Assembly: GCF_041821045.1 (NCBI RefSeq)
Contig: NZ_JBGUAW010000002.1
Coordinates: forward strand, 124,001 to 188,000
Direction of reading: 5' to 3'
Source of the DNA: Thiohalorhabdus sp. Cl-TMA
GTDB taxonomy: Bacteria > Pseudomonadota > Gammaproteobacteria > Thiohalorhabdales > Thiohalorhabdaceae
DNA length: 64,000 nucleotides
In this document: piece by piece, positions 1-64,000 of the stretch
Layout: every line of letters begins with the position of its first letter
Position numbering within the stretch: the stretch's first letter is position 1
Program-made: the position numbers and the translations under genes
The notes under the pieces: model-generated
What the model saw: only the letters and a program-made list of their open reading frames with translations
Told to the model about the DNA's origin: nothing
The model's database searches: none

Positions 1-407
1 AGGGCGGCGGTGGCCTTGTCCAGCTGCTGTTCGGAGGCGGAATTCTGCTCGTAAAGGTTCTGGATCCGCTGGAAGTTCTGGCGTGCTTCCTTTACCCGCG
101 CCTCGGCGGCCCGCAGGGCGGCCTGGGCCACCGCCAGCTGGGCCTGCAGGGCCGAATCGTCCAGCCGCACCAGGGTATCCCCCTTGGCCACGGAGTCGCC
201 CACCTCGTAGGGCATGGCTTCCACCTGTCCGCTCACCTCCGCGGAGATCCGCGAGGTGAGCCGCGACTCCACGGTGCCCGGGGCGCTGCGGATGCGGTCC
301 AGCGCGCTGGGCTCCACCACCAGGGTCTCGAAGGGCATCTCCGCCGCGGCGGTGGACGCCGTCCCGAGAAGGGCGGTCGCGGCCAGAAGAACGGCCATCC
401 TTTTCAT
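1..407 (-). CDS. RND efflux periplasmic adaptor (HlyD/MFP family), 3' part outside window
   Basis: Membrane-fusion protein that would link an inner-membrane RND pump to the outer-membrane channel encoded just upstream. The visible N-terminus is a signal peptide (MKRMAVLLAATALLG, cleaved near TAAA-EM), then a biotinyl-lipoyl-like beta domain with the typical pattern SRLTSRISAEVSGQVE and the GDSVAKGDTLVRLD lead-in to the coiled-coil hairpin. An SD-like AGGAG precedes the ATG. It follows the TolC-like gene by 37 bp in the same direction, so they are probably co-transcribed. The C-terminal part and the expected pump gene lie beyond base 1. Family assignment is solid; substrate unknown. Confidence 0.85.
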   Translation of the reverse strand, partial: MKRMAVLLAATALLGTASTAAAEMPFETLVVEPSALDRIRSAPGTVESRLTSRISAEVSGQVEAMPYEVGDSVAKGDTLVRLDDSALQAQLAVAQAALRAAEARVKEARQNFQRIQNLYEQNSASEQQLDKATAA

Positions 408-444
408 GCGGTGCTCCTGTGGGTTGGGATCGTCGCCGACCGGG

Positions 445-1800
445 TCAGCCGCTGTTCCGGGAGAGCCGGTCCAGCACGGGGGTCTGGCCCACTGCCTTCT
501 GCAGCCGCGCATGGCTCAGGCGCAGGTCGTACAGCGCCTCTACCTGCCGTGCCCGGGCCTGATGGCGGGCCAGCTGGGCGTCGAGCACCTCGACGATGGT
601 CGCGGCCCCCTGCCGGTATCGGTTGGTGTTGGTGCGCAGGCTCTCGCGGGCGCTCTCCACGGCGTGCCGGACGGTTTCCAGCCGGCGGCGGGCCGTCTCC
701 AGATTGAGCTTGGCGCGCCGCACCTCGAGCCGGACCTTGCGCTGGGTGTCCGTGAGCTGGGCATGGGTGGCGAAGCGCTCCGCCTCGGCGGCCTGGCGGG
801 TGGCCACCCGGCCGCCGCCGAAGAGGCGCCAGTCCATGCGGATCCCGGCCAGCCAGCTCTGATCGGCGCCACTGTCGCGATGATCCTCCAGCCGCGCCTC
901 CAGGTTCAGGTGGGGCAGCAAGGCGGCCTGGGCCTCCGTCACCCGGGCCCGGGCGGCAGCCAGCCGCGCCTCGGTGGCGGTGATGGCCGGTCGCTCCGCC
1001 AGCGCCTTGCGGATCAGGGACCGCAAATCCGGCGTCGCCGGGGGCAGCTCCGCCCCCAGGTCCTGCTGAAGGCGCACGGGCGCGTCAAGGCCGCGTCCCA
1101 GCTGCTCGTTGAGGGTGCTCTTGGCCAGCGCCAGGCCGTTCTTGCGCGCCAGCAGCCGCTCCTCCAGCTCGCTGACCCGGGTACGCGCCTGGAGCATGTC
1201 GGAGCGCAGGGCCGAGCCCGTCTCGAAGCGGTCCTCGGCGATACGGAGGTGCTCGCGGGCGGCTTCCAGCGCCTCGCGCGTCACCCGGACCTGCGCCCGC
1301 GCCAGCTGTACCTGCAGGAAGGCGCGCGTGGCCCCGAGGGCCACGTTCAGCCGCGTCTGGTTGAACTGCTCGCCCGCGGCCTCGCGGCTGGAGCGCGCCT
1401 GGGTCACCCGGGCACTGGTGGCCCCGCCCTGATAGAGGGGCTGGCGCAGCACCAGGGCGGTGGCGAAGTCGGTGGTGGTGTCCGGATCGTTGAGCGTGCC
1501 GGGCCGGAAATCCTGGCTGGTAACCTCCGCCTGGTTCAGCTTGGCGATGAAGGCCTGCGCCGGATTGTCCGTGGCCCGGGCGCCCACCTGCAGGTCCACC
1601 TGGGGCAGGTAGCCGCTGCGGGCCGCGTCCACCCGGTGCCCGGCCGCCTTCATCCGATAGCGGCTGGCGGAGACCTGGTTATTGTTCTCCAGGGCCTGGC
1701 GCACCGCTTCCTCCAGCCCGATAGCCCCAGCAGTGCCCGGGACGAGGAGGACGGCGAAGGCAGTAACCGGCAGGATGCGGGAGAGGGTGCGCGCGTTCAT
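445..1800 (-). CDS. TolC-family outer-membrane efflux protein
   Basis: Trimeric outer-membrane channel of a tripartite efflux system (OEP family, two repeats of the TolC fold). The signal peptide MNARTLSRILPVTAFAVLLV ends near GTAGA. The mature part starts GLEEAVRQALENN, the usual TolC entry helix, and is rich in long Ala/Arg/Glu helices; 451 aa is normal length. The start is uncertain. ATG 1800 gives a clean signal peptide but has no Shine-Dalgarno, only AT-rich sequence. An in-frame ATG at 1899 is preceded by GAGGAGAAGCCC but would place about 33 odd residues before the signal peptide. It lies between the ArsR regulator upstream and the adaptor downstream. Confidence 0.85.
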   Translation of the reverse strand: MNARTLSRILPVTAFAVLLVPGTAGAIGLEEAVRQALENNNQVSASRYRMKAAGHRVDAARSGYLPQVDLQVGARATDNPAQAFIAKLNQAEVTSQDFRPGTLNDPDTTTDFATALVLRQPLYQGGATSARVTQARSSREAAGEQFNQTRLNVALGATRAFLQVQLARAQVRVTREALEAAREHLRIAEDRFETGSALRSDMLQARTRVSELEERLLARKNGLALAKSTLNEQLGRGLDAPVRLQQDLGAELPPATPDLRSLIRKALAERPAITATEARLAAARARVTEAQAALLPHLNLEARLEDHRDSGADQSWLAGIRMDWRLFGGGRVATRQAAEAERFATHAQLTDTQRKVRLEVRRAKLNLETARRRLETVRHAVESARESLRTNTNRYRQGAATIVEVLDAQLARHQARARQVEALYDLRLSHARLQKAVGQTPVLDRLSRNSG

Positions 1801-1850
1801 TTTATTAAATAACCATATTCTAATATTTGAGTCCATAAATAAATCCGAGC
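1801..1850 (-). promoter_or_regulatory. AT-rich segment upstream of the TolC-like gene, candidate promoter/operator
   Basis: About 45 bases of strongly A/T sequence in otherwise GC-rich DNA directly before ATG 1800. On the minus strand it contains a TAGAAT hexamer (5 of 6 to a -10 box) and the word AATATTA, which also occurs in the AT-rich patch upstream of the arsR gene. If transcription starts here, the TolC mRNA would have a very short leader. This is inference from composition. Confidence 0.3.
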
Positions 1851-1982
1851 GCTCGGCCCGGATCCTCCGGTTCGTCAGGACGTCGCTTCCTATCCGCATG
1901 GGCTTCTCCTCTGCGGCCAGGAGCGGGAGGGGAAGGGCCACCTCCCGGTGACCCGGCGTAGCCGGGTCCTTCCAGGTTCGAG

Positions 1983-2306
1983 CTACATGTGGTCATCCTC
2001 GAACGGACAGAAGACTTCGCGCATCAGGGAGATGAGCTTCAGGGTGCGGGGGTCGCCGACCCGGTAGTACACCTTGTTGGCGTTCTTCCGGGCCTTGAGG
2101 ATGCCCTTGTCCCGCATGATTCCCAGATGCTGCGAGATATTGCTCTGGGACGTGCCGACCTGCTCAACGATCTCCTGTACGCTCATCTCCTTGTCGCTGA
2201 GCGTGCAGAGCACCTTGAGGCGGAGCGGGTGCGACATCGCCTTGAGGGAGCGAGAGGCCTGCTCGATATTCTCGTCACCCTCGAGCAGGTGTTCGGTGGA
2301 CTCCAT
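1983..2306 (-). CDS. ArsR-family repressor with two cysteines 66 residues apart (SqrR/BigR-like)
   Basis: Small winged-helix repressor of 107 aa. The recognition helix reads VGTSQSNISQHL (residues 50-61) and the wing KVYYRV. It lacks the CxC metal site of classical ArsR/SmtB proteins but has exactly two cysteines, C34 (KVLCTL) and C100 (REVFCPF). A spacing of 66 is the same as the C41/C107 pair of the persulfide sensor SqrR, so a sulfane-sulfur or redox switch is likely. A GGGGGAGGAAGG ribosome site precedes the ATG. It points towards the TolC/adaptor operon 182 bp downstream, which it probably represses. Family certain; ligand inferred. Confidence 0.88.
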   Translation of the reverse strand: MESTEHLLEGDENIEQASRSLKAMSHPLRLKVLCTLSDKEMSVQEIVEQVGTSQSNISQHLGIMRDKGILKARKNANKVYYRVGDPRTLKLISLMREVFCPFEDDHM

Positions 2307-2317
2307 GACCTTCCTCC

Positions 2318-2360
2318 CCCAGAATTCTGGGACTGTTTTACTGAGTAATAATAATATTAT
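2318..2360. promoter_or_regulatory. Candidate ArsR operator region: 14-bp palindrome plus AT-rich dyad
   Basis: CCCAGAATTCTGGG at 2318-2331 is a perfect 14-bp palindrome just upstream of the arsR ribosome site. ATAATATTAT at 2351-2360 is a second, perfect 10-bp palindrome inside an AT-rich patch. Both lie between the divergent arsR and gpmI genes, where an autoregulating ArsR protein would be expected to bind. Not tested. Confidence 0.4.
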
Positions 2361-2395
2361 ATGTCCGCGTCAAGGAACCCGTTCGCTTTCGGGGC

Positions 2396-2424
2396 GTCAC
2401 AAGTACGCAGGTTTTTGCTAGAAT
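2396..2424 (+). promoter_or_regulatory. Possible sigma-70 promoter for gpmI
   Basis: GTCACA (4/6 to TTGACA) at 2396-2401, a 17-base spacer, and TAGAAT (5/6 to TATAAT) at 2419-2424. It is about 80 bases before the gpmI start. Moderate match only. Confidence 0.35.
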
Positions 2425-2506
2425 TTAGAACCTTTCTTAATCCCGCGGGCTCGCACGCGGGGTTGCTCGAAGACCGCGGCGGGAGATGAAGGAAGAGGGA
2501 GGCCCG

Positions 2507-4081
2507 ATGGCGCTGCCGCATCGTCCTATGGTGCTGATGATTCTCGATGGATGGGGGTACCGGGAAGCCCCGGAATCCAACGCCGTGCATGCGGCGCACT
2601 TGCCCGTGCTGGACGGCCTCTGGCGGGATTGCCCCCATAGCCTGATCCAGGCCTCCGCCGCCTCCGTGGGTCTGCCTTCCGGCCAGATGGGGAGCTCCGA
2701 GGTGGGGCATCTGAACGTGGGTGCCGGCCGCGTGGTGTATCAGGAGTACGCGCGCGTGAACCGCGCCATCGAGGACGGCTCCTTCTACAGCAACCACGAG
2801 CTCACCGCCGCCGTGGACGCGGCCAAGGGCTCCGGCAAGGCCCTGCACATCATGGGCCTGCTCTCCGACGGCGGCGTGCACAGCCACCAGTCCCACATCG
2901 AGGCCATGATCAAGCTCGCGGTGGAGCGGGGCGCCCCGCAGGTGTACGTGCACGCCTTCCTCGACGGCCGCGATACCGCGCCTCAGAGCGCCCACCGCTA
3001 CATCGATCGCCTGGAGAAGTTCATGGCCGAGGTGGGCGGCGGCCGGATTGCCACCGTCATCGGCCGCTACTACGCCATGGACCGCGACCGCCGCTGGCGC
3101 CGCGTGCAGGCCGCCTACGACCTCCTCACCCGGGGCGAGGGGCATACCGCCCGGGGCGCCATCGAGGCGGTGGACAAGGCCTACGAGCGCGGCGAGACCG
3201 ATGAGTTCGTGGAGGCCACCGCCCTGGTGGACGATTCGGGGGCGCCGGTGGGCCTGATCGGCGACGGCGACGCGGTGGTGTTCATGAACTTCCGCTCCGA
3301 CCGCGCCCGTCAGATCACCCAGCCCTTCATCGAGCCCGACTTCGACAAGTTCGAGCGCTCGGTGGTGCCCGAGCTGGCGCGGTTCGTGTGCCTCACCGAG
3401 TACAACGACGCCTTCGACGTGCCCATGGCCTTCCCGCCCCAGCGCCTGAAGCAGATCTTCGGCGAGTACCTCTCGGCCCGGGGGCTGCGGCAGCTGCGCA
3501 TCGCGGAGACGGAAAAGTACGCCCACGTCACCTTCTTCTTCAACGGCGGCGAGGAAACCCCGTTCCCGGGCGAGGACCGCATCCTCATCCATTCCCCGCC
3601 GGTGGCCACCTACGACCTGCAGCCGGAGATGAGCGCCCACGAGCTCACCGACGAGGTGATCAAGGCGGTGGACGCGGGTACCTACGACGTCATTATCATG
3701 AACTACGCCAACTCCGACATGGTGGGCCACACCGGCAACTTCGACGCCACGGTCCAGGCGCTGCAGGCGGTGGACGAGTGCGTGGGCCGGGTGGTGGAGT
3801 CGGTGCGCGCCCACGGCGGCGAGCTGCTCATCACCGCCGACCACGGCAACGCCGAGCAGATGGCGGATCCGGAGACCGGCAAGCCGCATACCGCCCATAC
3901 CACCAATCCGGTGCCGTTCCTCTACGTGGGCGACCGCAAGGTGACCATGGCGGAAACCGGGGCCCTGGAGGACGTGGTGCCCACCATGCTTCACCTCATG
4001 GGGCTCCCTCAGCCCCACGAGATGACCGGGCACGCCCTGGCGCAGCTGGACATGCCGGCGGAACAGGCCGAAGGGGTGTGA
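2507..4081 (+). CDS. gpmI: 2,3-bisphosphoglycerate-independent phosphoglycerate mutase
   Basis: Interconverts 3- and 2-phosphoglycerate in glycolysis and gluconeogenesis in the cytoplasm, using two Mn2+ ions and a phosphoserine intermediate. Alkaline-phosphatase superfamily features are all visible: first metal Asp in VLMILDGWG (D14), nucleophile S64 in GQMGSSEVGHLN, the substrate loop DGRDTAPQSA, and the metal ligands TADHGNAEQ and HTAHTTNPVPF near the C-terminus. Length 524 aa is normal. ATG 2507 was chosen because GGAAGAGGGAGG lies about 5 bases upstream; an in-frame ATG at 2486 is less likely. First gene of a conserved gammaproteobacterial run with envC and ctpA. Its stop overlaps the envC start. 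Confidence 0.95.
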   Translation: MALPHRPMVLMILDGWGYREAPESNAVHAAHLPVLDGLWRDCPHSLIQASAASVGLPSGQMGSSEVGHLNVGAGRVVYQEYARVNRAIEDGSFYSNHELTAAVDAAKGSGKALHIMGLLSDGGVHSHQSHIEAMIKLAVERGAPQVYVHAFLDGRDTAPQSAHRYIDRLEKFMAEVGGGRIATVIGRYYAMDRDRRWRRVQAAYDLLTRGEGHTARGAIEAVDKAYERGETDEFVEATALVDDSGAPVGLIGDGDAVVFMNFRSDRARQITQPFIEPDFDKFERSVVPELARFVCLTEYNDAFDVPMAFPPQRLKQIFGEYLSARGLRQLRIAETEKYAHVTFFFNGGEETPFPGEDRILIHSPPVATYDLQPEMSAHELTDEVIKAVDAGTYDVIIMNYANSDMVGHTGNFDATVQALQAVDECVGRVVESVRAHGGELLITADHGNAEQMADPETGKPHTAHTTNPVPFLYVGDRKVTMAETGALEDVVPTMLHLMGLPQPHEMTGHALAQLDMPAEQAEGV

Positions 4082-5298
4082 CCCCCGGGCGGTCCGGGGT
4101 GCGGTTCCTCCCCACGGCCGCCGTGCTGTTCCTGCTCGGCGCCTTGGCGGCGCCGTTTCCCGCTGCCGCGGATAGCTCCGATTCCCGCCTGGAGCAGAAA
4201 AAGGACGAGCTGGCCGAGCTCCGCCGCACCGCCCGTGACCTCGCCGACCGTCTGGAGCGGACCCGCTCCCGCAAGAAGGGCACCCGGCAGGCCGTGTTCG
4301 ACCTGGAGGCGCAGGTCGCCGACCTCCGCGCCAAGCGCCGCGACAATCGAAAGGCCCTCGAGGACAACGCCACCCGCCTCGACGCGCTCACCGGCAAGCG
4401 CGACCGCCTCCGCGAACGGGTGGCCGAGCACCGCCACCGGCTGGCCGTCTACCTGCAGGCCGCCCATCGAACCGGACGGCACGGCTTCCTGCGGCAGCTT
4501 TTCGGCCACGAGGATCCCGGTCGGGTCCGCCGCGCCCTCACCTACCTCGGCTACCTGCACAAGGCCCGCCGCCGAGAAATGGCCCGCCTGGAGCGGACCC
4601 GCGAGCGCCTCGCCGGCGTCATGACCGAGCTACGGGACGAGCAGGCGGAGCACAAGCGGCTCGAGGAAAAGCTGGCCCGCCAGAAGCGCGCAATCGCCGA
4701 ACGGCTTGACCGACGGCGGGATCTCCTAGAACAGTTGAAGAATAAGGCCGAACGGCAGCGGAACCGTTTGGTCGCCGTGCGGTCCGACCAGAAAGCCCTG
4801 AAGAAGGTCATCGCCCGGCTGCGCAGGCTGCGTGAGGACGGTATCCTGCTCGAGGTCGGCGACAAGCACATGGCCGAGCTGAAGGGAAAGCTCGCCCTGC
4901 CCGTCCCCGCGCCGGAGGTTCTGGCCCGATTCGGAACCGAACGCGAACAGCGGTCCCTGCGCTGGAACGGCATGCTCCTGGGTGCCCGCCCCGGCACCGA
5001 GGTCCGGGCCATCTTTCGGGGCCGCGTGGCCTACGCCGATCGGCTGCGGGGCTACGGGCTGCTCACCATCATCGATCACGGCGATAATCTGCTCTCGCTG
5101 TACGCCCATAACCGTGTGCTATACAAGGAAGTGGGGGAATGGGTGGAAACGGGCTCGGCGATCGCCGCCGTGGGCAGCACCGGAGGCCGGTCGCGGCCGG
5201 CGACCTATTTCGAGATCCGCAAGGACGGACAGCCCGTGGACCCCATGCACTGGTGCCGTTCGCCCGGAGCCGACGCCGAACGTTCGGCCAGCCGCTGA
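4078..5298 (+). CDS. envC: Murein hydrolase activator EnvC (coiled coil + degenerate LytM)
   Basis: Periplasmic activator of N-acetylmuramyl-L-alanine amidases during daughter-cell separation. The order is a signal peptide (about residues 1-30), a long charged coiled coil (residues ~35-260, rich in Arg/Glu/Leu heptads) and a C-terminal LytM/M23 fold (AIFRGRVAYAD...TIIDHGDNLLSLYAH...TYFEIRKDGQPVDP). The zinc ligands of active M23 peptidases are not preserved (for example TYFEIR where an HLHFE-type motif would be), as in E. coli EnvC, which activates without cutting. The start is a GTG overlapping the gpmI stop (GTGA), suggesting translational coupling; GTG 4099 is an alternative. 406 aa. Confidence 0.88.
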   Translation: MTPGRSGVRFLPTAAVLFLLGALAAPFPAAADSSDSRLEQKKDELAELRRTARDLADRLERTRSRKKGTRQAVFDLEAQVADLRAKRRDNRKALEDNATRLDALTGKRDRLRERVAEHRHRLAVYLQAAHRTGRHGFLRQLFGHEDPGRVRRALTYLGYLHKARRREMARLERTRERLAGVMTELRDEQAEHKRLEEKLARQKRAIAERLDRRRDLLEQLKNKAERQRNRLVAVRSDQKALKKVIARLRRLREDGILLEVGDKHMAELKGKLALPVPAPEVLARFGTEREQRSLRWNGMLLGARPGTEVRAIFRGRVAYADRLRGYGLLTIIDHGDNLLSLYAHNRVLYKEVGEWVETGSAIAAVGSTGGRSRPATYFEIRKDGQPVDPMHWCRSPGADAERSASR

Positions 5299-5465
5299 CA
5301 ATCCGGTCGGAGGCGTTTTGCCGGTGGACCGGAGTCTGCTTAAATGGTCCGTCATCCCGATCGTAACCGACTGTCACCGGACACTTCCTCCTGTCCGCGC
5401 AGTTTTCCTCCTCCTTGTCCTCTCGGCCGGGGCGAGGGGAACGTGTTTGCCATATGGAGCCATGC

Positions 5466-6797
5466 ATGAAACCGCGGAAACGCCTGCAAACCCTGTTTGT
5501 TCTGTTTTTGGGAATCCTCATCGGGACCGGATTGACCTTAGAGCGGATCTCCCAGGCGGACCGGGAAGTGTCCTCGGAAGAAGTCTCCATTCCCTATGAG
5601 CAGCTCCAGCTGTTCAGCGAGGTGTACTCGCAGATCAAGGGCAAGTACGTGGAGAAGGTCTCTGACCAGAAGCTGATGGAAGGGGCCATCGACGGCATGC
5701 TCCAGGAGCTGGATCCCCACTCCACCTATCTCACCAAGGATATGCTGCGGGAGATGCACGTGGAGACCGAGGGCAAGTTCGGCGGGCTGGGCATCGAGGT
5801 GACCACCGAGAACGGCTTCATCAAGGTGGTCTCACCCATCGCGGACACCCCCGCCGACAAGGCGGGTCTGCAGGCCGGCGACCTGATCGTGCGCATCAAC
5901 GGCACCCCCACCAAGGACATGAATCTCATGGAGGCGGTGAAGAAGATGCGCGGCGAGCCCGGCTCCAAGATCAAGCTCACCGTGGTCCGGGAGGGCTTCG
6001 AGAAGCCCCGCGACTTCACCGTGACCCGGGACGTGATCCGCATCGAGAGCGTCGACTCGCGCATGCTGCCGCACGGCATCGGCTATGTGCGCATAAAGCA
6101 GTTCCAGCAGGATACCGGGGCCAAGGTCCGCGAGCAGATCGCCCAGCTCAAGGATGAACAGAAGGGCAGCATGCAGGGCCTGATCCTGGACCTCCGCAAC
6201 AACCCCGGAGGCGTCCTTTCCGCCGCGGTGGAAGTGGCCGATGCCTTCGTCAAGCAGGGCAAGATCGTCTACACCGAGGGGCGCGAGGACAGCAGCGAGA
6301 TGACCCTGCGCGCCAACCCCGACGACGTGCTCAGCGACAAGCCCATCGTGGTGCTGGTGAACAGCGGCTCCGCCTCCGCCTCGGAGATCGTGGCCGGTGC
6401 CCTGCAGGACCGGGAACGGGCCCTGGTGGTGGGTACCTCCACCTTCGGTAAGGGCTCCGTGCAGAGCATCCTGGAGCTCTCCGACGGCTCCGGGCTCAAG
6501 CTGACCACCGCCCGCTACTTCACCCCGCAGGGCCGGTCCATCCAGGCCCGCGGCATCGAGCCCGACATCACCGTGCGGCCGCTGGAGGTCTCTAAGCCCG
6601 AGCAGTCCGGCGAGCGGCTCACGGAGAAGGATCTGCCCGGGCATCTGATGAACAACGGCGGCTCCGGTCAGCCCGGCGGGGGCGAGGGCGCGAAGAAGGA
6701 CGGCAAGACGCCTACCTACCTTGAGGACTATCAGCTCAACCAGGCCATGAACCTCCTGCGCGGCATCATCCTCATGGAGACCAAGAAGGCCTCCTGA
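5466..6797 (+). CDS. ctpA: C-terminal processing peptidase (S41A family)
   Basis: Periplasmic serine protease with a Ser-Lys dyad that trims the C-termini of envelope proteins or murein hydrolases. An N-terminal membrane anchor (residues 8-24) is followed by the CTP N-terminal region (GAIDGMLQELDPHSTYL), a PDZ domain (~100-185) and the S41 core. The core has LRNNPGG, the nucleophile loop NSGSASASEIVAGAL (from ~299) and the general base K329 in STFGKGSVQ. 443 aa is typical. ATG 5466 is preferred because it starts directly at the anchor; in-frame ATGs at 5454 and 5415 are possible. It sits between envC and the yibQ-like gene, a standard arrangement. Confidence 0.93.
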   Translation: MKPRKRLQTLFVLFLGILIGTGLTLERISQADREVSSEEVSIPYEQLQLFSEVYSQIKGKYVEKVSDQKLMEGAIDGMLQELDPHSTYLTKDMLREMHVETEGKFGGLGIEVTTENGFIKVVSPIADTPADKAGLQAGDLIVRINGTPTKDMNLMEAVKKMRGEPGSKIKLTVVREGFEKPRDFTVTRDVIRIESVDSRMLPHGIGYVRIKQFQQDTGAKVREQIAQLKDEQKGSMQGLILDLRNNPGGVLSAAVEVADAFVKQGKIVYTEGREDSSEMTLRANPDDVLSDKPIVVLVNSGSASASEIVAGALQDRERALVVGTSTFGKGSVQSILELSDGSGLKLTTARYFTPQGRSIQARGIEPDITVRPLEVSKPEQSGERLTEKDLPGHLMNNGGSGQPGGGEGAKKDGKTPTYLEDYQLNQAMNLLRGIILMETKKAS

Positions 6798-6807
6798 GGA
6801 GCGGACC

Positions 6808-7809
6808 GTGGCCAAGAAGGGCGCTGCCAAGCGCAAGAAGCCGACCCCGGCCCAGCGCCGGCGGCGCTACCTCGCCGCCGGCTTTCTCGGGATCGGCCTT
6901 TTGGTCGGTTTGGTGGCCGGCACCGTGGTCTGGCTGCTCGGGCCGGGGAGCGGGGGCGCCCCGGCGGAGCGGACGGTGCGCAAATCGCCCCGCATGGAAA
7001 CGGACCCTCCGCCCCCTCGCCAGGAGTCGCGAAAGCGGGAAGACGGCAAGCCGGAAGAGGGCCTGATGGAGCGTGGCCCCCGGGCCGCCATCATCATCGA
7101 TGACCTGGGCAACAGCTGGCCCCAGGGGAAGGCGGTGAGCCGGCTGCCGTTCCCCGTGGCGGTGGCGGTGCTTCCGGGGACGCCCTATGCGGACCGCACC
7201 GCGCGCCGTGCCCACGCCCGGGGCAAGGAGGTCCTGGTGCACATGCCCATGGAGCCCGAGGACGGCAGCATCCCGCTCGGGCCCACCTTCCTGCGCCAGG
7301 GCATGGACCGGCCCACCCTGCTGCGCACCATGCGGGCCAACCTGCAGGGTATTCCCTACGCGGTGGGCATCAACAACCACATGGGTAGCGCCCTCACCGC
7401 GGATTCCCGGCCCATGGGCTGGGTGATGGAGGCGTTGGGGCGGAGCGGACTGTTCTTCATCGATTCGCGCACCACGGCGGATACCCATGCCCTGGAGCAG
7501 GCCCATGCCGCCGGGGTGCCCTCCGCCGGCCGCGACATCTTCCTGGACCACCGGCCCACGGAGGAATTCGTCCGCCGCCAGTTCCAGCGGCTAATGGAGG
7601 AGGCCCGGGCACAGGGCACGGCCATCGCCATCGGTCACCCCCATCCCGCCACCCTCAAGGTGCTGCGGGAGCTGTTGCCCGCCACCTCCGCCATGGGCGT
7701 GGAGATCGTCCCGGTACGGGAGGTGGTGGCGGTGCGCGCCCGACAGGAGCCGAACGACGGCACCCTGGCCGCCCGCAGAGCCCGACAAACGCAAGGAGAA
7801 AGACCATGA
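6808..7809 (+). CDS. Divergent polysaccharide deacetylase family protein (YibQ-like)
   Basis: Envelope protein of the divergent polysaccharide deacetylase family (DUF610), usually found with envC-ctpA; true activity unknown. It has a basic cytoplasmic N-terminus, one membrane segment (about residues 30-48), a low-complexity linker, then the NodB-like barrel (AAIIIDDLGNSW, VAVLPGTPYAD, VLVHMPMEPEDG, GINNHMGSALT, FFIDSRTT, AIAIGHPHP). GTG start with GAGGAG seven bases upstream. 333 aa. The last codons overlap the DJ-1-family gene (ATGA), so the two are translationally coupled. Confidence 0.87.
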   Translation: MAKKGAAKRKKPTPAQRRRRYLAAGFLGIGLLVGLVAGTVVWLLGPGSGGAPAERTVRKSPRMETDPPPPRQESRKREDGKPEEGLMERGPRAAIIIDDLGNSWPQGKAVSRLPFPVAVAVLPGTPYADRTARRAHARGKEVLVHMPMEPEDGSIPLGPTFLRQGMDRPTLLRTMRANLQGIPYAVGINNHMGSALTADSRPMGWVMEALGRSGLFFIDSRTTADTHALEQAHAAGVPSAGRDIFLDHRPTEEFVRRQFQRLMEEARAQGTAIAIGHPHPATLKVLRELLPATSAMGVEIVPVREVVAVRARQEPNDGTLAARRARQTQGERP

Positions 7810-8375
7810 GCCGCGTCGTCGTACCCCTCGTGGAAGGCTTCGAGGACATCGAGGCGCTCACCATCGTCGACATCCTCCGCCGCGCGGAGATCGATGTAGT
7901 AACGGCGGCTGTGAGCGACAGCCCCGTGCTCTCCTCCCACAACATCCCAGTGGGCACGGATACCACCATGGCCGCCGTGAAGGACGATCCCGGCGTGGAG
8001 ATGGTGGTGCTGCCGGGCGGTCCGGGCACCGGCAAGCTCGGCGAGAGCGCCGACCTCAAGGCCCTGGTGGAGCGGCTGCAGGGTGAGGACAAGGAGATCG
8101 CCGCCATCTGCGCGGCGCCCTCCGTGCTCGCGGGATTCGGCGTGCTCGACGGCAAGCGCGCCACCAGCTTCCCGGCGGTGCGCGACAAGCTGATCGAGGT
8201 GGGCGTGGACTATCGGGAGACCACGGTGGTCCGCGACGGCAAGGTGACTACCTCCCGGGGACCGGGCACGGCCATGGACTTCGCCCTGGAGCTGGTGGCC
8301 ATCCTGGAGGGCCGGAGCAAGCGCGACGAGGTGGAGTCCCGCCTCATGCGCCCCGAGTCCTCCGCCACGGCCTGA
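7806..8375 (+). CDS. DJ-1/PfpI family protein (YajL-like)
   Basis: Member of the DJ-1/ThiJ superfamily, proposed to act in protection from reactive aldehydes and oxidised thiols in the cytoplasm. The conserved Glu is in GFEDIEAL (E13) and the reactive Cys in the nucleophile elbow AAICAAPSVLAG (C102). VLPGGPGTGKL and KVTTSRGPGTAMDFAL are typical family signatures. 189 aa, full length. Its ATG overlaps the previous stop by four bases. Last gene of the gpmI operon, followed by a strong terminator. Confidence 0.92.
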   Translation: MSRVVVPLVEGFEDIEALTIVDILRRAEIDVVTAAVSDSPVLSSHNIPVGTDTTMAAVKDDPGVEMVVLPGGPGTGKLGESADLKALVERLQGEDKEIAAICAAPSVLAGFGVLDGKRATSFPAVRDKLIEVGVDYRETTVVRDGKVTTSRGPGTAMDFALELVAILEGRSKRDEVESRLMRPESSATA

Positions 8376-8400
8376 GCTCGCCGGGAATCGCGGGCAGGAA

Positions 8401-8434
8401 GGCCCCGTCCCCCGCCCCGGGGACGGGGCCTTTT
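8401..8434 (+). terminator. Rho-independent terminator of the gpmI-envC-ctpA run
   Basis: Perfect 12-bp GC stem (8401-8412 with 8419-8430), a 6-base loop and TTTT. It starts 25 bases after the DJ-1-family stop. Confidence 0.9.
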
Positions 8435-8581
8435 CGTTGGGTGTTGCTGGGGAGGATGCCTAGGGAGGCGCCCGTCTTACCGGTCGGGCCGGCAATGGGG
8501 TATGGGTCGGGACATGGGCCCGCGGGCGGGGCGGCGCCGCCGGCCTGAAAAAGGACCATTCCCCACCGCGAAGGGAGCCCC

Positions 8582-9286
8582 ATGCCGGAATGGGTGCATA
8601 TCCTCGCCGTCCTCTCGGTGAGCCTGGGCGTTCTGTGCGCCGTCATCGTGGCCATCGACATCATCATGGGCCACCGCCAGAAGATGTGGATCATGGAGCT
8701 GGTGTGGCCGCTCACCGCCCTCTATGCCGGCCCCCTGGGGCTGTGGTCCTACTTCCGCAAGGGACGGCTGACCACCAAGGCCAACGTGGACCGGGCCATG
8801 GAGGAGGGCAGGGGCCACCCGGCCAGCCGGCGCCCCTTTTGGCAGACCACCGGGCTGGGCACCACCCACTGCGGCGCCGGATGCACCCTCGGCGACATCG
8901 TGGCCGAATGGGGGGTGGTGCTGCTGCCCTTCCTGGTCTTTCACCTCTTTGGCTACAAGATCTTCAGCGTCTGGGTCTACGACTATCTCCTGGCCTTTTC
9001 CTTCGGCATCGTCTTCCAGTACTTCACCATCAAGCCCATGCGGGGCCTGTCCCCGGGGCAGGGTATGGTGGCGGCGGTGAAGGCGGACGCCCTGTCCCTG
9101 ACCAGCTGGCAGCTGGGCATGTACGGCTGGATGGCCATCGTCACCTTCGGCATCGTCGGCCACGAGCTGCACAAGACCACCTTTACCTTCTGGTTCATGA
9201 TGCAGATCGCCATGCTGGCGGGCTTCCTCACCAGCTATCCGGTGAACTGGTGGCTGCTGCGGCAGGGCATCAAGGAGAAGATGTAG
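8582..9286 (+). CDS. DUF4396 domain membrane protein
   Basis: Inner-membrane protein of unknown function. About six hydrophobic segments are visible. The DUF4396 hallmarks are the N-terminal ELVWPLTALYAGPLGLWSY and the central GLGTTHCGAGCTLGDIVAEW, whose His and two Cys could bind metal or be redox active. 234 aa; ATG preceded by GAAGGGAGCCCC. It stands alone between the gpmI terminator and a convergent diguanylate cyclase gene that ends 7 bases away. Family assignment is from motif memory; function unknown. Confidence 0.8.
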   Translation: MPEWVHILAVLSVSLGVLCAVIVAIDIIMGHRQKMWIMELVWPLTALYAGPLGLWSYFRKGRLTTKANVDRAMEEGRGHPASRRPFWQTTGLGTTHCGAGCTLGDIVAEWGVVLLPFLVFHLFGYKIFSVWVYDYLLAFSFGIVFQYFTIKPMRGLSPGQGMVAAVKADALSLTSWQLGMYGWMAIVTFGIVGHELHKTTFTFWFMMQIAMLAGFLTSYPVNWWLLRQGIKEKM

Positions 9287-9293
9287 GCGCGAG

Positions 9294-10910
9294 CTAGCCG
9301 CGGTTGCTGGAGGCGGGCGCGGTCTCCGGGTCGGCTCGCTCCAGGCGGTTGCGTCCGCCGTGCTTGGCGGCATAGAGGGCATCGTCGGCCCGCTTCAGGG
9401 GGGCCTTCATGGTGTCCCCCGGCCGGAGCTCGGCGAGTCCCAGGCTGATGGTGATGGCCAGCCCGTCGGCGAAGGTCCCGGCGGCCACCGCGCGGCGCAG
9501 CTCCTCTCCCAAGGTGGCGGCGGCGCCGGCATCGGTCTCCGGCAGCAGGACCATGAACTCCTCGCCGCCCCAGCGGGCCAGCACGTCCGTTTCCCGCAGC
9601 CGCTGCCGGACCAGACCGGCGAGCTCCTGAAGCACCGTGTCGCCGACGTCGTGGCCGTGGGTGTCGTTCACCGCCTTGAAATGGTCAATGTCGAACATGA
9701 CCAGGGTGGCCGGGCTGGCGTAGCGGCTCACCCGCTCCTGCTCCCGCTCCAGTAGCCGGTCGAACTGCAGCCGGTTCACCGTGCCCGTGAGTCGGTCGTA
9801 GGTGGCCTGATGCTTGAGCTCCTCCTGCAGCGCCTTGTGCTCGCCGATGTCGTTGGCAACGCCGACGAAATGCAGGGTTCGCCCGTGCTCGTCGCGCACG
9901 GCGGAAACCGTCAGGTCCACCCATACGCTGTGGCCCTTGCCGCTGACGTATCGCTTTTCCAGACGGTAATCGTTGCCGCCGGAGGCCAGCATGCGCTCCA
10001 CCAGCTCCAGCTCCGCATCGCGGTCGTCCGGGTGCGTCAGGTCCAGGAAATTGCGGCCGAGCAGCTCCTCCCGGGAGCGTCCCACCAGCCGGGCGAAGGC
10101 GTCGTTGGCCAGGATGATATTGCCCTGTTCGTCGCCGAAGCCGATGCCGGTGGCGGAGTTGTCGAAGATGGCGCGGAAGCGCTGCTCGCTCTGGCGCAGG
10201 GTCTCTTCCCGGCGCTTGCGGGTCTCCACCTCGTTTTCCAGGTCGCGGCGCAGGTCCAGGGTGATCATCCAAAAGAAGCCCAGCGTCCAGGTAACCACCC
10301 CGAGCAGGATCGCCACCAGGGCGAATCCGTGGATGGCCGTGGCCTCCATGAGGCCGGCGCCCGCGGGCTGGGTCAGGGTGCCGGCGAAGCGCAGGAGCTG
10401 GACGGCGGCCACGCCCAGGAAGGCGGTGGCGATGAAGATATGCACCCAGCGGCGCTCGGATTTCGGCATGCGCAGCAGGGGCAGGGCCCCGGCCAGGAGG
10501 ATGACGGTGCCGATGCCCGTGGCCAGCAGGGTGCGGATGGTGAGGTCCGGCTGGAGGTGGGTGAAGTAGGCGAAGGCCAAGGCCGTTATCGCCAGCCCGG
10601 CACCCGCCCAGCGCGCCGGGAAGGGGCGCTCCAGCAGGGTGAACAGGCCCTTCACCAGCAGCAGGCCGCCCCCCAGCACCGCGGGGTTGGCCAGGGTGAT
10701 GGACAGGTAGTCCGGGACCACGCCGCGCAGGCCGATCAGGAGGTAGCCGAGGGTGCCGCCGCCATGGCCCAGGGCCCAGAATCCGCTGGCCCGCGCGCCC
10801 GTCCCCTGGAGCCAGAGCCCGCAGTAAACGGCGCTGGTCAGCAGGGTGACCGCGGCCAGCAGGTGGGTCAGGGTGCGGATGTCGGGGGTGAAAGCGGTGA
10901 GGTTGTCCAC
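9294..10910 (-). CDS. Membrane PAS-GGDEF diguanylate cyclase
   Basis: Makes cyclic di-GMP. An N-terminal block of about six or seven membrane helices (residues ~10-225) is followed by a PAS domain (FRAIFDNSATGIGFGDEQG...GRNFLDLTHPDDRD) and a GGDEF domain. The catalytic motif is intact (ARWGGEEF) and is preceded five residues earlier by RETD, a complete RxxD product-inhibition site. GTG 10910 was chosen by alignment with the downstream-oriented paralog at 11010-12602; the frame is open to 10982. The two genes are tandem duplicates sharing the N-terminal GLWLQG...WALGHG signature. Last gene of the ubiE-ubiB transcription direction. Confidence 0.9.
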   Translation of the reverse strand: MDNLTAFTPDIRTLTHLLAAVTLLTSAVYCGLWLQGTGARASGFWALGHGGGTLGYLLIGLRGVVPDYLSITLANPAVLGGGLLLVKGLFTLLERPFPARWAGAGLAITALAFAYFTHLQPDLTIRTLLATGIGTVILLAGALPLLRMPKSERRWVHIFIATAFLGVAAVQLLRFAGTLTQPAGAGLMEATAIHGFALVAILLGVVTWTLGFFWMITLDLRRDLENEVETRKRREETLRQSEQRFRAIFDNSATGIGFGDEQGNIILANDAFARLVGRSREELLGRNFLDLTHPDDRDAELELVERMLASGGNDYRLEKRYVSGKGHSVWVDLTVSAVRDEHGRTLHFVGVANDIGEHKALQEELKHQATYDRLTGTVNRLQFDRLLEREQERVSRYASPATLVMFDIDHFKAVNDTHGHDVGDTVLQELAGLVRQRLRETDVLARWGGEEFMVLLPETDAGAAATLGEELRRAVAAGTFADGLAITISLGLAELRPGDTMKAPLKRADDALYAAKHGGRNRLERADPETAPASSNRG

Positions 10911-11009
10911 TGGCGATGGAGCCCTTTTCCGGAATGGCCGGACTTCCCCTTCTACCCCCGTATTGTATTGGCTTGCGGGCACGCCACAAGGGGAGCCGGC
11001 GCCGGCCCG

Positions 11010-12602
11010 CTATTCGGTGTCGGGGGATGGGACATGGTGCCCCACGATGCGCTCCAGACGGTTGCGTCCGGCGTGCTTGGCGGCGTAGAGGGCGTCGTCG
11101 GCGCGCTTGAGCAGGTCCTTCCGGGTGTCCCCGGGCCGGATGTCGGTAACGCCAAGACTGATGGTGATGGCTACGCCCTCGGCGAAGCGCGTTCCGGCCA
11201 CGGCGCGGCGCAGCTCCTCCCCCACCCGGGCCGCGGCGTCGCCGCCGGTCTCCGGCAGCAGCACCAGGAACTCCTCGCCGCCCCAGCGGGCCAGCGCGTC
11301 CGCGTCGCGCAGTCGGCCGCGCACCAGAGCGGCCACCTCCCGCAGGGCCGCGTCGCCGGTGCCGTGGCCGTGGGTGTCGTTAACGGCCTTGAAGTGGTCC
11401 AGGTCGAACATCACCAGCGCCGCCTCGCTGCCGTAGCGGTCCACCCGCCCCACCTCCTGCTCCAGCAAGGTCTCGAAGTGCAAGCGGTTCACAGCCCCGG
11501 TCAGGGCGTCGTAGGTGGCCCGGTATTCGAGCTCGGCCTCGGCGGCCTTCCTGGCGCGGATGTCGGTGGCCACGGCGATATGGCGGATGCCGGGGCCCAC
11601 CGGCTCCTTGAGCTGGGAAAGAGTGAGGTCCACCCACACGGGACGGCCCGAGGCATCCAGGTAGCGCTTCTCCAGGCGGGCGAAGCGGTGTCCGGCGGCC
11701 AGCTCCCGCTGCACGACCGCCTGGGAATCGCCCAGATCCTCCGGGTGGGTGAATTCCTCGTAGTGCATGCCCTGGAGCTCGGTCGGGGAGCGGCCGAGGA
11801 GCCGGGCGAAGGCCTCGTTGGCCAGGATCACGCGGCCCTCCGCGTCGCCGAGGGCGATGGCGTTGGCAGTATTCTCGAATACCGACCGGAACAGCCGCTC
11901 GCTCTCGCGGCGGGATTCCACCTCCCGCTCCAGGGTGCGGCGCAGGTCCAGGGTGATGAGCCACAGAAAGCTCAGGGTCCATGTGGCCACCGCAGTGAGC
12001 AGCATGGTCTTGGAGAGGCCGTAGGCCATGGGCTCGCCGAACGGGCCGGCGGTGGGCGGCGATTCCAGGGTCAGGGCCGCTCGGATCAGCTGTCCGAAGG
12101 CGGCGAACAGGAAGGACGCGCCCAGGAACAGGTGGGCCCAGGTGCGCCGCTCTCCAGTGAGGTTCAGCTGCGCCGCGGCGCAGGCGGTGAGCAGGGCGCC
12201 GGCGCAGACCGAAAGGAGCATGATGCGGGCCGGGAGGCTGGGCAGCGCGTAGGTGTAGACGAGGAACAGCACCGCTATCGCCGCCACCCCGGCGAGGGCG
12301 CCGCCGTTGGAAAAGGGCCGGCCGACGCGCAGATACAGGGCCTTTAGGATCAGCACGCCCCCGGCGAGCGCCAGGGTGTTGCCGAGGACCGTGGACAACA
12401 GGTCGGGGATGGCGCCGCGTCCCAGGGACAGCAGGTAGCCCAGCGCCGCCACGCCGTGGCCCAGGGCCCAGGGACCCGTGGCCGGACGCCCCACGCCCTG
12501 CAGCCAGAGACCGCCGAAGACCACCGCGATGAGTCCCCCCAGCACTGCCAGCAGGAAGAACAGCGTCTGGGGGTCCAGATGGAAAAGCACGATGTCGGGC
12601 AA
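11010..12602 (-). CDS. Membrane PAS-GGDEF diguanylate cyclase (paralog)
   Basis: Paralog of the neighbouring 9294-10910 gene with the same order: multi-helix membrane sensor, PAS (FRSVFENTANAIALGDAEG...GMHYEEFTHPEDLG) and GGDEF with intact ARWGGEEF and an RDAD inhibitory site. 530 aa. A TTG start (12602) with GAGGGAAGGGAG upstream is used; no ATG is suitably placed. It lies 43 bp after ubiB and 99 bp before its paralog. The unknown signal is probably sensed by the membrane block, which is the most divergent part between the copies. Confidence 0.9.
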   Translation of the reverse strand: MPDIVLFHLDPQTLFFLLAVLGGLIAVVFGGLWLQGVGRPATGPWALGHGVAALGYLLSLGRGAIPDLLSTVLGNTLALAGGVLILKALYLRVGRPFSNGGALAGVAAIAVLFLVYTYALPSLPARIMLLSVCAGALLTACAAAQLNLTGERRTWAHLFLGASFLFAAFGQLIRAALTLESPPTAGPFGEPMAYGLSKTMLLTAVATWTLSFLWLITLDLRRTLEREVESRRESERLFRSVFENTANAIALGDAEGRVILANEAFARLLGRSPTELQGMHYEEFTHPEDLGDSQAVVQRELAAGHRFARLEKRYLDASGRPVWVDLTLSQLKEPVGPGIRHIAVATDIRARKAAEAELEYRATYDALTGAVNRLHFETLLEQEVGRVDRYGSEAALVMFDLDHFKAVNDTHGHGTGDAALREVAALVRGRLRDADALARWGGEEFLVLLPETGGDAAARVGEELRRAVAGTRFAEGVAITISLGVTDIRPGDTRKDLLKRADDALYAAKHAGRNRLERIVGHHVPSPDTE

Positions 12603-12645
12603 GCTCCCTTCCCTCGTCGGGTTTGCGCGGTTCCCCGCGGGCGGC

Positions 12646-14343
12646 TCAGCGGCGGCCGATCAGGCCCCACAGGATGGACGATCCCCCGAGGACGGCAAGC
12701 CCCGAGGGTAGCCACCAGGCGGGGAGGTCCAGGCGGGCGCCGAGATCGGGGATCAGGGCGGACAGCCCCGCCGCCAACAGCAGGAAGCCCCCGGCTCCCG
12801 TGTAGGCCAGCCGGCGGATACCGGCGCGCACCTCCCGGTGGAGGACGTCGAGCTGGGGGCCCCGGAGGTTCAGGGTCAGGTCGTCGTTGACGGCCCGCTC
12901 CAGGAAGGCGGAGGTGACGCGCGGCAGGCTCGGCAGCAGGCGGCCCCACTCCGGCGCCTCGCGGTTGAGCTCCCGCCACATGCGGGTGGGGCCCTTCTCC
13001 TCCTCCATCCAGTCCCGCAGCAGCGGCTGCACCGCCAGCCAGATGTTCATCTCCGGATTGAAGTCGCGGGCGATGCCCTCCACGTTCACCATGGTCTTTT
13101 GCAGCAGCACCAGCTGCGGCTGGGTGGGCATGTGGAAGCGCCGGGTGGTCTGGAACAGGCGCATTAGCAGGTTGGCCATGGAGATGTCCTGCAGCGGCCG
13201 GTCCAGCACCGGCTCGGCGATGGCGCGCAGGGCGTCCTCGAAGGCCACCATGTCGGTGTCGGGCGGAACAAACTCCGCCTCCAGGTGGACCTCCGCGGCC
13301 CGTGCGTAGTCGCGGTGCAGGAACGCCAGGAGCATGTCGGCCAGGTAGTGGCGCTGGTCGGCGGCGAGGATGCCCATGATGCCGAAGTCCACCACCCGGA
13401 GCTGGTTGCCGGGCCCCACGAACACGTTGCCCGGGTGCATGTCGGCGTGGAAGTAGCCGTCCCGGAACACCTGCTGGAAGAACACCTCCGCGGCGTTGCG
13501 CGACACCTCCACCACGTCCACCCCCGCCTCGGCCAGCTTGTCCGGCTCGTCGATGGGGATGCCCTCCACCCACTCCATGGTCAGCACGTCGCGGGTGGTG
13601 TGGCTCCAGTGGATGCGCGGCACGCGCAGCACCGGGTTGTTGCGGAAATTGCGGCGCAGTTGGCTGGCGTGCGCCCCTTCCTTCTCCAGGTCCAGCTCGT
13701 CGTGGATGGTCTTGGCGAACTCGGAGACCACGGCCACGAAGCGCAGCCGCCGCGCCTCGGCGATATAGCGCTCCGCCTGGGCGGCGAAGGCGAACATTAC
13801 CGCCAGGTCCGTCTCGATGAGGCGCTCGATGCCGGGGCGGCGCACCTTCACCGCCGCCGGCTCGCCGTCCGGCAGCACCGCCCGGTGCACCTGGGCGATG
13901 GAGGCGGAGGCCACCGGCTCGCGGTGGAGCTCGGCGAAGCTCTCCGCCAGCGGGGCGCCCAGGGAGCGCTCCACGATGGCGGCGGCCTCCGCCCCGGGGA
14001 AGGGCGGCACGGCATCCTGCAGCGCGGAGAGCTCGTCGATGATGTCGCCGGGCAGCAGATCGCGACGGGTGGACAGGATCTGGCCCAGCTTGATGAAGGG
14101 CGGGCCCAGGTCCTCCATGGCCAGGCGCAGCCGGGCGCCACGGCTGTGGGCGCGGACCATGCGGTTGCGGAAGGGCACCAGGCGGCTGACCCAGGCGTAG
14201 GGCCGGAAGAAGGGAATGGCGCCGATCAGCTCGTCGAGGCCGTACTTGGCGAAGGTGCGCGCGATGCGCAGCATGCGCAGCACGTGCCGCGGGCCCAGGC
14301 GCCGGTAGGCGGCCGGGCGGCTTGCGGGCGGCGGAGCGGCCAT
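12646..14343 (-). CDS. ubiB: Ubiquinone biosynthesis ATPase/kinase-like UbiB
   Basis: Membrane-associated atypical kinase/ATPase (ABC1/ADCK/UbiB family) needed for ubiquinone biosynthesis. The family KxGQ motif is in PPFIKLGQILSTRRDLLP, the Ala-rich nucleotide loop is in ASASIAQVHRA, with VKVRRPGIE, the catalytic region HADMHPGN and the DFGIMG metal site. Two membrane helices close the C-terminus (~505-560). 565 aa. ATG 14343 lies 18 bp after ubiE, so the two form an operon. Confidence 0.94.
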   Translation of the reverse strand: MAAPPPASRPAAYRRLGPRHVLRMLRIARTFAKYGLDELIGAIPFFRPYAWVSRLVPFRNRMVRAHSRGARLRLAMEDLGPPFIKLGQILSTRRDLLPGDIIDELSALQDAVPPFPGAEAAAIVERSLGAPLAESFAELHREPVASASIAQVHRAVLPDGEPAAVKVRRPGIERLIETDLAVMFAFAAQAERYIAEARRLRFVAVVSEFAKTIHDELDLEKEGAHASQLRRNFRNNPVLRVPRIHWSHTTRDVLTMEWVEGIPIDEPDKLAEAGVDVVEVSRNAAEVFFQQVFRDGYFHADMHPGNVFVGPGNQLRVVDFGIMGILAADQRHYLADMLLAFLHRDYARAAEVHLEAEFVPPDTDMVAFEDALRAIAEPVLDRPLQDISMANLLMRLFQTTRRFHMPTQPQLVLLQKTMVNVEGIARDFNPEMNIWLAVQPLLRDWMEEEKGPTRMWRELNREAPEWGRLLPSLPRVTSAFLERAVNDDLTLNLRGPQLDVLHREVRAGIRRLAYTGAGGFLLLAAGLSALIPDLGARLDLPAWWLPSGLAVLGGSSILWGLIGRR

Positions 14344-14361
14344 GAGCTCCCCCGGGGCCCG

Positions 14362-15153
14362 CTAGGACTTGAAGCCGGTATGCAGGGCTACCACGCCCCC
14401 GGTGAGGTTGGTATACCCGGTGCGGATGAAGCCGGCGTCGTCGAACATCTCGCGCAGGGTCTCCTGGTCCGGGTGCTGCCGGATGGACTCCACCAGATAC
14501 TGGTAGCTGTCCGAATCGCCGGTCACCATCTTGCCCATGCGCGGGATCATCTGGAAGGAGTAGGCGTCGTAGAAGGGCTTGAGCGGCGCCACCGGGTGCG
14601 AGAACTCCAGCACCAGGAGCTGGCCGCCCGGCTTCAGCACCCGCAGGAGCTCCTGCAGCGCCTTGCCCTTGCGGGTCATGTTGCGCAGGCCGAAGGCCAC
14701 CGTGACGATGTTGAAGGCGTCCGAGGGCAGCGGCAGCCGCTCGCTGTCCGCGGTGAGCCAGTCCAGATTGCCCACAAGCCCCTCGTCGGCCAGCCGCCGC
14801 CGGCCCACGTGCAGCATCTCGTAGTTGATGTCCGAGACCAGGACCCGGCCGCGCGGCCCCACCCGGGGGCTGAACAGCCGCGCCAGGTCGCCCGTGCCGC
14901 CGGCGGCGTCCAGGATCCGATCGCCCGGCTTGGGCTCGGCGCGCATGACCGTGTAGCGCTTCCACCAGCGGTGCAGGCCGCCCGACATGAGGTCGTTCAT
15001 CAGGTCGTACCTGCCGGCCACCGAGTCGAACACGCCCTTGACCCGCCGGGCCTTCTCGCCGAGCGGCACCTCCTGGAACCCGAAGTGGGTGGTGCTGCCG
15101 GGGGGGCCTTGTTCCGTGCGGTCGGGGGTGTCGTCGCTGCGATCGGCGCTCAT
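14362..15153 (-). CDS. ubiE: Ubiquinone/menaquinone C-methyltransferase UbiE
   Basis: SAM-dependent C-methyltransferase acting in ubiquinone (and, where present, menaquinone) synthesis. Signatures: [19 protein letters not shown] (UbiE signature 1), the SAM loop [32 protein letters not shown] and [17 protein letters not shown] (signature 2). ATG 15153 gives 263 aa, close to the usual 251; the frame is open further upstream to 15270 but that part has no family resemblance. First gene of ubiE-ubiB, divergent from nrdJ. Confidence 0.94.
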
Positions 15154-15260
15154 GGCGGCTCGGTCCTCTGGCTCCGGAGTCAGTCCGTCCGTCCGGGGGA
15201 GGACGGAGGATAAGAGGAGCAGCCTACTGCAAGACCGCCAGCCCTTCAATTCGGATGTAG

Positions 15261-15283
15261 GTGTAAGCACTTACACTGTGCTT
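15261..15283. promoter_or_regulatory. Overlapping inverted repeats between ubiE and nrdJ
   Basis: GTGTAAG-CA-CTTACAC (15261-15276) and the overlapping AAGCAC-N7-GTGCTT (15265-15283). They lie 108 bases upstream of ubiE and 200 upstream of nrdJ. An operator for an unidentified regulator is the simplest reading. Confidence 0.4.
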
Positions 15284-15345
15284 CTGTTGGGCCGGATTTC
15301 CCGGCACGGCGGGTCTTTGACGGCCATCAAATCCACCCTTGCAGC

Positions 15346-15393
15346 GGGCCATATATTCGGTTAGCTTGAATCGGGAGACACAAGATATTGTGT
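15346..15393 (+). promoter_or_regulatory. Pair of NrdR-type boxes upstream of nrdJ
   Basis: ACACAAGATATTGTGT at 15378-15393 matches the NrdR consensus (acaCwAtATaTwGtgt) at 15 of 16 positions. A weaker copy (10 of 16, core CCATATATTC) sits at 15346-15361. The two are separated by 16 bases, centre to centre 32, the usual three-turn spacing of NrdR box pairs. NrdR is the ATP/dATP-sensing repressor of ribonucleotide reductase genes. Confidence 0.78.
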
Positions 15394-15420
15394 TTTTCCA
15401 CAGATTCCACATTTTCCACA
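15394..15420 (+). promoter_or_regulatory. Three abutting DnaA-box-like 9-mers
   Basis: TTTTCCACA, GATTCCACA, TTTTCCACA follow each other with no gap, directly after the NrdR box. The outer two fit the relaxed DnaA-box consensus TTWTNCACA exactly; the middle one differs at the first three positions. DnaA control of RNR genes is known in E. coli (nrdAB), which makes this placement meaningful. Confidence 0.6.
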
Positions 15421-15421
15421 G

Positions 15422-15451
15422 CGTCGCCGCCATGGCCGTGCGGCGGCGACG
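15422..15451 (+). promoter_or_regulatory. GC-rich hairpin in the nrdJ leader
   Basis: Perfect 10-bp inverted repeat (15422-15431 with 15442-15451) around a 10-base loop, about 35 bases before the nrdJ start. No T-run follows. No cobalamin riboswitch core was recognised in this leader. Confidence 0.45.
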
Positions 15452-15486
15452 TTGTGGTTGCCATACCGTCAGCCCGGAGGAAACCC

Positions 15487-17631
15487 ATGACCGCCAAAGT
15501 CCAGCCGCTCAACGAGTCCGCCGCGCCGGTCCAGGTGGCGTTCCAGTCCGCTTCGCTCGACATCTGGGACAAGAAGTACCGCCTCAAGGACCTGCGCGGC
15601 GAGCCCGTGGACGCGGATGTGGACGGCACCTACCAGCGGGTGGCGCGGGCCCTGGCGGACGTGGAGGAGGCCGACAAGCGTGATCACTGGTACGAGCGCT
15701 TCCTGTGGGCGCTGCGCCAGGGCGCCATCCCCGCCGGACGCATCGTCTCCAACGCCGGCGGCCAGGACTACAAGCCCGCCACCTCCACCATCAACTGCAC
15801 CGTATCCGGCACCGTGGACGACTCCATGGACGGCATCCTCCAGAAGGTGCACGAGGCGGGCCTGACCCTGAAGGCGGGCTGCGGCATCGGCTACGACTTC
15901 TCCACCCTGCGGCCCAAGGGCGCCTTCGTGGCGGGTGCCGGCGCCATCACCTCCGGGCCGCTGTCCTTCATGGACATCTTCGACCGCATGTGCTTCACCA
16001 TCTCCTCCGCCGGCGGTCGGCGCGGCGCGCAGATGGCTACCTTCGACGTGGGCCATCCCGACGTGCAGGACTTCATCCGCGCCAAGCGCGAGGATGGCCG
16101 CCTGCGCCAGTTCAACATGTCGCTGCTGGTGACCCACGACTTTATGGAGGCGGTGAAGAACGATGGCTGGTGGCCGCTGGTGTTCCCCATCTCCGAGAAG
16201 CAGGCGGAGGTGGAGGACATCGACCTCCAGGACCCCGAGCAGGTGGTATGGCGCGACTGGCCAGGCAAGGCGGGCTACATCACCGGCGAGGACGGCCGCG
16301 TGGCCTGCAAGGTGTTCCGCACCATCAAGGCGCGCCACCTGTGGAACGCCATCATGTCCTCCACCTACGACTACGCTGAGCCCGGCTTCATCCTCATCGA
16401 CCAGTACAACGACATGAACAACAACTGGTACGTGGAGAACATCCGGGCGACCAATCCTTGCGGCGAGCAGGGTCTGCCCCCCTACGGCGCCTGCCTGCTC
16501 GGCTCCGTGAACCTCACCCAGTTCGTGCGCAACCCCTTCACCGAGGATGCCTACTTCGACTGGGCGCAGTACCGCGAGGTGGTGTCCGTGTTCACCCGCA
16601 TGCTCGACAACGTGGTGGAGATCTCCGGCCTGCCGCTGGAGGAGCAGCAGCGCGAGATCGAGCGCAAGCGCCGCCACGGCATGGGCTTCCTGGGGCTCGG
16701 CTCCACCCTCGCCATGCTGCGCATGAAATACGGCGAGCCGCCGTCGGTGGAATTCACCGAGCGGGTCTCCCGCGAGCTGGCCGAGGCCGGCTGGCGCACC
16801 GCCGCCGAGCTGGCCCAGGAGAAGGGCCCGGCGCCCATCATGGAAGAGCTGTTCACCGTAGACGAGGAGATGCTGCGCCTGCGCCCGGAGATGGCCAAGG
16901 ATGGCTATGGCGTGGGCGACACCGTGCCGGGCAAGGTGCTCATGGCCCGCTACAGCCGCTACATGCAGCAGTTCCCCCGGGAGATCACCGACCCCATCGC
17001 CGAGCACGGGGCGCGCTTCACCCACCACAGCTCCATCGCCCCCACCGGCACCATCTCGCTGTCCCTGGCCAACAACGCCAGCAACGGCATCGAGCCGTCC
17101 TTCGCCCACAAGTATTTCCGCAACGTGATCCGCGAGGGGCGCAAGTCCAAGGAGAAGGTGGAGGTGGACTCCTACGAGCTGCTCGCCTACAAGCAGTTCA
17201 TCGACCCCGACGCCGACCCCGAGGCCGAGGACCCGGCGCACCAGCTCCCCGAGTACTTCGCGGACACCAACAACATCGCCCCCTGGCAGCACGTGGAGAT
17301 CCAGGCCGCCGCCCAGAAGTGGATCGACTCCTCCATCTCCAAGACCATCAACGTGCCCCAGGACTTCGACTTCGACGAGTTCAAGGACATCTACCTCTAC
17401 GCCTACGACAAGGGGCTCAAGGGCTGCACCACCTTCCGCTTCAACCCCGAGGCCTTCCAGGGCGTGCTCGTGCAGGACAAGGACCTCAAGAACACCACCT
17501 ACCGCTTCGAGCTGGACGACGGCTCCACGGTGGAGGTGACGGGCGACCAGGAGATCGAGTACGACGGCGAGGTGCACAACGCGGCGAATTTATACGATGC
17601 CCTCAAGGAGGGGTACTACGGTCGCTTCTGA
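15487..17631 (+). CDS. nrdJ: Adenosylcobalamin-dependent ribonucleotide reductase, catalytic part (NrdJa)
   Basis: Class II ribonucleotide reductase that makes deoxyribonucleotides with a B12 radical, independent of oxygen. The redox Cys is in TSTINCTVSG (C104), the active-site cluster in TNPCGEQGLPPYGAC (N323, C325, E327), and the C-terminal barrel part in APTGTISLSLANNASNGIEPS. 714 aa; ATG with AGGAAACCC upstream. The protein stops after the barrel and a short tail (YDALKEGYYGRF) and lacks the C-terminal Cys-rich domain. That is encoded separately at 19416-20072, the nrdJa/nrdJb split known from Pseudomonas. Preceded by NrdR and DnaA-like sites. Confidence 0.93.
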   Translation: MTAKVQPLNESAAPVQVAFQSASLDIWDKKYRLKDLRGEPVDADVDGTYQRVARALADVEEADKRDHWYERFLWALRQGAIPAGRIVSNAGGQDYKPATSTINCTVSGTVDDSMDGILQKVHEAGLTLKAGCGIGYDFSTLRPKGAFVAGAGAITSGPLSFMDIFDRMCFTISSAGGRRGAQMATFDVGHPDVQDFIRAKREDGRLRQFNMSLLVTHDFMEAVKNDGWWPLVFPISEKQAEVEDIDLQDPEQVVWRDWPGKAGYITGEDGRVACKVFRTIKARHLWNAIMSSTYDYAEPGFILIDQYNDMNNNWYVENIRATNPCGEQGLPPYGACLLGSVNLTQFVRNPFTEDAYFDWAQYREVVSVFTRMLDNVVEISGLPLEEQQREIERKRRHGMGFLGLGSTLAMLRMKYGEPPSVEFTERVSRELAEAGWRTAAELAQEKGPAPIMEELFTVDEEMLRLRPEMAKDGYGVGDTVPGKVLMARYSRYMQQFPREITDPIAEHGARFTHHSSIAPTGTISLSLANNASNGIEPSFAHKYFRNVIREGRKSKEKVEVDSYELLAYKQFIDPDADPEAEDPAHQLPEYFADTNNIAPWQHVEIQAAAQKWIDSSISKTINVPQDFDFDEFKDIYLYAYDKGLKGCTTFRFNPEAFQGVLVQDKDLKNTTYRFELDDGSTVEVTGDQEIEYDGEVHNAANLYDALKEGYYGRF

Positions 17632-17636
17632 ACTTT

Positions 17637-17671
17637 AAGGGGAAGGCTTTCCTTCCTCTTAACAACCTTTT
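17637..17671 (+). terminator. Weak terminator after nrdJa
   Basis: 10-bp stem with one G-U pair (17637-17646 with 17651-17660), a 4-base loop, then TTTT 7 bases later. It would partly uncouple nrdJb from the nrdJa promoter. Confidence 0.45.
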
Positions 17672-17680
17672 GACGAGGCA

Positions 17681-17692
17681 TGACTCTAGTCA
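17681..17692. promoter_or_regulatory. Inverted repeat upstream of the Abi-alpha gene
   Basis: TGACT-CT-AGTCA, 25 bases before the ATG at 17717. Possible operator. Confidence 0.35.
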
Positions 17693-17716
17693 AGGGCCTG
17701 AATGGAGAGAGTGGTT

Positions 17717-18532
17717 ATGAGCGAAGATGGAGGTGAGGAAGAAGGAAAAACATGGCCTGATTTGGCAGATCAGGCATACCAAGATTCACTTAAGCCGGCT
17801 GTCCAAGAGTTGGGTAAAAGTCTTGAGACTCTAACGAAAGCAGTTAATGCAGCCCTTTCCCCGGTTGGGGCCTTGGTTTGGGGATACGAGCAGTGCCAGG
17901 ATTTCATTAACCAAAAGGTCGCGGAGAAATTATCTCGGACAGATGAGAGGAACATTACCACTCCAGCGCCGAATGTTGCCGGTCCGGTGTTAGAAGCGCT
18001 TAGATACTCGGGTTACCAGGAAGATCTCCAAGACCTGTTCGCTAATTTGCTTGCTAACGCCATGGATGCTGAAGAAATGCGTAATGCGCATCCTGCTTTT
18101 GTGGAAGTTCTGAAAAGTATGACCTCTGATGAAGCGAAAATCATGAAAATTTTTGGGGAAAACTTAAATAGATTCTACCCGGTTATTGATTTGAAGCTTA
18201 TAGATAATAATGAAAAAGGGTTTAAGTATCTTTATAGAAATTTGTCCACGGCAGGAGATAGGGCTGGTTGTGAATGTCCGGATCTGACTCCATCTTATTT
18301 GAACAATTTGCAAAGAATGGGGTTGATGGAAATCAATAGTGGAGAGGTAAATAGAAAAGAGGTGTATAAAAATATTGAAAAAAAGTCTCTTGTAGAGGAA
18401 CTTTTTAATTATTACGAGAATAGTGAAGATTATGATGTAGAAATTGATAGAAAGTCTGTTATTTTGAGCGAATTTGGTAAACAGTTTGCGTTAGCTTGCG
18501 TGATAGAAAAAGGCAGTGAGGTTGAAGTCTAA
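17717..18532 (+). CDS. Abi-alpha (DUF4393) family protein, putative abortive-infection factor
   Basis: 271 aa, no membrane segments. The DUF4393/Abi-alpha signature is clear: GPVLEALRYSGYQEDLQDLFANLLANAMD followed by HPAFVEVLKSMTSDEAKIM (about residues 91-140). The family is linked to phage resistance by abortive infection; mechanism unknown. The gene is AT-rich, with A/T-ending codons and runs of A, in sharp contrast to both flanking nrdJ halves, so it was acquired horizontally. ATG 17717 has GGAGAG seven bases upstream; ATG 17702 is an alternative. It is inserted between nrdJa and nrdJb. Confidence 0.8.
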   Translation: MSEDGGEEEGKTWPDLADQAYQDSLKPAVQELGKSLETLTKAVNAALSPVGALVWGYEQCQDFINQKVAEKLSRTDERNITTPAPNVAGPVLEALRYSGYQEDLQDLFANLLANAMDAEEMRNAHPAFVEVLKSMTSDEAKIMKIFGENLNRFYPVIDLKLIDNNEKGFKYLYRNLSTAGDRAGCECPDLTPSYLNNLQRMGLMEINSGEVNRKEVYKNIEKKSLVEELFNYYENSEDYDVEIDRKSVILSEFGKQFALACVIEKGSEVEV

Positions 18533-18711
18533 AAATAAATATAATGAACGTCAAATTCGAACTAGGTATTGACGCTAGCTTGGTAGAAAAGGGTCAATAC
18601 GAGTAGGGTGAAGCCTGTAGGAGGGCCGTCGAGAACCTCTCAAAAGTGCTTTCTGGAACCCGGCTTAGCTAGACTGGACCAACCAGGGCCAAGCCATTGG
18701 GGGACACGCCC

Positions 18712-18943
18712 ATGCAGGTGAACATCCACGAGGCCAAGACCAAGCTCTCCAAGCTGGGCAAGCTGGTGCTGAAGGGGGGAGCGGGTGGTGATCGCCCGGG
18801 CCGGCAAGCCCTATCTGGACCTGGTGCCGCACCGGGAGTGCACCGAGCCGCGTGCGCCGGGGTGGTTCAAGGGGCGGATCCACATGGCCGAGGACTTCGA
18901 CGCGACGCCCGAGGAGGTGATTCGGGACTTCGAGGACGGCTGA
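18712..18943 (+). pseudogene. Phd/YefM-type antitoxin, frameshifted in a G-run
   Basis: The frame opens MQVNIHEAKTKLSKLGKLVLKG, the start of Phd/YefM antitoxins. After a run of six G near 18774-18779 the family reading continues in the next frame (ERVVIARAGKPYLDLVPH...EEVIRDFEDG) to the TGA at 18941-18943. Removing one G restores a 76-residue antitoxin whose stop abuts the toxin start. Either a real inactivation, a phase-variable tract, or a base-count error in the homopolymer. Confidence 0.75.
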
Positions 18944-19330
18944 GTGGAGCGCCTGCTCCTCGATACCCACGCCTTCCCCTGGTGGCTCGCCGACGATCCC
19001 CGGCTGGGGGAAGGCGCCCGGGCGCGGATCGCCGAGCCCGCCAATCCGGTGTACGTGAGCGCCGCCACCGGCTGGGAGATCGGCATCAAGAAGGCGCTGG
19101 GCAAGCTCCAGGCCCCGGACGACCTGGACGCGGCGGTGGCGGAGGAGGGGTTCACCCATCTGCCCATCACCTTCTTCCACGGCGAGCAGGCCGGCGCCCT
19201 GCCCGCCCACCACCGCGACCCCTTCGACCGCATGCTGGTGGCCCAGGCCCAGGCGGAGGGGCTGGTGGTCGTCACCCGGGATCCGCAGAGCAAGGCCTAC
19301 GGCATCCGCACCGTCAATGCCGAGGCCTGA
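18944..19330 (+). CDS. PIN-domain toxin (VapC-like, COG3744 type)
   Basis: Ribonuclease toxin of a type II toxin-antitoxin pair. The PIN acidic residues are visible: D7 in LLLDTHAF, the Glu of ATGWEIGIKKALGKL, and the Asp residues of HHRDPFDRML and TRDPQ. 128 aa, full length. The GTG start follows directly on the antitoxin TGA. Its intact reading beside a frameshifted antitoxin is odd, because an unneutralised toxin should be harmful. Confidence 0.88.
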   Translation: MERLLLDTHAFPWWLADDPRLGEGARARIAEPANPVYVSAATGWEIGIKKALGKLQAPDDLDAAVAEEGFTHLPITFFHGEQAGALPAHHRDPFDRMLVAQAQAEGLVVVTRDPQSKAYGIRTVNAEA

Positions 19331-19415
19331 CCCGAACCCGGAATAACCGGGACCGAATTCATTGGGCCTTCGGGGGAGAGGCCCGCCGCCCGCACAACCG
19401 CAGAAGGAAACGGAC

Positions 19416-20072
19416 ATGACCATCAAGATCGACAAGCAGATCACCGGCTACGCGGTGGTGAAGGACGAGGAAGAGCGGGCGCAGGGCCCGCAGGTGGCCG
19501 CCGAGCAGGGCGAGGCCGACGTGGTGCATGTGACGCCGCCCGACGAGCGGCCGGAGCGGTTGGAGGGCTCCACCTACAAGATCAAAACGCCCCTGTCCGA
19601 GCACGCCCTGTACGTGACCATCAACGACGTGGTCATGCACGAGGGCACGCCCAAGGAGCACCGCCGGCCCTTCGAGATATTCATTAACTCCAAGAACATG
19701 GAGCACTTCCAGTGGATCGTCGCCCTGACGCGGGTGATCTCCGGCGTGTTCCGCAAGGGCGGCGACGTCTGCTTCCTCGTCGAGGAGCTGCGCTCCGTGT
19801 TCGACCCCTCCGGCGGCTACTTCAAGAAGGGCGGCCGCTACATGCCCTCGTTGGTGGCCGAGCTCGGCGAGGTGCTGGAGATGCACCTGCAGAAGATCGG
19901 CATGATCGAGAAGCAGGAAACCCCCGAGGAGCTCAAGGCCAAGAAGGCCCAGGCCGAGGAGACTGGGGCACTGTCCAACGCCACCCAGTGCGGCGCCTGC
20001 GGCGCCATGGCCATGGTGCGCATGGATGGATGCAACCTCTGCCTGGAGTGCGGCGACTCTAAGTGTGGCTGA
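19416..20072 (+). CDS. nrdJb: Ribonucleotide reductase class II accessory subunit (NrdJb)
   Basis: C-terminal partner of the split B12-dependent reductase. The TSCPD-like body (HALYVTINDVVMHEG, RPFEIFINSKNMEHFQWIVALTRVISGVFR, FKKGGRYMPSLVAELGEVLEMHL) is followed by a Cys-rich end (QCGACGAMAMVRMDGCNLCLECGDSKCG), six cysteines suited to pass electrons to the NrdJa active site or bind zinc. ATG 19416 with AAGGAAA upstream; 218 aa. It is 1.8 kb from nrdJa, whereas in Pseudomonas the halves are nearly adjacent. It is 22 bp before the methyltransferase gene. Confidence 0.85.
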   Translation: MTIKIDKQITGYAVVKDEEERAQGPQVAAEQGEADVVHVTPPDERPERLEGSTYKIKTPLSEHALYVTINDVVMHEGTPKEHRRPFEIFINSKNMEHFQWIVALTRVISGVFRKGGDVCFLVEELRSVFDPSGGYFKKGGRYMPSLVAELGEVLEMHLQKIGMIEKQETPEELKAKKAQAEETGALSNATQCGACGAMAMVRMDGCNLCLECGDSKCG

Positions 20073-20094
20073 GCCACCGGGAAAAGGGGTAACC

Positions 20095-21333
20095 GTGTCT
20101 GCGCTTCGGGCGGTCAGTCTCTATTCGGGCGCGGGAGGGCTCGACCTCGGCATGGAAGCCGCCGGCTTCCAGGTTGGCTCCGCCGTGGAGTCCGATGCCG
20201 ATTGCGTAGAAACCCTCCGGGCTAACCGGGACTGGCCCGTTTTCCCCGAATACATCCAGGAAGTCCCTTCCGAATCCTTGCTTGAGGCCGCCGGACTGGC
20301 CCCGGAAGAGCCCGATCTCCTGTTCGGCGGCCCTCCCTGCCAGCCCTTCTCCAAATGCGGCTACTGGGCCACCGGCGATTCCGCCCGCCTGGACGACCCC
20401 CGCGCCGATACCGTGGAGGCTTTCCTGCGCGTGCTGCGCGACACCCGCCCCCGGGCCTTCCTCATGGAGAACGTCACGGGGATGGCCTATTCCGGCAAGG
20501 ACGAGGGTCTGCAGCTCATCCGCCGGGCCCTGGAGGACATTAACCGCCAGTTCGGCACCGCCTACGACGTGGAGGTGCTGATCCTCAACGCCGCCGATTT
20601 CGGCGTACCGCAGACCCGGGAGCGGGTGTTCCTGATCGGCTCAAGGGACGGACGCACCTTCGGCGAGCTGAAGCCCACCCACCGGGCTCTGCCCGGCCTG
20701 GAAAAGCAGCGCGCCCTGCCCCTGGACGAGGGCCTGCCCTATTGGCGCACTGCCTGGGATGCGCTCGGGGACCTGGAAACGGACGAGGACGATCCCGAGC
20801 TCCAGCCCCGGGGCAAATGGGGCGACCTCTTGCCTGCGGTCCCCGAGGGCCAGAACTACCTCTACCACACGGAGCGCGGCGAGGGTCTGCCGCTGTTCGG
20901 CTGGCGCCGGCGCTTCTGGAACTTCCTGCTCAAGATCGCCAAGGACCGGCCCTCCTGGACCCTGACCGCCCAGCCCGGCCCGGCCACGGGACCCTTCCAC
21001 TGGAACAGCCGGCGGCTGTCCATGCGCGAGCTGTGCCGGCTGCAGACCTTCCCCGACGATTTCGTGGTACGGGGGGACATCAATGGCGTGCAGAAGCAGC
21101 TGGGTAATGCCGTGCCCTCCGCACTCGCGGAAAAGCTGGGCCTGGAGATCCGTGCCCGTTTCTTCGGCGACGAGACCGCCCGCGACCGGCCCCCGTCCTT
21201 AGTCCCCGCCGCACGCAGCGACTGCCCGCCTGCGGAGCCGGTGGCGCCGGTTCCCGACAAGTACCTGCATCTGGTGGACAGCGATACGGCCCACCCGGGC
21301 ACGGGTCAGGGCCGCAGGGCTGCCGCGGAATAG
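20095..21333 (+). CDS. DNA (cytosine-5-)-methyltransferase
   Basis: Modification enzyme of a type II system, transferring methyl from SAM to C5 of cytosine. Conserved m5C motifs in order: I SLYSGAGGLDLGMEAAGF, IV GGPPCQPFSK with nucleophile C82, VI MENVTGM, VIII PQTRERVFLIGSRDG, IX RELCRLQTFPDDF, X QLGNAVPSALA. A short acidic and proline-rich tail extends past motif X. GTG start with AAGGGG six bases upstream; 412 aa. The endonuclease gene starts 6 bp after its stop. Recognition sequence unknown. Confidence 0.94.
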   Translation: MSALRAVSLYSGAGGLDLGMEAAGFQVGSAVESDADCVETLRANRDWPVFPEYIQEVPSESLLEAAGLAPEEPDLLFGGPPCQPFSKCGYWATGDSARLDDPRADTVEAFLRVLRDTRPRAFLMENVTGMAYSGKDEGLQLIRRALEDINRQFGTAYDVEVLILNAADFGVPQTRERVFLIGSRDGRTFGELKPTHRALPGLEKQRALPLDEGLPYWRTAWDALGDLETDEDDPELQPRGKWGDLLPAVPEGQNYLYHTERGEGLPLFGWRRRFWNFLLKIAKDRPSWTLTAQPGPATGPFHWNSRRLSMRELCRLQTFPDDFVVRGDINGVQKQLGNAVPSALAEKLGLEIRARFFGDETARDRPPSLVPAARSDCPPAEPVAPVPDKYLHLVDSDTAHPGTGQGRRAAAE

Positions 21334-21339
21334 CCGGGC

Positions 21340-22527
21340 ATGGAATACCGCGCCTATTCCGTTCAGCACCATGCCCGCGAGCCGCTGGTTCGCTTCATGC
21401 GGGAGGCGCTGGAGGCGAGCGGCTGCCGCATCCTGAACGCCTCCGATCCGGACCATGCCCCCTTCCGCATCACCTTCGAGGCTCCGGACGGCGAGCGCAT
21501 GGGCATCGTGGCCTATGCCTTCAACGCCAATCAGCGCGAGACCAAGAACCGCCCCGAGGACGAGCACCGCTTCCAGGTGAAATACGGCTCGGAAAAGCGG
21601 GAGGGCAAGGAGCTACACGACCTGTGGCAGGATCCATACGAGCTGTACACCACCCTGCTCGTGGGCATCAATACCGAGCGCGGCTTCTTCGTGGCCGCCG
21701 ATCCGGTCCTGCACAGCCCCACCCGCTTCTTCATCTCCCTGGAGTACAAGGAGGAGCACGTCCAGGCCATCGAGGAATCCGGCTGGCATGCCTGGGAGCG
21801 GGAGAAGCGGGACCAGTCGGGCTTGGAGGAGCCCACGGAAGTACTGGTGGGCGGGAAGCCCGAGCGTTTTCTGGAGTACGTCCGCTTCGAGCGGGCCGCC
21901 AAGGGCCTTTCCCAGGGCCACCGCTCCCTGCTGGCGGACAAGTTCGGCGATCTGAGCGCCCTCCGTATTGCAGGCCTCGAAGCCCCCGAGCCGGTCATGG
22001 GGCCGGGCCGGCTGCACGATCTGGCGGCGGAATTCGAGCTGACCACCGACGAGATCCTGGACCTCATCCAGAGTGCGCCGCGCCTCAAGATGGCCGTCCG
22101 GGGCTGGGTGGCCGAGCGCCATCTGGTGGAGCAGCTGCGGGCCTTGCCGGAGCTGGAGCAATGCCGCCCCCTGGAAGGGGAAGGCCAGCCGGACGTGGAG
22201 GTGCGGTTTCCCGGCCAGGGGCCGGTCCTGATCGAGTGCAAGAACATCCTTCGGGATGCCTACGCCGACGGCAGTTACAAGCTGGATTTCCAGCGCACCC
22301 GTGCGGCCAAGGGGGATCCCTGCTCCCGTTACTATTCTCCTACTGAGTTCCAGGTAGCGGCGGCCTGCTTGCACCCCAGAACCGAGCAATGGGAGTTTCG
22401 TTACGCATTGACCCGGGAGCTGGGTGTGCATGAGAAGTGTCCGGGACGAATCAATAACCGGATCAAGGTGACCGGTGATTGGGCTTCCGATCCCCTGGAA
22501 GTTATCCGGTCAGCACCTCAAGCATAG
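21340..22527 (+). CDS. Putative type II restriction endonuclease (PD-(D/E)xK)
   Basis: Probable cognate nuclease of the upstream methyltransferase. The C-terminal third carries a PD-(D/E)xK core: GQPDVEVRF (D285), then VLIECKN (E299, K301) 14 residues on, followed by a polar region with RYYSPTEFQVAAAC. An N-terminal domain of about 170 aa (FRITFEAPDGERMGIVAYAF, HRFQVKYGS) and a helical linker precede it. I do not recognise the specificity or a named prototype. 395 aa; ATG 6 bp after the methyltransferase stop. Context and catalytic motif agree. Confidence 0.75.
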   Translation: MEYRAYSVQHHAREPLVRFMREALEASGCRILNASDPDHAPFRITFEAPDGERMGIVAYAFNANQRETKNRPEDEHRFQVKYGSEKREGKELHDLWQDPYELYTTLLVGINTERGFFVAADPVLHSPTRFFISLEYKEEHVQAIEESGWHAWEREKRDQSGLEEPTEVLVGGKPERFLEYVRFERAAKGLSQGHRSLLADKFGDLSALRIAGLEAPEPVMGPGRLHDLAAEFELTTDEILDLIQSAPRLKMAVRGWVAERHLVEQLRALPELEQCRPLEGEGQPDVEVRFPGQGPVLIECKNILRDAYADGSYKLDFQRTRAAKGDPCSRYYSPTEFQVAAACLHPRTEQWEFRYALTRELGVHEKCPGRINNRIKVTGDWASDPLEVIRSAPQA

Positions 22528-22539
22528 GCAGCCTCCGCC

Positions 22540-23007
22540 ATGGGCGACCAGCGCAAGGCCCCCCGCTTCGATGACCGCAGACCCGCCTCCGAGCACGCCT
22601 CCAAGGCCAAGCGGAAGAACCGCCGGACCGACACCCGCGCCGAAATGCTGCTTCGTAAGGCGCTCTGGGCCCGAGGAGCCCGCTATCGACTGCATGCCAG
22701 GGACCTCCCCGGCAAGCCCGATCTGGTTTTTCGAGGCAAGCGCGTGGCCGTCTTCGTGGACGGCGATTTCTGGCATGGCCGGGACTGGGAGAAAAACCGG
22801 GAGAAGGTTGCCCGGCGCAGCAATGGCGACTACTGGGTGGCCAAAATCGAGTACAACATGGAGCGGGACCGGCATCAGACAAAAGCGCTGGAAGCCCTGG
22901 GCTGGACGGTGCTCCGTTTCTGGGAGACGGATGTAAAGAAGGACCTTCAAGAAGCGGTGGAAGCAGTGCTCGCCGCAATAGCCTCCCGGAACCCGGGAGG
23001 TGGTTGA
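22540..23007 (+). CDS. vsr: Very short patch repair endonuclease Vsr
   Basis: Nicks next to T:G mismatches that arise when 5-methylcytosine deaminates, protecting the modified site from mutation. Signatures: RTDTRAEMLLRKALWARGARYRLH, the catalytic Asp region LPGKPDLVFRGKRVAVFVDGDFWHG, and the C-terminal LGWTVLRFWETDVK. 155 aa, normal for the family. It starts 12 bp after the endonuclease, giving a complete M-R-Vsr cassette on one transcript. Confidence 0.92.
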   Translation: MGDQRKAPRFDDRRPASEHASKAKRKNRRTDTRAEMLLRKALWARGARYRLHARDLPGKPDLVFRGKRVAVFVDGDFWHGRDWEKNREKVARRSNGDYWVAKIEYNMERDRHQTKALEALGWTVLRFWETDVKKDLQEAVEAVLAAIASRNPGGG

Positions 23008-23430
23008 TAGAAGCCTTCCAGGACACGTCGGGCCGTTCCGAAAGATAGCCCCTCCGGCTCGATGCCACCTCACACTGTCTGCAACTAAAACAGTGCACCG
23101 TCGAGAGCGGCTTCCCTGGAAGGTCCGCAATTTTGGTCTTCCATGCCAGAAACGGCTTCGACGGCCTGTTTTCGGAAGTATTAGCCGCATGGCTACCCGA
23201 CCAGCCCATACGTTGCCATCCCCGCCATCTCAAAATATTTCCGGCTCGAACTCGTACCGTGTAGTAGGAGAGAGCGGTAATTCATTGCCCCGCAGGGAAT
23301 CGGCCCCGGAATCCGAATTTTACGGAAAGACGCTTCGGAAAAACGGAACGGGCGGGCGCACTTTCCCGGGAGAAAACTTTTTCCTAGGATACCCCTTTAC
23401 TACTTAATGCGTACATAAAAGGGGGTATAA
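23008..23430. other. Gene-free stretch after the restriction cassette, with a hairpin over the next ribosome site
   Basis: No family-like coding sequence was seen; the open frames here have no recognisable motif. Composition is lower in GC than the neighbours. At the right end ATACCCC (23389-23395) can pair with GGGGTAT (23422-23428), which covers the ribosome site of the lipoprotein gene at 23431. Confidence 0.5.
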
Positions 23431-24186
23431 ATGCGGAAGTTTGCGTGCGTTCTGGCCGGGGTGCTGCTGGGCGCTTTCCTGTTGGCCGCTTGCTCGGGCG
23501 GGGGCAGTGGCTCCTCCGATTCGGAGCATCCCCTGACCGGGGTCTGGTACGGAGTGGCCGACGACATTACCGATGCCGGCAGCTATAAGACCATCCGGCT
23601 CACCTTCGACTCGAACGGCGCCATCACCAAGATCGAGATCGACGGGGCGGTAACCGGCAACACGGCCGCCCTGAACGATGAAAGCCAGCGCCTCTACGAC
23701 TACACCGATGCGGCCGGCGACACCCTGGCCGTCTATGCCGACAGCGGCCACGAGCACATCGCCATCGCCGATTCCACCGCGGTGGTGGGGGTCCTGGAGA
23801 AGGGGGCGTCCGCTCTGTCCACCTATTCCGTCCAGGATGCGGCCGGGTCCTATGACGGGGAGGGCATCGCCCTCTACGGGGACTTCACCCTGGCGGGCCG
23901 GGCCGATACCAGAACCGCTATTACCGGGTCCAGCGCGCCCCTGGCCTTCTCCTACGAGGACGGCTCGGGGTGCAAGGACTCCGGCACCATCAACGCGCCC
24001 GACTCTTCCTACGGGGTGTTCCCGGGCACCTTCACCAATAACTCCGGACCCAACTGCATTTCCGGCGGCGACCTGCGCCACTACCTGACCCCGGACAAGG
24101 CGTTCGCCTTCACGGTCGGTTGCACCAGCCTGACGGATGCCGCCTATCCGGATGATTGCGCCCTGATCGCGCACTCCAGGGACTGA
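23431..24186 (+). CDS. Hypothetical lipoprotein
   Basis: 251 aa. The N-terminus is a lipoprotein signal (MRKFACVLAGVLLGAFLLAACS) with lipobox LAAC and then a Gly/Ser tether; residue +2 is Ser, compatible with outer-membrane sorting. The rest is beta-rich with repeated G-x-W/Y-x-G turns and several cysteines late in the protein. No family recognised. Ribosome site AGGGGG lies in a possible hairpin with upstream sequence. A separate unit between the restriction cassette and the UspA gene. Confidence 0.75.
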   Translation: MRKFACVLAGVLLGAFLLAACSGGGSGSSDSEHPLTGVWYGVADDITDAGSYKTIRLTFDSNGAITKIEIDGAVTGNTAALNDESQRLYDYTDAAGDTLAVYADSGHEHIAIADSTAVVGVLEKGASALSTYSVQDAAGSYDGEGIALYGDFTLAGRADTRTAITGSSAPLAFSYEDGSGCKDSGTINAPDSSYGVFPGTFTNNSGPNCISGGDLRHYLTPDKAFAFTVGCTSLTDAAYPDDCALIAHSRD

Positions 24187-24293
24187 GCGAAAAGGGATGG
24201 ACTCCCTCCGGGCGCCCGTCCCTCCTCGCTCCGCGCGCTCCACCCGGATACCATTGGGCGGAGGTCCCGTGTTCCACAGTGGGGAAAGCGCCC

Positions 24294-25181
24294 ATGTCCG
24301 GAGTTCGCCGAATCCTCGTCGCCACCGACTTCTCCGCCCAGGCGGAGCGGGCCGCGCGGCGCGCCATGGCCCTGGCGCCCGCCGACGGCACCATCCACCT
24401 GCTCTTCGTGCTGCCCACGGGACTCCTGGAGCGCATCCGGGAGGTGCTCGGCATGGCCGATGGCGATGCGGCGCGCCGGGCCGCGCTGGCCCAGGCGGAG
24501 GAGCGCATGGAGGCGCTGCGGGCGCGCCTGGGCGCCGGATTCGCCGGCACCCTGTCCGCGTCGGTGGAGGAGGGCCATCCCAAGCTCGCCATCAGCGAGT
24601 ACGCCCGGGCGCACGGTTTCGATCTGGTGGTGGCCGGGGCCTTCGGCGAGGGCGGCAACGAGCGGCTGCTTTCCGGGGTCACCGCCCAGAAGGTGGTGCG
24701 CTCGGCGGACCGGCCGGTGCTGCTGGTCCGTAGTGAGGACCATCCGGGGCGCGCCTACCGGCGGGTCCTGGTGGCGGTGGACTTCTCCGAGGCTTCCCGG
24801 AAGGCCCTCCAGTGGGCCCTGGATCTTTGTCCGGAGGCCACCGTGTACGTGCTGCACGTCTTCGAGCTGCCCTTCGAGGGCACCTTCGACCTGGAGGCCA
24901 TGCCGTGGGAGGTGGCCGAGCGCTACCGGCAGGTGGGCCACGAGCAGTCCCGGGAGGGCCTGGAGCGCTTCCTGGCCGCCTTCGACGGCCAGCGGTGCCG
25001 GCCCCTGGTGCGTCAGGGGAATCCGGCGCGAGTCATTCTGGGCCAGGCGGAAAGCCAGGAGGTGGACCTGGTGGCGGTGGGCTCGCGCGGCCTGGGACCG
25101 TGGACCGAATCGCTCCTGGGCAGCGTCAACGTGCACCTCATGCAGCGCTGCACCTGCGATCTCCTCACCGTCCGGCCGTGA
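24294..25181 (+). CDS. Tandem-domain universal stress protein (UspA family)
   Basis: Two Usp domains in one chain. Domain 1 (1-~143) begins RRILVATDFSAQAERAARRAM and ends GVTAQKVVRSADRPVLLVR; domain 2 (~150-295) begins YRRVLVAVDFSEASRKALQWAL and ends GSRGLGPWTESLLGSVNVHLMQRCTCDLLTVRP. Domain 2 keeps a G-2x-G-9x-G type nucleotide loop; domain 1 is more divergent there. 295 aa. ATG 24294 starts exactly at the domain. Followed by a terminator shared with the convergent barrel gene. Confidence 0.9.
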   Translation: MSGVRRILVATDFSAQAERAARRAMALAPADGTIHLLFVLPTGLLERIREVLGMADGDAARRAALAQAEERMEALRARLGAGFAGTLSASVEEGHPKLAISEYARAHGFDLVVAGAFGEGGNERLLSGVTAQKVVRSADRPVLLVRSEDHPGRAYRRVLVAVDFSEASRKALQWALDLCPEATVYVLHVFELPFEGTFDLEAMPWEVAERYRQVGHEQSREGLERFLAAFDGQRCRPLVRQGNPARVILGQAESQEVDLVAVGSRGLGPWTESLLGSVNVHLMQRCTCDLLTVRP

Positions 25182-25193
25182 CCGGGAAGCGAA

Positions 25194-25218
25194 AAGGGCG
25201 GCCCGCCGGGCCGCCCTT
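25194..25218. terminator. Bidirectional terminator between convergent genes
   Basis: Perfect 11-bp stem (25194-25204 with 25208-25218) with a 3-base loop. On the minus strand it is followed by a T-run, serving the barrel gene at 25246-25788. On the plus strand it follows the UspA gene by 12 bases. Confidence 0.85.
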
Positions 25219-25245
25219 GCCGCAATCGCCGGTTCCCCGGGATGC

Positions 25246-25788
25246 TCAGAACAGGGAGCTGATCCGGATGAAGACGGTCTGGGCGTAGTCCACCTGCAGG
25301 TTGGCGCCGTTGACGTTGTCGCTGGAGTTCACGCCGAAACCGTACTTGGCGCCCACTTCCGCCATGAAGGGGTCCACCCGCAGCTGCACCCCCGCCTCCG
25401 GGCCCACGGTGATGGAATTCACCGAGTTGTCCGAGTCGTCATCGTTGAAGGTGTAGTAGCCGAAATGGCCGCCTGCGTAGGGCTGCAGGACCGAGCCTTC
25501 GTTGAACAGGTAGTCGTAGCTGGCGGTGAGCCAGATCACCGTGTCATCGTCTTCCAGGTTGGGAACGTGCACGGTGGCCAGGGCCCGCCAGTCGGAGGAC
25601 ACCCGGCCCAGGGAGAGGCCGGCATAATCGCCGTCGCTGTCCGTGTCGTACTCGTCACCACTCGATTCCAGGCTGATGCGGTGCGAGAAGGTGCCGAGCT
25701 CCAGGCCCGCGAAGTTGCGATCCACCGCCTGGGCCAGCGTGGGCACGGCCGCCAGAAACACGGCGAGCACAGCAGTAATCGGTTTCAT
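25246..25788 (-). CDS. Outer-membrane beta-barrel protein
   Basis: 180 aa with signal peptide MKPITAVLAVFLAAVPTLAQA. The mature part shows alternating hydrophobic strands (AGLELGTFSHRISLES, YAGLSLGRVSSDWRALATVHV, GVQLRVDPFMAEVGAKYGFGV) and ends with an aromatic residue (ISSLF), as outer-membrane barrels do. The loops are very rich in Asp (DEYDTDSDGDY, FNDDDSDNS), suggesting adaptation to salt or cation binding. About eight strands can be drawn. ATG with AAGGGG upstream. Exact family not recognised. Confidence 0.75.
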   Translation of the reverse strand: MKPITAVLAVFLAAVPTLAQAVDRNFAGLELGTFSHRISLESSGDEYDTDSDGDYAGLSLGRVSSDWRALATVHVPNLEDDDTVIWLTASYDYLFNEGSVLQPYAGGHFGYYTFNDDDSDNSVNSITVGPEAGVQLRVDPFMAEVGAKYGFGVNSSDNVNGANLQVDYAQTVFIRISSLF

Positions 25789-25937
25789 GGTAATCCCCTT
25801 GTTTTCGGTCGCGCCTAGTCTCTCCCACGTCCGGTGAGGTGGCAAGGGGCTGGCGGACAGCGGGACATCCGGGGCCGGATGTCCGGGGATGCCTGCGGTC
25901 GCGGTGGGAAATGCGGTCCGGCCGCCGGGGAGGGAGC

Positions 25938-26237
25938 ATGGAGCTGTTCACCCGATTCGTGGATCTCTGGGACCTCGGTCCGGTGGTCTGGGTGGGGGCG
26001 GTGGGGCTGCCGGCGCTCTACCTGCTCCTGCGTCAGCTCAAGCGCTTCTGGGCCTGGGCCACCCGGTCCGGCAAGGGGCCCCGGGAGCGCAAGGCGGTGT
26101 TCGTTCCCTTCGCCTTCCTGGTGGGCCTGTGGCTGGGCGGCTGGGGACAGTCCTTCTGGGAGGCCTACCAGGTGTGCCGGGGGCGGCCGGATGCCGATTA
26201 CCTTTGTATATTCAAGAACGTGGAATGGGAGGAATAG
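25938..26237 (+). CDS. Small membrane protein, hypothetical
   Basis: 99 aa with two hydrophobic segments (about 14-33 and 56-75) separated by a basic loop (RSGKGPRERK). ATG has GGGAGGGAGC upstream. It lies 44 bp before an AlkD-like gene in the same direction. No family recognised. Confidence 0.6.
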   Translation: MELFTRFVDLWDLGPVVWVGAVGLPALYLLLRQLKRFWAWATRSGKGPRERKAVFVPFAFLVGLWLGGWGQSFWEAYQVCRGRPDADYLCIFKNVEWEE

Positions 26238-26281
26238 CGCCCCTTCCCGTCCCGACGAGCCACCCTCCGAGGAAGGAATTC

Positions 26282-26974
26282 ATGGACGCCGACGCCGTAA
26301 TGGAACGCCTGCATGCCCTGGTGGAGCCGGGCACCATCCCCTCCATGGCCCACCTGGGCATCAATACCGAGCACGCCCTGGGGGTGCGGGTGCCCCGGCT
26401 GCGCGAGCTCGCCCGGGAGCTCGGCACCGACCACGAGCTGGCCGTGGCCCTCTGGGAAACCGGAATCCACGAGGCGCGCATCCTGGCCTCCATGGTGGCC
26501 GACCCCGCCCGGGTTGACGGCGAGCGCATGGAGGCCTGGGCGGCGGACTTCAACTCCTGGGACCTGGTGGACCAGTGCTGCGCCAACCTGTTCTGGAAGG
26601 CGGCGCCCGCCTGGGACAAGGCGCTGGCCTGGTCGGCGCGCGACGAGGATTATCCCAAGCGCGCCGGCTTCGTGCTCATGGCCACCCTGGCCCTGCACGA
26701 CGACGAGGCCGGGGACGACGCCTTCGAGGCCTTCTTCCCCGCCATAGAGCGCGATGCCGGCGAGCACCGCGACCGCGTGCGCAAGGGCGTGAGCTGGGCG
26801 CTGCGCCAGATCGGCAAGCGCTCCCCGGGCCTCAACGCCCGGGCGCTGGAGGTGGCCCAGGGCCTGCAGGATCCGGTCAATCAGTCCAAGGAGGCCCACC
26901 GGCTGGGCCACGAGGCGGAGGTGGAGCTGCGCTCGGAGCTGGTGCAGGGGCGTCTGCGCGGCGCGTCCTCCTGA
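26282..26974 (+). CDS. DNA alkylation repair protein, AlkD-like HEAT repeats
   Basis: AlkD-family DNA glycosylases remove bulky or cationic alkylated purines without base flipping. The protein is built of HEAT-like helix pairs, with family landmarks GVRVPRLRELARELG, HEARILASMV and the active-site segment FNSWDLVDQCC (W93 and D97, the W-x3-D spacing of AlkD), then YPKRAGFVLMA and RDRVRKGVSWALRQIGKR. 230 aa; ATG with GGAAGG upstream. A paralog lies at 28616-29299, alignable without gaps through residue 97. Confidence 0.88.
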   Translation: MDADAVMERLHALVEPGTIPSMAHLGINTEHALGVRVPRLRELARELGTDHELAVALWETGIHEARILASMVADPARVDGERMEAWAADFNSWDLVDQCCANLFWKAAPAWDKALAWSARDEDYPKRAGFVLMATLALHDDEAGDDAFEAFFPAIERDAGEHRDRVRKGVSWALRQIGKRSPGLNARALEVAQGLQDPVNQSKEAHRLGHEAEVELRSELVQGRLRGASS

Positions 26975-26981
26975 GCCGGTT

Positions 26982-27623
26982 TCAGGAGGCGGTGCGGGCG
27001 CCCGAGGGGTGGAGGGTGGCCCCGAGCACCAGGAGGCCGGCCACGATCAGCCCGTAGTCCTGGAGGACGCCCAGCAGCATGGCGGCACTGCCGCCGATGC
27101 CTGCCCATGCCAGGGGGATGGCGGTCAGGCGCCAGGGCGGTCCGTCCGTGGACAGCAGCAGCACGGCCAGGGTGAAGATGGCGGTTGGGCAGGGGGCCAT
27201 GCCGAACAGCGGCGTGCCGGGATAGGGATGGGTCGCGAGCAGACCCATCAGGGGATAGACAACCAGGGCGTAGAAGCCCAGCAGGCCGGCCAGCCAGCCC
27301 TGCGCTCCGGAAACGGGCTCCAATCGCCAGGCGCCCTGCCAGGCCCCCGTCCACGCCAGCAGGGCGCCCTGTACCAGGAACATCGCCCCGAATGCGTGGG
27401 CCATGGGGTTGATGGCGGTGAAAAACGCCAAGTGGTAGCCGCCCCCCACGAGCAGCCACAGGATGGCCAGAATCCCGGCCACCGCGCGGCTCGCCCAAGG
27501 GGGGCGCACCAGCAGCAGGGCCGCCGCCAGCAGCCCCAGTAGCTCGGTCACCAGGGGCAGGGGCCAGAGGGCACGATTGTAGGCGGCGAAGACCGCGAAG
27601 AACTCCTCGGCCGTGAAGGGCAT
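26982..27623 (-). CDS. DUF6064 family membrane protein
   Basis: Integral membrane protein with about six hydrophobic helices; 213 aa. The start MPFTAEEFFAVFAAYNRALWP and the following helix pattern are those of DUF6064 proteins. Function unknown. ATG 27623 is used; the frame is open upstream but that part is not family-like. It ends 7 bp from the convergent AlkD-like gene. Confidence 0.72.
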   Translation of the reverse strand: MPFTAEEFFAVFAAYNRALWPLPLVTELLGLLAAALLLVRPPWASRAVAGILAILWLLVGGGYHLAFFTAINPMAHAFGAMFLVQGALLAWTGAWQGAWRLEPVSGAQGWLAGLLGFYALVVYPLMGLLATHPYPGTPLFGMAPCPTAIFTLAVLLLSTDGPPWRLTAIPLAWAGIGGSAAMLLGVLQDYGLIVAGLLVLGATLHPSGARTAS

Positions 27624-27693
27624 CCCGTACCCCGTGAGGTGGTAACGGGACCAGTCTACACCACCATCGGGTGCCGTGGCCCGGGCCGAGTCC

Positions 27694-28035
27694 TCAGGCG
27701 CTAACGCAGTGCTTCCCCTCGCGGCGCTCCAGGCTGCCAAGGATCGCGGAAAGACGGGAATCGAGCTGTCGGGCCTGAAGCTCCAGGGAATCCATGACCC
27801 GGCGCTGCTGGTAGTCGTTCAGGCTCGGCATGCGATCGGCTTCCCGCATGAGCGTGAGCTGGGTCTTGCGGAAGTGGGTACGGAGGAACTGCCAGCGAGT
27901 CATAAGCTCGGAAACGGAGAGATAGGGATCCTCGCCGTCCTCGGCCTCCCTGCGGAGCTGCTCGAGGATCTCTTCCTGGGCACGGAGGCTGGATCGCGCC
28001 GTGTCCAGGTTCGTCTGCCAATCCTTGTGCTTCAT
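27694..28035 (-). CDS. Hypothetical coiled-coil protein
   Basis: 113 aa, predicted mostly helical and highly charged (RSSLRAQEEILEQLRREAED; LELQARQLDSRLSAILGSLERR). No signal, membrane segment or known motif. Coding support comes from the composition and the isolated open frame; ribosome site is weak. Same strand as the DUF6064 gene, 70 bp upstream of it. Confidence 0.55.
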   Translation of the reverse strand: MKHKDWQTNLDTARSSLRAQEEILEQLRREAEDGEDPYLSVSELMTRWQFLRTHFRKTQLTLMREADRMPSLNDYQQRRVMDSLELQARQLDSRLSAILGSLERREGKHCVSA

Positions 28036-28615
28036 GAATGTCGGCCCTGCTCGAAAGAAGGTTGGTTTCCCCGTCGGAGACGTCCTCGGGCTGAGGGTGT
28101 ATTAAGCCTCGAAGCCCCGCTCCGCACCAATTGGGGGGACTCCCTATGCCTATAAGGATGCATCGTTTTTCCGCCGCACGGGCGTCCGCTTCCGGGACGT
28201 CCGGCTGTCGCCGCATTGGACTGTCGGGAACGGAAAAAATTCTCCGTTTTCCCGGGAAAGTCGCTGCGGCACTGTCCTTCCGTGCCGAATCCCACTGGGG
28301 ATGCCGTCGGCATTGTCCCGCGCCGAAGAATGATTCGGGATTGCCGTAGCCGGGTACATTCGGTAAAAATCCCGGAAAACCCTAGGTTTTTCTCGAAGCC
28401 GGCACGGCCTTCCCGGCATCCATGCCGCCCGGGACGGAATACCGTCCGTCCAGGGAGTGGATTGCTCGGCCATGGAGCGCGGCCGTGGGGCGTGCCGTCC
28501 CGCGGGCCGGTCGCCGGGGCCCATCCCGGCGCCGTCATGGGCCCCCTTGATGCGGGGCGGGATTTCCACCTGGATGGCGATGCGGCCACCAGCCCGATTC
28601 AGCGAGTGGGGTGAC
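28036..28615. other. Gene-free stretch of about 580 bases
   Basis: Open frames on both strands exist but show no protein-like pattern. It contains imperfect inverted repeats, for example GGGAACGGA (28226-28234) with TCCGTTTTCCC (28243-28253), and GAAAACC-CTAG-GTTTTTC near 28376. No tRNA or riboswitch was recognised. Confidence 0.5.
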
Positions 28616-29299
28616 ATGGACGCAAATGAGGTTCTGGAGGTATTGCGGTCCCGGTCGGAGCCGGATCGCGTGACGGATAGAGTCCGGCAGGGGGTGCGTT
28701 CCGAGAATGCCCTGGGGGTGTCCGAGGAGGTGATCGAGGAGCTGGCCACGAGCATCGGCACCGATCACGAGCTGGCCCTCTCCCTCTGGGAAAGCGGAGC
28801 GCACGAGGCCCGGCTGCTGGCCACCCGCCTCGCCGATGCCGAGCGCGTGGATGACGAGCAGGCGGAGGCGTGGGTGGCTTCCCTGGACTCCTGGGAGCTG
28901 AGCGACCAGGCGAGCCTCTACCTGTTCCGCCGGATGGACCGCGCCTGGCGGAAGGCGGAGGAGTGGACCGAACGGGAGGAGGAGCAGGTCAAGCGGGCCG
29001 CCTTCGCCCTTATTGCCGCCCTGGCCATGTACGACCTGGATGCTGGTGACGACCGCTTCTCGGTGTTCTATCCCGCCATCGAGATGGCCGCCGGTGACCA
29101 GCGGGAGCGGGTACGCGAGGCGGTGAGCTGGGCCCTGCGCCGCATCGGCCTGCGCAGTGCGGGGCTGTATGACCAGGCCCTGGAGATCGCCCGCGGGCTC
29201 CAGGAGCAGCCGGAGGAGGCGGCCCGCTGGGTGGGGCAGGACGTCCTCGGCGAGCTGGACTCCGAGGAGGTGCGGGCGCGCATGCGGAGCGATTCCTAG
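28616..29299 (+). CDS. AlkD-like HEAT-repeat protein (paralog)
   Basis: Paralog of the 26282-26974 gene, 227 aa. Shared segments are GTDHELALSLWESGAHEARLLAT, LDSWELSDQAS, VKRAAFALIAALAMYDLDAGDD and RERVREAVSWALRRIGLRSAG. W93 and D97 of the AlkD-type active-site pair are kept, but the residue after Trp is Glu not Asp and the following two Cys are lost. It is more acidic than its partner. Either a second glycosylase with other substrates or a DNA-binding relative. ATG with GTGGGGTGAC upstream. Confidence 0.82.
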   Translation: MDANEVLEVLRSRSEPDRVTDRVRQGVRSENALGVSEEVIEELATSIGTDHELALSLWESGAHEARLLATRLADAERVDDEQAEAWVASLDSWELSDQASLYLFRRMDRAWRKAEEWTEREEEQVKRAAFALIAALAMYDLDAGDDRFSVFYPAIEMAAGDQRERVREAVSWALRRIGLRSAGLYDQALEIARGLQEQPEEAARWVGQDVLGELDSEEVRARMRSDS

Positions 29300-29494
29300 C
29301 CGCGACGCTTCGGGATGGCCGGTCGAAGCGGGCGGGACGCCCGGCATTGACCGGCCGGATTCGCTGGCTTGGCGCTGTGGTGCGCGTCTTCCCGCCGGAT
29401 CGGCCCTCTGGTTTATGGGCCATTGTGGGAGCGGCCTCCGGCCGCGACGGTGGCGGGCGCGGACCCGGTCCCTCCCGGAGCGCGCAAGCCTGCC

Positions 29495-29908
29495 CTATTC
29501 CCGGTCCATGATGGTCGGAGCGCTCTCGGACCGGTCCGGCTCCGGTTCCGGCGGCGCCACCTGCGCGGCGGCCGCCGTGGAGGTGTGTCCGTCCACGGTG
29601 CAGAGTCGATAGAAGCCCTCCCTGCGCAGGGTCAGGCGCCACCAGTGGTTGGCGCGGCGTCCCGCGAAGGACAGCATCGCCATGGCCGCCAGGCCCGCTC
29701 CCGCGGCCGCTCCGTAGGCTTCCAGGAGGACCGCTGCGGCCACTGTCCCGGCCAGGGTCAGGACGGCGACCAGCAGGCCCGCCCCCAGGCCCGCCATCCC
29801 CCTGCGCAGGGCCCAGAGCCCGTTACCCAGGAACGCCGGCCAGCAAAAGCCCTGCTTCACCGAGCGCAGGCCGTGCTCGGGGTGGTGGTAGACGTCGAAG
29901 ATTTTCAT
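29495..29908 (-). CDS. DUF2628 domain membrane protein
   Basis: 137 aa. The start MKIFDVYHHPEHGLRSVKQGFCWPAFLGNGLWALRRG matches DUF2628 (YigF-like) proteins, with two membrane helices (about 40-80) and a disordered acidic tail. Function unknown. ATG 29908 chosen at the domain start; an upstream GTG-rich extension is not family-like. Divergent from the SCO1-like gene. Confidence 0.72.
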   Translation of the reverse strand: MKIFDVYHHPEHGLRSVKQGFCWPAFLGNGLWALRRGMAGLGAGLLVAVLTLAGTVAAAVLLEAYGAAAGAGLAAMAMLSFAGRRANHWWRLTLRREGFYRLCTVDGHTSTAAAAQVAPPEPEPDRSESAPTIMDRE

Positions 29909-30149
29909 GGCCAAGGTGCATTTCCGGTCGTGTGGGGAACCGAATGGTCCCACCACCCATAACCGTCCTCGGGGCACCGGGCAATCCGAAGCCCCGGGCC
30001 CCATCAATTTCCCGGGACAGCGAATCGCAAGGGCGGACAGCCCCCCTGTCCGCGTTTCGTGCAGCCGCCGCTGCTCCGCGGCCTTTTCCGGCGCCCCGGT
30101 GCCGCGCTGCCCCCGGAGCGCGGGCGAGCCGCGGAATGAACCGCTTTCC
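29909..30149. other. Gene-free upstream region of the DUF2628 and SCO1-like genes
   Basis: No coding sequence recognised in about 240 bases; GC-rich with no clear repeat. The SCO1-like promoter begins at its right end. Confidence 0.5.
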
Positions 30150-30208
30150 TTGACGGGGATGTCCCCGGGTCCATAATGAAAGCACCCTGTTCCCCTGGGG
30201 ACATTCCC
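30150..30208 (+). promoter_or_regulatory. Sigma-70 promoter with two palindromic operators before the SCO1-like gene
   Basis: TTGACG (30150-30155), 16-base spacer, CATAAT (30172-30177): each hexamer 5/6 to consensus. A palindrome CGGGGA-TG-TCCCCG (30154-30167) fills the start of the spacer and overlaps the -35. A second copy with one mismatch, GGGGA-CA-TTCCC, is at 30197-30208. The centres are 42 bases apart, four helical turns. This looks like a repressor pair; the regulator is not identified. Confidence 0.6.
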
Positions 30209-30311
30209 GGGCCGCCGGAGAATGTCGCGAGGACGTCGGGGGTCGGACGGATCCGCGGGTCGGCTGCGCGCCGGGCTCCTTGAACCCGCTGTGCTGCGGA
30301 GGGGCTACTGC

Positions 30312-30857
30312 TTGTCCCGGTGGCAGAAAATGACCTTGTTCGGCGCCCTGGTCCTCCTCAACCTCGGTGCGCTGCTCGTCGCTGGCAAGCTTCCCCTTCA
30401 CGGTAAAAAGGGGGTGACCGCCCCTTTTCTGGAGCGCGCCCGCGGGGACCTCGCGCTGGTCTTCTTCGGCTTCCCGGGCTGCTCCCGGAGCTGTCCCCTG
30501 ACCCTGCACCGGCTATCCGACGCCTATCCCCGCCTGCGGGACCACTACCCCGGTCTGGAGGTGTTCTTCGTCAACCTCCAGCCTGTCCCCGATTCCGAGC
30601 GGACCCACGCCTACATCCGTGCGCACGATCCCCGTTTCAAGGGCGTGGCACCCGCCGAGGACGCCCTGGCTCGCCTGTCGCGGGAGTTCGGGGCCTGGCT
30701 GTATCGCATGGGGGAGGGCAGCGAGCCTTTCCACAATCCCTATGTCTACGTCCTGGGCCGCGGTGACAGAGGCTGGCGCATTCGGGCCCGGATCCCCGCC
30801 GGCGAGCGGGTGATCGCCGGCATTCGCCGGGCCCTGCCGCCTCCCCGCGCCGGTTGA
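30312..30857 (+). CDS. SCO1/SenC-like thioredoxin-fold protein
   Basis: SCO proteins are membrane-anchored copper chaperones or thiol reductants for cytochrome oxidase assembly. An N-terminal anchor (residues 7-25) is followed by the thioredoxin fold with [15 protein letters not shown], giving the CxxxC copper site (C57, C61), and the late ligand H141 in [13 protein letters not shown]. 181 aa with TTG 30312, which has GGAGGGG seven bases upstream; ATG 30222 in frame would add 30 residues but has a poorly spaced ribosome site. Followed at 23 bp by a chemoreceptor gene. Confidence 0.82.
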
Positions 30858-30880
30858 TGGAGCACGAACAAGGAGCCGGT

Positions 30881-32362
30881 ATGTTCTGGCAGCTCTTCCT
30901 CCCCTATCGGAAAGACCTCCCGGCGGGCCTCGAACGGGCGCTCCGGGAGGACAACCAAAACGCCGACCGCTTCCTGGTGGGCTTGCTGTTCATCCATTGG
31001 GTGGTGGCCACCACCCTCATGGCCTTCAGCCATGGCACCTACCTGCTCGGCTTCACCGCCGGCGGGCTCACCTTCGGCGCCGCCTTCATCGCCTATCGCG
31101 CCTTCCCCGGCCGGGTCCTCTCCCGGAGCATCATCGCCATGTCCCTCATGGTGTTCTCGGCCATCTTCATCCAGCAGCACCTCGGGCGCATCGAGATGCA
31201 CTTCCACATCTTCGCCGCCCTGGCCTTCCTGCTGCGCTACCGGGACGGGGTCCCCGTCCTGGTGGCGGTTGCGACCACGGCCCTGCACCACCTGGTGTTC
31301 AACTACTGCCAGGTGAACGGCGTGGAGCTGTTCGGCGCCCCGCTCCTGGTGTTCAACTACGGCACCGGACTGGACATCGTGCTCCTGCACGCGGCCTGGG
31401 TGCTGGTGGAAGCGGCGGTGCTGATGCTGATCCTGCGGGATCAGGCGGCCCAGTTCATCGCCAACGAGGGCATCGCCGGGGCGGTCCGGGAGCTGCAGGA
31501 CCGGCACGATCTGCGCATCCGCGTGGACGGCGGGCAGGTGGGGGGGCATAGCGATGCCGTGCAGTCCTTCAACGAGCTGATGGACGCCCTGGAGGGGCTG
31601 TTCGGCGACTGGAAGGGCAAGTCGGGCCAGCTCGCCGCCGCCAGCGAGGAGCTCTCGGCGGTTTCCGACAACCTCAAGGAGAGCGCCGACGCCTCCAGCC
31701 AGCGGGTGGAGCAGGTGGCCGATTCCACCCAGGAGGTGAACCGGGTGGTGCAAGGAGTGGCGGAGAATATCAGCCAGGTCTCGGATGCCGCCTCGAAAAG
31801 CGCCGAAACCACCCAGAAGGGGATGCAATCGGTTTCGGAGGCCTCGGACCGCATCCACGAGCTGTCGGATTCCGCGCAGCGCGTGGACGAGATCGTCGCC
31901 TCCATCGAATCCATCGCCAAGAAGACGGACTTGCTGGCGCTGAACGCGGCCATCGAGGCCGCCAACGCCGGCGAGCAGGGCAAGGGCTTCGCGGTGGTCG
32001 CCGACGAGGTGCGCAAGCTCGCCGACCAGACCGCGCAGGCCACCACCCAGGTGAACGAGATCCTGGCCAGATTGCGCAGCCAGTCGGATTCCTCCGTGGC
32101 CTCCATGCGGCAGGTGCGCTCGGTGATGGACGAAGTGCGCTCGGGCATCGAGGAGACCGATCAGATCGCCAATCAGATCGCCGCGGCGGCGGAGGAGCTG
32201 GCCGCCACCATGAACGACACCACCGAGAATGTCTCCGGCATACAGAGCAATGCCGAGACCGTGGCGCAGACGGTGGGGGACACCGAGCGCTCCGCCCACG
32301 AGCTGGGCGAAATGGCCCACGGCCTGCAGGCCTCGCTGGCGGGCTTCACCACCACCCGGTAA
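30881..32362 (+). CDS. Methyl-accepting chemotaxis protein with His-rich membrane sensor
   Basis: Chemoreceptor of 493 aa with no periplasmic domain. The N-terminus has about six membrane helices (residues 31-185). Within and between them are clustered His residues: [14 protein letters not shown] (H100, H107, H109), [13 protein letters not shown] (H136, H137, C143) and H170. These are candidate heme or metal ligands. A HAMP-less linker leads to the signalling hairpin with the canonical tip ([40 protein letters not shown]). ATG 30881 has AAGGAG six bases upstream; ATG 30857, overlapping the SCO1-like stop, is less likely. The pairing with the SCO1-like gene suggests a redox or copper cue. Confidence 0.9.
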
Positions 32363-32397
32363 CCGCGGGGACACCGCCGGGCCCTCGGGATCCGGCA

Positions 32398-32441
32398 CCC
32401 CTTCCCCAAGCTTGTTATTCTTGTTTTAAGGGGGGAAGGGG
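32398..32441 (+). promoter_or_regulatory. Long-loop inverted repeat before the Acg-like gene
   Basis: CCCCTTCCCC (32398-32407) pairs perfectly with GGGGAAGGGG (32432-32441) around a T-rich 24-base loop. The right arm ends 3 bases before the ribosome site GGGAGG. It may terminate the chemoreceptor transcript weakly or control translation. Confidence 0.4.
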
Positions 32442-32456
32442 CTAGGGAGGTATGTC

Positions 32457-33491
32457 ATGGGCAAGGAAGCCGTTCATTCCTGGCGGGTGGCCGAATCGGA
32501 TTTTCCGCGCAAGGGCAGCATCGACGAGCAGCTCCGCTTCCTGCTGCGATACGCCGTCCTCGCTCCGTCCAGCCACAATTCCCAGCCCTGGCGTTTCCGC
32601 ATCCGCGACGGCGGGGTGGATCTCTTCGCCGATCACAGCCGTGGCCTGCCGGTGGTGGATCCCAACGACCGCGAGCTGATCATGAGCTGCGGCGCGGCGC
32701 TGTTCCACCTGCGCGTGGCGCTGCGCCACTTCGGCCTGCGGGACGCCGTCACCCTCCTGCCCGATCCGGACCGGCCCGATTGGCTGGCCCGGGTGGCGCC
32801 CGGCGGTCCGCACGCCCCCGAGGATTCGGATCGGCTCCTGTTCAGCGCCCTGTTCCGCCGCTTCACGCATCGCGGGGCCTTCCGCGAGGCGCCGGTGCCG
32901 CCGGAGCTTACCCACATGCTCACCTGGATGGCCGAATCGGAAGGGGCGCGTCTGCTCTGTCTGGCCCGGCCGGAGGAGAAGGAGCCGGTGGCCGGCCTGG
33001 TGGCCGAGGGAACGCGCCGTCAGGGGGCGAGCGCCCGGTTCCGCCGCGAGCTGTCCGAGTGGGTGCGCATCAACGATTCGCCGCGCCGTGACGGCCTGCC
33101 CGGCTACGCGCTGGGCTTCGGGCGGCTGCCGTCCCTGGTGGGCCCCTGGATGCTGCGCTGGATCAACTGGGGCGGCCGGCAGGCCGAACGGGACCGCTAC
33201 TGGGCGGTGAACGCCCCGGTGCTGGCTGTGGTGGCCACCGACCGCGACGATCCCCTGTGCTGGCTGGCTGCCGGCCAGGGCCTGGCCGGGGTGCTGCTGC
33301 GGGCGGCGGAGGACGGTGTGCAGGCCTCCTTCCTCAATCAGCCCGTCGAGATCCCGGCCTTGCGCCTGCGTCTCCAGGAGGTGGGCGGGGTTCACGGCAT
33401 GCCCCAGGTGCTGCTCCGCATGGGGTTCGGCGTGGAAAAGCGCGCGCCCACGCCGCGCCGCCCGGTGGACGAGGTGGTGGACCCGGCCTAG
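32457..33491 (+). CDS. Acg-family nitroreductase-fold protein
   Basis: 344 aa with two half-length nitroreductase-like repeats, as in mycobacterial Acg (Rv2032), which holds FMN and is tied to redox stress. Visible: VLAPSSHNSQPWRFRI near the N-terminus (flavin phosphate region of nitroreductases), PNDRELIMSCGAALFHLRVAL, and the C-terminal AGQGLAGVLLRAAEDGVQASFLNQPVE with PQVLLRMGFG. No membrane segment. ATG 32457 preceded by GGGAGGTATGTC. It lies between the chemoreceptor and a DUF5996 gene on the same strand. Confidence 0.75.
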   Translation: MGKEAVHSWRVAESDFPRKGSIDEQLRFLLRYAVLAPSSHNSQPWRFRIRDGGVDLFADHSRGLPVVDPNDRELIMSCGAALFHLRVALRHFGLRDAVTLLPDPDRPDWLARVAPGGPHAPEDSDRLLFSALFRRFTHRGAFREAPVPPELTHMLTWMAESEGARLLCLARPEEKEPVAGLVAEGTRRQGASARFRRELSEWVRINDSPRRDGLPGYALGFGRLPSLVGPWMLRWINWGGRQAERDRYWAVNAPVLAVVATDRDDPLCWLAAGQGLAGVLLRAAEDGVQASFLNQPVEIPALRLRLQEVGGVHGMPQVLLRMGFGVEKRAPTPRRPVDEVVDPA

Positions 33492-33574
33492 CCTGCGGGA
33501 ATTCCCCAGGACCCCCCGGCGTTCGGCAGTGCTATGTTCTCCGGAGAGGATCGCGGATCTATTGGGAGGGCGTC

Positions 33575-34546
33575 ATGGCGAGCATCGCGAGCCCGAGCGC
33601 GGAAACCTGGCCGGCTCTGCCCCTGGAAGCCTGGCGGGAGACCCGGGACACCCTCCACCTCTGGACGCAGATCGTGGGCAAGGTCCGGGTGGCCCTGGCG
33701 CCGTGGATCAATCATTCCTGGCAGTCGGCACTGTACGTCACCGCCCGGGGCCTGACCACCTCGGTGATGCCCCACGGCGCGGACGCCCTGCAGATGGACT
33801 TCGATTTCCTCGCCCATCAGCTGGTCCTGCAGTCCAGCGCGGGCCGGGCGTACCGCCTGGCCCTGCGGTCGCGGACGGTGGCGGATTTCCACGCCGAGGT
33901 GGGCGCGGCCCTGGAGGCGGTCGGCGCCCCGGTCCGGCTCCACGGCGTCCCCAACGAGCTCCCCGACGCCATTCCCTTCGCGGAGGACCGGGTGCACGGC
34001 ACCTACGACCCGGTCCACGCGGAGCGCTTCTGGCGGGTGCTGGTGGCTGCCGAGCGGGTCTGCCAGCAGCACCGCAGCGCCTTCCTGGGCAAGACCAGTC
34101 CCGTGCATTTCTTCTGGGGCAGCTTCGATCTGGCGGTTACCCGGTTCTCCGGGCGGCCGGCGCCGCCCCATCCCGGCGGCGTGCCCAATCTGCCGGACGC
34201 CGTGGCCCGCGAGGCCTATTCCCACGAGGTGTTCAGCGCCGGATTCTGGCCGGGCGGCGCCGGTTGGGAGGAGCCGGTTTTCTACGCCTACGCCTATCCG
34301 GAGCCGGAGGGCTTCCGGGAAGGCCCGGTGGAGCCGGAAGCCGCCGCCTACAACGCGCGGCTGGGGGAATTCGTGCTGCCCTACGAGGCGGTGCGCCGGG
34401 CCCGGGATCCGGAGGCTACCCTGCTGCGGTTCCTGGATTCCGCCTATGCCGCCGCGGCGGACCGGGGCGGATGGGACCGCGCGGCCCTGGAGTGCGAGCC
34501 CGGACGGCCGGGCGTGCCGCGGCCGGTACCGGGGCCGGAGGGCTGA
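33575..34546 (+). CDS. DUF5996 family protein
   Basis: 323 aa, soluble. The DUF5996 pattern is clear: WPALPLEAWRETRDTLHLWTQIVGKVR, ALYVTARGLTTSVMP, GKTSPVHFFWGSFDLAVTRFSGR and HEVFSAGFWPG. The conserved W, H and the HFFWGSFDL block hint at an enzymatic pocket, but the function is unknown. ATG 33575 with GGGAGG five bases upstream. Its stop is 6 bp from the convergent CobW gene. Confidence 0.82.
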   Translation: MASIASPSAETWPALPLEAWRETRDTLHLWTQIVGKVRVALAPWINHSWQSALYVTARGLTTSVMPHGADALQMDFDFLAHQLVLQSSAGRAYRLALRSRTVADFHAEVGAALEAVGAPVRLHGVPNELPDAIPFAEDRVHGTYDPVHAERFWRVLVAAERVCQQHRSAFLGKTSPVHFFWGSFDLAVTRFSGRPAPPHPGGVPNLPDAVAREAYSHEVFSAGFWPGGAGWEEPVFYAYAYPEPEGFREGPVEPEAAAYNARLGEFVLPYEAVRRARDPEATLLRFLDSAYAAAADRGGWDRAALECEPGRPGVPRPVPGPEG

Positions 34547-34552
34547 GGGCGG

Positions 34553-35533
34553 CTATTCGCCGGCCAGCGTATCCTCCAGGGCCTGACGGACTCGCCTCGG
34601 GTCGCCGTCCGAGACGATCCAGTCGGCCCGGCTGTCGCGCCGGGGCGGCGTTTCCCGGAGCGTGAAGCGGCCCCCGGCGATCTGCAGGACGAACCAGCCC
34701 CGGTCCGTGTGGAAGATCCCCTTGAAGCGCTCCACTTCCCCTTCCTTCACGCCCGCCTCGGCGAGCTCCGCGAGGGCGGCGGTGAGGCGGCCGTGGTGGA
34801 ACTGCCGCTCCGGGGGCCAGGTGGCGCCGCCGGTCCGGTCGCTCTCGCCGTCGGCCTCCCCGTGGGCATGCTCGTGCGTCCCCTCGTGGCCGGGCGCCTC
34901 CGGTCCGGAGCCCTCGGGCAGGCGGAGGGCGAACAGCGCATCGTCCAGATGCCCGTGCTCGGTGGTCACCACCCGCATCTTGGCCGGCTCGAGCGCCTCC
35001 GCCCAGTCCCGGAAGGCCTGCGTGGTGGCCGCATCCGCGGCGTCGCAGCGGTTCAGCACCAGGATGTCGGCGGCGTCGGCCATGTGCCGGAAGAACGGCA
35101 TCTGCGACGCCCGCTGCGGCTCGAACTCGGTGGCGTCGAGCAGGGCGATGGTGGGCCGCAGCTCCAGGCGGGTGGTGCCGGCCATCTGGCGGAGCAGGCC
35201 GAGTACCTGCTCGGGATCGGCCATGCCGCTGGGCTCGATGATGAGCCGGTCCAGGCCGGGCACCTCCAGCAGGCGCTGGATGCTCGTGACCAGGCCCTCC
35301 GCGGCCGCGCAGCAGACGCAGCCGCCCGGAACGGTGGTTATCCGCAGGCCGTCGCCACTCGGGTCGCCCTCCAGGATGGCGCCGTCCAGCCCCACGGGAC
35401 CGAAATCGTTCACCAGCACGCCCACCTGCTGCTGGCCGGCGTGGCGGCGCAGGTAGTCGAGGATGGCGGTAGTCTTGCCGACCCCCAGGGGCCCGGCGAT
35501 CACGTGGCAGGGAAGGGCGGATTCCTTGGACAT
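34553..35533 (-). CDS. CobW/COG0523 family GTPase, metal chaperone
   Basis: G3E GTPase that loads metal (often zinc or cobalt) into client proteins. Walker A is GPLGVGKTT (14-22), the family CxCC metal site is GGCVCC (C72, C74, C75), with EPSGMADPEQ and the base motif NRCDAAD. A His-rich stretch (HEGTHEHAHGE, about 220-235) adds a metal store, and the CobW C-terminal domain follows (RFKGIFHTDRGWFVLQ). 326 aa from ATG 35533; upstream frame is not family-like. The client is not evident from neighbours. Confidence 0.9.
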   Translation of the reverse strand: MSKESALPCHVIAGPLGVGKTTAILDYLRRHAGQQQVGVLVNDFGPVGLDGAILEGDPSGDGLRITTVPGGCVCCAAAEGLVTSIQRLLEVPGLDRLIIEPSGMADPEQVLGLLRQMAGTTRLELRPTIALLDATEFEPQRASQMPFFRHMADAADILVLNRCDAADAATTQAFRDWAEALEPAKMRVVTTEHGHLDDALFALRLPEGSGPEAPGHEGTHEHAHGEADGESDRTGGATWPPERQFHHGRLTAALAELAEAGVKEGEVERFKGIFHTDRGWFVLQIAGGRFTLRETPPRRDSRADWIVSDGDPRRVRQALEDTLAGE

Positions 35534-35626
35534 GGCGGCTGGTTTCGGCTCCGGAGTGTGGTTGGGCGGGTATCCTGACGGAGGTTGCGCCGGCCCGTCC
35601 AGCCTGCGGCACAAGGGCCCAGCGAC

Positions 35627-35651
35627 TTTTTCATTCAGATTTGTTGAAAAA
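35627..35651 (+). promoter_or_regulatory. Candidate LysR operator upstream of the cytochrome b gene
   Basis: TTTTTCA-N11-TGAAAAA forms a 25-base dyad. Its core TCATTCAGATTTGTTGAAA (35631-35649) matches the motif at 36982-37000 in the cytochrome c'/LysR gap at 18 of 19 positions. It lies about 65 bases before the cytochrome b start. Confidence 0.65.
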
Positions 35652-35714
35652 AACCCGGAGGCCTTGCAAGATTTGCGGGCAATTCCCGCAATCCAGCGAG
35701 GCCGCCCGACCGTC

Positions 35715-36398
35715 ATGTCCAGCGCAGAGCAACGCACCGCCGTTTGGGACGCTCCGCTCCGCCTCTTTCACTGGGCCCTGGTGGGCCTGATCGGGTTCTC
35801 CTGGTGGAGCGGCGAGCAGGGGCTGGGCTGGATGAGCGCCCACATGCTCGCCGGCCAGGCGATCCTCGCCCTGGTGGCCTTCCGGGTGCTATGGGGGCTG
35901 CTGGGCACCCGCCACGCCCGCTTCGCCGATTTCCTGGCCGGTCCCCGCCGCGTCCTCGTCGACCTGCGCGGCCTGCTGCGCGGCCGTCCGGAGCCGCATA
36001 CGGGGCATGGTCCGGTGGGCGGCTGGATGGTGGTTGCGATCCTGGCGCTGGTGGCCCTGCAGGCGAGCAGCGGACTGTTCGCCAGCGACGACATCTTCAC
36101 CGAGGGGCCGCTGGCCGGCCGCGTTTCCGGGGAGACCAGCGATTTCCTCACCTGGGCCCACCATGTGCTGTTCGACGCCCTGCTGTGGGTGGTGGGGCTG
36201 CACGTGGCGGCGGTGGTGCTGTTCTACCCCCTGGTGGCCCGCACCAATCTGATTGCCCCCATGATCACGGGACGCAAGCGCCTGTCGGCGCCCTCGGGAT
36301 CGGCGGGCGGCTTCGGCTGGCGGGTCGGGGTCCGGGCCCTGATCCTGCTGGGCCTGTGCGCGGCGGCGGTGTACGGGGGCGTGAGCTGGGCGGGATGA
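35715..36398 (+). CDS. Cytochrome b561-like membrane protein
   Basis: Di-heme b-type cytochrome of the cytochrome_B561 group, passing electrons between quinol and periplasmic acceptors. Four to five membrane helices carry the heme ligands: FHWALVG (His 19), MSAHMLAGQ, TWAHHVLFD and VGLHVAAVV. 227 aa; ATG 35715. The convergent gene ending 31 bp away encodes a cytochrome c', its natural soluble partner, and both promoters carry the same 19-base motif. Confidence 0.85.
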   Translation: MSSAEQRTAVWDAPLRLFHWALVGLIGFSWWSGEQGLGWMSAHMLAGQAILALVAFRVLWGLLGTRHARFADFLAGPRRVLVDLRGLLRGRPEPHTGHGPVGGWMVVAILALVALQASSGLFASDDIFTEGPLAGRVSGETSDFLTWAHHVLFDALLWVVGLHVAAVVLFYPLVARTNLIAPMITGRKRLSAPSGSAGGFGWRVGVRALILLGLCAAAVYGGVSWAG

Positions 36399-36429
36399 GG
36401 CGCCGGGGCGGGGCCCCGGCGGGGATTCC

Positions 36430-36885
36430 TCAGTCTTCTTCCTTGTACTCGTCGTGGCAGGACTTGCAGGCCTTGCCCACGGCCATGAACTGGGGCTTGA
36501 TGGCTTGCAGGTCGCCCTTCCCGGCGACCTTGGCCAGCTTCGCCGACTCCTTCTGCAGGTCCTCCAGCTTGCCGCGGAAGTCGTCCCAGTTGCTCCAGAT
36601 GCCGGGCTTGGCCTCGCTGCCGGCCACCCCGGCGGTTCCCTCCACGAAGCCTTCCAGCGGCATCCGCGCGAGCTGGGCCACGCGCTCGGCGCGGGTGGCG
36701 AACTCCTCGGCGTCGTAGTCGATCTTGCCCTTTACCATGTCGGCCATGGGCATGAAGTTGTGGCCGATGACATGGAATACGGATTCCCGGTATTCCACGG
36801 CCTTCTCGGCCTCGCTCTCGGCATGGGCGGCGGCGCCGGTGGCCAAGAGGGTGCCCGCCAACAGGGCGGCGGTCTTGCGCTGCAT
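36430..36885 (-). CDS. Cytochrome c' (class II cytochrome c)
   Basis: Periplasmic four-helix heme protein that binds NO and similar gases. Signal peptide MQRKTAALLAGTLLATGAAAHA, then the helix bundle (EYRESVFHVIGHNFMPMADMVKG) and the C-terminal heme motif CKSCH (C140, C143, H144), the position expected for class II. 151 aa. ATG preceded by GGAGGAGC. Divergent from the LysR gene and convergent with the cytochrome b561-like gene. Confidence 0.93.
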   Translation of the reverse strand: MQRKTAALLAGTLLATGAAAHAESEAEKAVEYRESVFHVIGHNFMPMADMVKGKIDYDAEEFATRAERVAQLARMPLEGFVEGTAGVAGSEAKPGIWSNWDDFRGKLEDLQKESAKLAKVAGKGDLQAIKPQFMAVGKACKSCHDEYKEED

Positions 36886-36977
36886 GAGGTTGCTCCTCCT
36901 GCTCCGATGGATGCTTGGGTCAAGGAAGTACAGAACCTAGGCAGTGCTGGGCCGCAAGTAAATAAGAAAGTTTCGAT

Positions 36978-37000
36978 AAAATCATTCAGATTTTTTGAAA
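36978..37000. promoter_or_regulatory. Candidate LysR operator between cytochrome c' and lysR genes
   Basis: AAAATC-ATTCA-GATTTT (36978-36994) is a perfect dyad, and TCATTCAGATTTTTTGAAA (36982-37000) repeats the motif upstream of the cytochrome b gene. Both copies share TCA-N11-TGA. The site sits 15 bases before the lysR start, where autoregulation is expected. Confidence 0.65.
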
Positions 37001-37014
37001 GGGGGCGCAGCCCC

Positions 37015-37929
37015 ATGGCACTGACCCTGGAAGCCCTGCAGGTCCTGGACGCCATCGCGCGCAAGGGCAGCTTCTCCGCGGCCGCGGCGGAGCTCCACCG
37101 CGTGCCCTCCGCCATCACTTACACGGTGCAGCGCCTGGAGGAGGGTCTGGGCGTGACCCTGTTCGACCGGGGCGGGCACCGCGCCGTGCTCACCGATGCG
37201 GGCCGGGTGGTGCTGGAGCAGGGCCGTCCGCTGCTGGAGGCGGCCAACGAGCTGGAGGCCACGGTGCGCCGCGTGGCCACCGGGTGGGAGGCGGAGCTGC
37301 GCATCGCCGTGGACGGCATATTTCCGCTCACTGCGCTGTATCCGCTGCTGGAGCGCTTCTACGCCGAGCAGCCCCGGGTCCGGGTGCGGCTGAGCCGCGA
37401 GGTCCTGGCGGGGGCCTGGGACGCGCTGCTCGATGGCCGGGCGGACCTGGTGGTGGGCGCCACCGGGGAAGGGCCGCCCGGAGGCGGCTACGCGGTCCGG
37501 ACCATCGGGGAGGTGCCGCTCGTTCCGGTGGCTGCACCGGGCCTGCCGCTGTGCGAGCTGGAGGGACCGCTTGAGCCCGAGGATCTGCGGCCGTACCGCG
37601 TAGTGGCGGTGGCGGACACGGCGCGCAACCGTCCTGAGCGCTCGGCGGGGCTGCAGAACGGCCAGCCGGTGCTGACCGTGCCGGACCAGGAGGCCAAGGT
37701 GGCGGCCCTGCTGCGGGGTCTGGGGGTGGCCCACCTGCCCCGCCATGCGGCCGCGCCCCATCTGGAGAGCGGGGCGCTGCGGGCCCTGTCCCTGCGGGAT
37801 CCCATGCCGCCTGTCCCCACCTACCTGGCCTGGCGGACCCCGGTGCGGGGACGCGCCCTGCACTGGTTCCTGGAGGCCCTGGCGGAGGAAGAGCCGCTGC
37901 TGGCGCGGCTGGCCGGGAATGGCGGCTGA
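37015..37929 (+). CDS. LysR-family transcriptional regulator
   Basis: N-terminal winged helix (ALQVLDAIARKGSFSAAAAELHRVPSAITYTVQRLEEGLGVTLFDR) followed by the periplasmic-binding-like effector domain starting at AELRIAVDGIF. 304 aa. ATG 37015. Divergent from cytochrome c'; the shared motif suggests it controls both cytochrome genes and itself. Effector unknown. Confidence 0.93.
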   Translation: MALTLEALQVLDAIARKGSFSAAAAELHRVPSAITYTVQRLEEGLGVTLFDRGGHRAVLTDAGRVVLEQGRPLLEAANELEATVRRVATGWEAELRIAVDGIFPLTALYPLLERFYAEQPRVRVRLSREVLAGAWDALLDGRADLVVGATGEGPPGGGYAVRTIGEVPLVPVAAPGLPLCELEGPLEPEDLRPYRVVAVADTARNRPERSAGLQNGQPVLTVPDQEAKVAALLRGLGVAHLPRHAAAPHLESGALRALSLRDPMPPVPTYLAWRTPVRGRALHWFLEALAEEEPLLARLAGNGG

Positions 37930-37956
37930 GGGGGCTCCCCGGCGACGCTCCTTCCG

Positions 37957-39180
37957 CTAATGGACGGGCGCCCGCATCCGGGCGGGCAGCTCCGCGGGCG
38001 GCGCGATCCGGCGCCCCCAGGCATCCGCCACCAAGTCCCGCAGGGCGGCGGCGGTGATCCCGTCCGGAGCCCGCGCTTCCCCTTCCGGATCATAGATCCG
38101 CTGGAGGGCGAGACGCTCCATCTGGGTGAGCAGGTCGTCGCGCTGCAGGGTTTCCTCGGCGTGCCAGTGGGCAACCGCGTCCCGTACCTCCTGCTCGGTG
38201 GGCCCTTCCTCGGCGAGCTCCTGCACGGTCTCCTCCACCACCTGCCGGCAGGTATCCCGCCATTGCGGGTCGGTGTCCACCTCCAGCCACCAGAGGCCCA
38301 GGTCGGAATAGGTCTCGATGCGCGCGCGAAACCGGTAGGCCAGCTGGGATTCGTGCCGGAGCTTGCGGTCGAGCCGGGAGTCCATGCCGTCGCCCAGGAT
38401 CTGGTTGGCGAGGCGGGCCGCGTCCCGGTCGGGGGAGGCGGCGCCGGGCGCGGGCAGGAGCCAGGACAGCTGGCCGAATTCGTCGGCTCGGGAGGGCGAG
38501 ACCGCCACCGGGCCGTGCCAGCGGGCCGGGGTGACCGGGGGCGGGCCGCCGTCGGGCAGCTCCGACAGCGGGCTGAGGGCCTGCTCCAGGTCCGCCGGGT
38601 CCACGTTCCCGACCGTCGCCACCAGGACGCGTCCGCCGTGGATGGTGGCGGACCAGTAGCGGGAGAGCGAAAGCGGTGTGGCCCGGGCCAGGGCGTCGGA
38701 CTCGCCCGGCAGGGGCCGCGCCAGGGGGTCGTCGCCGAGGGCCGCCGCCAGTGCCCGGTCCTCCAGCACCGCGGCGGGGTCGCTGTTCCAGGCCTCGCGC
38801 TCCCGCTCCAGCACGCCCCGCTGCCGGACCAGGGCGTCCCGGCTGATGGGCCCCGAGTGCAGCGCCTGCGCCAGCTGCCGCGCCAGATCCGTGGCCCGGT
38901 CTCCGGGAACCGTGCCGTAGAGGGTAGTCAGCTCCCGGCCGGTCTGGGCGTTGACCCGGCCGCCCAGCCGCTCGAAGGCCCGCAATCGGGCCTGGCCCGC
39001 CTCCGGCCCCTCCAGCAGGATGTGCTCCAAAAGGTGGGCGTAGCCGTCTTCCTCCGGCGCCTGGTGGCGGGTACCGTTCACCAGCCAGAGGCCCAGGGCC
39101 GCTCCGGCGAAGCCCGGCTTGCGCTGCATGGCCAGGCGCACCCCGTTGGGCCAGTCCTTCCGTATGGTTTCTTCTCGCAC
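37957..39180 (-). CDS. M16 family zinc metallopeptidase
   Basis: Pitrilysin/processing-peptidase type protein with the inverted zinc motif HLLEHILLEG (HxxEH) near residue 50 and the downstream glutamate region LEREREAWNSDPAAVLEDRALA. The C-terminal homologous half is also present (HESQLAYRFRARIETYSDLGLWWLEVDTD), so the fold is complete; 407 aa. No signal peptide. A GTG start (39180) with AAGGA about 6 bases upstream is used; ATG 39210 is possible. It stands alone, divergent from the torF operon. Confidence 0.88.
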   Translation of the reverse strand: MREETIRKDWPNGVRLAMQRKPGFAGAALGLWLVNGTRHQAPEEDGYAHLLEHILLEGPEAGQARLRAFERLGGRVNAQTGRELTTLYGTVPGDRATDLARQLAQALHSGPISRDALVRQRGVLEREREAWNSDPAAVLEDRALAAALGDDPLARPLPGESDALARATPLSLSRYWSATIHGGRVLVATVGNVDPADLEQALSPLSELPDGGPPPVTPARWHGPVAVSPSRADEFGQLSWLLPAPGAASPDRDAARLANQILGDGMDSRLDRKLRHESQLAYRFRARIETYSDLGLWWLEVDTDPQWRDTCRQVVEETVQELAEEGPTEQEVRDAVAHWHAEETLQRDDLLTQMERLALQRIYDPEGEARAPDGITAAALRDLVADAWGRRIAPPAELPARMRAPVH

Positions 39181-39467
39181 CGATCCTTCCCTTCCGCTCC
39201 GGGAGCACATGGGCGCGCATGGGGCCCTGCACCGGGCACCATCCGAACATCGCCTACCGTCCGTTCCCGGACCGGTTCGCCGTGCTGAGGGCTAAGGGGT
39301 TTCCGCAATCGACCCCTTTTTTCGACATGTACTACGGCGCAGCGGAAGGTGTCGAGTGCCCCGGCTCGCCGGCCCCTGTCGGCATCCCGCCGCCGGACAG
39401 TCCCCACCGCCGTCTCTTCGGAGTGCGCATCCGCCGGCCGATCTGTGGATACAACCTTTAATTGTTG
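39181..39467. other. Gene-free upstream region of the torF-glnK-amtB operon
   Basis: No convincing coding sequence. It leads into NtrC-like sites at 39468-39514. Confidence 0.5.
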
Positions 39468-39514
39468 TGCACCCTTTCTGAGCAGCGCTGGAAATGGCTC
39501 CCCGATTTGGTGCA
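39468..39514 (+). promoter_or_regulatory. Two NtrC-like enhancer sites
   Basis: Against GCACY-N5-RGTGC, site 1 (39469-39483) has a perfect left half (TGCACC) and 3/5 in the right. Site 2 (39499-39513) has a perfect right half (TTGGTGCA) and 3/5 in the left. Centres are 30 bases apart, about -128 and -98 from the predicted start, similar to the glnA enhancer layout. Confidence 0.6.
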
Positions 39515-39576
39515 AACAACCGCTACCCGGTTTGGGGTATACCGCGTAATGGACTGTTTTTTAAGGGAATAAGAAT

Positions 39577-39593
39577 TTGGCACAAAGCATGCC
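39577..39593 (+). promoter_or_regulatory. Sigma-54 promoter of torF-glnK-amtB
   Basis: TTGGCAC-N5-ATGCC: the -24 GG (39579-39580) and -12 GC (39591-39592) are separated by exactly 10 bases, and TGGCAC is a perfect -24 element. Predicted start near 39604, 34 bases before torF. Confidence 0.8.
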
Positions 39594-39637
39594 TTAGGGG
39601 AAGCGAACCATATTTCGTTTCCAGCTAGGAGAACCGC

Positions 39638-40366
39638 ATGGCCAAGCATTGCCCGTCCCGTTTCGTTCCCTTTGGGGCCTCTGTCGTCCTGCTTGCCGGC
39701 GCCGCCACGGCCCACGCAGAGCTGACCGGCAATGTGGGAGTGTCCAACAACTACATCTGGCGCGGCGTCACGCAGACCAATGACGAGCCGGCCGTTTCCG
39801 GCGGCATTGACTATGCCCATGAGTCGGGCTTCTACGCTGGAACCTGGATCTCCAACGTGGATTTCTCCGATACCACCACGGCTTCCGACAGTTCCCCCGC
39901 CTCGAAAAACGAGATCGAGCAGGACTGGTACGTGGGCTATGGCGGAGCGGTGAGCGACTTCTCCTACGACCTGGGCTACGCCCTGTTCACCTACCCGCTG
40001 TCGGACAATGCCGACTTCGGCGAGGTGTACGGCTCGGTGGGCTACAGCTATCTGTCCGTGGGCGCCGCCTATACGGTAAACAGCCAGGTGGAAGGCGAGA
40101 GCCAGTTCATGGAGGGGGACCTCTACTACTCCGCCACCCTGGACATCCCCATCGCCGGGGATTTCGGTGTGTCCGCCACCTATGGGCATTATGAGTTCGA
40201 TGAGGTCTCGGACGCGTCCTACGACCACTACAACCTCTACCTGACCAAGGGGAACTTCAGCTTCGGCGTGGAGAAGAATGATCAGGACGGTGAGTACCCG
40301 GCCGGTAAGGACGCCGACGACCCCCGGGTGGTGGTGTCCTGGAGCCATTCCACCGACCTGCTGTAA
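39638..40366 (+). CDS. TorF-family putative porin
   Basis: Outer-membrane barrel of the family often placed beside glnK-amtB (TIGR02001). Signal peptide to AATAHA, then the start LTGNVGVSNNYIWRGVTQTNDEPAVSGGIDY, followed by amphipathic strands (GFYAGTWISNVDF, DWYVGYGGAVSDFSYDLGYALFTYP). 242 aa, loops rich in Asp and Ser. Co-transcribed with glnK (63 bp) and amtB under a sigma-54 promoter, so probably used for nitrogen-compound uptake. Confidence 0.86.
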   Translation: MAKHCPSRFVPFGASVVLLAGAATAHAELTGNVGVSNNYIWRGVTQTNDEPAVSGGIDYAHESGFYAGTWISNVDFSDTTTASDSSPASKNEIEQDWYVGYGGAVSDFSYDLGYALFTYPLSDNADFGEVYGSVGYSYLSVGAAYTVNSQVEGESQFMEGDLYYSATLDIPIAGDFGVSATYGHYEFDEVSDASYDHYNLYLTKGNFSFGVEKNDQDGEYPAGKDADDPRVVVSWSHSTDLL

Positions 40367-40768
<402 letters not shown>

Positions 40769-40785
40769 GCCCAAGGAGCCACGCA

Positions 40786-42042
<1,257 letters not shown>

Positions 42043-42182
42043 AAACGGGGGCCGTCCCTCCGGCTTTCCGGAGGGGCGGGTGCGCCCCGGGCGGCACGTC
42101 CCGGAGCTCCGGGAATCGCCGACCGATCCCTTAGGAGGCCATTTGCAGGAGTAATTTCCAGGAATCGATTGAAGGCCGGATA

Positions 42183-42225
42183 CCCCGGGTCGGAGCCGCC
42201 GAACGCGGCCGGCCCGGGGCTTTTT
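42183..42225 (+). terminator. Terminator of torF-glnK-amtB
   Basis: Outer stem CCCCGGG (42183-42189) with CCCGGGG (42213-42219), an inner stem GCCGC/GCGGC, then TTTTT at 42221-42225. Confidence 0.75.
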
Positions 42226-42237
42226 GTCCGCGACACG

Positions 42238-42272
42238 AAAAAGGCCCGCGGCCGGAACGGGCCGCGGGCCTT
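42238..42272 (-). terminator. Terminator of the tRNA cluster
   Basis: Perfect 13-bp stem (42241-42253 with 42260-42272), followed on the minus strand by a five-T tract. It ends the minus-strand tRNA transcript 17 bases after tRNA-Leu. Confidence 0.88.
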
Positions 42273-42288
42273 CAATTGCCGCTTCGTA

Positions 42289-42375
42289 TGGTGCGCGGGG
42301 TGGGACTTGAACCCACACGAGCGTAAGCCCACTAGCCCCTCAAGCTAGCGCGTCTACCGATTCCGCCACCCGCGC
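42289..42375 (-). tRNA. tRNA-Leu (anticodon GAG)
   Basis: Acceptor GCGCGGG/CCCGCGC with encoded CCA, D-loop GGCGGAATCGGTAGAC, anticodon loop TTGAGGG, long variable arm (class II tRNA), TTCAAGTCC in the T-loop. Last of five tRNA genes in the minus-strand cluster. Confidence 0.95.
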
Positions 42376-42380
42376 ATGGG

Positions 42381-42456
42381 TGGTGCCCGCGACTGGACTT
42401 GAACCAGTGGCCTCACCCTTACCAAGGGTGTGCTCTACCGGCTGAGCTACGCGGGC
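42381..42456 (-). tRNA. tRNA-Thr (anticodon GGT)
   Basis: Acceptor GCCCGCG/CGCGGGC with encoded CCA, TAGCTCAGCCGGTAGAGC D-arm, anticodon loop TTGGTAA in a CACCC/GGGTG stem, T-loop GGTTCAAGTCC. Confidence 0.95.
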
Positions 42457-42580
42457 ATCCGACTGGTGATGTTCCCACTGCCGGCGGGAAAATCCAACCC
42501 CGGCAGGGAGGGCTTCCGCGAGCCCTTCACGAGCACGCCGGGAGTGCCTTGGGCTCGAATGCCCACCGGCGCGTCGCTAC

Positions 42581-42665
42581 GGTCTACTTAGACCACGAAA
42601 AATGTGGTCGGGGTCATCGCTAAAGCGCCGCCCCGTGCTACTTAGACCATGAATATGGTCGGGGT
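42581..42665. repeat. Partial duplication of the tRNA-Pro 3' end with hairpins
   Basis: CTTAGACCA[C/T]GAA...TGGTCGGGGT occurs at 42587-42614 and again at 42641-42665, where it runs into the tRNA-Pro 3' end. Each copy folds into a small hairpin (GACCAC-N7-GTGGTC and GACCAT-N4-ATGGTC). The first also forms GGTCTA-CT-TAGACC. Confidence 0.55.
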
Positions 42666-42732
42666 GAGAGGATTCGAACCTCCGGCCCCCGCCTCCCGAA
42701 GGCGGTGCTCTGCCAGGCTGAGCTACACCCCG
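42656..42732 (-). tRNA. tRNA-Pro (anticodon CGG)
   Basis: Acceptor CGGGGTG/CACCCCG with encoded CCA, GTAGCTCAGCCTGGCAGAGC D-arm, anticodon loop TTCGGGA in a CCGCC/GGCGG stem, T-arm GGAGGTTCGAATCCTC. Confidence 0.95.
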
Positions 42733-42786
42733 TTTGCCCGGCTGATCGCTCGGCCGGGACTGCGTCCAGCGATTCAATCGGGAAAA

Positions 42787-42862
<76 letters not shown>

Positions 42863-42881
42863 TTTGCATACGACGCAAAAA

Positions 42882-42969
42882 TGGTGCGCGGGGTGGGACT
42901 TGAACCCACACGGCCTCGCGGCCACTAGATCCTGAATCTAGCGCGTCTACCGAATTCCGCCACCCGCGC
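42882..42969 (-). tRNA. tRNA-Leu (anticodon CAG)
   Basis: Class II tRNA with the same acceptor and T-arm as the GAG isoacceptor at 42289-42375. Anticodon loop TTCAGGA in a CTAGA/TCTAG stem, long variable arm GGCCGCGAGGCC. First of the cluster; likely a duplication pair with the other Leu gene. Confidence 0.95.
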
Positions 42970-43156
42970 TGCATATTGTTCGCTCCGGCTCGACGCCGGA
43001 TGCCTTGCATCCCCATACCAGGATTGGAGCAGTGGGGCTCCGTATGCAAGGGCCATGTAGAATAGAATTCTATGGCCGTGGAGACAAGGGGGGTACGGCA
43101 GTTTCTTGAAAATTTCTCGATGCCGGGAAACCATTCCGATTGGGAGGTAGTCGACA

Positions 43157-43513
43157 GTGGCCGAAGGAACGGAATCGCAAAGCACCGCGACCCCCTTCAA
43201 GGGGTTCGCCCATCCCCGGGGCGTGGGCCTCACGCTCAGTGCCCGGGGCTGTCGGTGGTCGCTCACGCTGAGGACGCCCGATGGCGGGATGTATCCGCCC
43301 TTCGAGGAGTACCACCAGCGAGAGATGACGCCCGCCGACGTGCAGCGGTTCATCAGCGGTCGGGGACTATCCTGGGAGCGCCGCACGGGCGAGACCGGCC
43401 GGGAGGAGCTGGTTGCCCGGGACAACGGCTTCGTGGTGCACCTGACCCCGGCCCTGGAGACGCCGCTGGATGAGGAAGGGATGCTCGCCGAGCTGGAGGC
43501 CCGGCTCGACTAG
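43157..43513 (+). CDS. Hypothetical protein
   Basis: 118 aa, soluble. GTG start with GGGAGG ten bases upstream. Contains LTLSARGCRWSLTLRTPDGGMYPP, FEEYHQREMTPADVQRF and an acidic C-terminus. I do not recognise a family. It stands between the tRNA cluster and apaH, convergent with the latter. Codon use resembles its neighbours. Confidence 0.6.
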   Translation: MAEGTESQSTATPFKGFAHPRGVGLTLSARGCRWSLTLRTPDGGMYPPFEEYHQREMTPADVQRFISGRGLSWERRTGETGREELVARDNGFVVHLTPALETPLDEEGMLAELEARLD

Positions 43514-43552
43514 CGGGCGACTTTCCGCCGATGCGGCCGGGATGGCCGCGCT

Positions 43553-44383
43553 TCACGTGCCGTCCGGTACCCAGTAGCCTCGGCAGTCCCATTCCCAGAG
43601 CGTTACCGGGTCGGCGTCCAGTCGCGCCGCGGTGAGCGCCCCGCCCCAGACGCAGCCCGAATCGAGTCCCAGGGTGTCCCGGGTCCGGGTGAGGCCGTCC
43701 GCCGCCCAGTGGCCGTAGACGATGGGGGTGCCGCGGGAGCGCCGCTCGGGATGGGCGTACCAGGCCTGGAAGCGGGGCTCCGCCGGGGCGGTTCCACCCC
43801 AGGCGAATTCTCCGTCCGCGGTGCAGAACCGGGTGCGGGTGAGAACGGCGGCGTTGAAGCGCAGCCACTGCCACTCCCGGTCCGGATCGGGCTCGCTGGT
43901 GGGCAGGTCCTTGCTGGAGAGGGAGCCGGCCAGCTCCGGCCCCCGTGGGCCCCGCAGGGTTTCCGCCACCGCCTCGGCCCGGCGGTGGGCCTCCTCCAGG
44001 TCCCAGGCGGGGTGGAGGGCCGCGTGGACCATGGTCCAGCCCGGATCCCCCTCGCTGTGGAGCAGGGGCTGCCGGCGCAGCCAGGCCACCAGCTCCGGCC
44101 CGTCCTCCGCCTCCAGGAGCTCGCCCACCGTATCCTTGCCGCGCATGTCCGCCAGGCCGTGGGCGAGGGCGATCAGGTGCAGGTCGTGGTTGCCGAGTAC
44201 GATCCGCACCGCGTCGCCCAGCTGGCGCAGGCGGCGCAGCACGTGCAGGGAGCGCGGGCCGCGGTTGACCAGGTCACCTACCACCCAGAGCCGGTCCCGG
44301 CCGGGCTCGAAGCCGATCCGGTCCAGCAGTCCCTCCAGCTCTTCCCCGCAGCCCTGGATGTCTCCCACAGCATAAACGGCCAT
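43553..44383 (-). CDS. apaH: Symmetrical bis(5'-nucleosyl)-tetraphosphatase ApaH
   Basis: Hydrolyses diadenosine tetraphosphate (and related RNA caps) to nucleoside diphosphates. The calcineurin-type metal sites are AVGDIQGC (start), VGDLVNRGP, LGNHDLHLIAL, the mid-protein TMVHAAL and the late VYGHWA. 276 aa, normal length. 66 bp downstream of the PAS-GAF-GGDEF-EAL gene on the same strand. Confidence 0.95.
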   Translation of the reverse strand: MAVYAVGDIQGCGEELEGLLDRIGFEPGRDRLWVVGDLVNRGPRSLHVLRRLRQLGDAVRIVLGNHDLHLIALAHGLADMRGKDTVGELLEAEDGPELVAWLRRQPLLHSEGDPGWTMVHAALHPAWDLEEAHRRAEAVAETLRGPRGPELAGSLSSKDLPTSEPDPDREWQWLRFNAAVLTRTRFCTADGEFAWGGTAPAEPRFQAWYAHPERRSRGTPIVYGHWAADGLTRTRDTLGLDSGCVWGGALTAARLDADPVTLWEWDCRGYWVPDGT

Positions 44384-44449
44384 GACGGTTCCCTTGCCTA
44401 TTGCGGCGCATTGGAAGGGCCATTCTACCGGTAGCGGCGCGCCTGGCGG

Positions 44450-46915
44450 TCAATGGTCCCCGGCGGCGGAGGGGAGGTTGGGACGGCGCAGCACCGGGGC
44501 GGGCTCCTCCGCGGGCCGGCCCAGGTAATAGCCCTGCCCGTAGTGCACGCCCATGTCGCGGAGCAGGGCCAGGGTCTGGCCGTTCTCCACGAACTCGGCC
44601 ACCACCTCCTTGCCCAGGGTGTCGGCGATGTCCACCAGGGCCCGGACGATGGCGTGGTCCAGGGTGGATCCGGCCAGCTCGCGGATGAAGCGCCCGTCGA
44701 TCTTGACCAGATCCACCGGAAGCTCGCGGAGGTAGGCGAAGCTGGCGAAGCCGCTGCCGAAGTCGTCCAGGGAGAAGCGGCAGCCCATCTCCTTGAGCGT
44801 CCAGATCATGGTCTTGGCGGCTTCGATGTTGGCGATGGCTTCGGTCTCCGTGATCTCGAATACCACGGAGGCCGGGTCCAGGGCCCAATGGTGGATCTGG
44901 GCGCGGATCTCGTCGAACAGCGGCTGGTCGTTGAAGGCGCGGGCCGACAGGTTGACGGAGAAGGTCAGCCCCGGCCGCTGCCGGCGCAGCACCGCCAGCT
45001 CCGCCAGGGCATTGCGGACCACCCAGCGGTCGATCTCGCCCATGAGGCTGAAACGCTCGGCGGTGGGTAGGAAGGCGCCCGGCGGCAGAAGATCGTCGCC
45101 GTCCTCCATGCGCAGCAGGGCCTCGTGGAAGTCGCCGGTCTCGCCGCCGAGCCCGCGGATGGGCTGGTAGAGCAGGCGGAAGCGGTCCCGGTTCAGGGCG
45201 TTGCGGATGCGGTGGAACGTCTCCAGCCGCTCGCTCATGATCTGCTCGGCGGTCTCCCCCGGCGCATAGAGGGTGACCCGGTTCCGTCCCTCCTCCTTGG
45301 CCTGGCTGCAGGCGAGGTCGGCGCGGGCCAGGAGGTCGCCGGCGGTGGCGGGGGCGCCCTCCAGCGGCGCGATGCCGATGCTCGCCGACAGGGTGATGTC
45401 CCGGTCACCCACGTCGAAGCCGAAGTGGGCGAGCCGCTGGCGGATGGTCTCGCCGAGCGTACGCGCGGCTTCCGGCTCCATCTGGGGCACCGCCAGGACG
45501 AATTCGTCGCCGCCCACCCGACCGAGCAGGGAGTCGGCCGGCTGGTGGGCGATCAGCTCCTTGGCCACCTCGGCGAGCAGGTGGTCGCCGGTTTCGTGGC
45601 CCAGCGTGTCGTTGATGTAGCGGAACTGGTCCAGGTCGATATAGAGCAGCGCGAGGCACGCTTCGGCCCGCTCCGCCTCCCGGTCCACCTCCTCCTGCAG
45701 CCGCCGCTGGAGGTGCTGCCAGTTCATCAGTCCGGTGAGCGGATCCAGGTAGGCCTGGTGGGCGAGATGCTCGGCGCGCTGGCGGTGGTGGCCGGCGGTG
45801 CGGGCCAGGGCCACCAGGTCGGCGATGGAGCCGGCGAAGGCGATCTCGGACTCGTTCCAGGTGCGCGGCTCGCCCGTGTGCTCGAAGCAGACCACCCCCG
45901 TCATCCGGCCCTCGATGAGGATGGGGGCGTTCAGCAGCGCGGTTATGCCGTGCCGGGCGATGTAGGTGTCCCGGAGCTCGCTGATATGGGGATGGGAGCC
46001 CGGATTCTCCACCACGAGCACCCGGCTGGCGCGAAGGGCGTCCAGGTAGAGGGGGGTCTCGGCCACATTCAGCACCTCCCCGGCGGTGTGGCGGCCCTCG
46101 GTGCGGTGGAAGTTCTCCGCGCAGCGCAGGAACTGGTGGTCGGGGGAGAACCACCAGATGGTGATCCGCTCCAGGCTCAGCGCGCGGGCGGCGTGCTCGG
46201 CGATGTGGACCAGGCCCCAGCCCTCGTTGGCGATGAGCTCCTCGGCCTCCCGGGCGAGGCTGGAGATGGTTTCCTGCAGGTCGCGGGCCTGGACCTCCTG
46301 CCGGCGGTCGGCGATAACCAGGCTGTATCCCCGGCAGCCGTGCAGGGGGTTGTCCAGGAAGCGGACGAAGACGTGCACCGGAATGCGCTGGCCGTCGGGC
46401 CCCCGGAGAATGGCCTCCCGGCGCAGCCCCTGGTTCAGGGCGGGCGCCTCGTGCCGTGCGGGGAGCGCACGCAGGGGGGACTCGGGAGCCGTCAGGGTCC
46501 GGAAGCTCAGGCCCTCTAGATCCTCGGGGCTGTGGCCGAGAAGCTCCCGGATATTGGAGGAAATGCGGCGCAGCGTCTGATGGGGGTCCAGGTGGGCGAA
46601 GGCGAAGCCCGCTTCCCGGGAGACATTGTCCCAGAAGGAGAATTGCCGGTTGTCCTCGCGCAGCAGGCGCATGGAGGCCAGGACCACGCCCAGGACCAGG
46701 AAGGAGACCAGCAGTCCGGGCACTTCGGTCTCCCAGGGGCCGCCCCGCCAGGGAACGTCGGTGTGCAGGAGGGTGAAGGTCTGCCGCGCGGCCATCAGGG
46801 TGGTGAGGCCCGCCAGCAACAGGAACGGTAAACGGCGGTCCCGAAGCAGCAGCCAGAGAGCCAGGGCAACCCCGATCAGGCGTGTGGTGATGGAGAAGAG
46901 CAGCAGGGTGCCCAT
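44450..46915 (-). CDS. Membrane PAS-GAF-GGDEF-EAL cyclic-di-GMP protein
   Basis: 821 aa. Three or so N-terminal membrane helices (1-85), a PAS domain (~95-215), a GAF domain (~230-375: ERITIWWFSPDHQFLRC...GMTGVVCFEHTGEPRTW), GGDEF (GRVGGDEFVLAV, intact) and EAL (FHEALLRMEDG, SVNLSARAF, FEITETEA, LDDFGSGFASF, VKIDGRFI, VAEFVEN, intact). Both synthesis and hydrolysis motifs are complete, so it may do either depending on the PAS/GAF input. The GGDEF lacks an obvious RxxD inhibitory site five residues upstream. Confidence 0.93.
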   Translation of the reverse strand: MGTLLLFSITTRLIGVALALWLLLRDRRLPFLLLAGLTTLMAARQTFTLLHTDVPWRGGPWETEVPGLLVSFLVLGVVLASMRLLREDNRQFSFWDNVSREAGFAFAHLDPHQTLRRISSNIRELLGHSPEDLEGLSFRTLTAPESPLRALPARHEAPALNQGLRREAILRGPDGQRIPVHVFVRFLDNPLHGCRGYSLVIADRRQEVQARDLQETISSLAREAEELIANEGWGLVHIAEHAARALSLERITIWWFSPDHQFLRCAENFHRTEGRHTAGEVLNVAETPLYLDALRASRVLVVENPGSHPHISELRDTYIARHGITALLNAPILIEGRMTGVVCFEHTGEPRTWNESEIAFAGSIADLVALARTAGHHRQRAEHLAHQAYLDPLTGLMNWQHLQRRLQEEVDREAERAEACLALLYIDLDQFRYINDTLGHETGDHLLAEVAKELIAHQPADSLLGRVGGDEFVLAVPQMEPEAARTLGETIRQRLAHFGFDVGDRDITLSASIGIAPLEGAPATAGDLLARADLACSQAKEEGRNRVTLYAPGETAEQIMSERLETFHRIRNALNRDRFRLLYQPIRGLGGETGDFHEALLRMEDGDDLLPPGAFLPTAERFSLMGEIDRWVVRNALAELAVLRRQRPGLTFSVNLSARAFNDQPLFDEIRAQIHHWALDPASVVFEITETEAIANIEAAKTMIWTLKEMGCRFSLDDFGSGFASFAYLRELPVDLVKIDGRFIRELAGSTLDHAIVRALVDIADTLGKEVVAEFVENGQTLALLRDMGVHYGQGYYLGRPAEEPAPVLRRPNLPSAAGDH

Positions 46916-47069
46916 GGCCTGTTAAAGTCCCCTTCTTACCCTGGGAGGTTCCGGGCCTCGCCCTACGGCAGGCTGTTTGCCCGGCGCCGGTCCCGGTGGC
47001 CGGCGGTGAAAGTCCGCATGGTGGGCGAGGTTACCGCAAAATGTCCTGTCTTGCAGCGCATGTGCGCGA

Positions 47070-47759
47070 TCAGTGTCCGCCAGCCACGGCCATCCACAGG
47101 GCCCAGAGGCCGAAGCCGATCAGCAGGATGCCGGCGGCGCGACGCACCCGGTGGTCGCCGAGCCAGGACCCGAGCACGGCGGCGAACATCCCCATGGCCA
47201 GCAGGTTGGGCAGCGTGCCCAGGCCGAAGGCCAGCATGAGGAGGGCGCCGTGTGCCGCGCCGCCGGCGGTGAGCGCCTGGATCAGTACCATGTAGACCAT
47301 GCCGCAGGGCAGCCAGCCCCACACGGCCCCCAGCCCCAAGGCCGTGCCCACCCCGCGGACGGGGAGCAGGCGCTGGCCGAGGGGCTCCAGGCGCCGCCAG
47401 AGCGGCATCCCGATGCGCTCCACGCGACTGAAGGCGGGCCACCAGCCGCCGATATACAGGCCCAGCGCCACCATGAGGAGGCCGGCCAGGCCGCGCAGGA
47501 TCAGGGGCCCGAGGGCGTGCGGCGCGCCCAGGGCGAGCGCGGTACCGAGCGCCCCGGCGCCGGCGCCGGCGGCGGTATAGCTGGCGATGCGGCCCAGGTT
47601 GTAGGCGAGGAGGAAGGGGAGCTGACGCCACAGGGAGGTCCGGATGCGGGCGTCGAGGCCGAAGGTGAGCGTTGCGGTGATGCCGCCGCACATGGCCGCG
47701 CAATGAGGCCCCCCGAGCAGTCCCACCACGAACGCGGCGGATAGGGTAAGGGCTTCCAT
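47070..47759 (-). CDS. SafE/TauE-like membrane protein (COG2836 type)
   Basis: Six-helix membrane protein of the group with GGPHCAAMCGG in the first helix and WGWLPCGMVYMVL in the fourth; paired Cys/His suggest thiol or copper transfer, and relatives sit with cbb3 oxidase genes. 229 aa from ATG 47759; TTG 47765 is possible. The substrate is unknown and the oxidase genes are not in this window. A FNR-like box lies upstream at 48216-48229. Confidence 0.8.
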   Translation of the reverse strand: MEALTLSAAFVVGLLGGPHCAAMCGGITATLTFGLDARIRTSLWRQLPFLLAYNLGRIASYTAAGAGAGALGTALALGAPHALGPLILRGLAGLLMVALGLYIGGWWPAFSRVERIGMPLWRRLEPLGQRLLPVRGVGTALGLGAVWGWLPCGMVYMVLIQALTAGGAAHGALLMLAFGLGTLPNLLAMGMFAAVLGSWLGDHRVRRAAGILLIGFGLWALWMAVAGGH

Positions 47760-48258
47760 CTCCAAGAGAGGTACTCCGGAATAGGGAGGAGGCGGGGGAA
47801 GGGTAAGTCATCCCCGGATTGGAATCCATCACCGGCGGCGCGGTTCGGGGAATTTAGATAAAAAAATGGAGCGGGCCGGGAAAAGGGGGGGGAAACCGGC
47901 ATCCGCTCCACCGGGCCGCGAACGACCCTAAACCAACCAAATTGTCGATGCCCGGGGGCATCAAGGGAGGGCTACGCCCTCGCTATGGCCTCACCCTCCT
48001 GTAAAGCAAGTCCGATGCCAAAACCTAGCGAGGCGGTGCTCCGGGCATCGAGGCCATGTTCTTCCCAACAACCGATGACTGCAGGATACCGCATCTGACC
48101 CAAACGGCACAATGGTTGTTCTGTATTGGACGCCTGGGACACATGGGATGGCGAAGTGCTCGACCCTGTGGCCAAGGGGACGGTTTAGGGATACATTGGA
48201 CACTTACAATGCCCTTTGACGCAGATCAAGGGTCGACTCCGCAAGGGGGAGGTTCCCC
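47760..48258. other. Region of about 500 bases without a recognised gene
   Basis: Two short minus-strand open frames (starting near 48175 and 48203) have no protein-like pattern and no ribosome site. The right end holds an FNR/ANR-like box and an inverted repeat CATTG-N8-CAATG (48194-48211). No tRNA or riboswitch recognised. Confidence 0.45.
48216..48229. promoter_or_regulatory. FNR/ANR-like box
   Basis: TTGACGCAGATCAA fits TTGAT-N4-ATCAA with one mismatch. It lies 30 bases before the small membrane protein gene at 48259 and about 457 before the SafE-like gene on the other strand. Confidence 0.5.
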
Positions 48259-48561
48259 ATGCGCTATATACTCGCTGTGCTTGTCCCGCCCGCCGCCGTC
48301 TGCCGGCTCGGCTGTCATACCGTTCCGCCCATCCTGGTGTTCTGGCTTGCCGCGCTGGCCACCCTCTTCCTGGCCCCTGCGTGGACCCTGGTATGGCTGG
48401 GGCTGGCCGCCTTCTTCTGGGTGGCGGCCACCACCTGGGCGGTGCTTACCATGCGGGCGGTGGCAGCGGATTCCCATGAAGCGCCGCACAGCAACCGGCA
48501 TCGGCACATGGATCCGGAGCGCCACTTCCCGGGCGAGGGGGAGATTCCCTTGGAGGAGTGA
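48259..48561 (+). CDS. Small membrane protein, hypothetical
   Basis: 100 aa with two hydrophobic helices (about 26-45 and 48-66), ending in a His- and Glu-rich tail (EAPHSNRHRHMDPERH). The first 15 residues (MRYILAVLVPPAAVC) resemble the start of YqaE/Pmp3 proteins, but the rest does not match well. ATG has GGGGGAGG seven bases upstream. Its 3' neighbour uvrA is convergent. Confidence 0.65.
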   Translation: MRYILAVLVPPAAVCRLGCHTVPPILVFWLAALATLFLAPAWTLVWLGLAAFFWVAATTWAVLTMRAVAADSHEAPHSNRHRHMDPERHFPGEGEIPLEE

Positions 48562-48644
48562 GCGCCGATCCGGAGCGGGCCTCCTGACGGACCGGCGCCA
48601 TTCGGTCCGAAGGGGCGGTGGCGTCCGGCCGAACGGCTCCGTCC

Positions 48645-51494
<2,850 letters not shown>

Positions 51495-51680
51495 GCTTAT
51501 CCGTTGTTCGGGCTTGGGCCCGGAAGACTCCCGGGCTGTCGGAAAACGAAATCGCGCCCCGGGGCTCCCGGACCGCCATCCGCCCCCGGTTATGCCGGGG
51601 GCCGGGAAACGATGTATCATAGCCCCTTTCGCGCGGGATGAGCAAAGCCAGCCCCGGAGGGGGCCGCAGGAGAACCGTTT

Positions 51681-53081
51681 TTGAGCGAGGAAAAGATCGC
51701 CATGTCCTCCGCCGAGCGCCGGGCCTCCCTGTCGCTGGCAGGGATATTCGGCCTCCGCATGCTCGGATTGTTCCTCATACTCCCCGTCCTCAGCCTCTAC
51801 GCCCACGACCTGGCCGGCTCCACGCCCTTGCTGGTGGGCATGGCCATCGGCGCCTACGGGCTGACCCAGGCCCTGCTGCAGATCCCCTTCGGCGCCGCCT
51901 CGGACCGCCTGGGCCGCAAGCCGGTGATCGCCTTCGGCCTGGTGCTGTTCGCCGTGGGCTCGGCGGTGGCCGCGGCGGCGGATTCCATATACCTGCTCCT
52001 GCTGGGGCGGATCCTCCAGGGCGCCGGGGCCATCGGCGCGGCGGTGATCGCCCTGGTGGCCGATCTGACCCGGGAGGAGACCCGTACCCGGGCCATGGCC
52101 CTCATCGGCATGACCATCGGCGTTTCCTTCGCCGTCTCCCTGGTGCTGGGCCCCACCCTGGCGCACTGGATCGGCGTGCCGGGCATCTTCTGGCTCACCG
52201 CCGTGCTCTCCGTGGGCGCCATCGGCGTGGTGTTCCTGGTGGTGCCCGAGCCGGAGCATTCCGGCCGCCATCGCGATGCCGAGCTGAGCCGCGAGATGCT
52301 GGGGGGCATCCTGCGCGATCCCACGCTGCTGCGCCTGGATTTCGGCATCTTCGCCCTGCACCTGGTGCTCACCGCCCTGTTCGTGGTGGTTCCGCCGCTG
52401 TTGGTGGAGGAGCTGGGCCTGACTACGTCGCGCCAGTGGCTCCTGTACCTGCCGGTGGTACTCGTCTCCTTCGTGCTCATGTTCCCCCTGGTCTTCCTGG
52501 CGGAGGCCCGGCGCTTCATGCAGCCCGTGTTCGTGGGGGCCATCGTTACCCTCGCGGCGGCGCTGCTGCTGCTCGTCTGGCTCCCGGTCGGAATCTGGAC
52601 CGTGGGGCTGGCCCTGGTGGCCTTCTTCACCGGATTCAACGTGCTGGAGGCGAGCCTGCCGTCGCTGATCTCCAAGGCGGCTCCGGCCGCGGCCAAGGGG
52701 ACCGCCGTGGGCGTCTACAACGTGGCGGAGTTCTTCGGCGCCTTCCTGGGCGGTACCCTGGGTGGCTGGGCTTCCGGCGTGTACGGACCGGAGGGCGTTT
52801 TCCTGATCGGCGCCGTCATGGCCCTGGTGTGGCTGGGGGTGGCCCTCTCCGGCCCGGTCCCCCATCATGTTTCCACCCGCATGATGGCCGTGGGCGCCCT
52901 CGACCAGGGCGAGGCGCAGGCCCTGGAGCGCGCCCTGCGGAAGGTGGAGGGCGTGGTGGAGGCCCGGGTGTTCGCCGACGAGGGGACCGCCTACTGCAAG
53001 GTGGACCGGCAGCGACTCGACGAGGCCTCCCTGAGCGAGGCCATGGACTGGGCCCGCGCGGAAGCGGAGGCGGCCGGCTGA
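51681..53081 (+). CDS. MFS transporter with C-terminal YAM domain (YajR-like)
   Basis: Twelve-helix major facilitator protein; motif A is [15 protein letters not shown]. The start [33 protein letters not shown] resembles E. coli YajR, and after the last helix comes a ferredoxin-like YAM domain (about 400-466: [32 protein letters not shown]). Substrate unknown. TTG 51681 with AGGAG eight bases upstream aligns with YajR; ATG 51702 is an alternative. Between uvrA and ssb. Confidence 0.87.
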
Positions 53082-53123
53082 CGGCCCGCAGGAACGAAAA
53101 GCACACAAAAGAAGGGAAACATC

Positions 53124-53618
53124 ATGGCCAGCGGCGGCGTGAACAAGGTCATCCTGGTGGGCAATCTGGGCCGGGACCCCGAGATCCGCTACACCACCAA
53201 CGGAAATGCGGTGGCCAATGTCAATCTGGCCACCACCCGGCGCTATCGGGGCCGGGAGGGGCAGCAGCAGGAAGAGACCGAATGGCACCGGGTGGTGATG
53301 TTCTCCCGCCTGGCCGAGATCGCCGGGGAGTACCTGCGCAAGGGCTCGCAGGTCTATATCGAGGGTCGCCTGCAGACCCGCAAGTGGCAGGACAATAACG
53401 GCAATGACCGCTACACCACCGAGGTGGTGGCCAACGAGATGCAGATGCTCGGCGGGGGCGGCTCCGGAGGCGGGCGAGGCGGCGGAGGCGGATGGGACCA
53501 GTCCGCGCCCTCCGATTTCGACCAGACTCCGCCCCAGGGCGGAGGCGGCAGCCCTGGCGGCGGAGGCGGCGGCCAGCCCGACTTCGACCAGGACTTCGAG
53601 GACGATATTCCGTTCTAG
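53124..53618 (+). CDS. ssb: Single-stranded DNA-binding protein
   Basis: OB-fold protein coating single-stranded DNA in replication and repair. OB region: [56 protein letters not shown]; a Gly-rich linker follows, and the acidic tip DFEDDIPF recruits partner proteins. 164 aa. ATG with GAAGGGAAACATC upstream. Closed by a strong terminator. Confidence 0.98.
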
Positions 53619-53655
53619 AAAACACCCCTGCTTTAAATGGAAACTATCTCTCCGA

Positions 53656-53682
53656 GGCCCGCTATGAGCGGGCCTTTTTTTT
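53656..53682 (+). terminator. Terminator of ssb
   Basis: 7-bp GC stem (GGCCCGC/GCGGGCC), 5-base loop, eight T. It begins 38 bases after the ssb stop. Confidence 0.93.
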
Positions 53683-53722
53683 CCGCGCAGGTAGCACGGA
53701 TCGAAATCGCCGAGAAGCCTGA

Positions 53723-53754
53723 ACGAGCCCCTCCGCCACAAAGGAGGGGCTCGT
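53723..53754 (-). terminator. Hairpin at the 3' end of the peroxiredoxin gene
   Basis: Perfect 12-bp stem (53723-53734 with 53743-53754) with an 8-base loop, 19 bases past the peroxiredoxin stop. No T-run follows on the minus strand, so it may stabilise mRNA rather than terminate. Confidence 0.5.
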
Positions 53755-53773
53755 GGGGTCCAGGGCGATTCCC

Positions 53774-54403
53774 CTATTGCAGCTGGGTCACGCGCAGATA
53801 GGGCCGGAGCTCATCCCATCCCTGCGGGAACATCTTTTCCGCTTCTTCATCGCTGATGCTCGGCGGGATGATGACCTTCCCGCCCTTCTGCCAGTCCGCC
53901 GGGGTGGCGATCTTGTTGGCGTCGCCGATCTGCAGGGCGTCGATGGCGCGCAGGATCTCGTCGAAGTTGCGGCCCACCGCCATGGGGTAGGTCATCATCA
54001 GGCGGATCTTCTTGTTGGGGTCGATGATGAACACCGAGCGCACGGCGGCGGTGCTGCTTTCCTCCGGATGGATCATCTCGTACATCTTGGCGATCCGGAG
54101 GTCCGCGTCGGCCACGATGGGGAAATCGACGCTGGTGCTCTGGGTGTCATTGACGTCCTCGATCCACTTGACGTGCTCCTCCGCGGTATCCGTGGACAGG
54201 CCCAGCGGCTTGACATTCCGGGCCTCGAACTCCTTGGCCAGCTGGGAGGTGCGGCCTATTTCGGTAGTGCAGACCGGGGTGAAGTCCGCCGGGTGGCTGA
54301 AGAAGAAGCACCAGGAATCGCCGATCCAATCGTGAAAGCGGATCTTGCCCTTGGTGGTGTCGATCTCGAAGTCGGGGGCGGTATCGCCGATGTGCAGTGC
54401 CAT
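53774..54403 (-). CDS. 1-Cys peroxiredoxin (Prx6 type)
   Basis: Thiol peroxidase reducing hydroperoxides. Peroxidatic Cys in [13 protein letters not shown] (C45), the conserved Arg region in [22 protein letters not shown] and the long Prx6 C-terminus ([23 protein letters not shown]). 209 aa. No second resolving Cys at the 2-Cys position; C32 is the other cysteine. ATG 54403 with AAGGAGG six bases upstream. Confidence 0.95.
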
Positions 54404-55304
54404 GGGTGCCTCCTTGGAACCGAATGGGTGGTCTGACGGCGCTTTTCGGGCCGGTATCCCCCGGTTTCCCGCCTCGGAGGCTAGTCGGGGACTAACTTCG
54501 GGGCAGGTGCCCGGGGCACCGGAAAGGGCCAATACTCTTATTCCCATAACATGCATCTTGCGCCGGGGTAACTGCGTGAAACAGGAAAGTGCCCTTACGG
54601 GCTTCCGCCCCCCGCCGGCCCCGGAGAGTGGCCGATTCCGGCGAGGTACGGCCTTTCGTCAATATCCGCGAGGCGGAGGCGCGCCACATCGAGGCGGTTC
54701 GCACCCTGTTTCGCCGCTACGGGTACCCCTCCCGGAAGATCCCTGGCCGGGCAGGGGGTGCCCCGGTACGCCAGCCTAAAGGAAGCCTGCGCCGGAAGGT
54801 CCTCGGCTAAGCGGCGGGCCTCAAGCGGCTTCTTCCACCGCGGCTGCTCAGGCGGGGACGGCGGTGATCAGCACACCACAGGCCGGGGTGCTTCCCCCGG
54901 AACCGGTTATGAACAGGCGGGTTGTGGGCATCAGACCGCGTATGGAGACGAACGCCGTGGCCCCGCGTTGAAGCCGGGGTTGAATAAGTTGAAATTCTTG
55001 TTTCTGATCGCCTGAGGGGGGTAATGATGCAAGTGACTATTGCGGTGGGGCACTTTCGGTCTGCTGGATTTCTTGGGGGTCTGTCAGATGGGGAGCTTGG
55101 CGTTATGCAATAAAGCTCCAAGTCATCCATCCCGTCGCGCGTATTACCGAAAGGGCATGGAGGAGGCATTTTACTTCCCGAAGCTGCGCCTTAAGGCAAA
55201 AGGAATAGGGAACGCCCCATTTCGGGCATGGACTAAGAAAGCATGTAAACAGACAATGGTCCCTATTCCCGAGGCCCATATGCCCAATAGCTGCAGGTGC
55301 TGAC
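54404..55304. other. Gene-poor region of about 900 bases with possible gene remnants
   Basis: No complete gene recognised. A plus-strand fragment (about 54650-54810) reads VNIREAEARHIEAVRTLFRRYG, like the start of a GNAT acetyltransferase, then loses the pattern; this could be a decayed copy. A 29-codon frame at 55024-55113 has a strong GAGGGGGG ribosome site but no known relative. Composition is mixed and lower in GC towards 55000-55280. Confidence 0.45.
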
Positions 55305-58253
55305 ATGACCCAGTCGTCGTCCGAAACGACGGATGATTCTCCCGCCGGCTCTTTCCCCGTCGTAGGCATTGGCGGCTCGGCAGGCTCCCTGAGGCCCTTG
55401 CAGGAGCTGCTCGGCACCCTGCCCGAGGAGACCGGCGCGGCCTTCGTGGTTGTTACCCACCATCCCGCGGGTCACCGGAGCATGCTTCCCCAGCTCCTTG
55501 AGCAGAACTGCGCTCTACCGGTGATCGAGGCCGAGGATGCGGCCCCTCTGGAGCCCGATCACGTTTATGTGGCCCTGCCCGATGCGGGCACATGGAAGCT
55601 GAAAGGCGACCGGCTGGTTCGCGGGGAGCGGAATGGTCAGGAATCGACCGCCTTGGAAGTGGCCGACCACCGGAAGAGCTTGCCGCATTCGGTGGACACG
55701 TTCTTTCGGTCCCTGGCCGCGGAGCGTGAGCATCTGGCCGCCGCCATCGTGCTCTCCGGAACCGGCTCGGATGGCACGCTGGGGGTGAAGGCCGTAAAGG
55801 CCGAGGGCGGGATGGTGATGGTCCAGGATCCCGAATCCGCGGAATTCAGCGGCATGCCGAGCAGCGCCATCGCAACCAACTTGGTGGATTATGTACTGCA
55901 CCCGGAGGGGATGGTGGCCACGCTCCTCCCTTACATGCAGGCGCTGGAATGGCACCGTGCTCCTTCCGCCAGCGAGCCTCCCGAAATTCCCGAGAGCACG
56001 CTGGACAAGATCCTGGGTCTGGTGCGCCAGCGTACCGGGAATGATTTTTCCGGTTATAAGCGCAGCACCCTCCTCCGGCGCCTTGAACGGCGCATGCACG
56101 TGCAGCGGATCAAAGACCCGGGGGAATACGCGGACTTCCTTCGCCGGAACCCCGCCGAAACGGACCTCCTGTTCCGGGAGGTCATTATCAGCGTGACCAA
56201 TTTCTTTCGGGATCCCGAAGCCTGGCAAATCCTTTCCGAGGAGCCTCTCCTGGAGCAGCTCCGCACGGCGGCCTCCGAGGAGCGCGAGTTCCGGGCCTGG
56301 GTGATCGGATGCGCCACCGGGGAGGAGGCCTATACCCTCTCCATGCTCATCGTGGAATGCCTGGAGCGGCTGGAAAAAGCGCCGCCCGTGCAGGTCTTCG
56401 CTACCGACGTGGACTCCAGGGCCATCGAAACCGCGCGCGCGGGGCGCTATGCGGCCGGCATCGCCGAGGATATCTCGGAGGAGCGCCTGGCCCGCTATTT
56501 CGTCGCCGAGCAGGAGGCCTACCGGGTCAATAAGGACCTTCGCGACATGGTGGTGTTCGCCGAGCACAACGCCTTGCGCGACCCGCCGTTCACGCGTCTG
56601 GACCTGATCACCTGCCGCAACCTGCTGATCTACCTGGAGCGGGATCTGCAAAAACAGCTCCTGCCCCTGTTCCGTTACGCCATGCGCCCCGGGGGGCTGC
56701 TGTTTCTGGGGCCCTCGGAGTCGGTGGATGATTTGAGCGAAGCCTTCTCCGTGTATCACAAGCGCTGGCGGATCTATCGAGCTGAGCAGGACGGGTCGCG
56801 CAATCAGCTTCCGGAGCTGCCCGGCAAGCGGATGGAGCACCCCGGAATCCGCCACCGCGAGCCGGCGGAAGCGCGGAGTGGAGAGGAGCGGGCCGGTGAT
56901 TTGACGCGAGGCATGGAACAGCTCCTGGCGAGCCAGTTCGGTCCCCCGAGCGTGCTGGTGAACGACAAGGGCGAGGCGCTGTTCTTCCATGGCCGCACGG
57001 GCCAGTTCCTGGAGCCGGCCCAGGGGCCGGCGCGGAACCAGATCCTGGAAATGGCCCGCCCCGGGCTGCGGGCCGCCTTGAGCAAGGCGCTCCGTGAGGT
57101 CGGCGGCGCCGGCCAGGAAGAGCTGCAGCAAGCCGTCCACCTCCAGGCCGACGAAGGTTCCGAGGAAGTCGTGCTGGAGGTTCGGGTCATCCGTGCGCCC
57201 CGCGCCCTGCGGGGGCTTCGCCTGGTGACCTTTCGCAGCCGGGAAATGGCCGACACCGGAGAATCGGAGGGAACCTCCGAGGAGCTGGCGAAGCGCGAGC
57301 CCAAGGACCAGATCACCCAGCTGAAACGGGATCTGGAGGCCGTCAGGCAGGACCGGCAGATTACGGTTGAAGAGCTGCAGGCCTCCAACGAAGAGCTGCA
57401 ATCCCTGAACGAAGAGCTCCAATCCATGAACGAGGAGCTGCAGAGCAGCAACGAGGAGCTGGAGGTATCCAAGGAGGAGGTGGAATCGCTCAACGAGGAG
57501 CTGCGCAGCGTCAACGCCGAGCTCGAGGCCCGCGTCCGGGATCTGTCCGAGGCCAACGACGACCTGAAGAACCTGCTGGATAGCACCGAGCTGGCCACCG
57601 TGTTCCTGGACGAGGAACTGCGCGTCAAGCGGTTCACGGAGGCGGCCCGGCAACTGATCCCGCTGCGCCCCTCCGACGCGGGGCGACCCATCCACGAGCT
57701 GACCACCGAGCTCCAGTACGACGGCTTGAGCAGGGACGCGGAAGAGGTCCTGGATACCCTGACGCCCCGGGAAATCGAGGTGCAGAGCACGCGCGGCCAC
57801 TGGTTCCTGCTGAGTATCCGGCCCTACCGCACCACCCAGAACCAGATCAAAGGGCTGGTGTGCACCTTCCAGGACATCCAGTCCGTCAAGCGCGTGGAGG
57901 CGGAGGAGGCCTATTTCCGGGCCATCGTGCAGACCGTTCAGGAGCCCCTCCTGGTGCTGGATCCGGAATTGCGGGTGGTGTCCGCCAATGACGGCTTCTA
58001 TCGGGTGTTCCAGCTCAAGCCCCAGCAGGTGGAAGGCCGGCAATTGTTCGAGATGGGATCGGGACAATGGGACCATCCGGAGCTGCGGGCCCTCCTGGAG
58101 GAGGTGCTGCCCGAGGCCGAGACTTTTCGGGGTTTCGAGCTGGAGGCCGACTTCGGAGAAGCGGGCCCGGAACGGGTTTGGCTTAATGGCAGGCAGCTTC
58201 AGCGGGAAACCGGAGAGCCGGAGCTGATCCTGCTCTCCATGGCGACGGAATAA
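55305..58253 (+). CDS. CheB-CheR fusion with coiled coil and PAS domains
   Basis: 982 aa. CheB methylesterase domain (1-~190) with the triad Ser in GIGGSAGSLRPL, His in VVTHHPAGHRSM and Asp in SGTGSDGTLG. CheR methyltransferase (~215-495) with SAM loop VIGCATGEEAYTL and ITCRNLLIYL. Then a coiled coil of repeated xxNEELQ units (~665-740), and two PAS domains (~745-855 and ~870-980). No CheB receiver domain. Such fusions work in non-canonical chemosensory or signalling pathways. ATG 55305. Followed by a PAS histidine kinase. Confidence 0.93.
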   Translation: MTQSSSETTDDSPAGSFPVVGIGGSAGSLRPLQELLGTLPEETGAAFVVVTHHPAGHRSMLPQLLEQNCALPVIEAEDAAPLEPDHVYVALPDAGTWKLKGDRLVRGERNGQESTALEVADHRKSLPHSVDTFFRSLAAEREHLAAAIVLSGTGSDGTLGVKAVKAEGGMVMVQDPESAEFSGMPSSAIATNLVDYVLHPEGMVATLLPYMQALEWHRAPSASEPPEIPESTLDKILGLVRQRTGNDFSGYKRSTLLRRLERRMHVQRIKDPGEYADFLRRNPAETDLLFREVIISVTNFFRDPEAWQILSEEPLLEQLRTAASEEREFRAWVIGCATGEEAYTLSMLIVECLERLEKAPPVQVFATDVDSRAIETARAGRYAAGIAEDISEERLARYFVAEQEAYRVNKDLRDMVVFAEHNALRDPPFTRLDLITCRNLLIYLERDLQKQLLPLFRYAMRPGGLLFLGPSESVDDLSEAFSVYHKRWRIYRAEQDGSRNQLPELPGKRMEHPGIRHREPAEARSGEERAGDLTRGMEQLLASQFGPPSVLVNDKGEALFFHGRTGQFLEPAQGPARNQILEMARPGLRAALSKALREVGGAGQEELQQAVHLQADEGSEEVVLEVRVIRAPRALRGLRLVTFRSREMADTGESEGTSEELAKREPKDQITQLKRDLEAVRQDRQITVEELQASNEELQSLNEELQSMNEELQSSNEELEVSKEEVESLNEELRSVNAELEARVRDLSEANDDLKNLLDSTELATVFLDEELRVKRFTEAARQLIPLRPSDAGRPIHELTTELQYDGLSRDAEEVLDTLTPREIEVQSTRGHWFLLSIRPYRTTQNQIKGLVCTFQDIQSVKRVEAEEAYFRAIVQTVQEPLLVLDPELRVVSANDGFYRVFQLKPQQVEGRQLFEMGSGQWDHPELRALLEEVLPEAETFRGFELEADFGEAGPERVWLNGRQLQRETGEPELILLSMATE

Positions 58254-58255
58254 GA

Positions 58256-58274
58256 ACCGCCCTCCTAGGGCGGT
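58256..58274 (+). promoter_or_regulatory. Short hairpin between the CheB/R and histidine-kinase genes
   Basis: ACCGCCCT-CCT-AGGGCGGT, immediately after the CheB/R stop and just before the kinase ribosome site GGAGG. No T-run. It may set relative expression. Confidence 0.5.
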
Positions 58275-58285
58275 AGGAGGCCGTA

Positions 58286-59569
58286 ATGGCCGAAGAGGGA
58301 TCTGCCCCGGACGCCGGCGGCAATAGCCTGCGGAACCGGGCGCGGCAGCGTTTGGGTGCCCAGGGAGTAGACGTATCCGAGCTGTCCTCGGAGGATATCC
58401 AGGCCGTGGTGGAGGAGCTCCATATCCACCAGGAGGAGCTGGCCATCCAGAATGAGGAGCTCCAGGAGGTGCAGGTCGAGCTGAGCGAGGCGCGCGATCG
58501 CTATTGGGACCTGTTCCAGCATGCGCCCGTCGGCTACCTGATCCTGGATGGCCAGGGGTGCATCCGGGAAGCCAATTTTCGGGCCACGGAGCTGCTGTCC
58601 ATTACCCGGAGCTACGCGGAAGGACATCCCTTCTCGGAATTCCTCGCCGCCGGGGCACAGGATGCCTGGTACCTGCACCGACGCGCCCTTTCCCGGTATT
58701 CAAAAAGGCAGGTCGCGGAGCTGACCTTGGCTCCCGCCGATGGCCATTCCCGGGAGGTGCTGGTGGAAACGGTCCCGGAAGCGAATCTCGAGGGCGCCGA
58801 GCCCTGCTACCGCAGCGTGCTCATAGACATCACCAAGAGCAAGCAGGACGAGCGGGACCGTATCGAGGGAGAACGGCGCAAGGATGCGTTCCTGACCCTG
58901 CTCGGCCATGAGCTGCGCAACCCTCTCACACCGATCATCTCCACCAGCGGACACCTCCTGGAGCATTGGGACCAGCTCGATATGGGCTCCGAGCGCATGA
59001 AGGAGGCCGTGCAGATCATTCACCAGCAAGGCAGCCATCTAGCGCGGCTGGTGGAAGAGCTCATGGATCTCAGCCGCATCAAGCAGGGGCGCCTCACCCT
59101 GCGGGAGACGGAGGTGGATGCCCGGGAAATCGCCCGGCAGGCCGTCGATTCCATTCATCCCAGAACCGAGGAGGACCGGCAGGTCCTCTCCGTGGATCTG
59201 CCCGAGTCCCCCTTGCCCGTCTTCGCCGATCCCACCCGCCTGGAGCAGATCCTCAACAACCTCCTCGCCAACGCCAATAAATTCACCCCGACCGGGGGCA
59301 CCATCTATCTGACCGGTTTCCGGGAAGGGGATCAGGTTGTCCTCGCTGTAAGTGATACGGGCAGGGGGCTTACGTCCCAGCAGCTCTCGGATATCTTTCA
59401 GGACGTCGGTCAGAAGCCCGTCCCGGATGCCGATTCGGGCGGCCTGGGGCTCGGCCTGCCCCTGGTCCGTCGCCTGGTGGAGCTGCATGGCGGCAAGGTC
59501 GGGGCCGAGAGCCCCGGCCAAGGGCAGGGGGCCAAGTTCATCGTTCGGCTGCCCGCTCATTGTCCCTAG
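58286..59569 (+). CDS. PAS-domain sensor histidine kinase
   Basis: 427 aa, soluble. Short coiled coil (VVEELHIHQEELAIQNEELQ), PAS domain (~70-190: YWDLFQHAPVGYLILDGQG), HisKA with the phosphorylated His in LTLLGHELRNPLTPI, and HATPase with N-box NNLLANANKFTP, G1 DTGRGL and G2 GGLGLGLPLV. ATG with GGAGGCCGTA upstream. 32 bp after the CheB/R fusion, so the two likely form one pathway. No response regulator is in the window. Confidence 0.93.
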   Translation: MAEEGSAPDAGGNSLRNRARQRLGAQGVDVSELSSEDIQAVVEELHIHQEELAIQNEELQEVQVELSEARDRYWDLFQHAPVGYLILDGQGCIREANFRATELLSITRSYAEGHPFSEFLAAGAQDAWYLHRRALSRYSKRQVAELTLAPADGHSREVLVETVPEANLEGAEPCYRSVLIDITKSKQDERDRIEGERRKDAFLTLLGHELRNPLTPIISTSGHLLEHWDQLDMGSERMKEAVQIIHQQGSHLARLVEELMDLSRIKQGRLTLRETEVDAREIARQAVDSIHPRTEEDRQVLSVDLPESPLPVFADPTRLEQILNNLLANANKFTPTGGTIYLTGFREGDQVVLAVSDTGRGLTSQQLSDIFQDVGQKPVPDADSGGLGLGLPLVRRLVELHGGKVGAESPGQGQGAKFIVRLPAHCP

Positions 59570-59615
59570 CGATAGGACGACCTCGTAATCGTGCGGCCAA
59601 GCGGGCGGGGAAGGG

Positions 59616-60077
59616 CTAGTCCTGCTTCATTGCCTGGCTCCTCTGCTCGGCCACGGCCTCCCGGGCCTTCCGGGGCGCGGGGTGCCGCCAGGCGACCCGC
59701 TCCGCCCCGGCGGACTTGGACCCTTTCAGTAGCGTGTGCTCCTCCCAGTCCCGCACCGTGATTTTGTAGGCGAAGGTCTTTTCCCGCATCTTCGGCGAGC
59801 GCTCCGCGGCCTCGGTGAGGGCGTCCCGGAGCTGGCGCACGAACTGCGCACCGGCATAGCGGGCCTGCTTGTCCTTGGCGAACTTGGAAAGGCGCAGGGA
59901 AAGGACGAACGTGTCGTCCTTCCGCGTCATGTGGGCCTCTTCCACCCAGACGCTGGCCCGGGTGGTGGAAACCGCCTGCTTCTTCACCGCTTGGGAAAAG
60001 CCGGGGCCTTCGCCAGAGCCGCCGCATCCCGCCGCGAGCAGGGTGAGGATACTAAGGGGCAGCCAGCTGCGGCGCAT
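59616..60077 (-). CDS. Hypothetical lipoprotein
   Basis: 153 aa. Lipobox LLAAGCGGS after a short signal (MRRSWLPLSILT). The mature part is strongly basic and helical (KFAKDKQARYAGAQFVRQLRDAL). No family recognised. ATG 60077 with AAGGGAGA upstream. Convergent with the histidine-kinase gene. Confidence 0.7.
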   Translation of the reverse strand: MRRSWLPLSILTLLAAGCGGSGEGPGFSQAVKKQAVSTTRASVWVEEAHMTRKDDTFVLSLRLSKFAKDKQARYAGAQFVRQLRDALTEAAERSPKMREKTFAYKITVRDWEEHTLLKGSKSAGAERVAWRHPAPRKAREAVAEQRSQAMKQD

Positions 60078-60388
60078 AAGGTGTCTCCCTTCTGAATTCG
60101 TCCCCCGATTCCGAATGTAGGTCTTCACGGACGCCCAGGTAAACCCGGATCCGGCCCCCGAACCGGCGCGCCTTCGCTGTCCAGTGGGGCGGGTATGGGG
60201 CGAGACCCCGGTTTCGCGGGAGCGCTGCGGGGTTTCCTTAAGTGGCCGGACCACGGGATGCCGGGAGGGGTTTCAGGGGAACCGGGAATCTGCCTATGCT
60301 GGGCATGTCCGGTGTCGCTCCGACCGTCCCCGGCGCCGTCCGTGCGGGCCCGCGAAGGGAAATGCAAGATTCTCCGGAAAAGGCCGAC
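60078..60388. other. Upstream region of the PBP1A gene
   Basis: About 310 bases without a recognised gene or clear promoter. Divergent control region for the lipoprotein and PBP1A genes. Confidence 0.4.
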
Positions 60389-62815
60389 ATGGAAAAGAAG
60401 TCCGGCGTGATTGGCGTACGGATGCGCCGCATCATGCGCTGGGGCCTGGGTGGAGGCGCCGGGCTCCTGGTGCTGCTGGCCGGCTGGCTGTATGTCACGG
60501 TTCCCTCCATCGACCGGATCGTCTCCTACGACCCCAAGGTCCCCATGCGGATCTATACCGCCGATGGCCGCCTGATCGGCCAGTACGGGGAGCAGTATCG
60601 GCTCCCTCTCCCACTGAAGGACATTCCCAAGGGCATGCGGCGTGCTTTCCTCGCCGCCGAGGACGCGGACTTCTACAGCCACCCGGGCATCGACCTGGCG
60701 GGGATAACCCGTGCCCTGATCGCGGACATCCGCGCCGGGGCCTTCGTCCAGGGCGGCAGCACCATCACCCAGCAGGTGGCCCGCACCTTCCTGCTGAGCC
60801 GGGAGCGGACCATATCCCGCAAGCTGCGGGAGACCTTCCTCGCCTTCGAGATCGAGGTAGCCCTGACCAAGCGGGAGGTGCTTCACCGCTACCTGAATCA
60901 GGTCTACCTGGGCAGCGGGGCCTACGGGGTGCAGGCCGCGGCGCGGACGTTCTACGGCCGGCCCGTGACGGAGCTGACCCTCGCGGAGCGGGCCCTGCTG
61001 GCCGGCCTGCCCAAGGGGCCCGCGTACTACAATCCCATTCGCCATCCGGAGCGGGCCCGCGCCCGCCGGGACTACGTACTCCATCAGATGCTGGATGCCG
61101 GCTGGGTGGGCCCCGATGCGGTGCTGCGGGCGCTGGAGACCCCCGTCCACGCGGCTTATCATCCGCCGGTTGCCGAGCCCCGGCCTATGCTGGCCGCGGC
61201 GGTGCGCAAGCGGGTGATCGCCCGCTACGGCGAGGAGACCGCCGCCACCGGCGGACTCCAGGTGGTCACCACCATCGACGGGCGCCTGCAGCGGCTCGCG
61301 CAGGAGGCGGTCCAGGAGGGACTGCTCGCCTATACCAGGCGGCACGGCTTCCGGGGCCCGGTGGCCCACCTGGGACCGCCCGGTCCGGACGGCCTGAAGG
61401 AAGCGCGGAACCGGCTCCGGGCGCTGGAGGCACCGGGCCCGCTGCGTCCCGCCCTGGTGCTCGGCTTCGGGCAAGGGGGGCGCGAGGGGGTGCGGGCGCT
61501 GTTGGCCGACGGGCGGCGGGTGCTCGTGCCCTGGTCCACCATGGAGTGGGCCCGGCCTTTCCGCACCACCCGGAGTCGCGGGCCGGCACCCGCCGGTCCG
61601 CGCCAGGTGGTTCGTGCCGGGGACGTGGTACACCTCCGTCCAGCCGCTTCGGGGTGGGCGTTCAGCCAGGTGCCCGTGGTGGAGGGCGCCCTGGTGGCGG
61701 TGGATCCCGATTCCGGCGCCGCCCGGGCGGTGGTGGGCGGCTTCGAGCCGGGCGCCGGCTCCTTCAATCGTGCCCTTCAGGCCCGCCGCCAGCCCGGATC
61801 CGCCTTCAAGCCCCTGGTCTACGCGGCGGCCCTGGCCCGCGGCATGACCCCGGCCACGCTCATCAACGACGCGCCCCTGGTGTTCCGGGGGTCCGGAGAG
61901 GCCTCCTCCTGGCGGCCGGAGAACTATTCCCGGACCTTCCACGGCCCCACCCGGTTGCGGGAGGGGCTGGTACATTCCCGCAACCTGATGGCCCTGCGCG
62001 TCCTGCGGCGCACGGGCCTGGATTACGGGCGCCGCTTCACCGCCCGCTTCGGCCTGGAACGGGAGCGCCTGCCCGACGACCTGACCCTGGCCCTGGGAAC
62101 CGCCGGCGTCACCCCCTGGGCCATGACCGGGGCATATACCGCCTTCGCCAACCAGGGCGTGCGGACCGAGCCCTACCTGATCGAGCGCATCCTTACCTGC
62201 GGGGGGCGGGTCCTACTCGACCGGCATCCGGAGCGCGTCGACACCGGCACCGTGCCGGGGAAGCACGCCCGGCGGGTGATGAGCCCCCAGGTGAGCTATC
62301 AGATGACGGCCATGCTGCAGGAGGTGGTGGAAAACGGCACCGGCTGGCGCGTGGACCGCGGCATGGACCGGCCGGTGGGTGGCAAGACCGGCACCACCAA
62401 CCGGCAGGAGGACGCCTGGTTCATGGGCTACACGCCCCGCCTGGTAACCGGCGTCTGGGTGGGCTTCGACCGGCCGCGCTCCCTGGGCCGGAAGGAGACC
62501 GGATCGCGGGCCGCCAGCCCCGTCTGGACGCGATTCATGGCCCGGACCCTGCGGGGCCGGGCGTACACGCCCTTCGAGCGTCCCGATGGTCTCATCCGGG
62601 TCCAGATCGACAAGGAGACCGGCCTGTTGGCGGAATCCCCCGGACCGGGGACCCGTTTCGAATGGTTCCGTGCCGGCATGGCGCCGGCGCGGACCGCCAC
62701 CACCCCCACGCTCGCGCAGGGCGAGGAACCGGAAGGCGGGCTCTCGACACCACCTTCCGCGAACGGGAGCGAGGGGTCCGGGGAGGCGCGCTCCCTGCTG
62801 AACGACCTGTTCTAG
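60389..62815 (+). CDS. mrcA: Bifunctional penicillin-binding protein 1A
   Basis: Class A PBP building and cross-linking peptidoglycan. One membrane anchor (~19-38), the glycosyltransferase domain with AAEDADFYSHPGIDLAG and GGSTITQQVARTFLL, an OB-like insert (~320-420), then the transpeptidase with SxxK in PGSAFKP (S471, K474), SxN in VHSRNLMA and KTG in GGKTGTT (K666). 808 aa. ATG 60389 with AAAAGG six bases upstream; ATG 60362 is possible. Its stop overlaps that of the convergent carboxypeptidase-family gene (shared CTAG). Confidence 0.93.
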   Translation: MEKKSGVIGVRMRRIMRWGLGGGAGLLVLLAGWLYVTVPSIDRIVSYDPKVPMRIYTADGRLIGQYGEQYRLPLPLKDIPKGMRRAFLAAEDADFYSHPGIDLAGITRALIADIRAGAFVQGGSTITQQVARTFLLSRERTISRKLRETFLAFEIEVALTKREVLHRYLNQVYLGSGAYGVQAAARTFYGRPVTELTLAERALLAGLPKGPAYYNPIRHPERARARRDYVLHQMLDAGWVGPDAVLRALETPVHAAYHPPVAEPRPMLAAAVRKRVIARYGEETAATGGLQVVTTIDGRLQRLAQEAVQEGLLAYTRRHGFRGPVAHLGPPGPDGLKEARNRLRALEAPGPLRPALVLGFGQGGREGVRALLADGRRVLVPWSTMEWARPFRTTRSRGPAPAGPRQVVRAGDVVHLRPAASGWAFSQVPVVEGALVAVDPDSGAARAVVGGFEPGAGSFNRALQARRQPGSAFKPLVYAAALARGMTPATLINDAPLVFRGSGEASSWRPENYSRTFHGPTRLREGLVHSRNLMALRVLRRTGLDYGRRFTARFGLERERLPDDLTLALGTAGVTPWAMTGAYTAFANQGVRTEPYLIERILTCGGRVLLDRHPERVDTGTVPGKHARRVMSPQVSYQMTAMLQEVVENGTGWRVDRGMDRPVGGKTGTTNRQEDAWFMGYTPRLVTGVWVGFDRPRSLGRKETGSRAASPVWTRFMARTLRGRAYTPFERPDGLIRVQIDKETGLLAESPGPGTRFEWFRAGMAPARTATTPTLAQGEEPEGGLSTPPSANGSEGSGEARSLLNDLF

Positions 62816-64000
62816 CCCGGGGGGCCGTTGCCGGTGCTTTCCTCGTCGTGGGCGAGGAGCTTGCGCCGCTGGCGCTTCCAGAACCGCTTCCACTCCAGCC
62901 GCACCGTATCCACCACGTGCCGCATCCAGCCGCCCCAGGCGACGCCGTGCTGCGCCACCAGGGGTCGGCGGGCCAGGGCATGGCCGTTCAGGTCCACATG
63001 CAGCCGGCCCAGGCGCTCCCCGTCCCGGATCGGCGCGCTCAGGGGGCGCTCGATCTCGGGCCGGAATCGGAGCGCGTCCCTCCGGTTCCGGGGGATGGTC
63101 AGAAACAGGTCGCGGCTGACGCCGGCGGCCACCTGGTCCGACTCGCCCTTCCAGACCCGCACCTCGCGGATCCGCTCGCCGGCCCCGTAGGGATGGATGG
63201 TTTCGTAGAAGCGGAAGCCGTAGTCGAGCGCCGCCATGGCGTCCTGGAACCGGGCCTCGCTGCTTCCCGCGCCCAGAAGCACGCTCAGAAAGCGCGTCCG
63301 GTCCCGCCGGGCGGAGGTGATCAGGTGGTAGCCGGCTTTCCGGCCGTATCCGGTCATCAGCCCGTCCGCGCCCTCGAAGAACGCCAGGAGCCGGTTGCGG
63401 TTGCGCTGGGTGATGCCGTTGTGCGTGATTTCCTGTTGGCGGAAGCGGCGGTAGTGGCTCGGGAATCGGCGGATAAGGGCGCGCGCCAGGGTGGCCATGT
63501 CCCGGGCGGTGGTGTACTGGTCGGCGTGGCGGATGCCGCTCGGATTGGCGAAGCGGGTGTGCTCCATGCCCAGGGCGTCGGCCTGGCGGTTCATCATGCG
63601 CACGAACCCGGAAACGCTCCCGGCCACATGCCGGGCAAGGGCCTGGGCGGCGTCGTTGCCGCCCGCCACGAGCAGCCCCTGGAGCAGCTTGTCCACGGAG
63701 ACCGTCTCGCCGACGCCCAGGAACATCTGGGCGCCCGACATCCGCCATGTGTCCTCGCGGATCCGTACCTGGTCCGTTACCGCGATCCCGCCGCCGTCCA
63801 GGGCCCGGAAGGAGAGATAGGCGGTCATGAGCTTGGCCAGGCTCGCGGGGGCGTACCGCTTGTCGGGGTGCTCACTGGCCAGGACGCGGCCGGACCGGGT
63901 CGCCATCAGCAGCGAGGCATCGGCGTTCAGGTCGGGTGGCGCGGGGGTCGCCGAGGCGGTGGCCGCGAATGCGAGCAGCGCCGGGGCGAGCATCCAGGGG
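62812..64000 (-). CDS. D-alanyl-D-alanine carboxypeptidase family protein with altered motifs, N-terminus outside window
   Basis: S11-family (DacA/DacC-like) fold. The visible frame runs from the window edge; the first Met seen (63993) lacks a charged signal start, so the true N-terminus is probably beyond 64000. SxxK is intact in APASLAKLMTAYL. The second motif, normally SxN, reads VAGGNDAAQAL (Gly for Ser), and the KTG motif reads DGLMTGYGRKAGYHL (Met for Lys). SGIRHADQYTTARDMA is otherwise typical, and the C-terminal beta domain and basic amphipathic tail (RLEWKRFWKRQRRKLL) are present. Activity is therefore uncertain. Confidence 0.85.
   Translation of the reverse strand, partial: PWMLAPALLAFAATASATPAPPDLNADASLLMATRSGRVLASEHPDKRYAPASLAKLMTAYLSFRALDGGGIAVTDQVRIREDTWRMSGAQMFLGVGETVSVDKLLQGLLVAGGNDAAQALARHVAGSVSGFVRMMNRQADALGMEHTRFANPSGIRHADQYTTARDMATLARALIRRFPSHYRRFRQQEITHNGITQRNRNRLLAFFEGADGLMTGYGRKAGYHLITSARRDRTRFLSVLLGAGSSEARFQDAMAALDYGFRFYETIHPYGAGERIREVRVWKGESDQVAAGVSRDLFLTIPRNRRDALRFRPEIERPLSAPIRDGERLGRLHVDLNGHALARRPLVAQHGVAWGGWMRHVVDTVRLEWKRFWKRQRRKLLAHDEESTGNGPPG

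Follow-up and report, generated by a model that had tools for sequence, protein, structure and literature searches.

A predicted compact NrdR-DnaA operator at the promoter of nrdJ in Thiohalorhabdus

Could NrdR and the replication initiator DnaA act together on a class II ribonucleotide reductase gene? An earlier note on a locus of Thiohalorhabdus sp. Cl-TMA had proposed that NrdR boxes and tandem DnaA-like 9-mers before nrdJ link dNTP supply to replication initiation, and had cited E. coli nrdAB as using both proteins. The literature supports the precedent: E. coli nrdAB is bound by both NrdR and DnaA (PMC12176259, PMC8203912), with high DnaA-ATP repressing and low levels activating it (PMC8203912), and DnaA binds the nrdA and nrdD promoters (PMC11317965). 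We examined the locus in its window (the whole 64-kb stretch of DNA that was analysed), in two same-genus genomes (G001 and G002), and in other genomes of the class.

The gene downstream of the sites is nrdJ, as the earlier note had stated. Its translation (15487–17631, forward strand, 714 aa) matched TIGR02504 at 559 bits above the cut-off, and identified an adenosylcobalamin-dependent (class II) ribonucleotide reductase (RNR). A second NrdJ-like gene with 47% identity was found in the same genome (G000:C1:406822-408069), and the 320 bp scanned for it contained no NrdR box. Neither a class I small subunit nor a class III enzyme was found in the three genus genomes; thus, dNTP supply depends on class II enzymes. 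The genome encodes one NrdR, whose closest solved structures are E. coli-type NrdR. In its DnaA, domain IV aligns with E. coli 1J1V at nearly every residue, SKKRSRAIAAPRQ (PRQ motif) and GGRDHTTVL included. NrdR and DnaA are both encoded with conserved DNA-binding domains, and the predicted NrdR operator stands before an RNR gene. In G001 the nrdJ gene (G001:C7:130242-133508, near L111) is interrupted at about residue 320 by ~1.1 kb of in-frame extra sequence, probably an intein; the gap is present in several other families, and the window copy is without the insert.

Direct reading of 15346–15420 confirmed the layout that had been described. Predicted NrdR box 2 (15378–15393; ACACAAGATATTGTGT) is a 16-bp palindromic box near ACACWATATATWGTGT that matches at 12/12 informative positions, in keeping with the near-perfect box claimed, and it is the sole such match in the window (0 expected in shuffles). 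The weaker partner was indeed present 32 bp upstream, centre to centre, across a 16-bp linker (predicted box 1, 15346–15361; GGGCCATATATTCGGT), but it matches the consensus at only 7/12 positions. NrdR box pairs are usually 31–32 bp apart, an integer number of helical turns. The core CCATATATTYGGTTA of box 1 is common to all three genus species, and its identity as an NrdR box is plausible. Three DnaA-like 9-mers follow on the forward strand: TTTTCCACA at 15394–15402, adjoining box 2, GATTCCACA at 15403–15411, and TTTTCCACA again at 15412–15420. They stand in 9-bp register with zero spacer and end 66 bp 5' of the nrdJ start codon (15487). Two of them fit TTWTNCACA, as had been noted: 9-mers 1 and 3 are exact, and 9-mer 2 differs at the first two positions.

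Pattern searches of the 3.74-Mb genome found 43 copies of TTWTNCACA, from which ~0.009 pairs within 18 bp are expected. The window holds two copies of TTTTCCACA, both in the array (0.15 expected), and the same 9-mer occurs before dnaA and in origin-like clusters of the same genome. In G001, box 2 (16/16) and all three 9-mers were 100% identical, with flanks at 67–70%. In G002, where the flanks fell to 47–54%, box 2 was identical at 13/16 positions and the 9-mers at 9/9, 7/9 and 8/9, respectively. The middle 9-mer is thus the least conserved of the three; in G002 it reads GTTTCCCCA, with the CACA core broken. Allowing up to one mismatch, the triple matched 10 of 369 genomes of the class, seven of them among the 366 outside the genus; each of the three genus genomes had one match, always at nrdJ. 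Genome-wide counts together with conservation ruled out a chance origin of the triple. The register is kept in G001 and G002, the opposite of the non-conservation that the earlier note had named as counting against its idea.

Two similar origin-like elements, ~420 bp apart, lie at L186 4400-5040 (G000:C1 about 290.4–291.0 kb). They comprise TTTTCCACA-type boxes, both inverted and at 12-bp spacing, together with CTTGTGGATGGGTG and an AT-rich stretch. The pair is a candidate oriC with an internal duplication, and a third similar cluster is found at L187 4094-4128.

A consensus scan found no promoter, and the predicted promoter was placed by the geometry of other nrdJ loci. The pattern TTGACA-16/18-TANNNT followed by an NrdR box occurs at 74 nrdJ loci from 49 families (mirrored control, 5 loci), with the box mostly 9–12 bp past the −10. 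On the forward strand of the window, the predicted −35 is TTGCAG (15339–15344; TTGCGG in G001, TTGCAC in G002), which agrees with the consensus at 3/6 positions, and the predicted −10 is TAGCTT (15362–15367), which leaves 17 bp to the −35 and 10 bp to NrdR box 2. Transcription would start at ~15374, which would place the 9-mers just downstream, at about +20 to +46, and this position suggests repression. The ribosome-binding site GGAGG (15476–15480, forward strand) is kept in G001 and G002.

The predicted leader contains a forward-strand hairpin (15416–15457) with a 16-bp stem and a 10-nt loop, whose 5' arm includes CCACAG of 9-mer 3. Its fold z was −4.3 in the window, −2.1 in G002 and −0.5 in G001; the CCACAG/CUGUGG closing helix is kept in the three genus species and the hairpin interior has changed. 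Because the hairpin shares CCACAG with 9-mer 3, conservation of that 9-mer could partly serve the RNA. A B12 or other riboswitch was rejected, since the Rfam matches in the window were only tRNAs elsewhere, as was an intrinsic terminator, of which none was found, the hairpin being without a T-run. Hairpin-like leaders were seen by eye at other nrdJ genes (e.g., L005, L010, L079, L125). Farther upstream, an inverted repeat (GTGTAAG-CA-CTTACAC, 15261–15276) lies between nrdJ and a divergent UbiE-like methyltransferase gene; it is degenerate in G001.

The idea of joint control by NrdR and DnaA gained support elsewhere, in that predicted composites recur before nrdJ in other families. Thirteen of the 369 genomes have TTWTNCACA no more than 30 bp after an NrdR box (reversed pattern, 0), mostly before nrdJ (L192-L196, L198) and once before nrdA (L191). 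Before nrdJ, TTWTCCACA was present at 20/133 loci, in 13/80 families, whereas dinucleotide shuffles yielded 1.1 and the reversed motif none. The stretch 350–700 bp before nrdJ contained it at 6/130 loci, at least two of which are composites lying just past 350 bp. Most DnaA boxes before nrdJ have an NrdR box no farther than 40 bp away; in other families those beside NrdR boxes frequently lie 5' of the promoter and on the opposite strand, and the arrays are mostly beside the distal NrdR box. At L061, a MAG, NrdR boxes precede a run of four DnaA boxes in tandem, spaced by 2 bp. Because similar NrdR-DnaA pairings precede nrdJ in at least 13 related families, dNTP supply and the start of replication are probably coupled.

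Marinobacter loci (e.g., L076, L081, L105) have an NrdR pair at nrdJ spaced 31–32 bp, with a conserved, DnaA-like TTATTCACA 2 bp before the upstream box. We found DnaA boxes at nrdJ described nowhere in the open-access literature searched; a Cupriavidus paper names NrdR, nrdJ and DnaA boxes but treats each on its own, and was set aside as a prior description.

The spacing of the boxes is a separate matter. E. coli DnaA requires box pairs 2–3 bp apart, and a one-bp insertion impairs binding (PMC11317965). The window array, with its period of 9, departs from this rule, and a hidden 2–3 bp register was rejected because no partner at 11 or 12 bp scores above 5/8. Partner periods in the genus were 9 (6/8), 18 (8/8) and 20 (6/8). 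When periods from 8 to 20 were scanned for the strict boxes of 13 other families, partner boxes scoring at least 6/8 were found at 11 bp in eight families, at 12 bp in two, and at no other period; origin-like DnaA clusters in the window's own genome have 12-bp periods. Since a period of 9 was absent from other families, where partners lie at 11–12 bp, the zero-spacer register is a genus-specific variant. The spacer-less tandem design put forward in the earlier note is therefore borne out in part: the NrdR-DnaA composite recurs, but its 9-bp register is not shared by the recurrent sites. We prefer to read the outer 9-mers, 18 bp apart, as the putative functional boxes.

The NrdR boxes themselves showed a second recurrent arrangement. 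Strong box pairs before nrdJ were 120–260 bp apart in 64 of 73 cases (40 families), mostly 155–190 bp measured start to start, and only five of the 73 were at 31–32 bp. With one distance used per family, the distances lay near integer turns, phased with a period of 10.4–10.5 bp (R 0.43, permutation p = 0.0006). A genome-wide search found long pairs in 39 of 369 genomes (control, 0), and a coordinate comparison placed at least 32 of the matches no more than 700 bp from an nrdJ match. Examples at gammaproteobacterial nrdJ genes include L006, L011, L118 and L292. A divergent promoter at the distal box was rejected as the cause of the long pairs, because only 5/64 distal boxes have one, against 52/64 proximal boxes with a promoter where it is expected. 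A 2025 study reported a preference of NrdR for integer turns, either 3 or 4, and its genome survey covered spacers of up to 50 nt (PMC12051234); long pairs would thus escape detection, and we found no description of them in the open-access literature searched. The helical phasing of the 155–190 bp pairs suggests DNA looping by NrdR. More tentatively, and at somewhat less than even odds, gammaproteobacterial nrdJ may be under a looping two-site NrdR operator 15–18 turns wide, at which adjacent tandem DnaA boxes would let the initiator open or lock the loop; the window genus would then have a compacted, spacer-less version, with DnaA and NrdR abutting on the promoter.

For the window itself, we favor, with a probability of about 0.6, the reading that 15339–15420 is a compact composite NrdR-DnaA operator on the nrdJ promoter, through which the level of DnaA would tune RNR supply. 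With one or both of the outer TTTTCCACA boxes (about +20 to +46) occupied, DnaA would impede RNA polymerase leaving or passing the nrdJ promoter. The level of active DnaA would in this way adjust the supply of the cell's only RNR class around replication initiation. We infer the promoter position, the DnaA occupancy and the sign of the effect from sequence. Speaking against this reading are the spacing (0 bp, or 9 bp from one outer box to the other), the loss of the middle core in G002, a weak −35 that matches at 3/6 positions, and the presence of some DnaA boxes 350–700 bp before nrdJ as well.

Three other explanations were weighed. It is possible that only the NrdR part acts on DNA, and that the C-rich, G-poor leader UUUUCCACAGAUUCCACAUUUUCCACAG together with the hairpin forms a conserved RNA element (a 5'-end stabiliser, ribosome standby, or protein or Rho loading site) whose likeness to DnaA boxes is incidental. 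The 9-mers do lie past the predicted start, 9-mer 3 forms the hairpin base in three species, and a 9-bp period falls outside the pairing rules of DnaA. However, the outer 9-mers are exact to the DnaA consensus, and DnaA boxes beside NrdR boxes in other families are often upstream of the promoter, where they are without leader RNA; we regard this explanation as unlikely. Another regulator favoring 9-bp direct repeats might instead bind the tandem 9-mers, given that the register is kept in three species and its period is unlike that of DnaA arrays elsewhere. That proposal must contend with the use of the exact DnaA-box variant before dnaA and in origin-like clusters of the same genome, and with composites at other nrdJ genes that are plainly DnaA arrays, and we consider it quite unlikely. 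Lastly, the 9-mers could be a relic of an ancestral DnaA array whose 11-bp period shrank to 9 bp; it would then have lost binding and been kept only by recent descent. The degenerate middle box of G002 and the 11-bp arrays of ancestral type elsewhere agree with such a history, but box 1 at 9/9 and box 3 at 8/9 in G002, with flanks down to 47–54%, make it very improbable.

On the preferred reading, that of a composite operator, one of the closest known systems is the E. coli nrdAB promoter (NrdR and DnaA boxes, Fis, IciA), likewise an RNR gene with NrdR and DnaA sites, which in the window are predicted. The E. coli enzyme is class I and that of the window class II; the DnaA pair of E. coli nrdA has a 3-bp spacer (TTATCCACAaagTTATGCACT, PMC11317965), whereas the window has an abutting triple, in contact with the NrdR box and at a predicted position past the start. 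The DnaA-bound double boxes of E. coli (purH, polA, nrdD, DARS, oriC) are tandem 9-mers in the same direction, as here, but are spaced by 2–3 bp (PMC11317965) in contrast to zero. Canonical NrdR pairs (E. coli nrdHIEF and nrdDG; S. coelicolor nrdRJ) resemble the putative pair of the window in palindromic 16-bp boxes, a 15–16 bp linker, and promoter overlap (PMC12176259, PMC9110341); the window differs in its weak second box (7/12) and in the directly adjoining DnaA-like array. Other gammaproteobacterial nrdJ composites (e.g., L194, L193, L196, L198, L061) also place tandem DnaA boxes at most 40 bp from an NrdR box, but the period there is 11–12 bp and the neighboring NrdR box is usually a distal one, 155–190 bp before the promoter box.

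DnaA control of RNR has so far been detailed for E. coli class I nrdAB alone. If nrdJ carries NrdR-DnaA operators across more than 12 families, the coupling of dNTP supply to initiation would be recurrent and independent of enzyme class, and the window genus, with class II enzymes only, offers a clean test case. For the spacer-less array, the question is whether a 9-bp register is usable by DnaA; looping by NrdR can be tested directly on its long, helically phased box pairs.

Follow-up and report, generated by a model that had tools for sequence, protein, structure and literature searches.

A split class II ribonucleotide reductase operon as a probable recurrent insertion site for defence genes

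The window analysed here, 64,000 nucleotides from Thiohalorhabdus sp. Cl-TMA, contains a class II (adenosylcobalamin) ribonucleotide reductase (RNR) that is split between two genes, and all features described below lie on its + strand. In agreement with the positions given by a first-pass annotation of this DNA, nrdJa occupies 15487-17631 and encodes the catalytic part of the enzyme (TIGR02504, 1.2e-167; PF02867, 2.4e-125), and nrdJb occupies 19416-20072 and encodes the cysteine-rich redox part (PF12637, TSCPD, 1.9e-8; C-terminal part of NF006417, a B12-dependent RNR model, 1.4e-14), with a C-terminal end that reads CGACGAMAMVRMDGCNLCLECGDSKCG in the open reading frame. In the profile searches the catalytic core of NrdJ comes first and the Cys-rich C-terminal domain is encoded by a gene of its own further on, as in a split class II RNR (NrdJa+b). 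The same two-gene enzyme, with its Cys-rich domain on a separate nrdJb, has been characterized in Pseudomonas aeruginosa (Crona et al. 2015, PMC4520616; Loderer et al. 2017, PMC5704485); the enzyme needs both proteins, and most gammaproteobacteria that have a class II RNR carry it in this split form (PMC4520616, PMC5704485). Whereas P. aeruginosa nrdJab is described as one operon in these studies, the two halves in the window stand 1,784 nt apart, with 1.8 kb of foreign genes between them. The halves of an RNR operon can thus be pulled apart, which raises the question of how the balance of NrdJa to NrdJb is kept.

The borders of the inserted stretch were located by comparison with G001, a genome of the same genus. 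BLASTN similarity ends at 17673 and returns at the ATG of nrdJb, leaving 17674-19415 as the inserted stretch. The last sequence common to both genomes ahead of the insert includes a hairpin with a 12-bp stem directly 3' of the nrdJa stop codon (17635-17663), and the left border, which the two genomes share, lies past this hairpin, approximately 40 nt beyond the stop. The hairpin lacks a T tail, is kept in G001 with two base pairs compensated in the alignment, and has a folding z of -3.1 in the window and -2.8 in G001. Intrinsic terminators and promoters predicted in the region did not exceed those in shuffled sequence, the + strand between the operon genes showed no sigma-70 consensus promoter, and an Rfam search of the region returned no match.

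Within the interval of about 1.8 kb, the PF14337 and PF01850 matches bear out the Abi-alpha gene and the PIN toxin of the earlier assignment. The Abi-alpha (DUF4393) abortive-infection gene (17702-18532; 276 aa; PADLOC PDC-S47, 3.8e-55) matches PF14337 over the full length of the family at 1.2e-53 (182.5 bits against a cut-off of 29; profile positions 3-196 of 196). Judging from the known family, which causes premature lysis in Enterococcus, its product would abort infection. The Abi-alpha of Enterococcus faecalis prophage 6 (PMC6356687) belongs to the same Pfam family and is of similar length (272 aa), but the gene described here is chromosomal, lies in a gammaproteobacterial RNR operon, and has no prophage context that we could see. 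We found no close Abi-alpha relatives in IMG/VR, and relatives on plasmids reach at most 43% identity.

The second component of the interval is a PIN-domain (VapC-type) toxin of 128 aa (18944-19330; PF01850, 8.2e-15), as expected of a VapBC-like pair; its relatives occur on hundreds of plasmids, at identities under 60%, and are annotated there as VapC. The preceding Phd/YefM-type antitoxin (18712-18943), recognized from its open reading frames and sequence, has a C-terminal part that ends at the PIN start, and its N-terminal and C-terminal parts fall in different frames; the break is close to 18775, in a G-rich run. The assembly has no intact antitoxin frame upstream of the toxin, and the read-through piece matches PF02604 at 4.9e-6 (26.7 bits, below the cut-off of 29.8). 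A Phd/PIN pair does lie in the gap, as the first-pass annotation has it, but the pair is frameshifted, and that it acts in defence is unproven. In the gap, AT-richness is confined to Abi-alpha (41% GC, compared with 68% for the whole window); the Phd/PIN region is host-like at 70%. Abi-alpha and the pair were probably acquired separately.

Directly after nrdJb lies a methyltransferase-endonuclease-Vsr cassette, which begins 22 nt past the nrdJb stop, as had been noted, with a GTG start codon at 20095. The first gene (20095-21333) encodes a C5-cytosine DNA methyltransferase (PF00145, 1.6e-50; PADLOC MTase_II, 9e-74) in which the catalytic PCQ, ENV and QTRER (QxRxR) motifs are present. The second (21340-22527) encodes a putative restriction endonuclease with an MTaX1 domain (PF20296, 2.9e-21) and a PD-(D/E)xK-like motif (DVEVRFPGQGPVLIECK), and the third (22540-23007) encodes a Vsr-type mismatch endonuclease (PF03852, 1e-25; TIGR00632, 4.4e-38, above the cut-off). 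A C5-methyltransferase adjoining a PD-(D/E)xK-type nuclease candidate and Vsr resembles a type II restriction-modification (R-M) system; the candidate endonuclease differs in belonging to the MTaX1 group, for which we found no relative in the PDB. Searches for this protein gave no close relatives in IMG/VR and one weak match on plasmids. On the precedent of these families, the R-M pair would restrict DNA lacking methylation at its site, and repair of T:G mismatches arising from 5-methylcytosine would fall to Vsr. The R-M genes are host-like in composition (64-69% GC).

The spacing of the two reductase genes in the window is far outside the usual range. The description of nrdJa and nrdJb as almost contiguous in Pseudomonas extends beyond that genus: across 129 linked pairs in gammaproteobacterial genomes, the gap has a median of 47 nt and a 95th percentile of 332 nt, and the two largest are those of the window (1,784 nt) and of G001 (1,346 nt). 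Hairpins and REP-like palindromes are frequent in the short gaps. The G001 gap, at 45% GC, holds a different AT-rich gene, encoding an nSTAND1/AAA NTPase, which stops 9 nt ahead of nrdJb, and G001 is without the methyltransferase-endonuclease-Vsr cassette; the junction comparison within the genus comprises these two genomes, both of them filled. The genes that separate nrdJa from nrdJb are not the same in all relatives: the cargo varies, most junctions are empty, and other defence genes occur in the filled ones. Independent large inserts number about six, and known or putative defence genes are present in four of them (those of the window genome, G000, and of G001, G371 and G536). Non-defence cargo also occurs in the gap, namely Tad pilus genes (G553, G555 and G370) and a histone-H1-like gene (G366). 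In some genomes nrdJa and nrdJb are unlinked or on separate contigs; thus, the locus is not a fixed unit.

The survey also covered a second, betaproteobacterial family (187 genomes): of its 134 nrdJa-nrdJb gaps, 130 do not exceed 309 nt, and the other four measure 11-18 kb. In one of these four, that of Methylophilus sp. 14 (G371), an island is inserted in the last codons of nrdJa and contains three tyrosine recombinases of 371, 547 and 622 aa with PF00589, together with a 157-aa gene at one end. It carries a type II R-M pair and a type II CBASS (patatin, DncV-like cyclase, E1-E2 and JAB). At its right border the 3' end of nrdJa recurs as an att-like copy (TACGGAAAATTCTAA), after which comes the sequence found 3' of nrdJa in relatives without an insert, and short imperfect direct repeats, TACGGTAAATTTTGA and TACGGAAAATTCTAA, flank the island. 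In G536, nrdJa is followed by recombinases of the same set, and nrdJb is preceded by a short pAgo and TIR-APAZ (SPARTA-type) pair behind a TATGGCAAATTTTAG copy; the two halves sit on different contigs, and we infer that they belong to one island. The repeats in both genomes are only approximately 15 nt, a 20-nt repeat scan over the full islands was not significant, and the case for them depends on the exact border position. In this family, a three-integrase island carrying defence genes has integrated site-specifically at the 3' end of nrdJa. Both islands resemble GInts (ginABCD; PMC5385486) in their three integrases with a small fourth gene at one end, their short imperfect direct repeats and their defence cargo; they differ in their site, for which we found no previous report. 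The last codons of nrdJa, with the gene end restored on insertion, thus appear to be an unreported attachment site for GInt-like islands.

Taken together, the same core-gene borders enclose different cargo, or none, in related genomes, and we conclude that the split nrdJ locus acts as a hotspot at which defence cargo is inserted recurrently. It is probable that the operon tolerates insertions and has been used as an insertion site repeatedly, and that in the window it has received two blocks of acquired conflict genes. Block one would comprise Abi-alpha and the Phd/PIN pair at the nrdJa-nrdJb junction just past the hairpin, and block two the C5-methyltransferase, PD-(D/E)xK endonuclease and Vsr genes of the R-M cassette directly 3' of nrdJb; we propose no function in dNTP supply for either. 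We infer both the arrival of this cargo as mobile DNA and its expression. Because all genes of the locus run in the direction of the operon, transcripts from nrdJa can cover an insert, and its presence need not silence nrdJb. The earlier suggestion that the locus may be a landing site is well supported by the other genes at the G001 junction, the mostly empty junctions and the G371 island. Defence-island hotspots in E. coli and P. aeruginosa (PMC10121019) are similarly bounded by fixed core genes, variable in cargo and mostly empty; the difference is that the bordering position here falls inside an RNR operon, and does so in both Gamma- and Betaproteobacteria. A core metabolic operon thereby joins the list of defence-gene landing sites, and the locus in the window, although striking, is an ordinary instance.

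A narrower form of this reading, which overlaps with it in probability, is that the gap, being permissive, collects any non-essential DNA and does not favour defence genes, which are seen because mobile elements commonly carry them. The Tad pilus and H1-like genes and the palindromes in short gaps are what such accretion would leave, and we regard it as possible, if somewhat doubtful. The defence content of four of the roughly six large inserts, and the location of an integrase operon at the 3' end of nrdJa in one of them, speak against it. So does an excess downstream of the operon: strong defence matches were obtained for the first gene after nrdJb in 5 of 67 genomes and for the first gene before nrdJa in none of 57, a difference that is small, phylogenetically clumped and borderline alone (two-sided P = 0.061). 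Left out of the counts were 12 weak "mad2" matches in the A3 control (best 6.7e-17), taken as generic methyltransferase cross-hits, as well as weak capP/RmrA matches and one RtcR-type regulator in the A1 set.

Alternatively, the window insert may be a worn-down island of the GInt-like type whose integrases have been lost. It shares the junction and has an AT-rich cargo gene in Abi-alpha, and both defence systems (in E. coli; PMC10121019) and post-segregational killing genes (PMC5385486) are known GInt cargo. However, no open reading frame of a ginABCD operon with three tyrosine recombinases occurs in the 1.8-kb gap or the cassette after nrdJb, in neither is the 3' end of nrdJa or nrdJb repeated in att-like form, the insert has no recombinase, transposase or att repeat, and its left border follows the hairpin rather than falling within the last codons of nrdJa. 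Such an origin is unlikely. Less likely still is a dedicated role of the split nrdJ locus as a defence hotspot conserved across Gamma- and Betaproteobacteria, with elements that evolved to target the nrdJa 3' end and cargo co-expressed with dNTP supply inside the RNR transcript. The least credible reading, a version of the earlier suggestion that defence is tied to dNTP metabolism, is that defence genes are retained here because the two are co-regulated (for example, Abi-alpha expressed upon RNR induction, or dNTP starvation tied to abortive infection): the co-orientation and the 22-nt and 9-nt spacings make co-transcription plausible, and the lack of a consensus promoter between the genes fits, but such a link is unsupported because cargo changes from genome to genome and includes non-defence genes, the reductase genes are themselves not always linked, and Abi-alpha, present in 9 of 369 genomes of the class, adjoins an RNR gene in none of the 8 other carriers within the stretches read.

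The hotspot reading also provides a cheap search rule for new defence systems, which is to look in the nrdJa-nrdJb gap and just 3' of nrdJb. In relatives, the genes at the latter position include those for a CBASS cyclase and a DRT reverse transcriptase as well as other defence candidates, and in two genomes beyond the five with strong defence matches Tn7-like transposons follow nrdJb, marked by their tnsB genes.

The surroundings of nrdJb, the second gene of a split class II (B12-dependent) ribonucleotide reductase (RNR), are best explained as an insertion hotspot that in the window holds known kinds of defence genes. On the plus strand, nrdJa (15487-17631) is followed by an Abi-alpha gene (17702-18532), a Phd antitoxin (18712-18943), a PIN gene (18944-19330) and nrdJb (19416-20072), and then by a cassette (20095-23007) of C5-methyltransferase (20095-21333), MTaX1/PD-(D/E)xK protein, a putative restriction endonuclease (21340-22527), and Vsr (22540-23007). 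All except the antitoxin are strong matches, and both the separation of nrdJa from nrdJb by defence genes and the downstream cassette described in the first-pass annotation are real. The proposed toxin-antitoxin pair stands for PIN but not for the antitoxin: its coding sequence changes frame at a G-rich run, and the read-through piece scores under the Phd/YefM cut-off. Only Abi-alpha is AT-rich (41% GC); the Phd/PIN stretch is not (70%, against 68% for the window and 64-69% for the restriction-modification genes), and because of this difference we infer that the two probably arrived separately.

Methyltransferases of this family protect host DNA, their partner nucleases cut unmodified DNA, and Vsr proteins start repair of T:G mismatches arising from deaminated 5-methylcytosine. 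In the window, the methyltransferase would shield host DNA, the candidate nuclease would cut DNA lacking the modification, and Vsr would initiate mismatch repair after deamination, while the PIN protein would act as an RNase toxin whose antitoxin partner is broken in the assembly. In E. faecalis, Abi-alpha brings about abortive infection with premature lysis (PMC6356687).

Pairing nrdJa and nrdJb positions across 369 gammaproteobacterial genomes gave 129 linked pairs with a median gap of 47 nt and a 95th percentile of 332 nt, so that the 1,784 nt of the window genome lie far outside the normal range. Only three gaps exceed 600 nt, the others being in a genus-mate, G001 (1,346 nt), and in genome G366 (1,047 nt), where a lysine/alanine-rich, histone-H1-like ORF fills the gap (L114:4407-4955). 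By BLASTN, similarity between the window and G001 spans nrdJa and the hairpin after it, ends at 17673 and restarts exactly at the nrdJb ATG. The G001 gap (45% GC) holds one gene, an NTPase matching nSTAND1 and AAA_16, and no methyltransferase-endonuclease-Vsr cassette follows nrdJb there. Because the gap gene differs between shared borders, the same junction carries two different cargos within one genus; in the third genome of the genus, the contig carries only the start of nrdJa. The hairpin (17635-17663) differs between the window and G001 at two compensated base pairs and folds better than shuffled sequence, which marks it as older than the inserts and probably functional. It lacks a T tail and is not called a terminator. 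Strong hairpins, some REP-like, also occupy many short nrdJa-nrdJb gaps of unrelated genomes, and could possibly regulate the NrdJa:NrdJb ratio.

The cassette in the window occupies a position, 3' of nrdJb, that is also used elsewhere. Among 67 named genomes, five have a strong PADLOC match as their first gene after nrdJb: a CBASS cyclase (locus L035), a DRT UG36 reverse transcriptase (L081), PDC-S36 (L063), PD-T7-4 (L023) and a C5-methyltransferase (L053; the same gene in genome G372). For the first gene before nrdJa, the count is 0/57 with weak generic methyltransferase matches excluded (Fisher two-sided P 0.061, or 0.015 when two Tn7-like loci, L019 and L022, are added; both values are indicative only because the genomes are related). 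The tnsB genes of these loci match solved TnsB at 1e-59 and 1e-83. The transposons (L019:11176-16343, L022:15257-20155) lie downstream of nrdJb and have a tnsA/B/C/tniQ-like order; their hosts are Methylobacillus caricis and a Methylotenera MAG.

Of the new findings, the most useful is the recurrence of the hotspot in other families, with GInt-like defence islands at the nrdJa 3' end. Because nrdJa lay beyond the stretch examined at several betaproteobacterial nrdJb loci of the named genome collection, we surveyed all 187 genomes of the family of Methylophilus sp. 14, which we take to be Methylophilaceae. There, 130 of 134 linked pairs have gaps of at most 309 nt and four have gaps of 11-18 kb. 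Three of these four hold what look from sequence like Tad-pilus genes (L138, L152 and L153, from G370, G553 and G555), one of them also with Ku and LigD-like genes. The fourth, in Methylophilus sp. 14 (G371), is an 18.3-kb AT-rich island laid out like a GInt (PMC5385486), with three tyrosine recombinases and a 157-aa gene at the nrdJa end. Part of its cargo is an Eco57I/TaqI-like methyltransferase with a type II restriction endonuclease, together with a type II CBASS that is complete (patatin phospholipase, DncV-like cyclase, E1-E2 and JAB proteins). Its right border, TACGGAAAATTCTAA, repeats the 3' end of nrdJa (Y-G-K-F-stop) and is followed by the sequence directly 3' of nrdJa in insert-free relatives; the island thus sits in the last nrdJa codons, leaving the gene end complete. 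In a second genome, G536, the same recombinase set follows nrdJa on one contig, and on another nrdJb has a TATGGCAAATTTTAG copy ahead of it and, farther upstream, a short pAgo and TIR-APAZ pair, a SPARTA-type system; we infer that these contigs join. The nrdJb-side contig continues into further accessory-looking genes. At hotspots in E. coli, GInts are known carriers of defence systems (PMC10121019), and the literature searched contained no report of nrdJ as a GInt target.

Other cargo at the same borders in G001, islands elsewhere and short gaps in most relatives bear out the idea of a landing site; across relatives, gaps are mostly short and filled ones hold differing genes. The alternative raised in the first-pass annotation, that defence is functionally tied to dNTP metabolism, has a low probability, because beyond possible co-transcription nothing points to a shared mechanism. 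Against it, cargo varies between filled sites and is in part non-defence. Of the 369 genomes in the class, 9 carry Abi-alpha, and the stretches examined around the other copies showed no RNR gene. Relatives of the MTaX1 protein occur in two other genomes of the 369; the closest homologue found (L141; G135:C9:58626-59718) has 56-66% identity over two overlapping frames and is apparently broken. Nor are nrdJa and nrdJb linked on a single contig in several genomes. They lie on different contigs in G330 (L144, L145), G372 (L148, L149) and G373 (L150, L151), with housekeeping-looking neighbours around at least some of them, and therefore the split genes can be unlinked.

In the split enzyme, NrdJa provides the catalytic core, whereas the redox cysteines are on NrdJb. 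In P. aeruginosa the working enzyme requires both, and nearly all class II RNR-encoding Gammaproteobacteria share the split, as do some Beta-, Alpha- and Zetaproteobacteria (PMC4520616, PMC5704485). In the window genome (draft assembly, 99.2% complete), RNR barrel matches are limited to split nrdJ and a second NrdJ-like gene, and no class III RNR gene was found. If NrdJb is essential, its expression must persist despite the 1.8 kb inserted ahead of it. The second NrdJ-like gene (L001:1411-3270; G000:C1), in which a Cys-rich tail is not evident, has counterparts in both genus-mates. G001 nrdJa (L113:8243-11512; G001:C7:130242-133511) also carries a ~1.1-kb intein, inserted at the conserved NPC|GEQ site, beginning with Cys and ending with His-Asn before a Cys; this site is empty in the window nrdJa, and similar breaks lie near query residue ~325 in L015, L020, L029, L056, L066 and L070.
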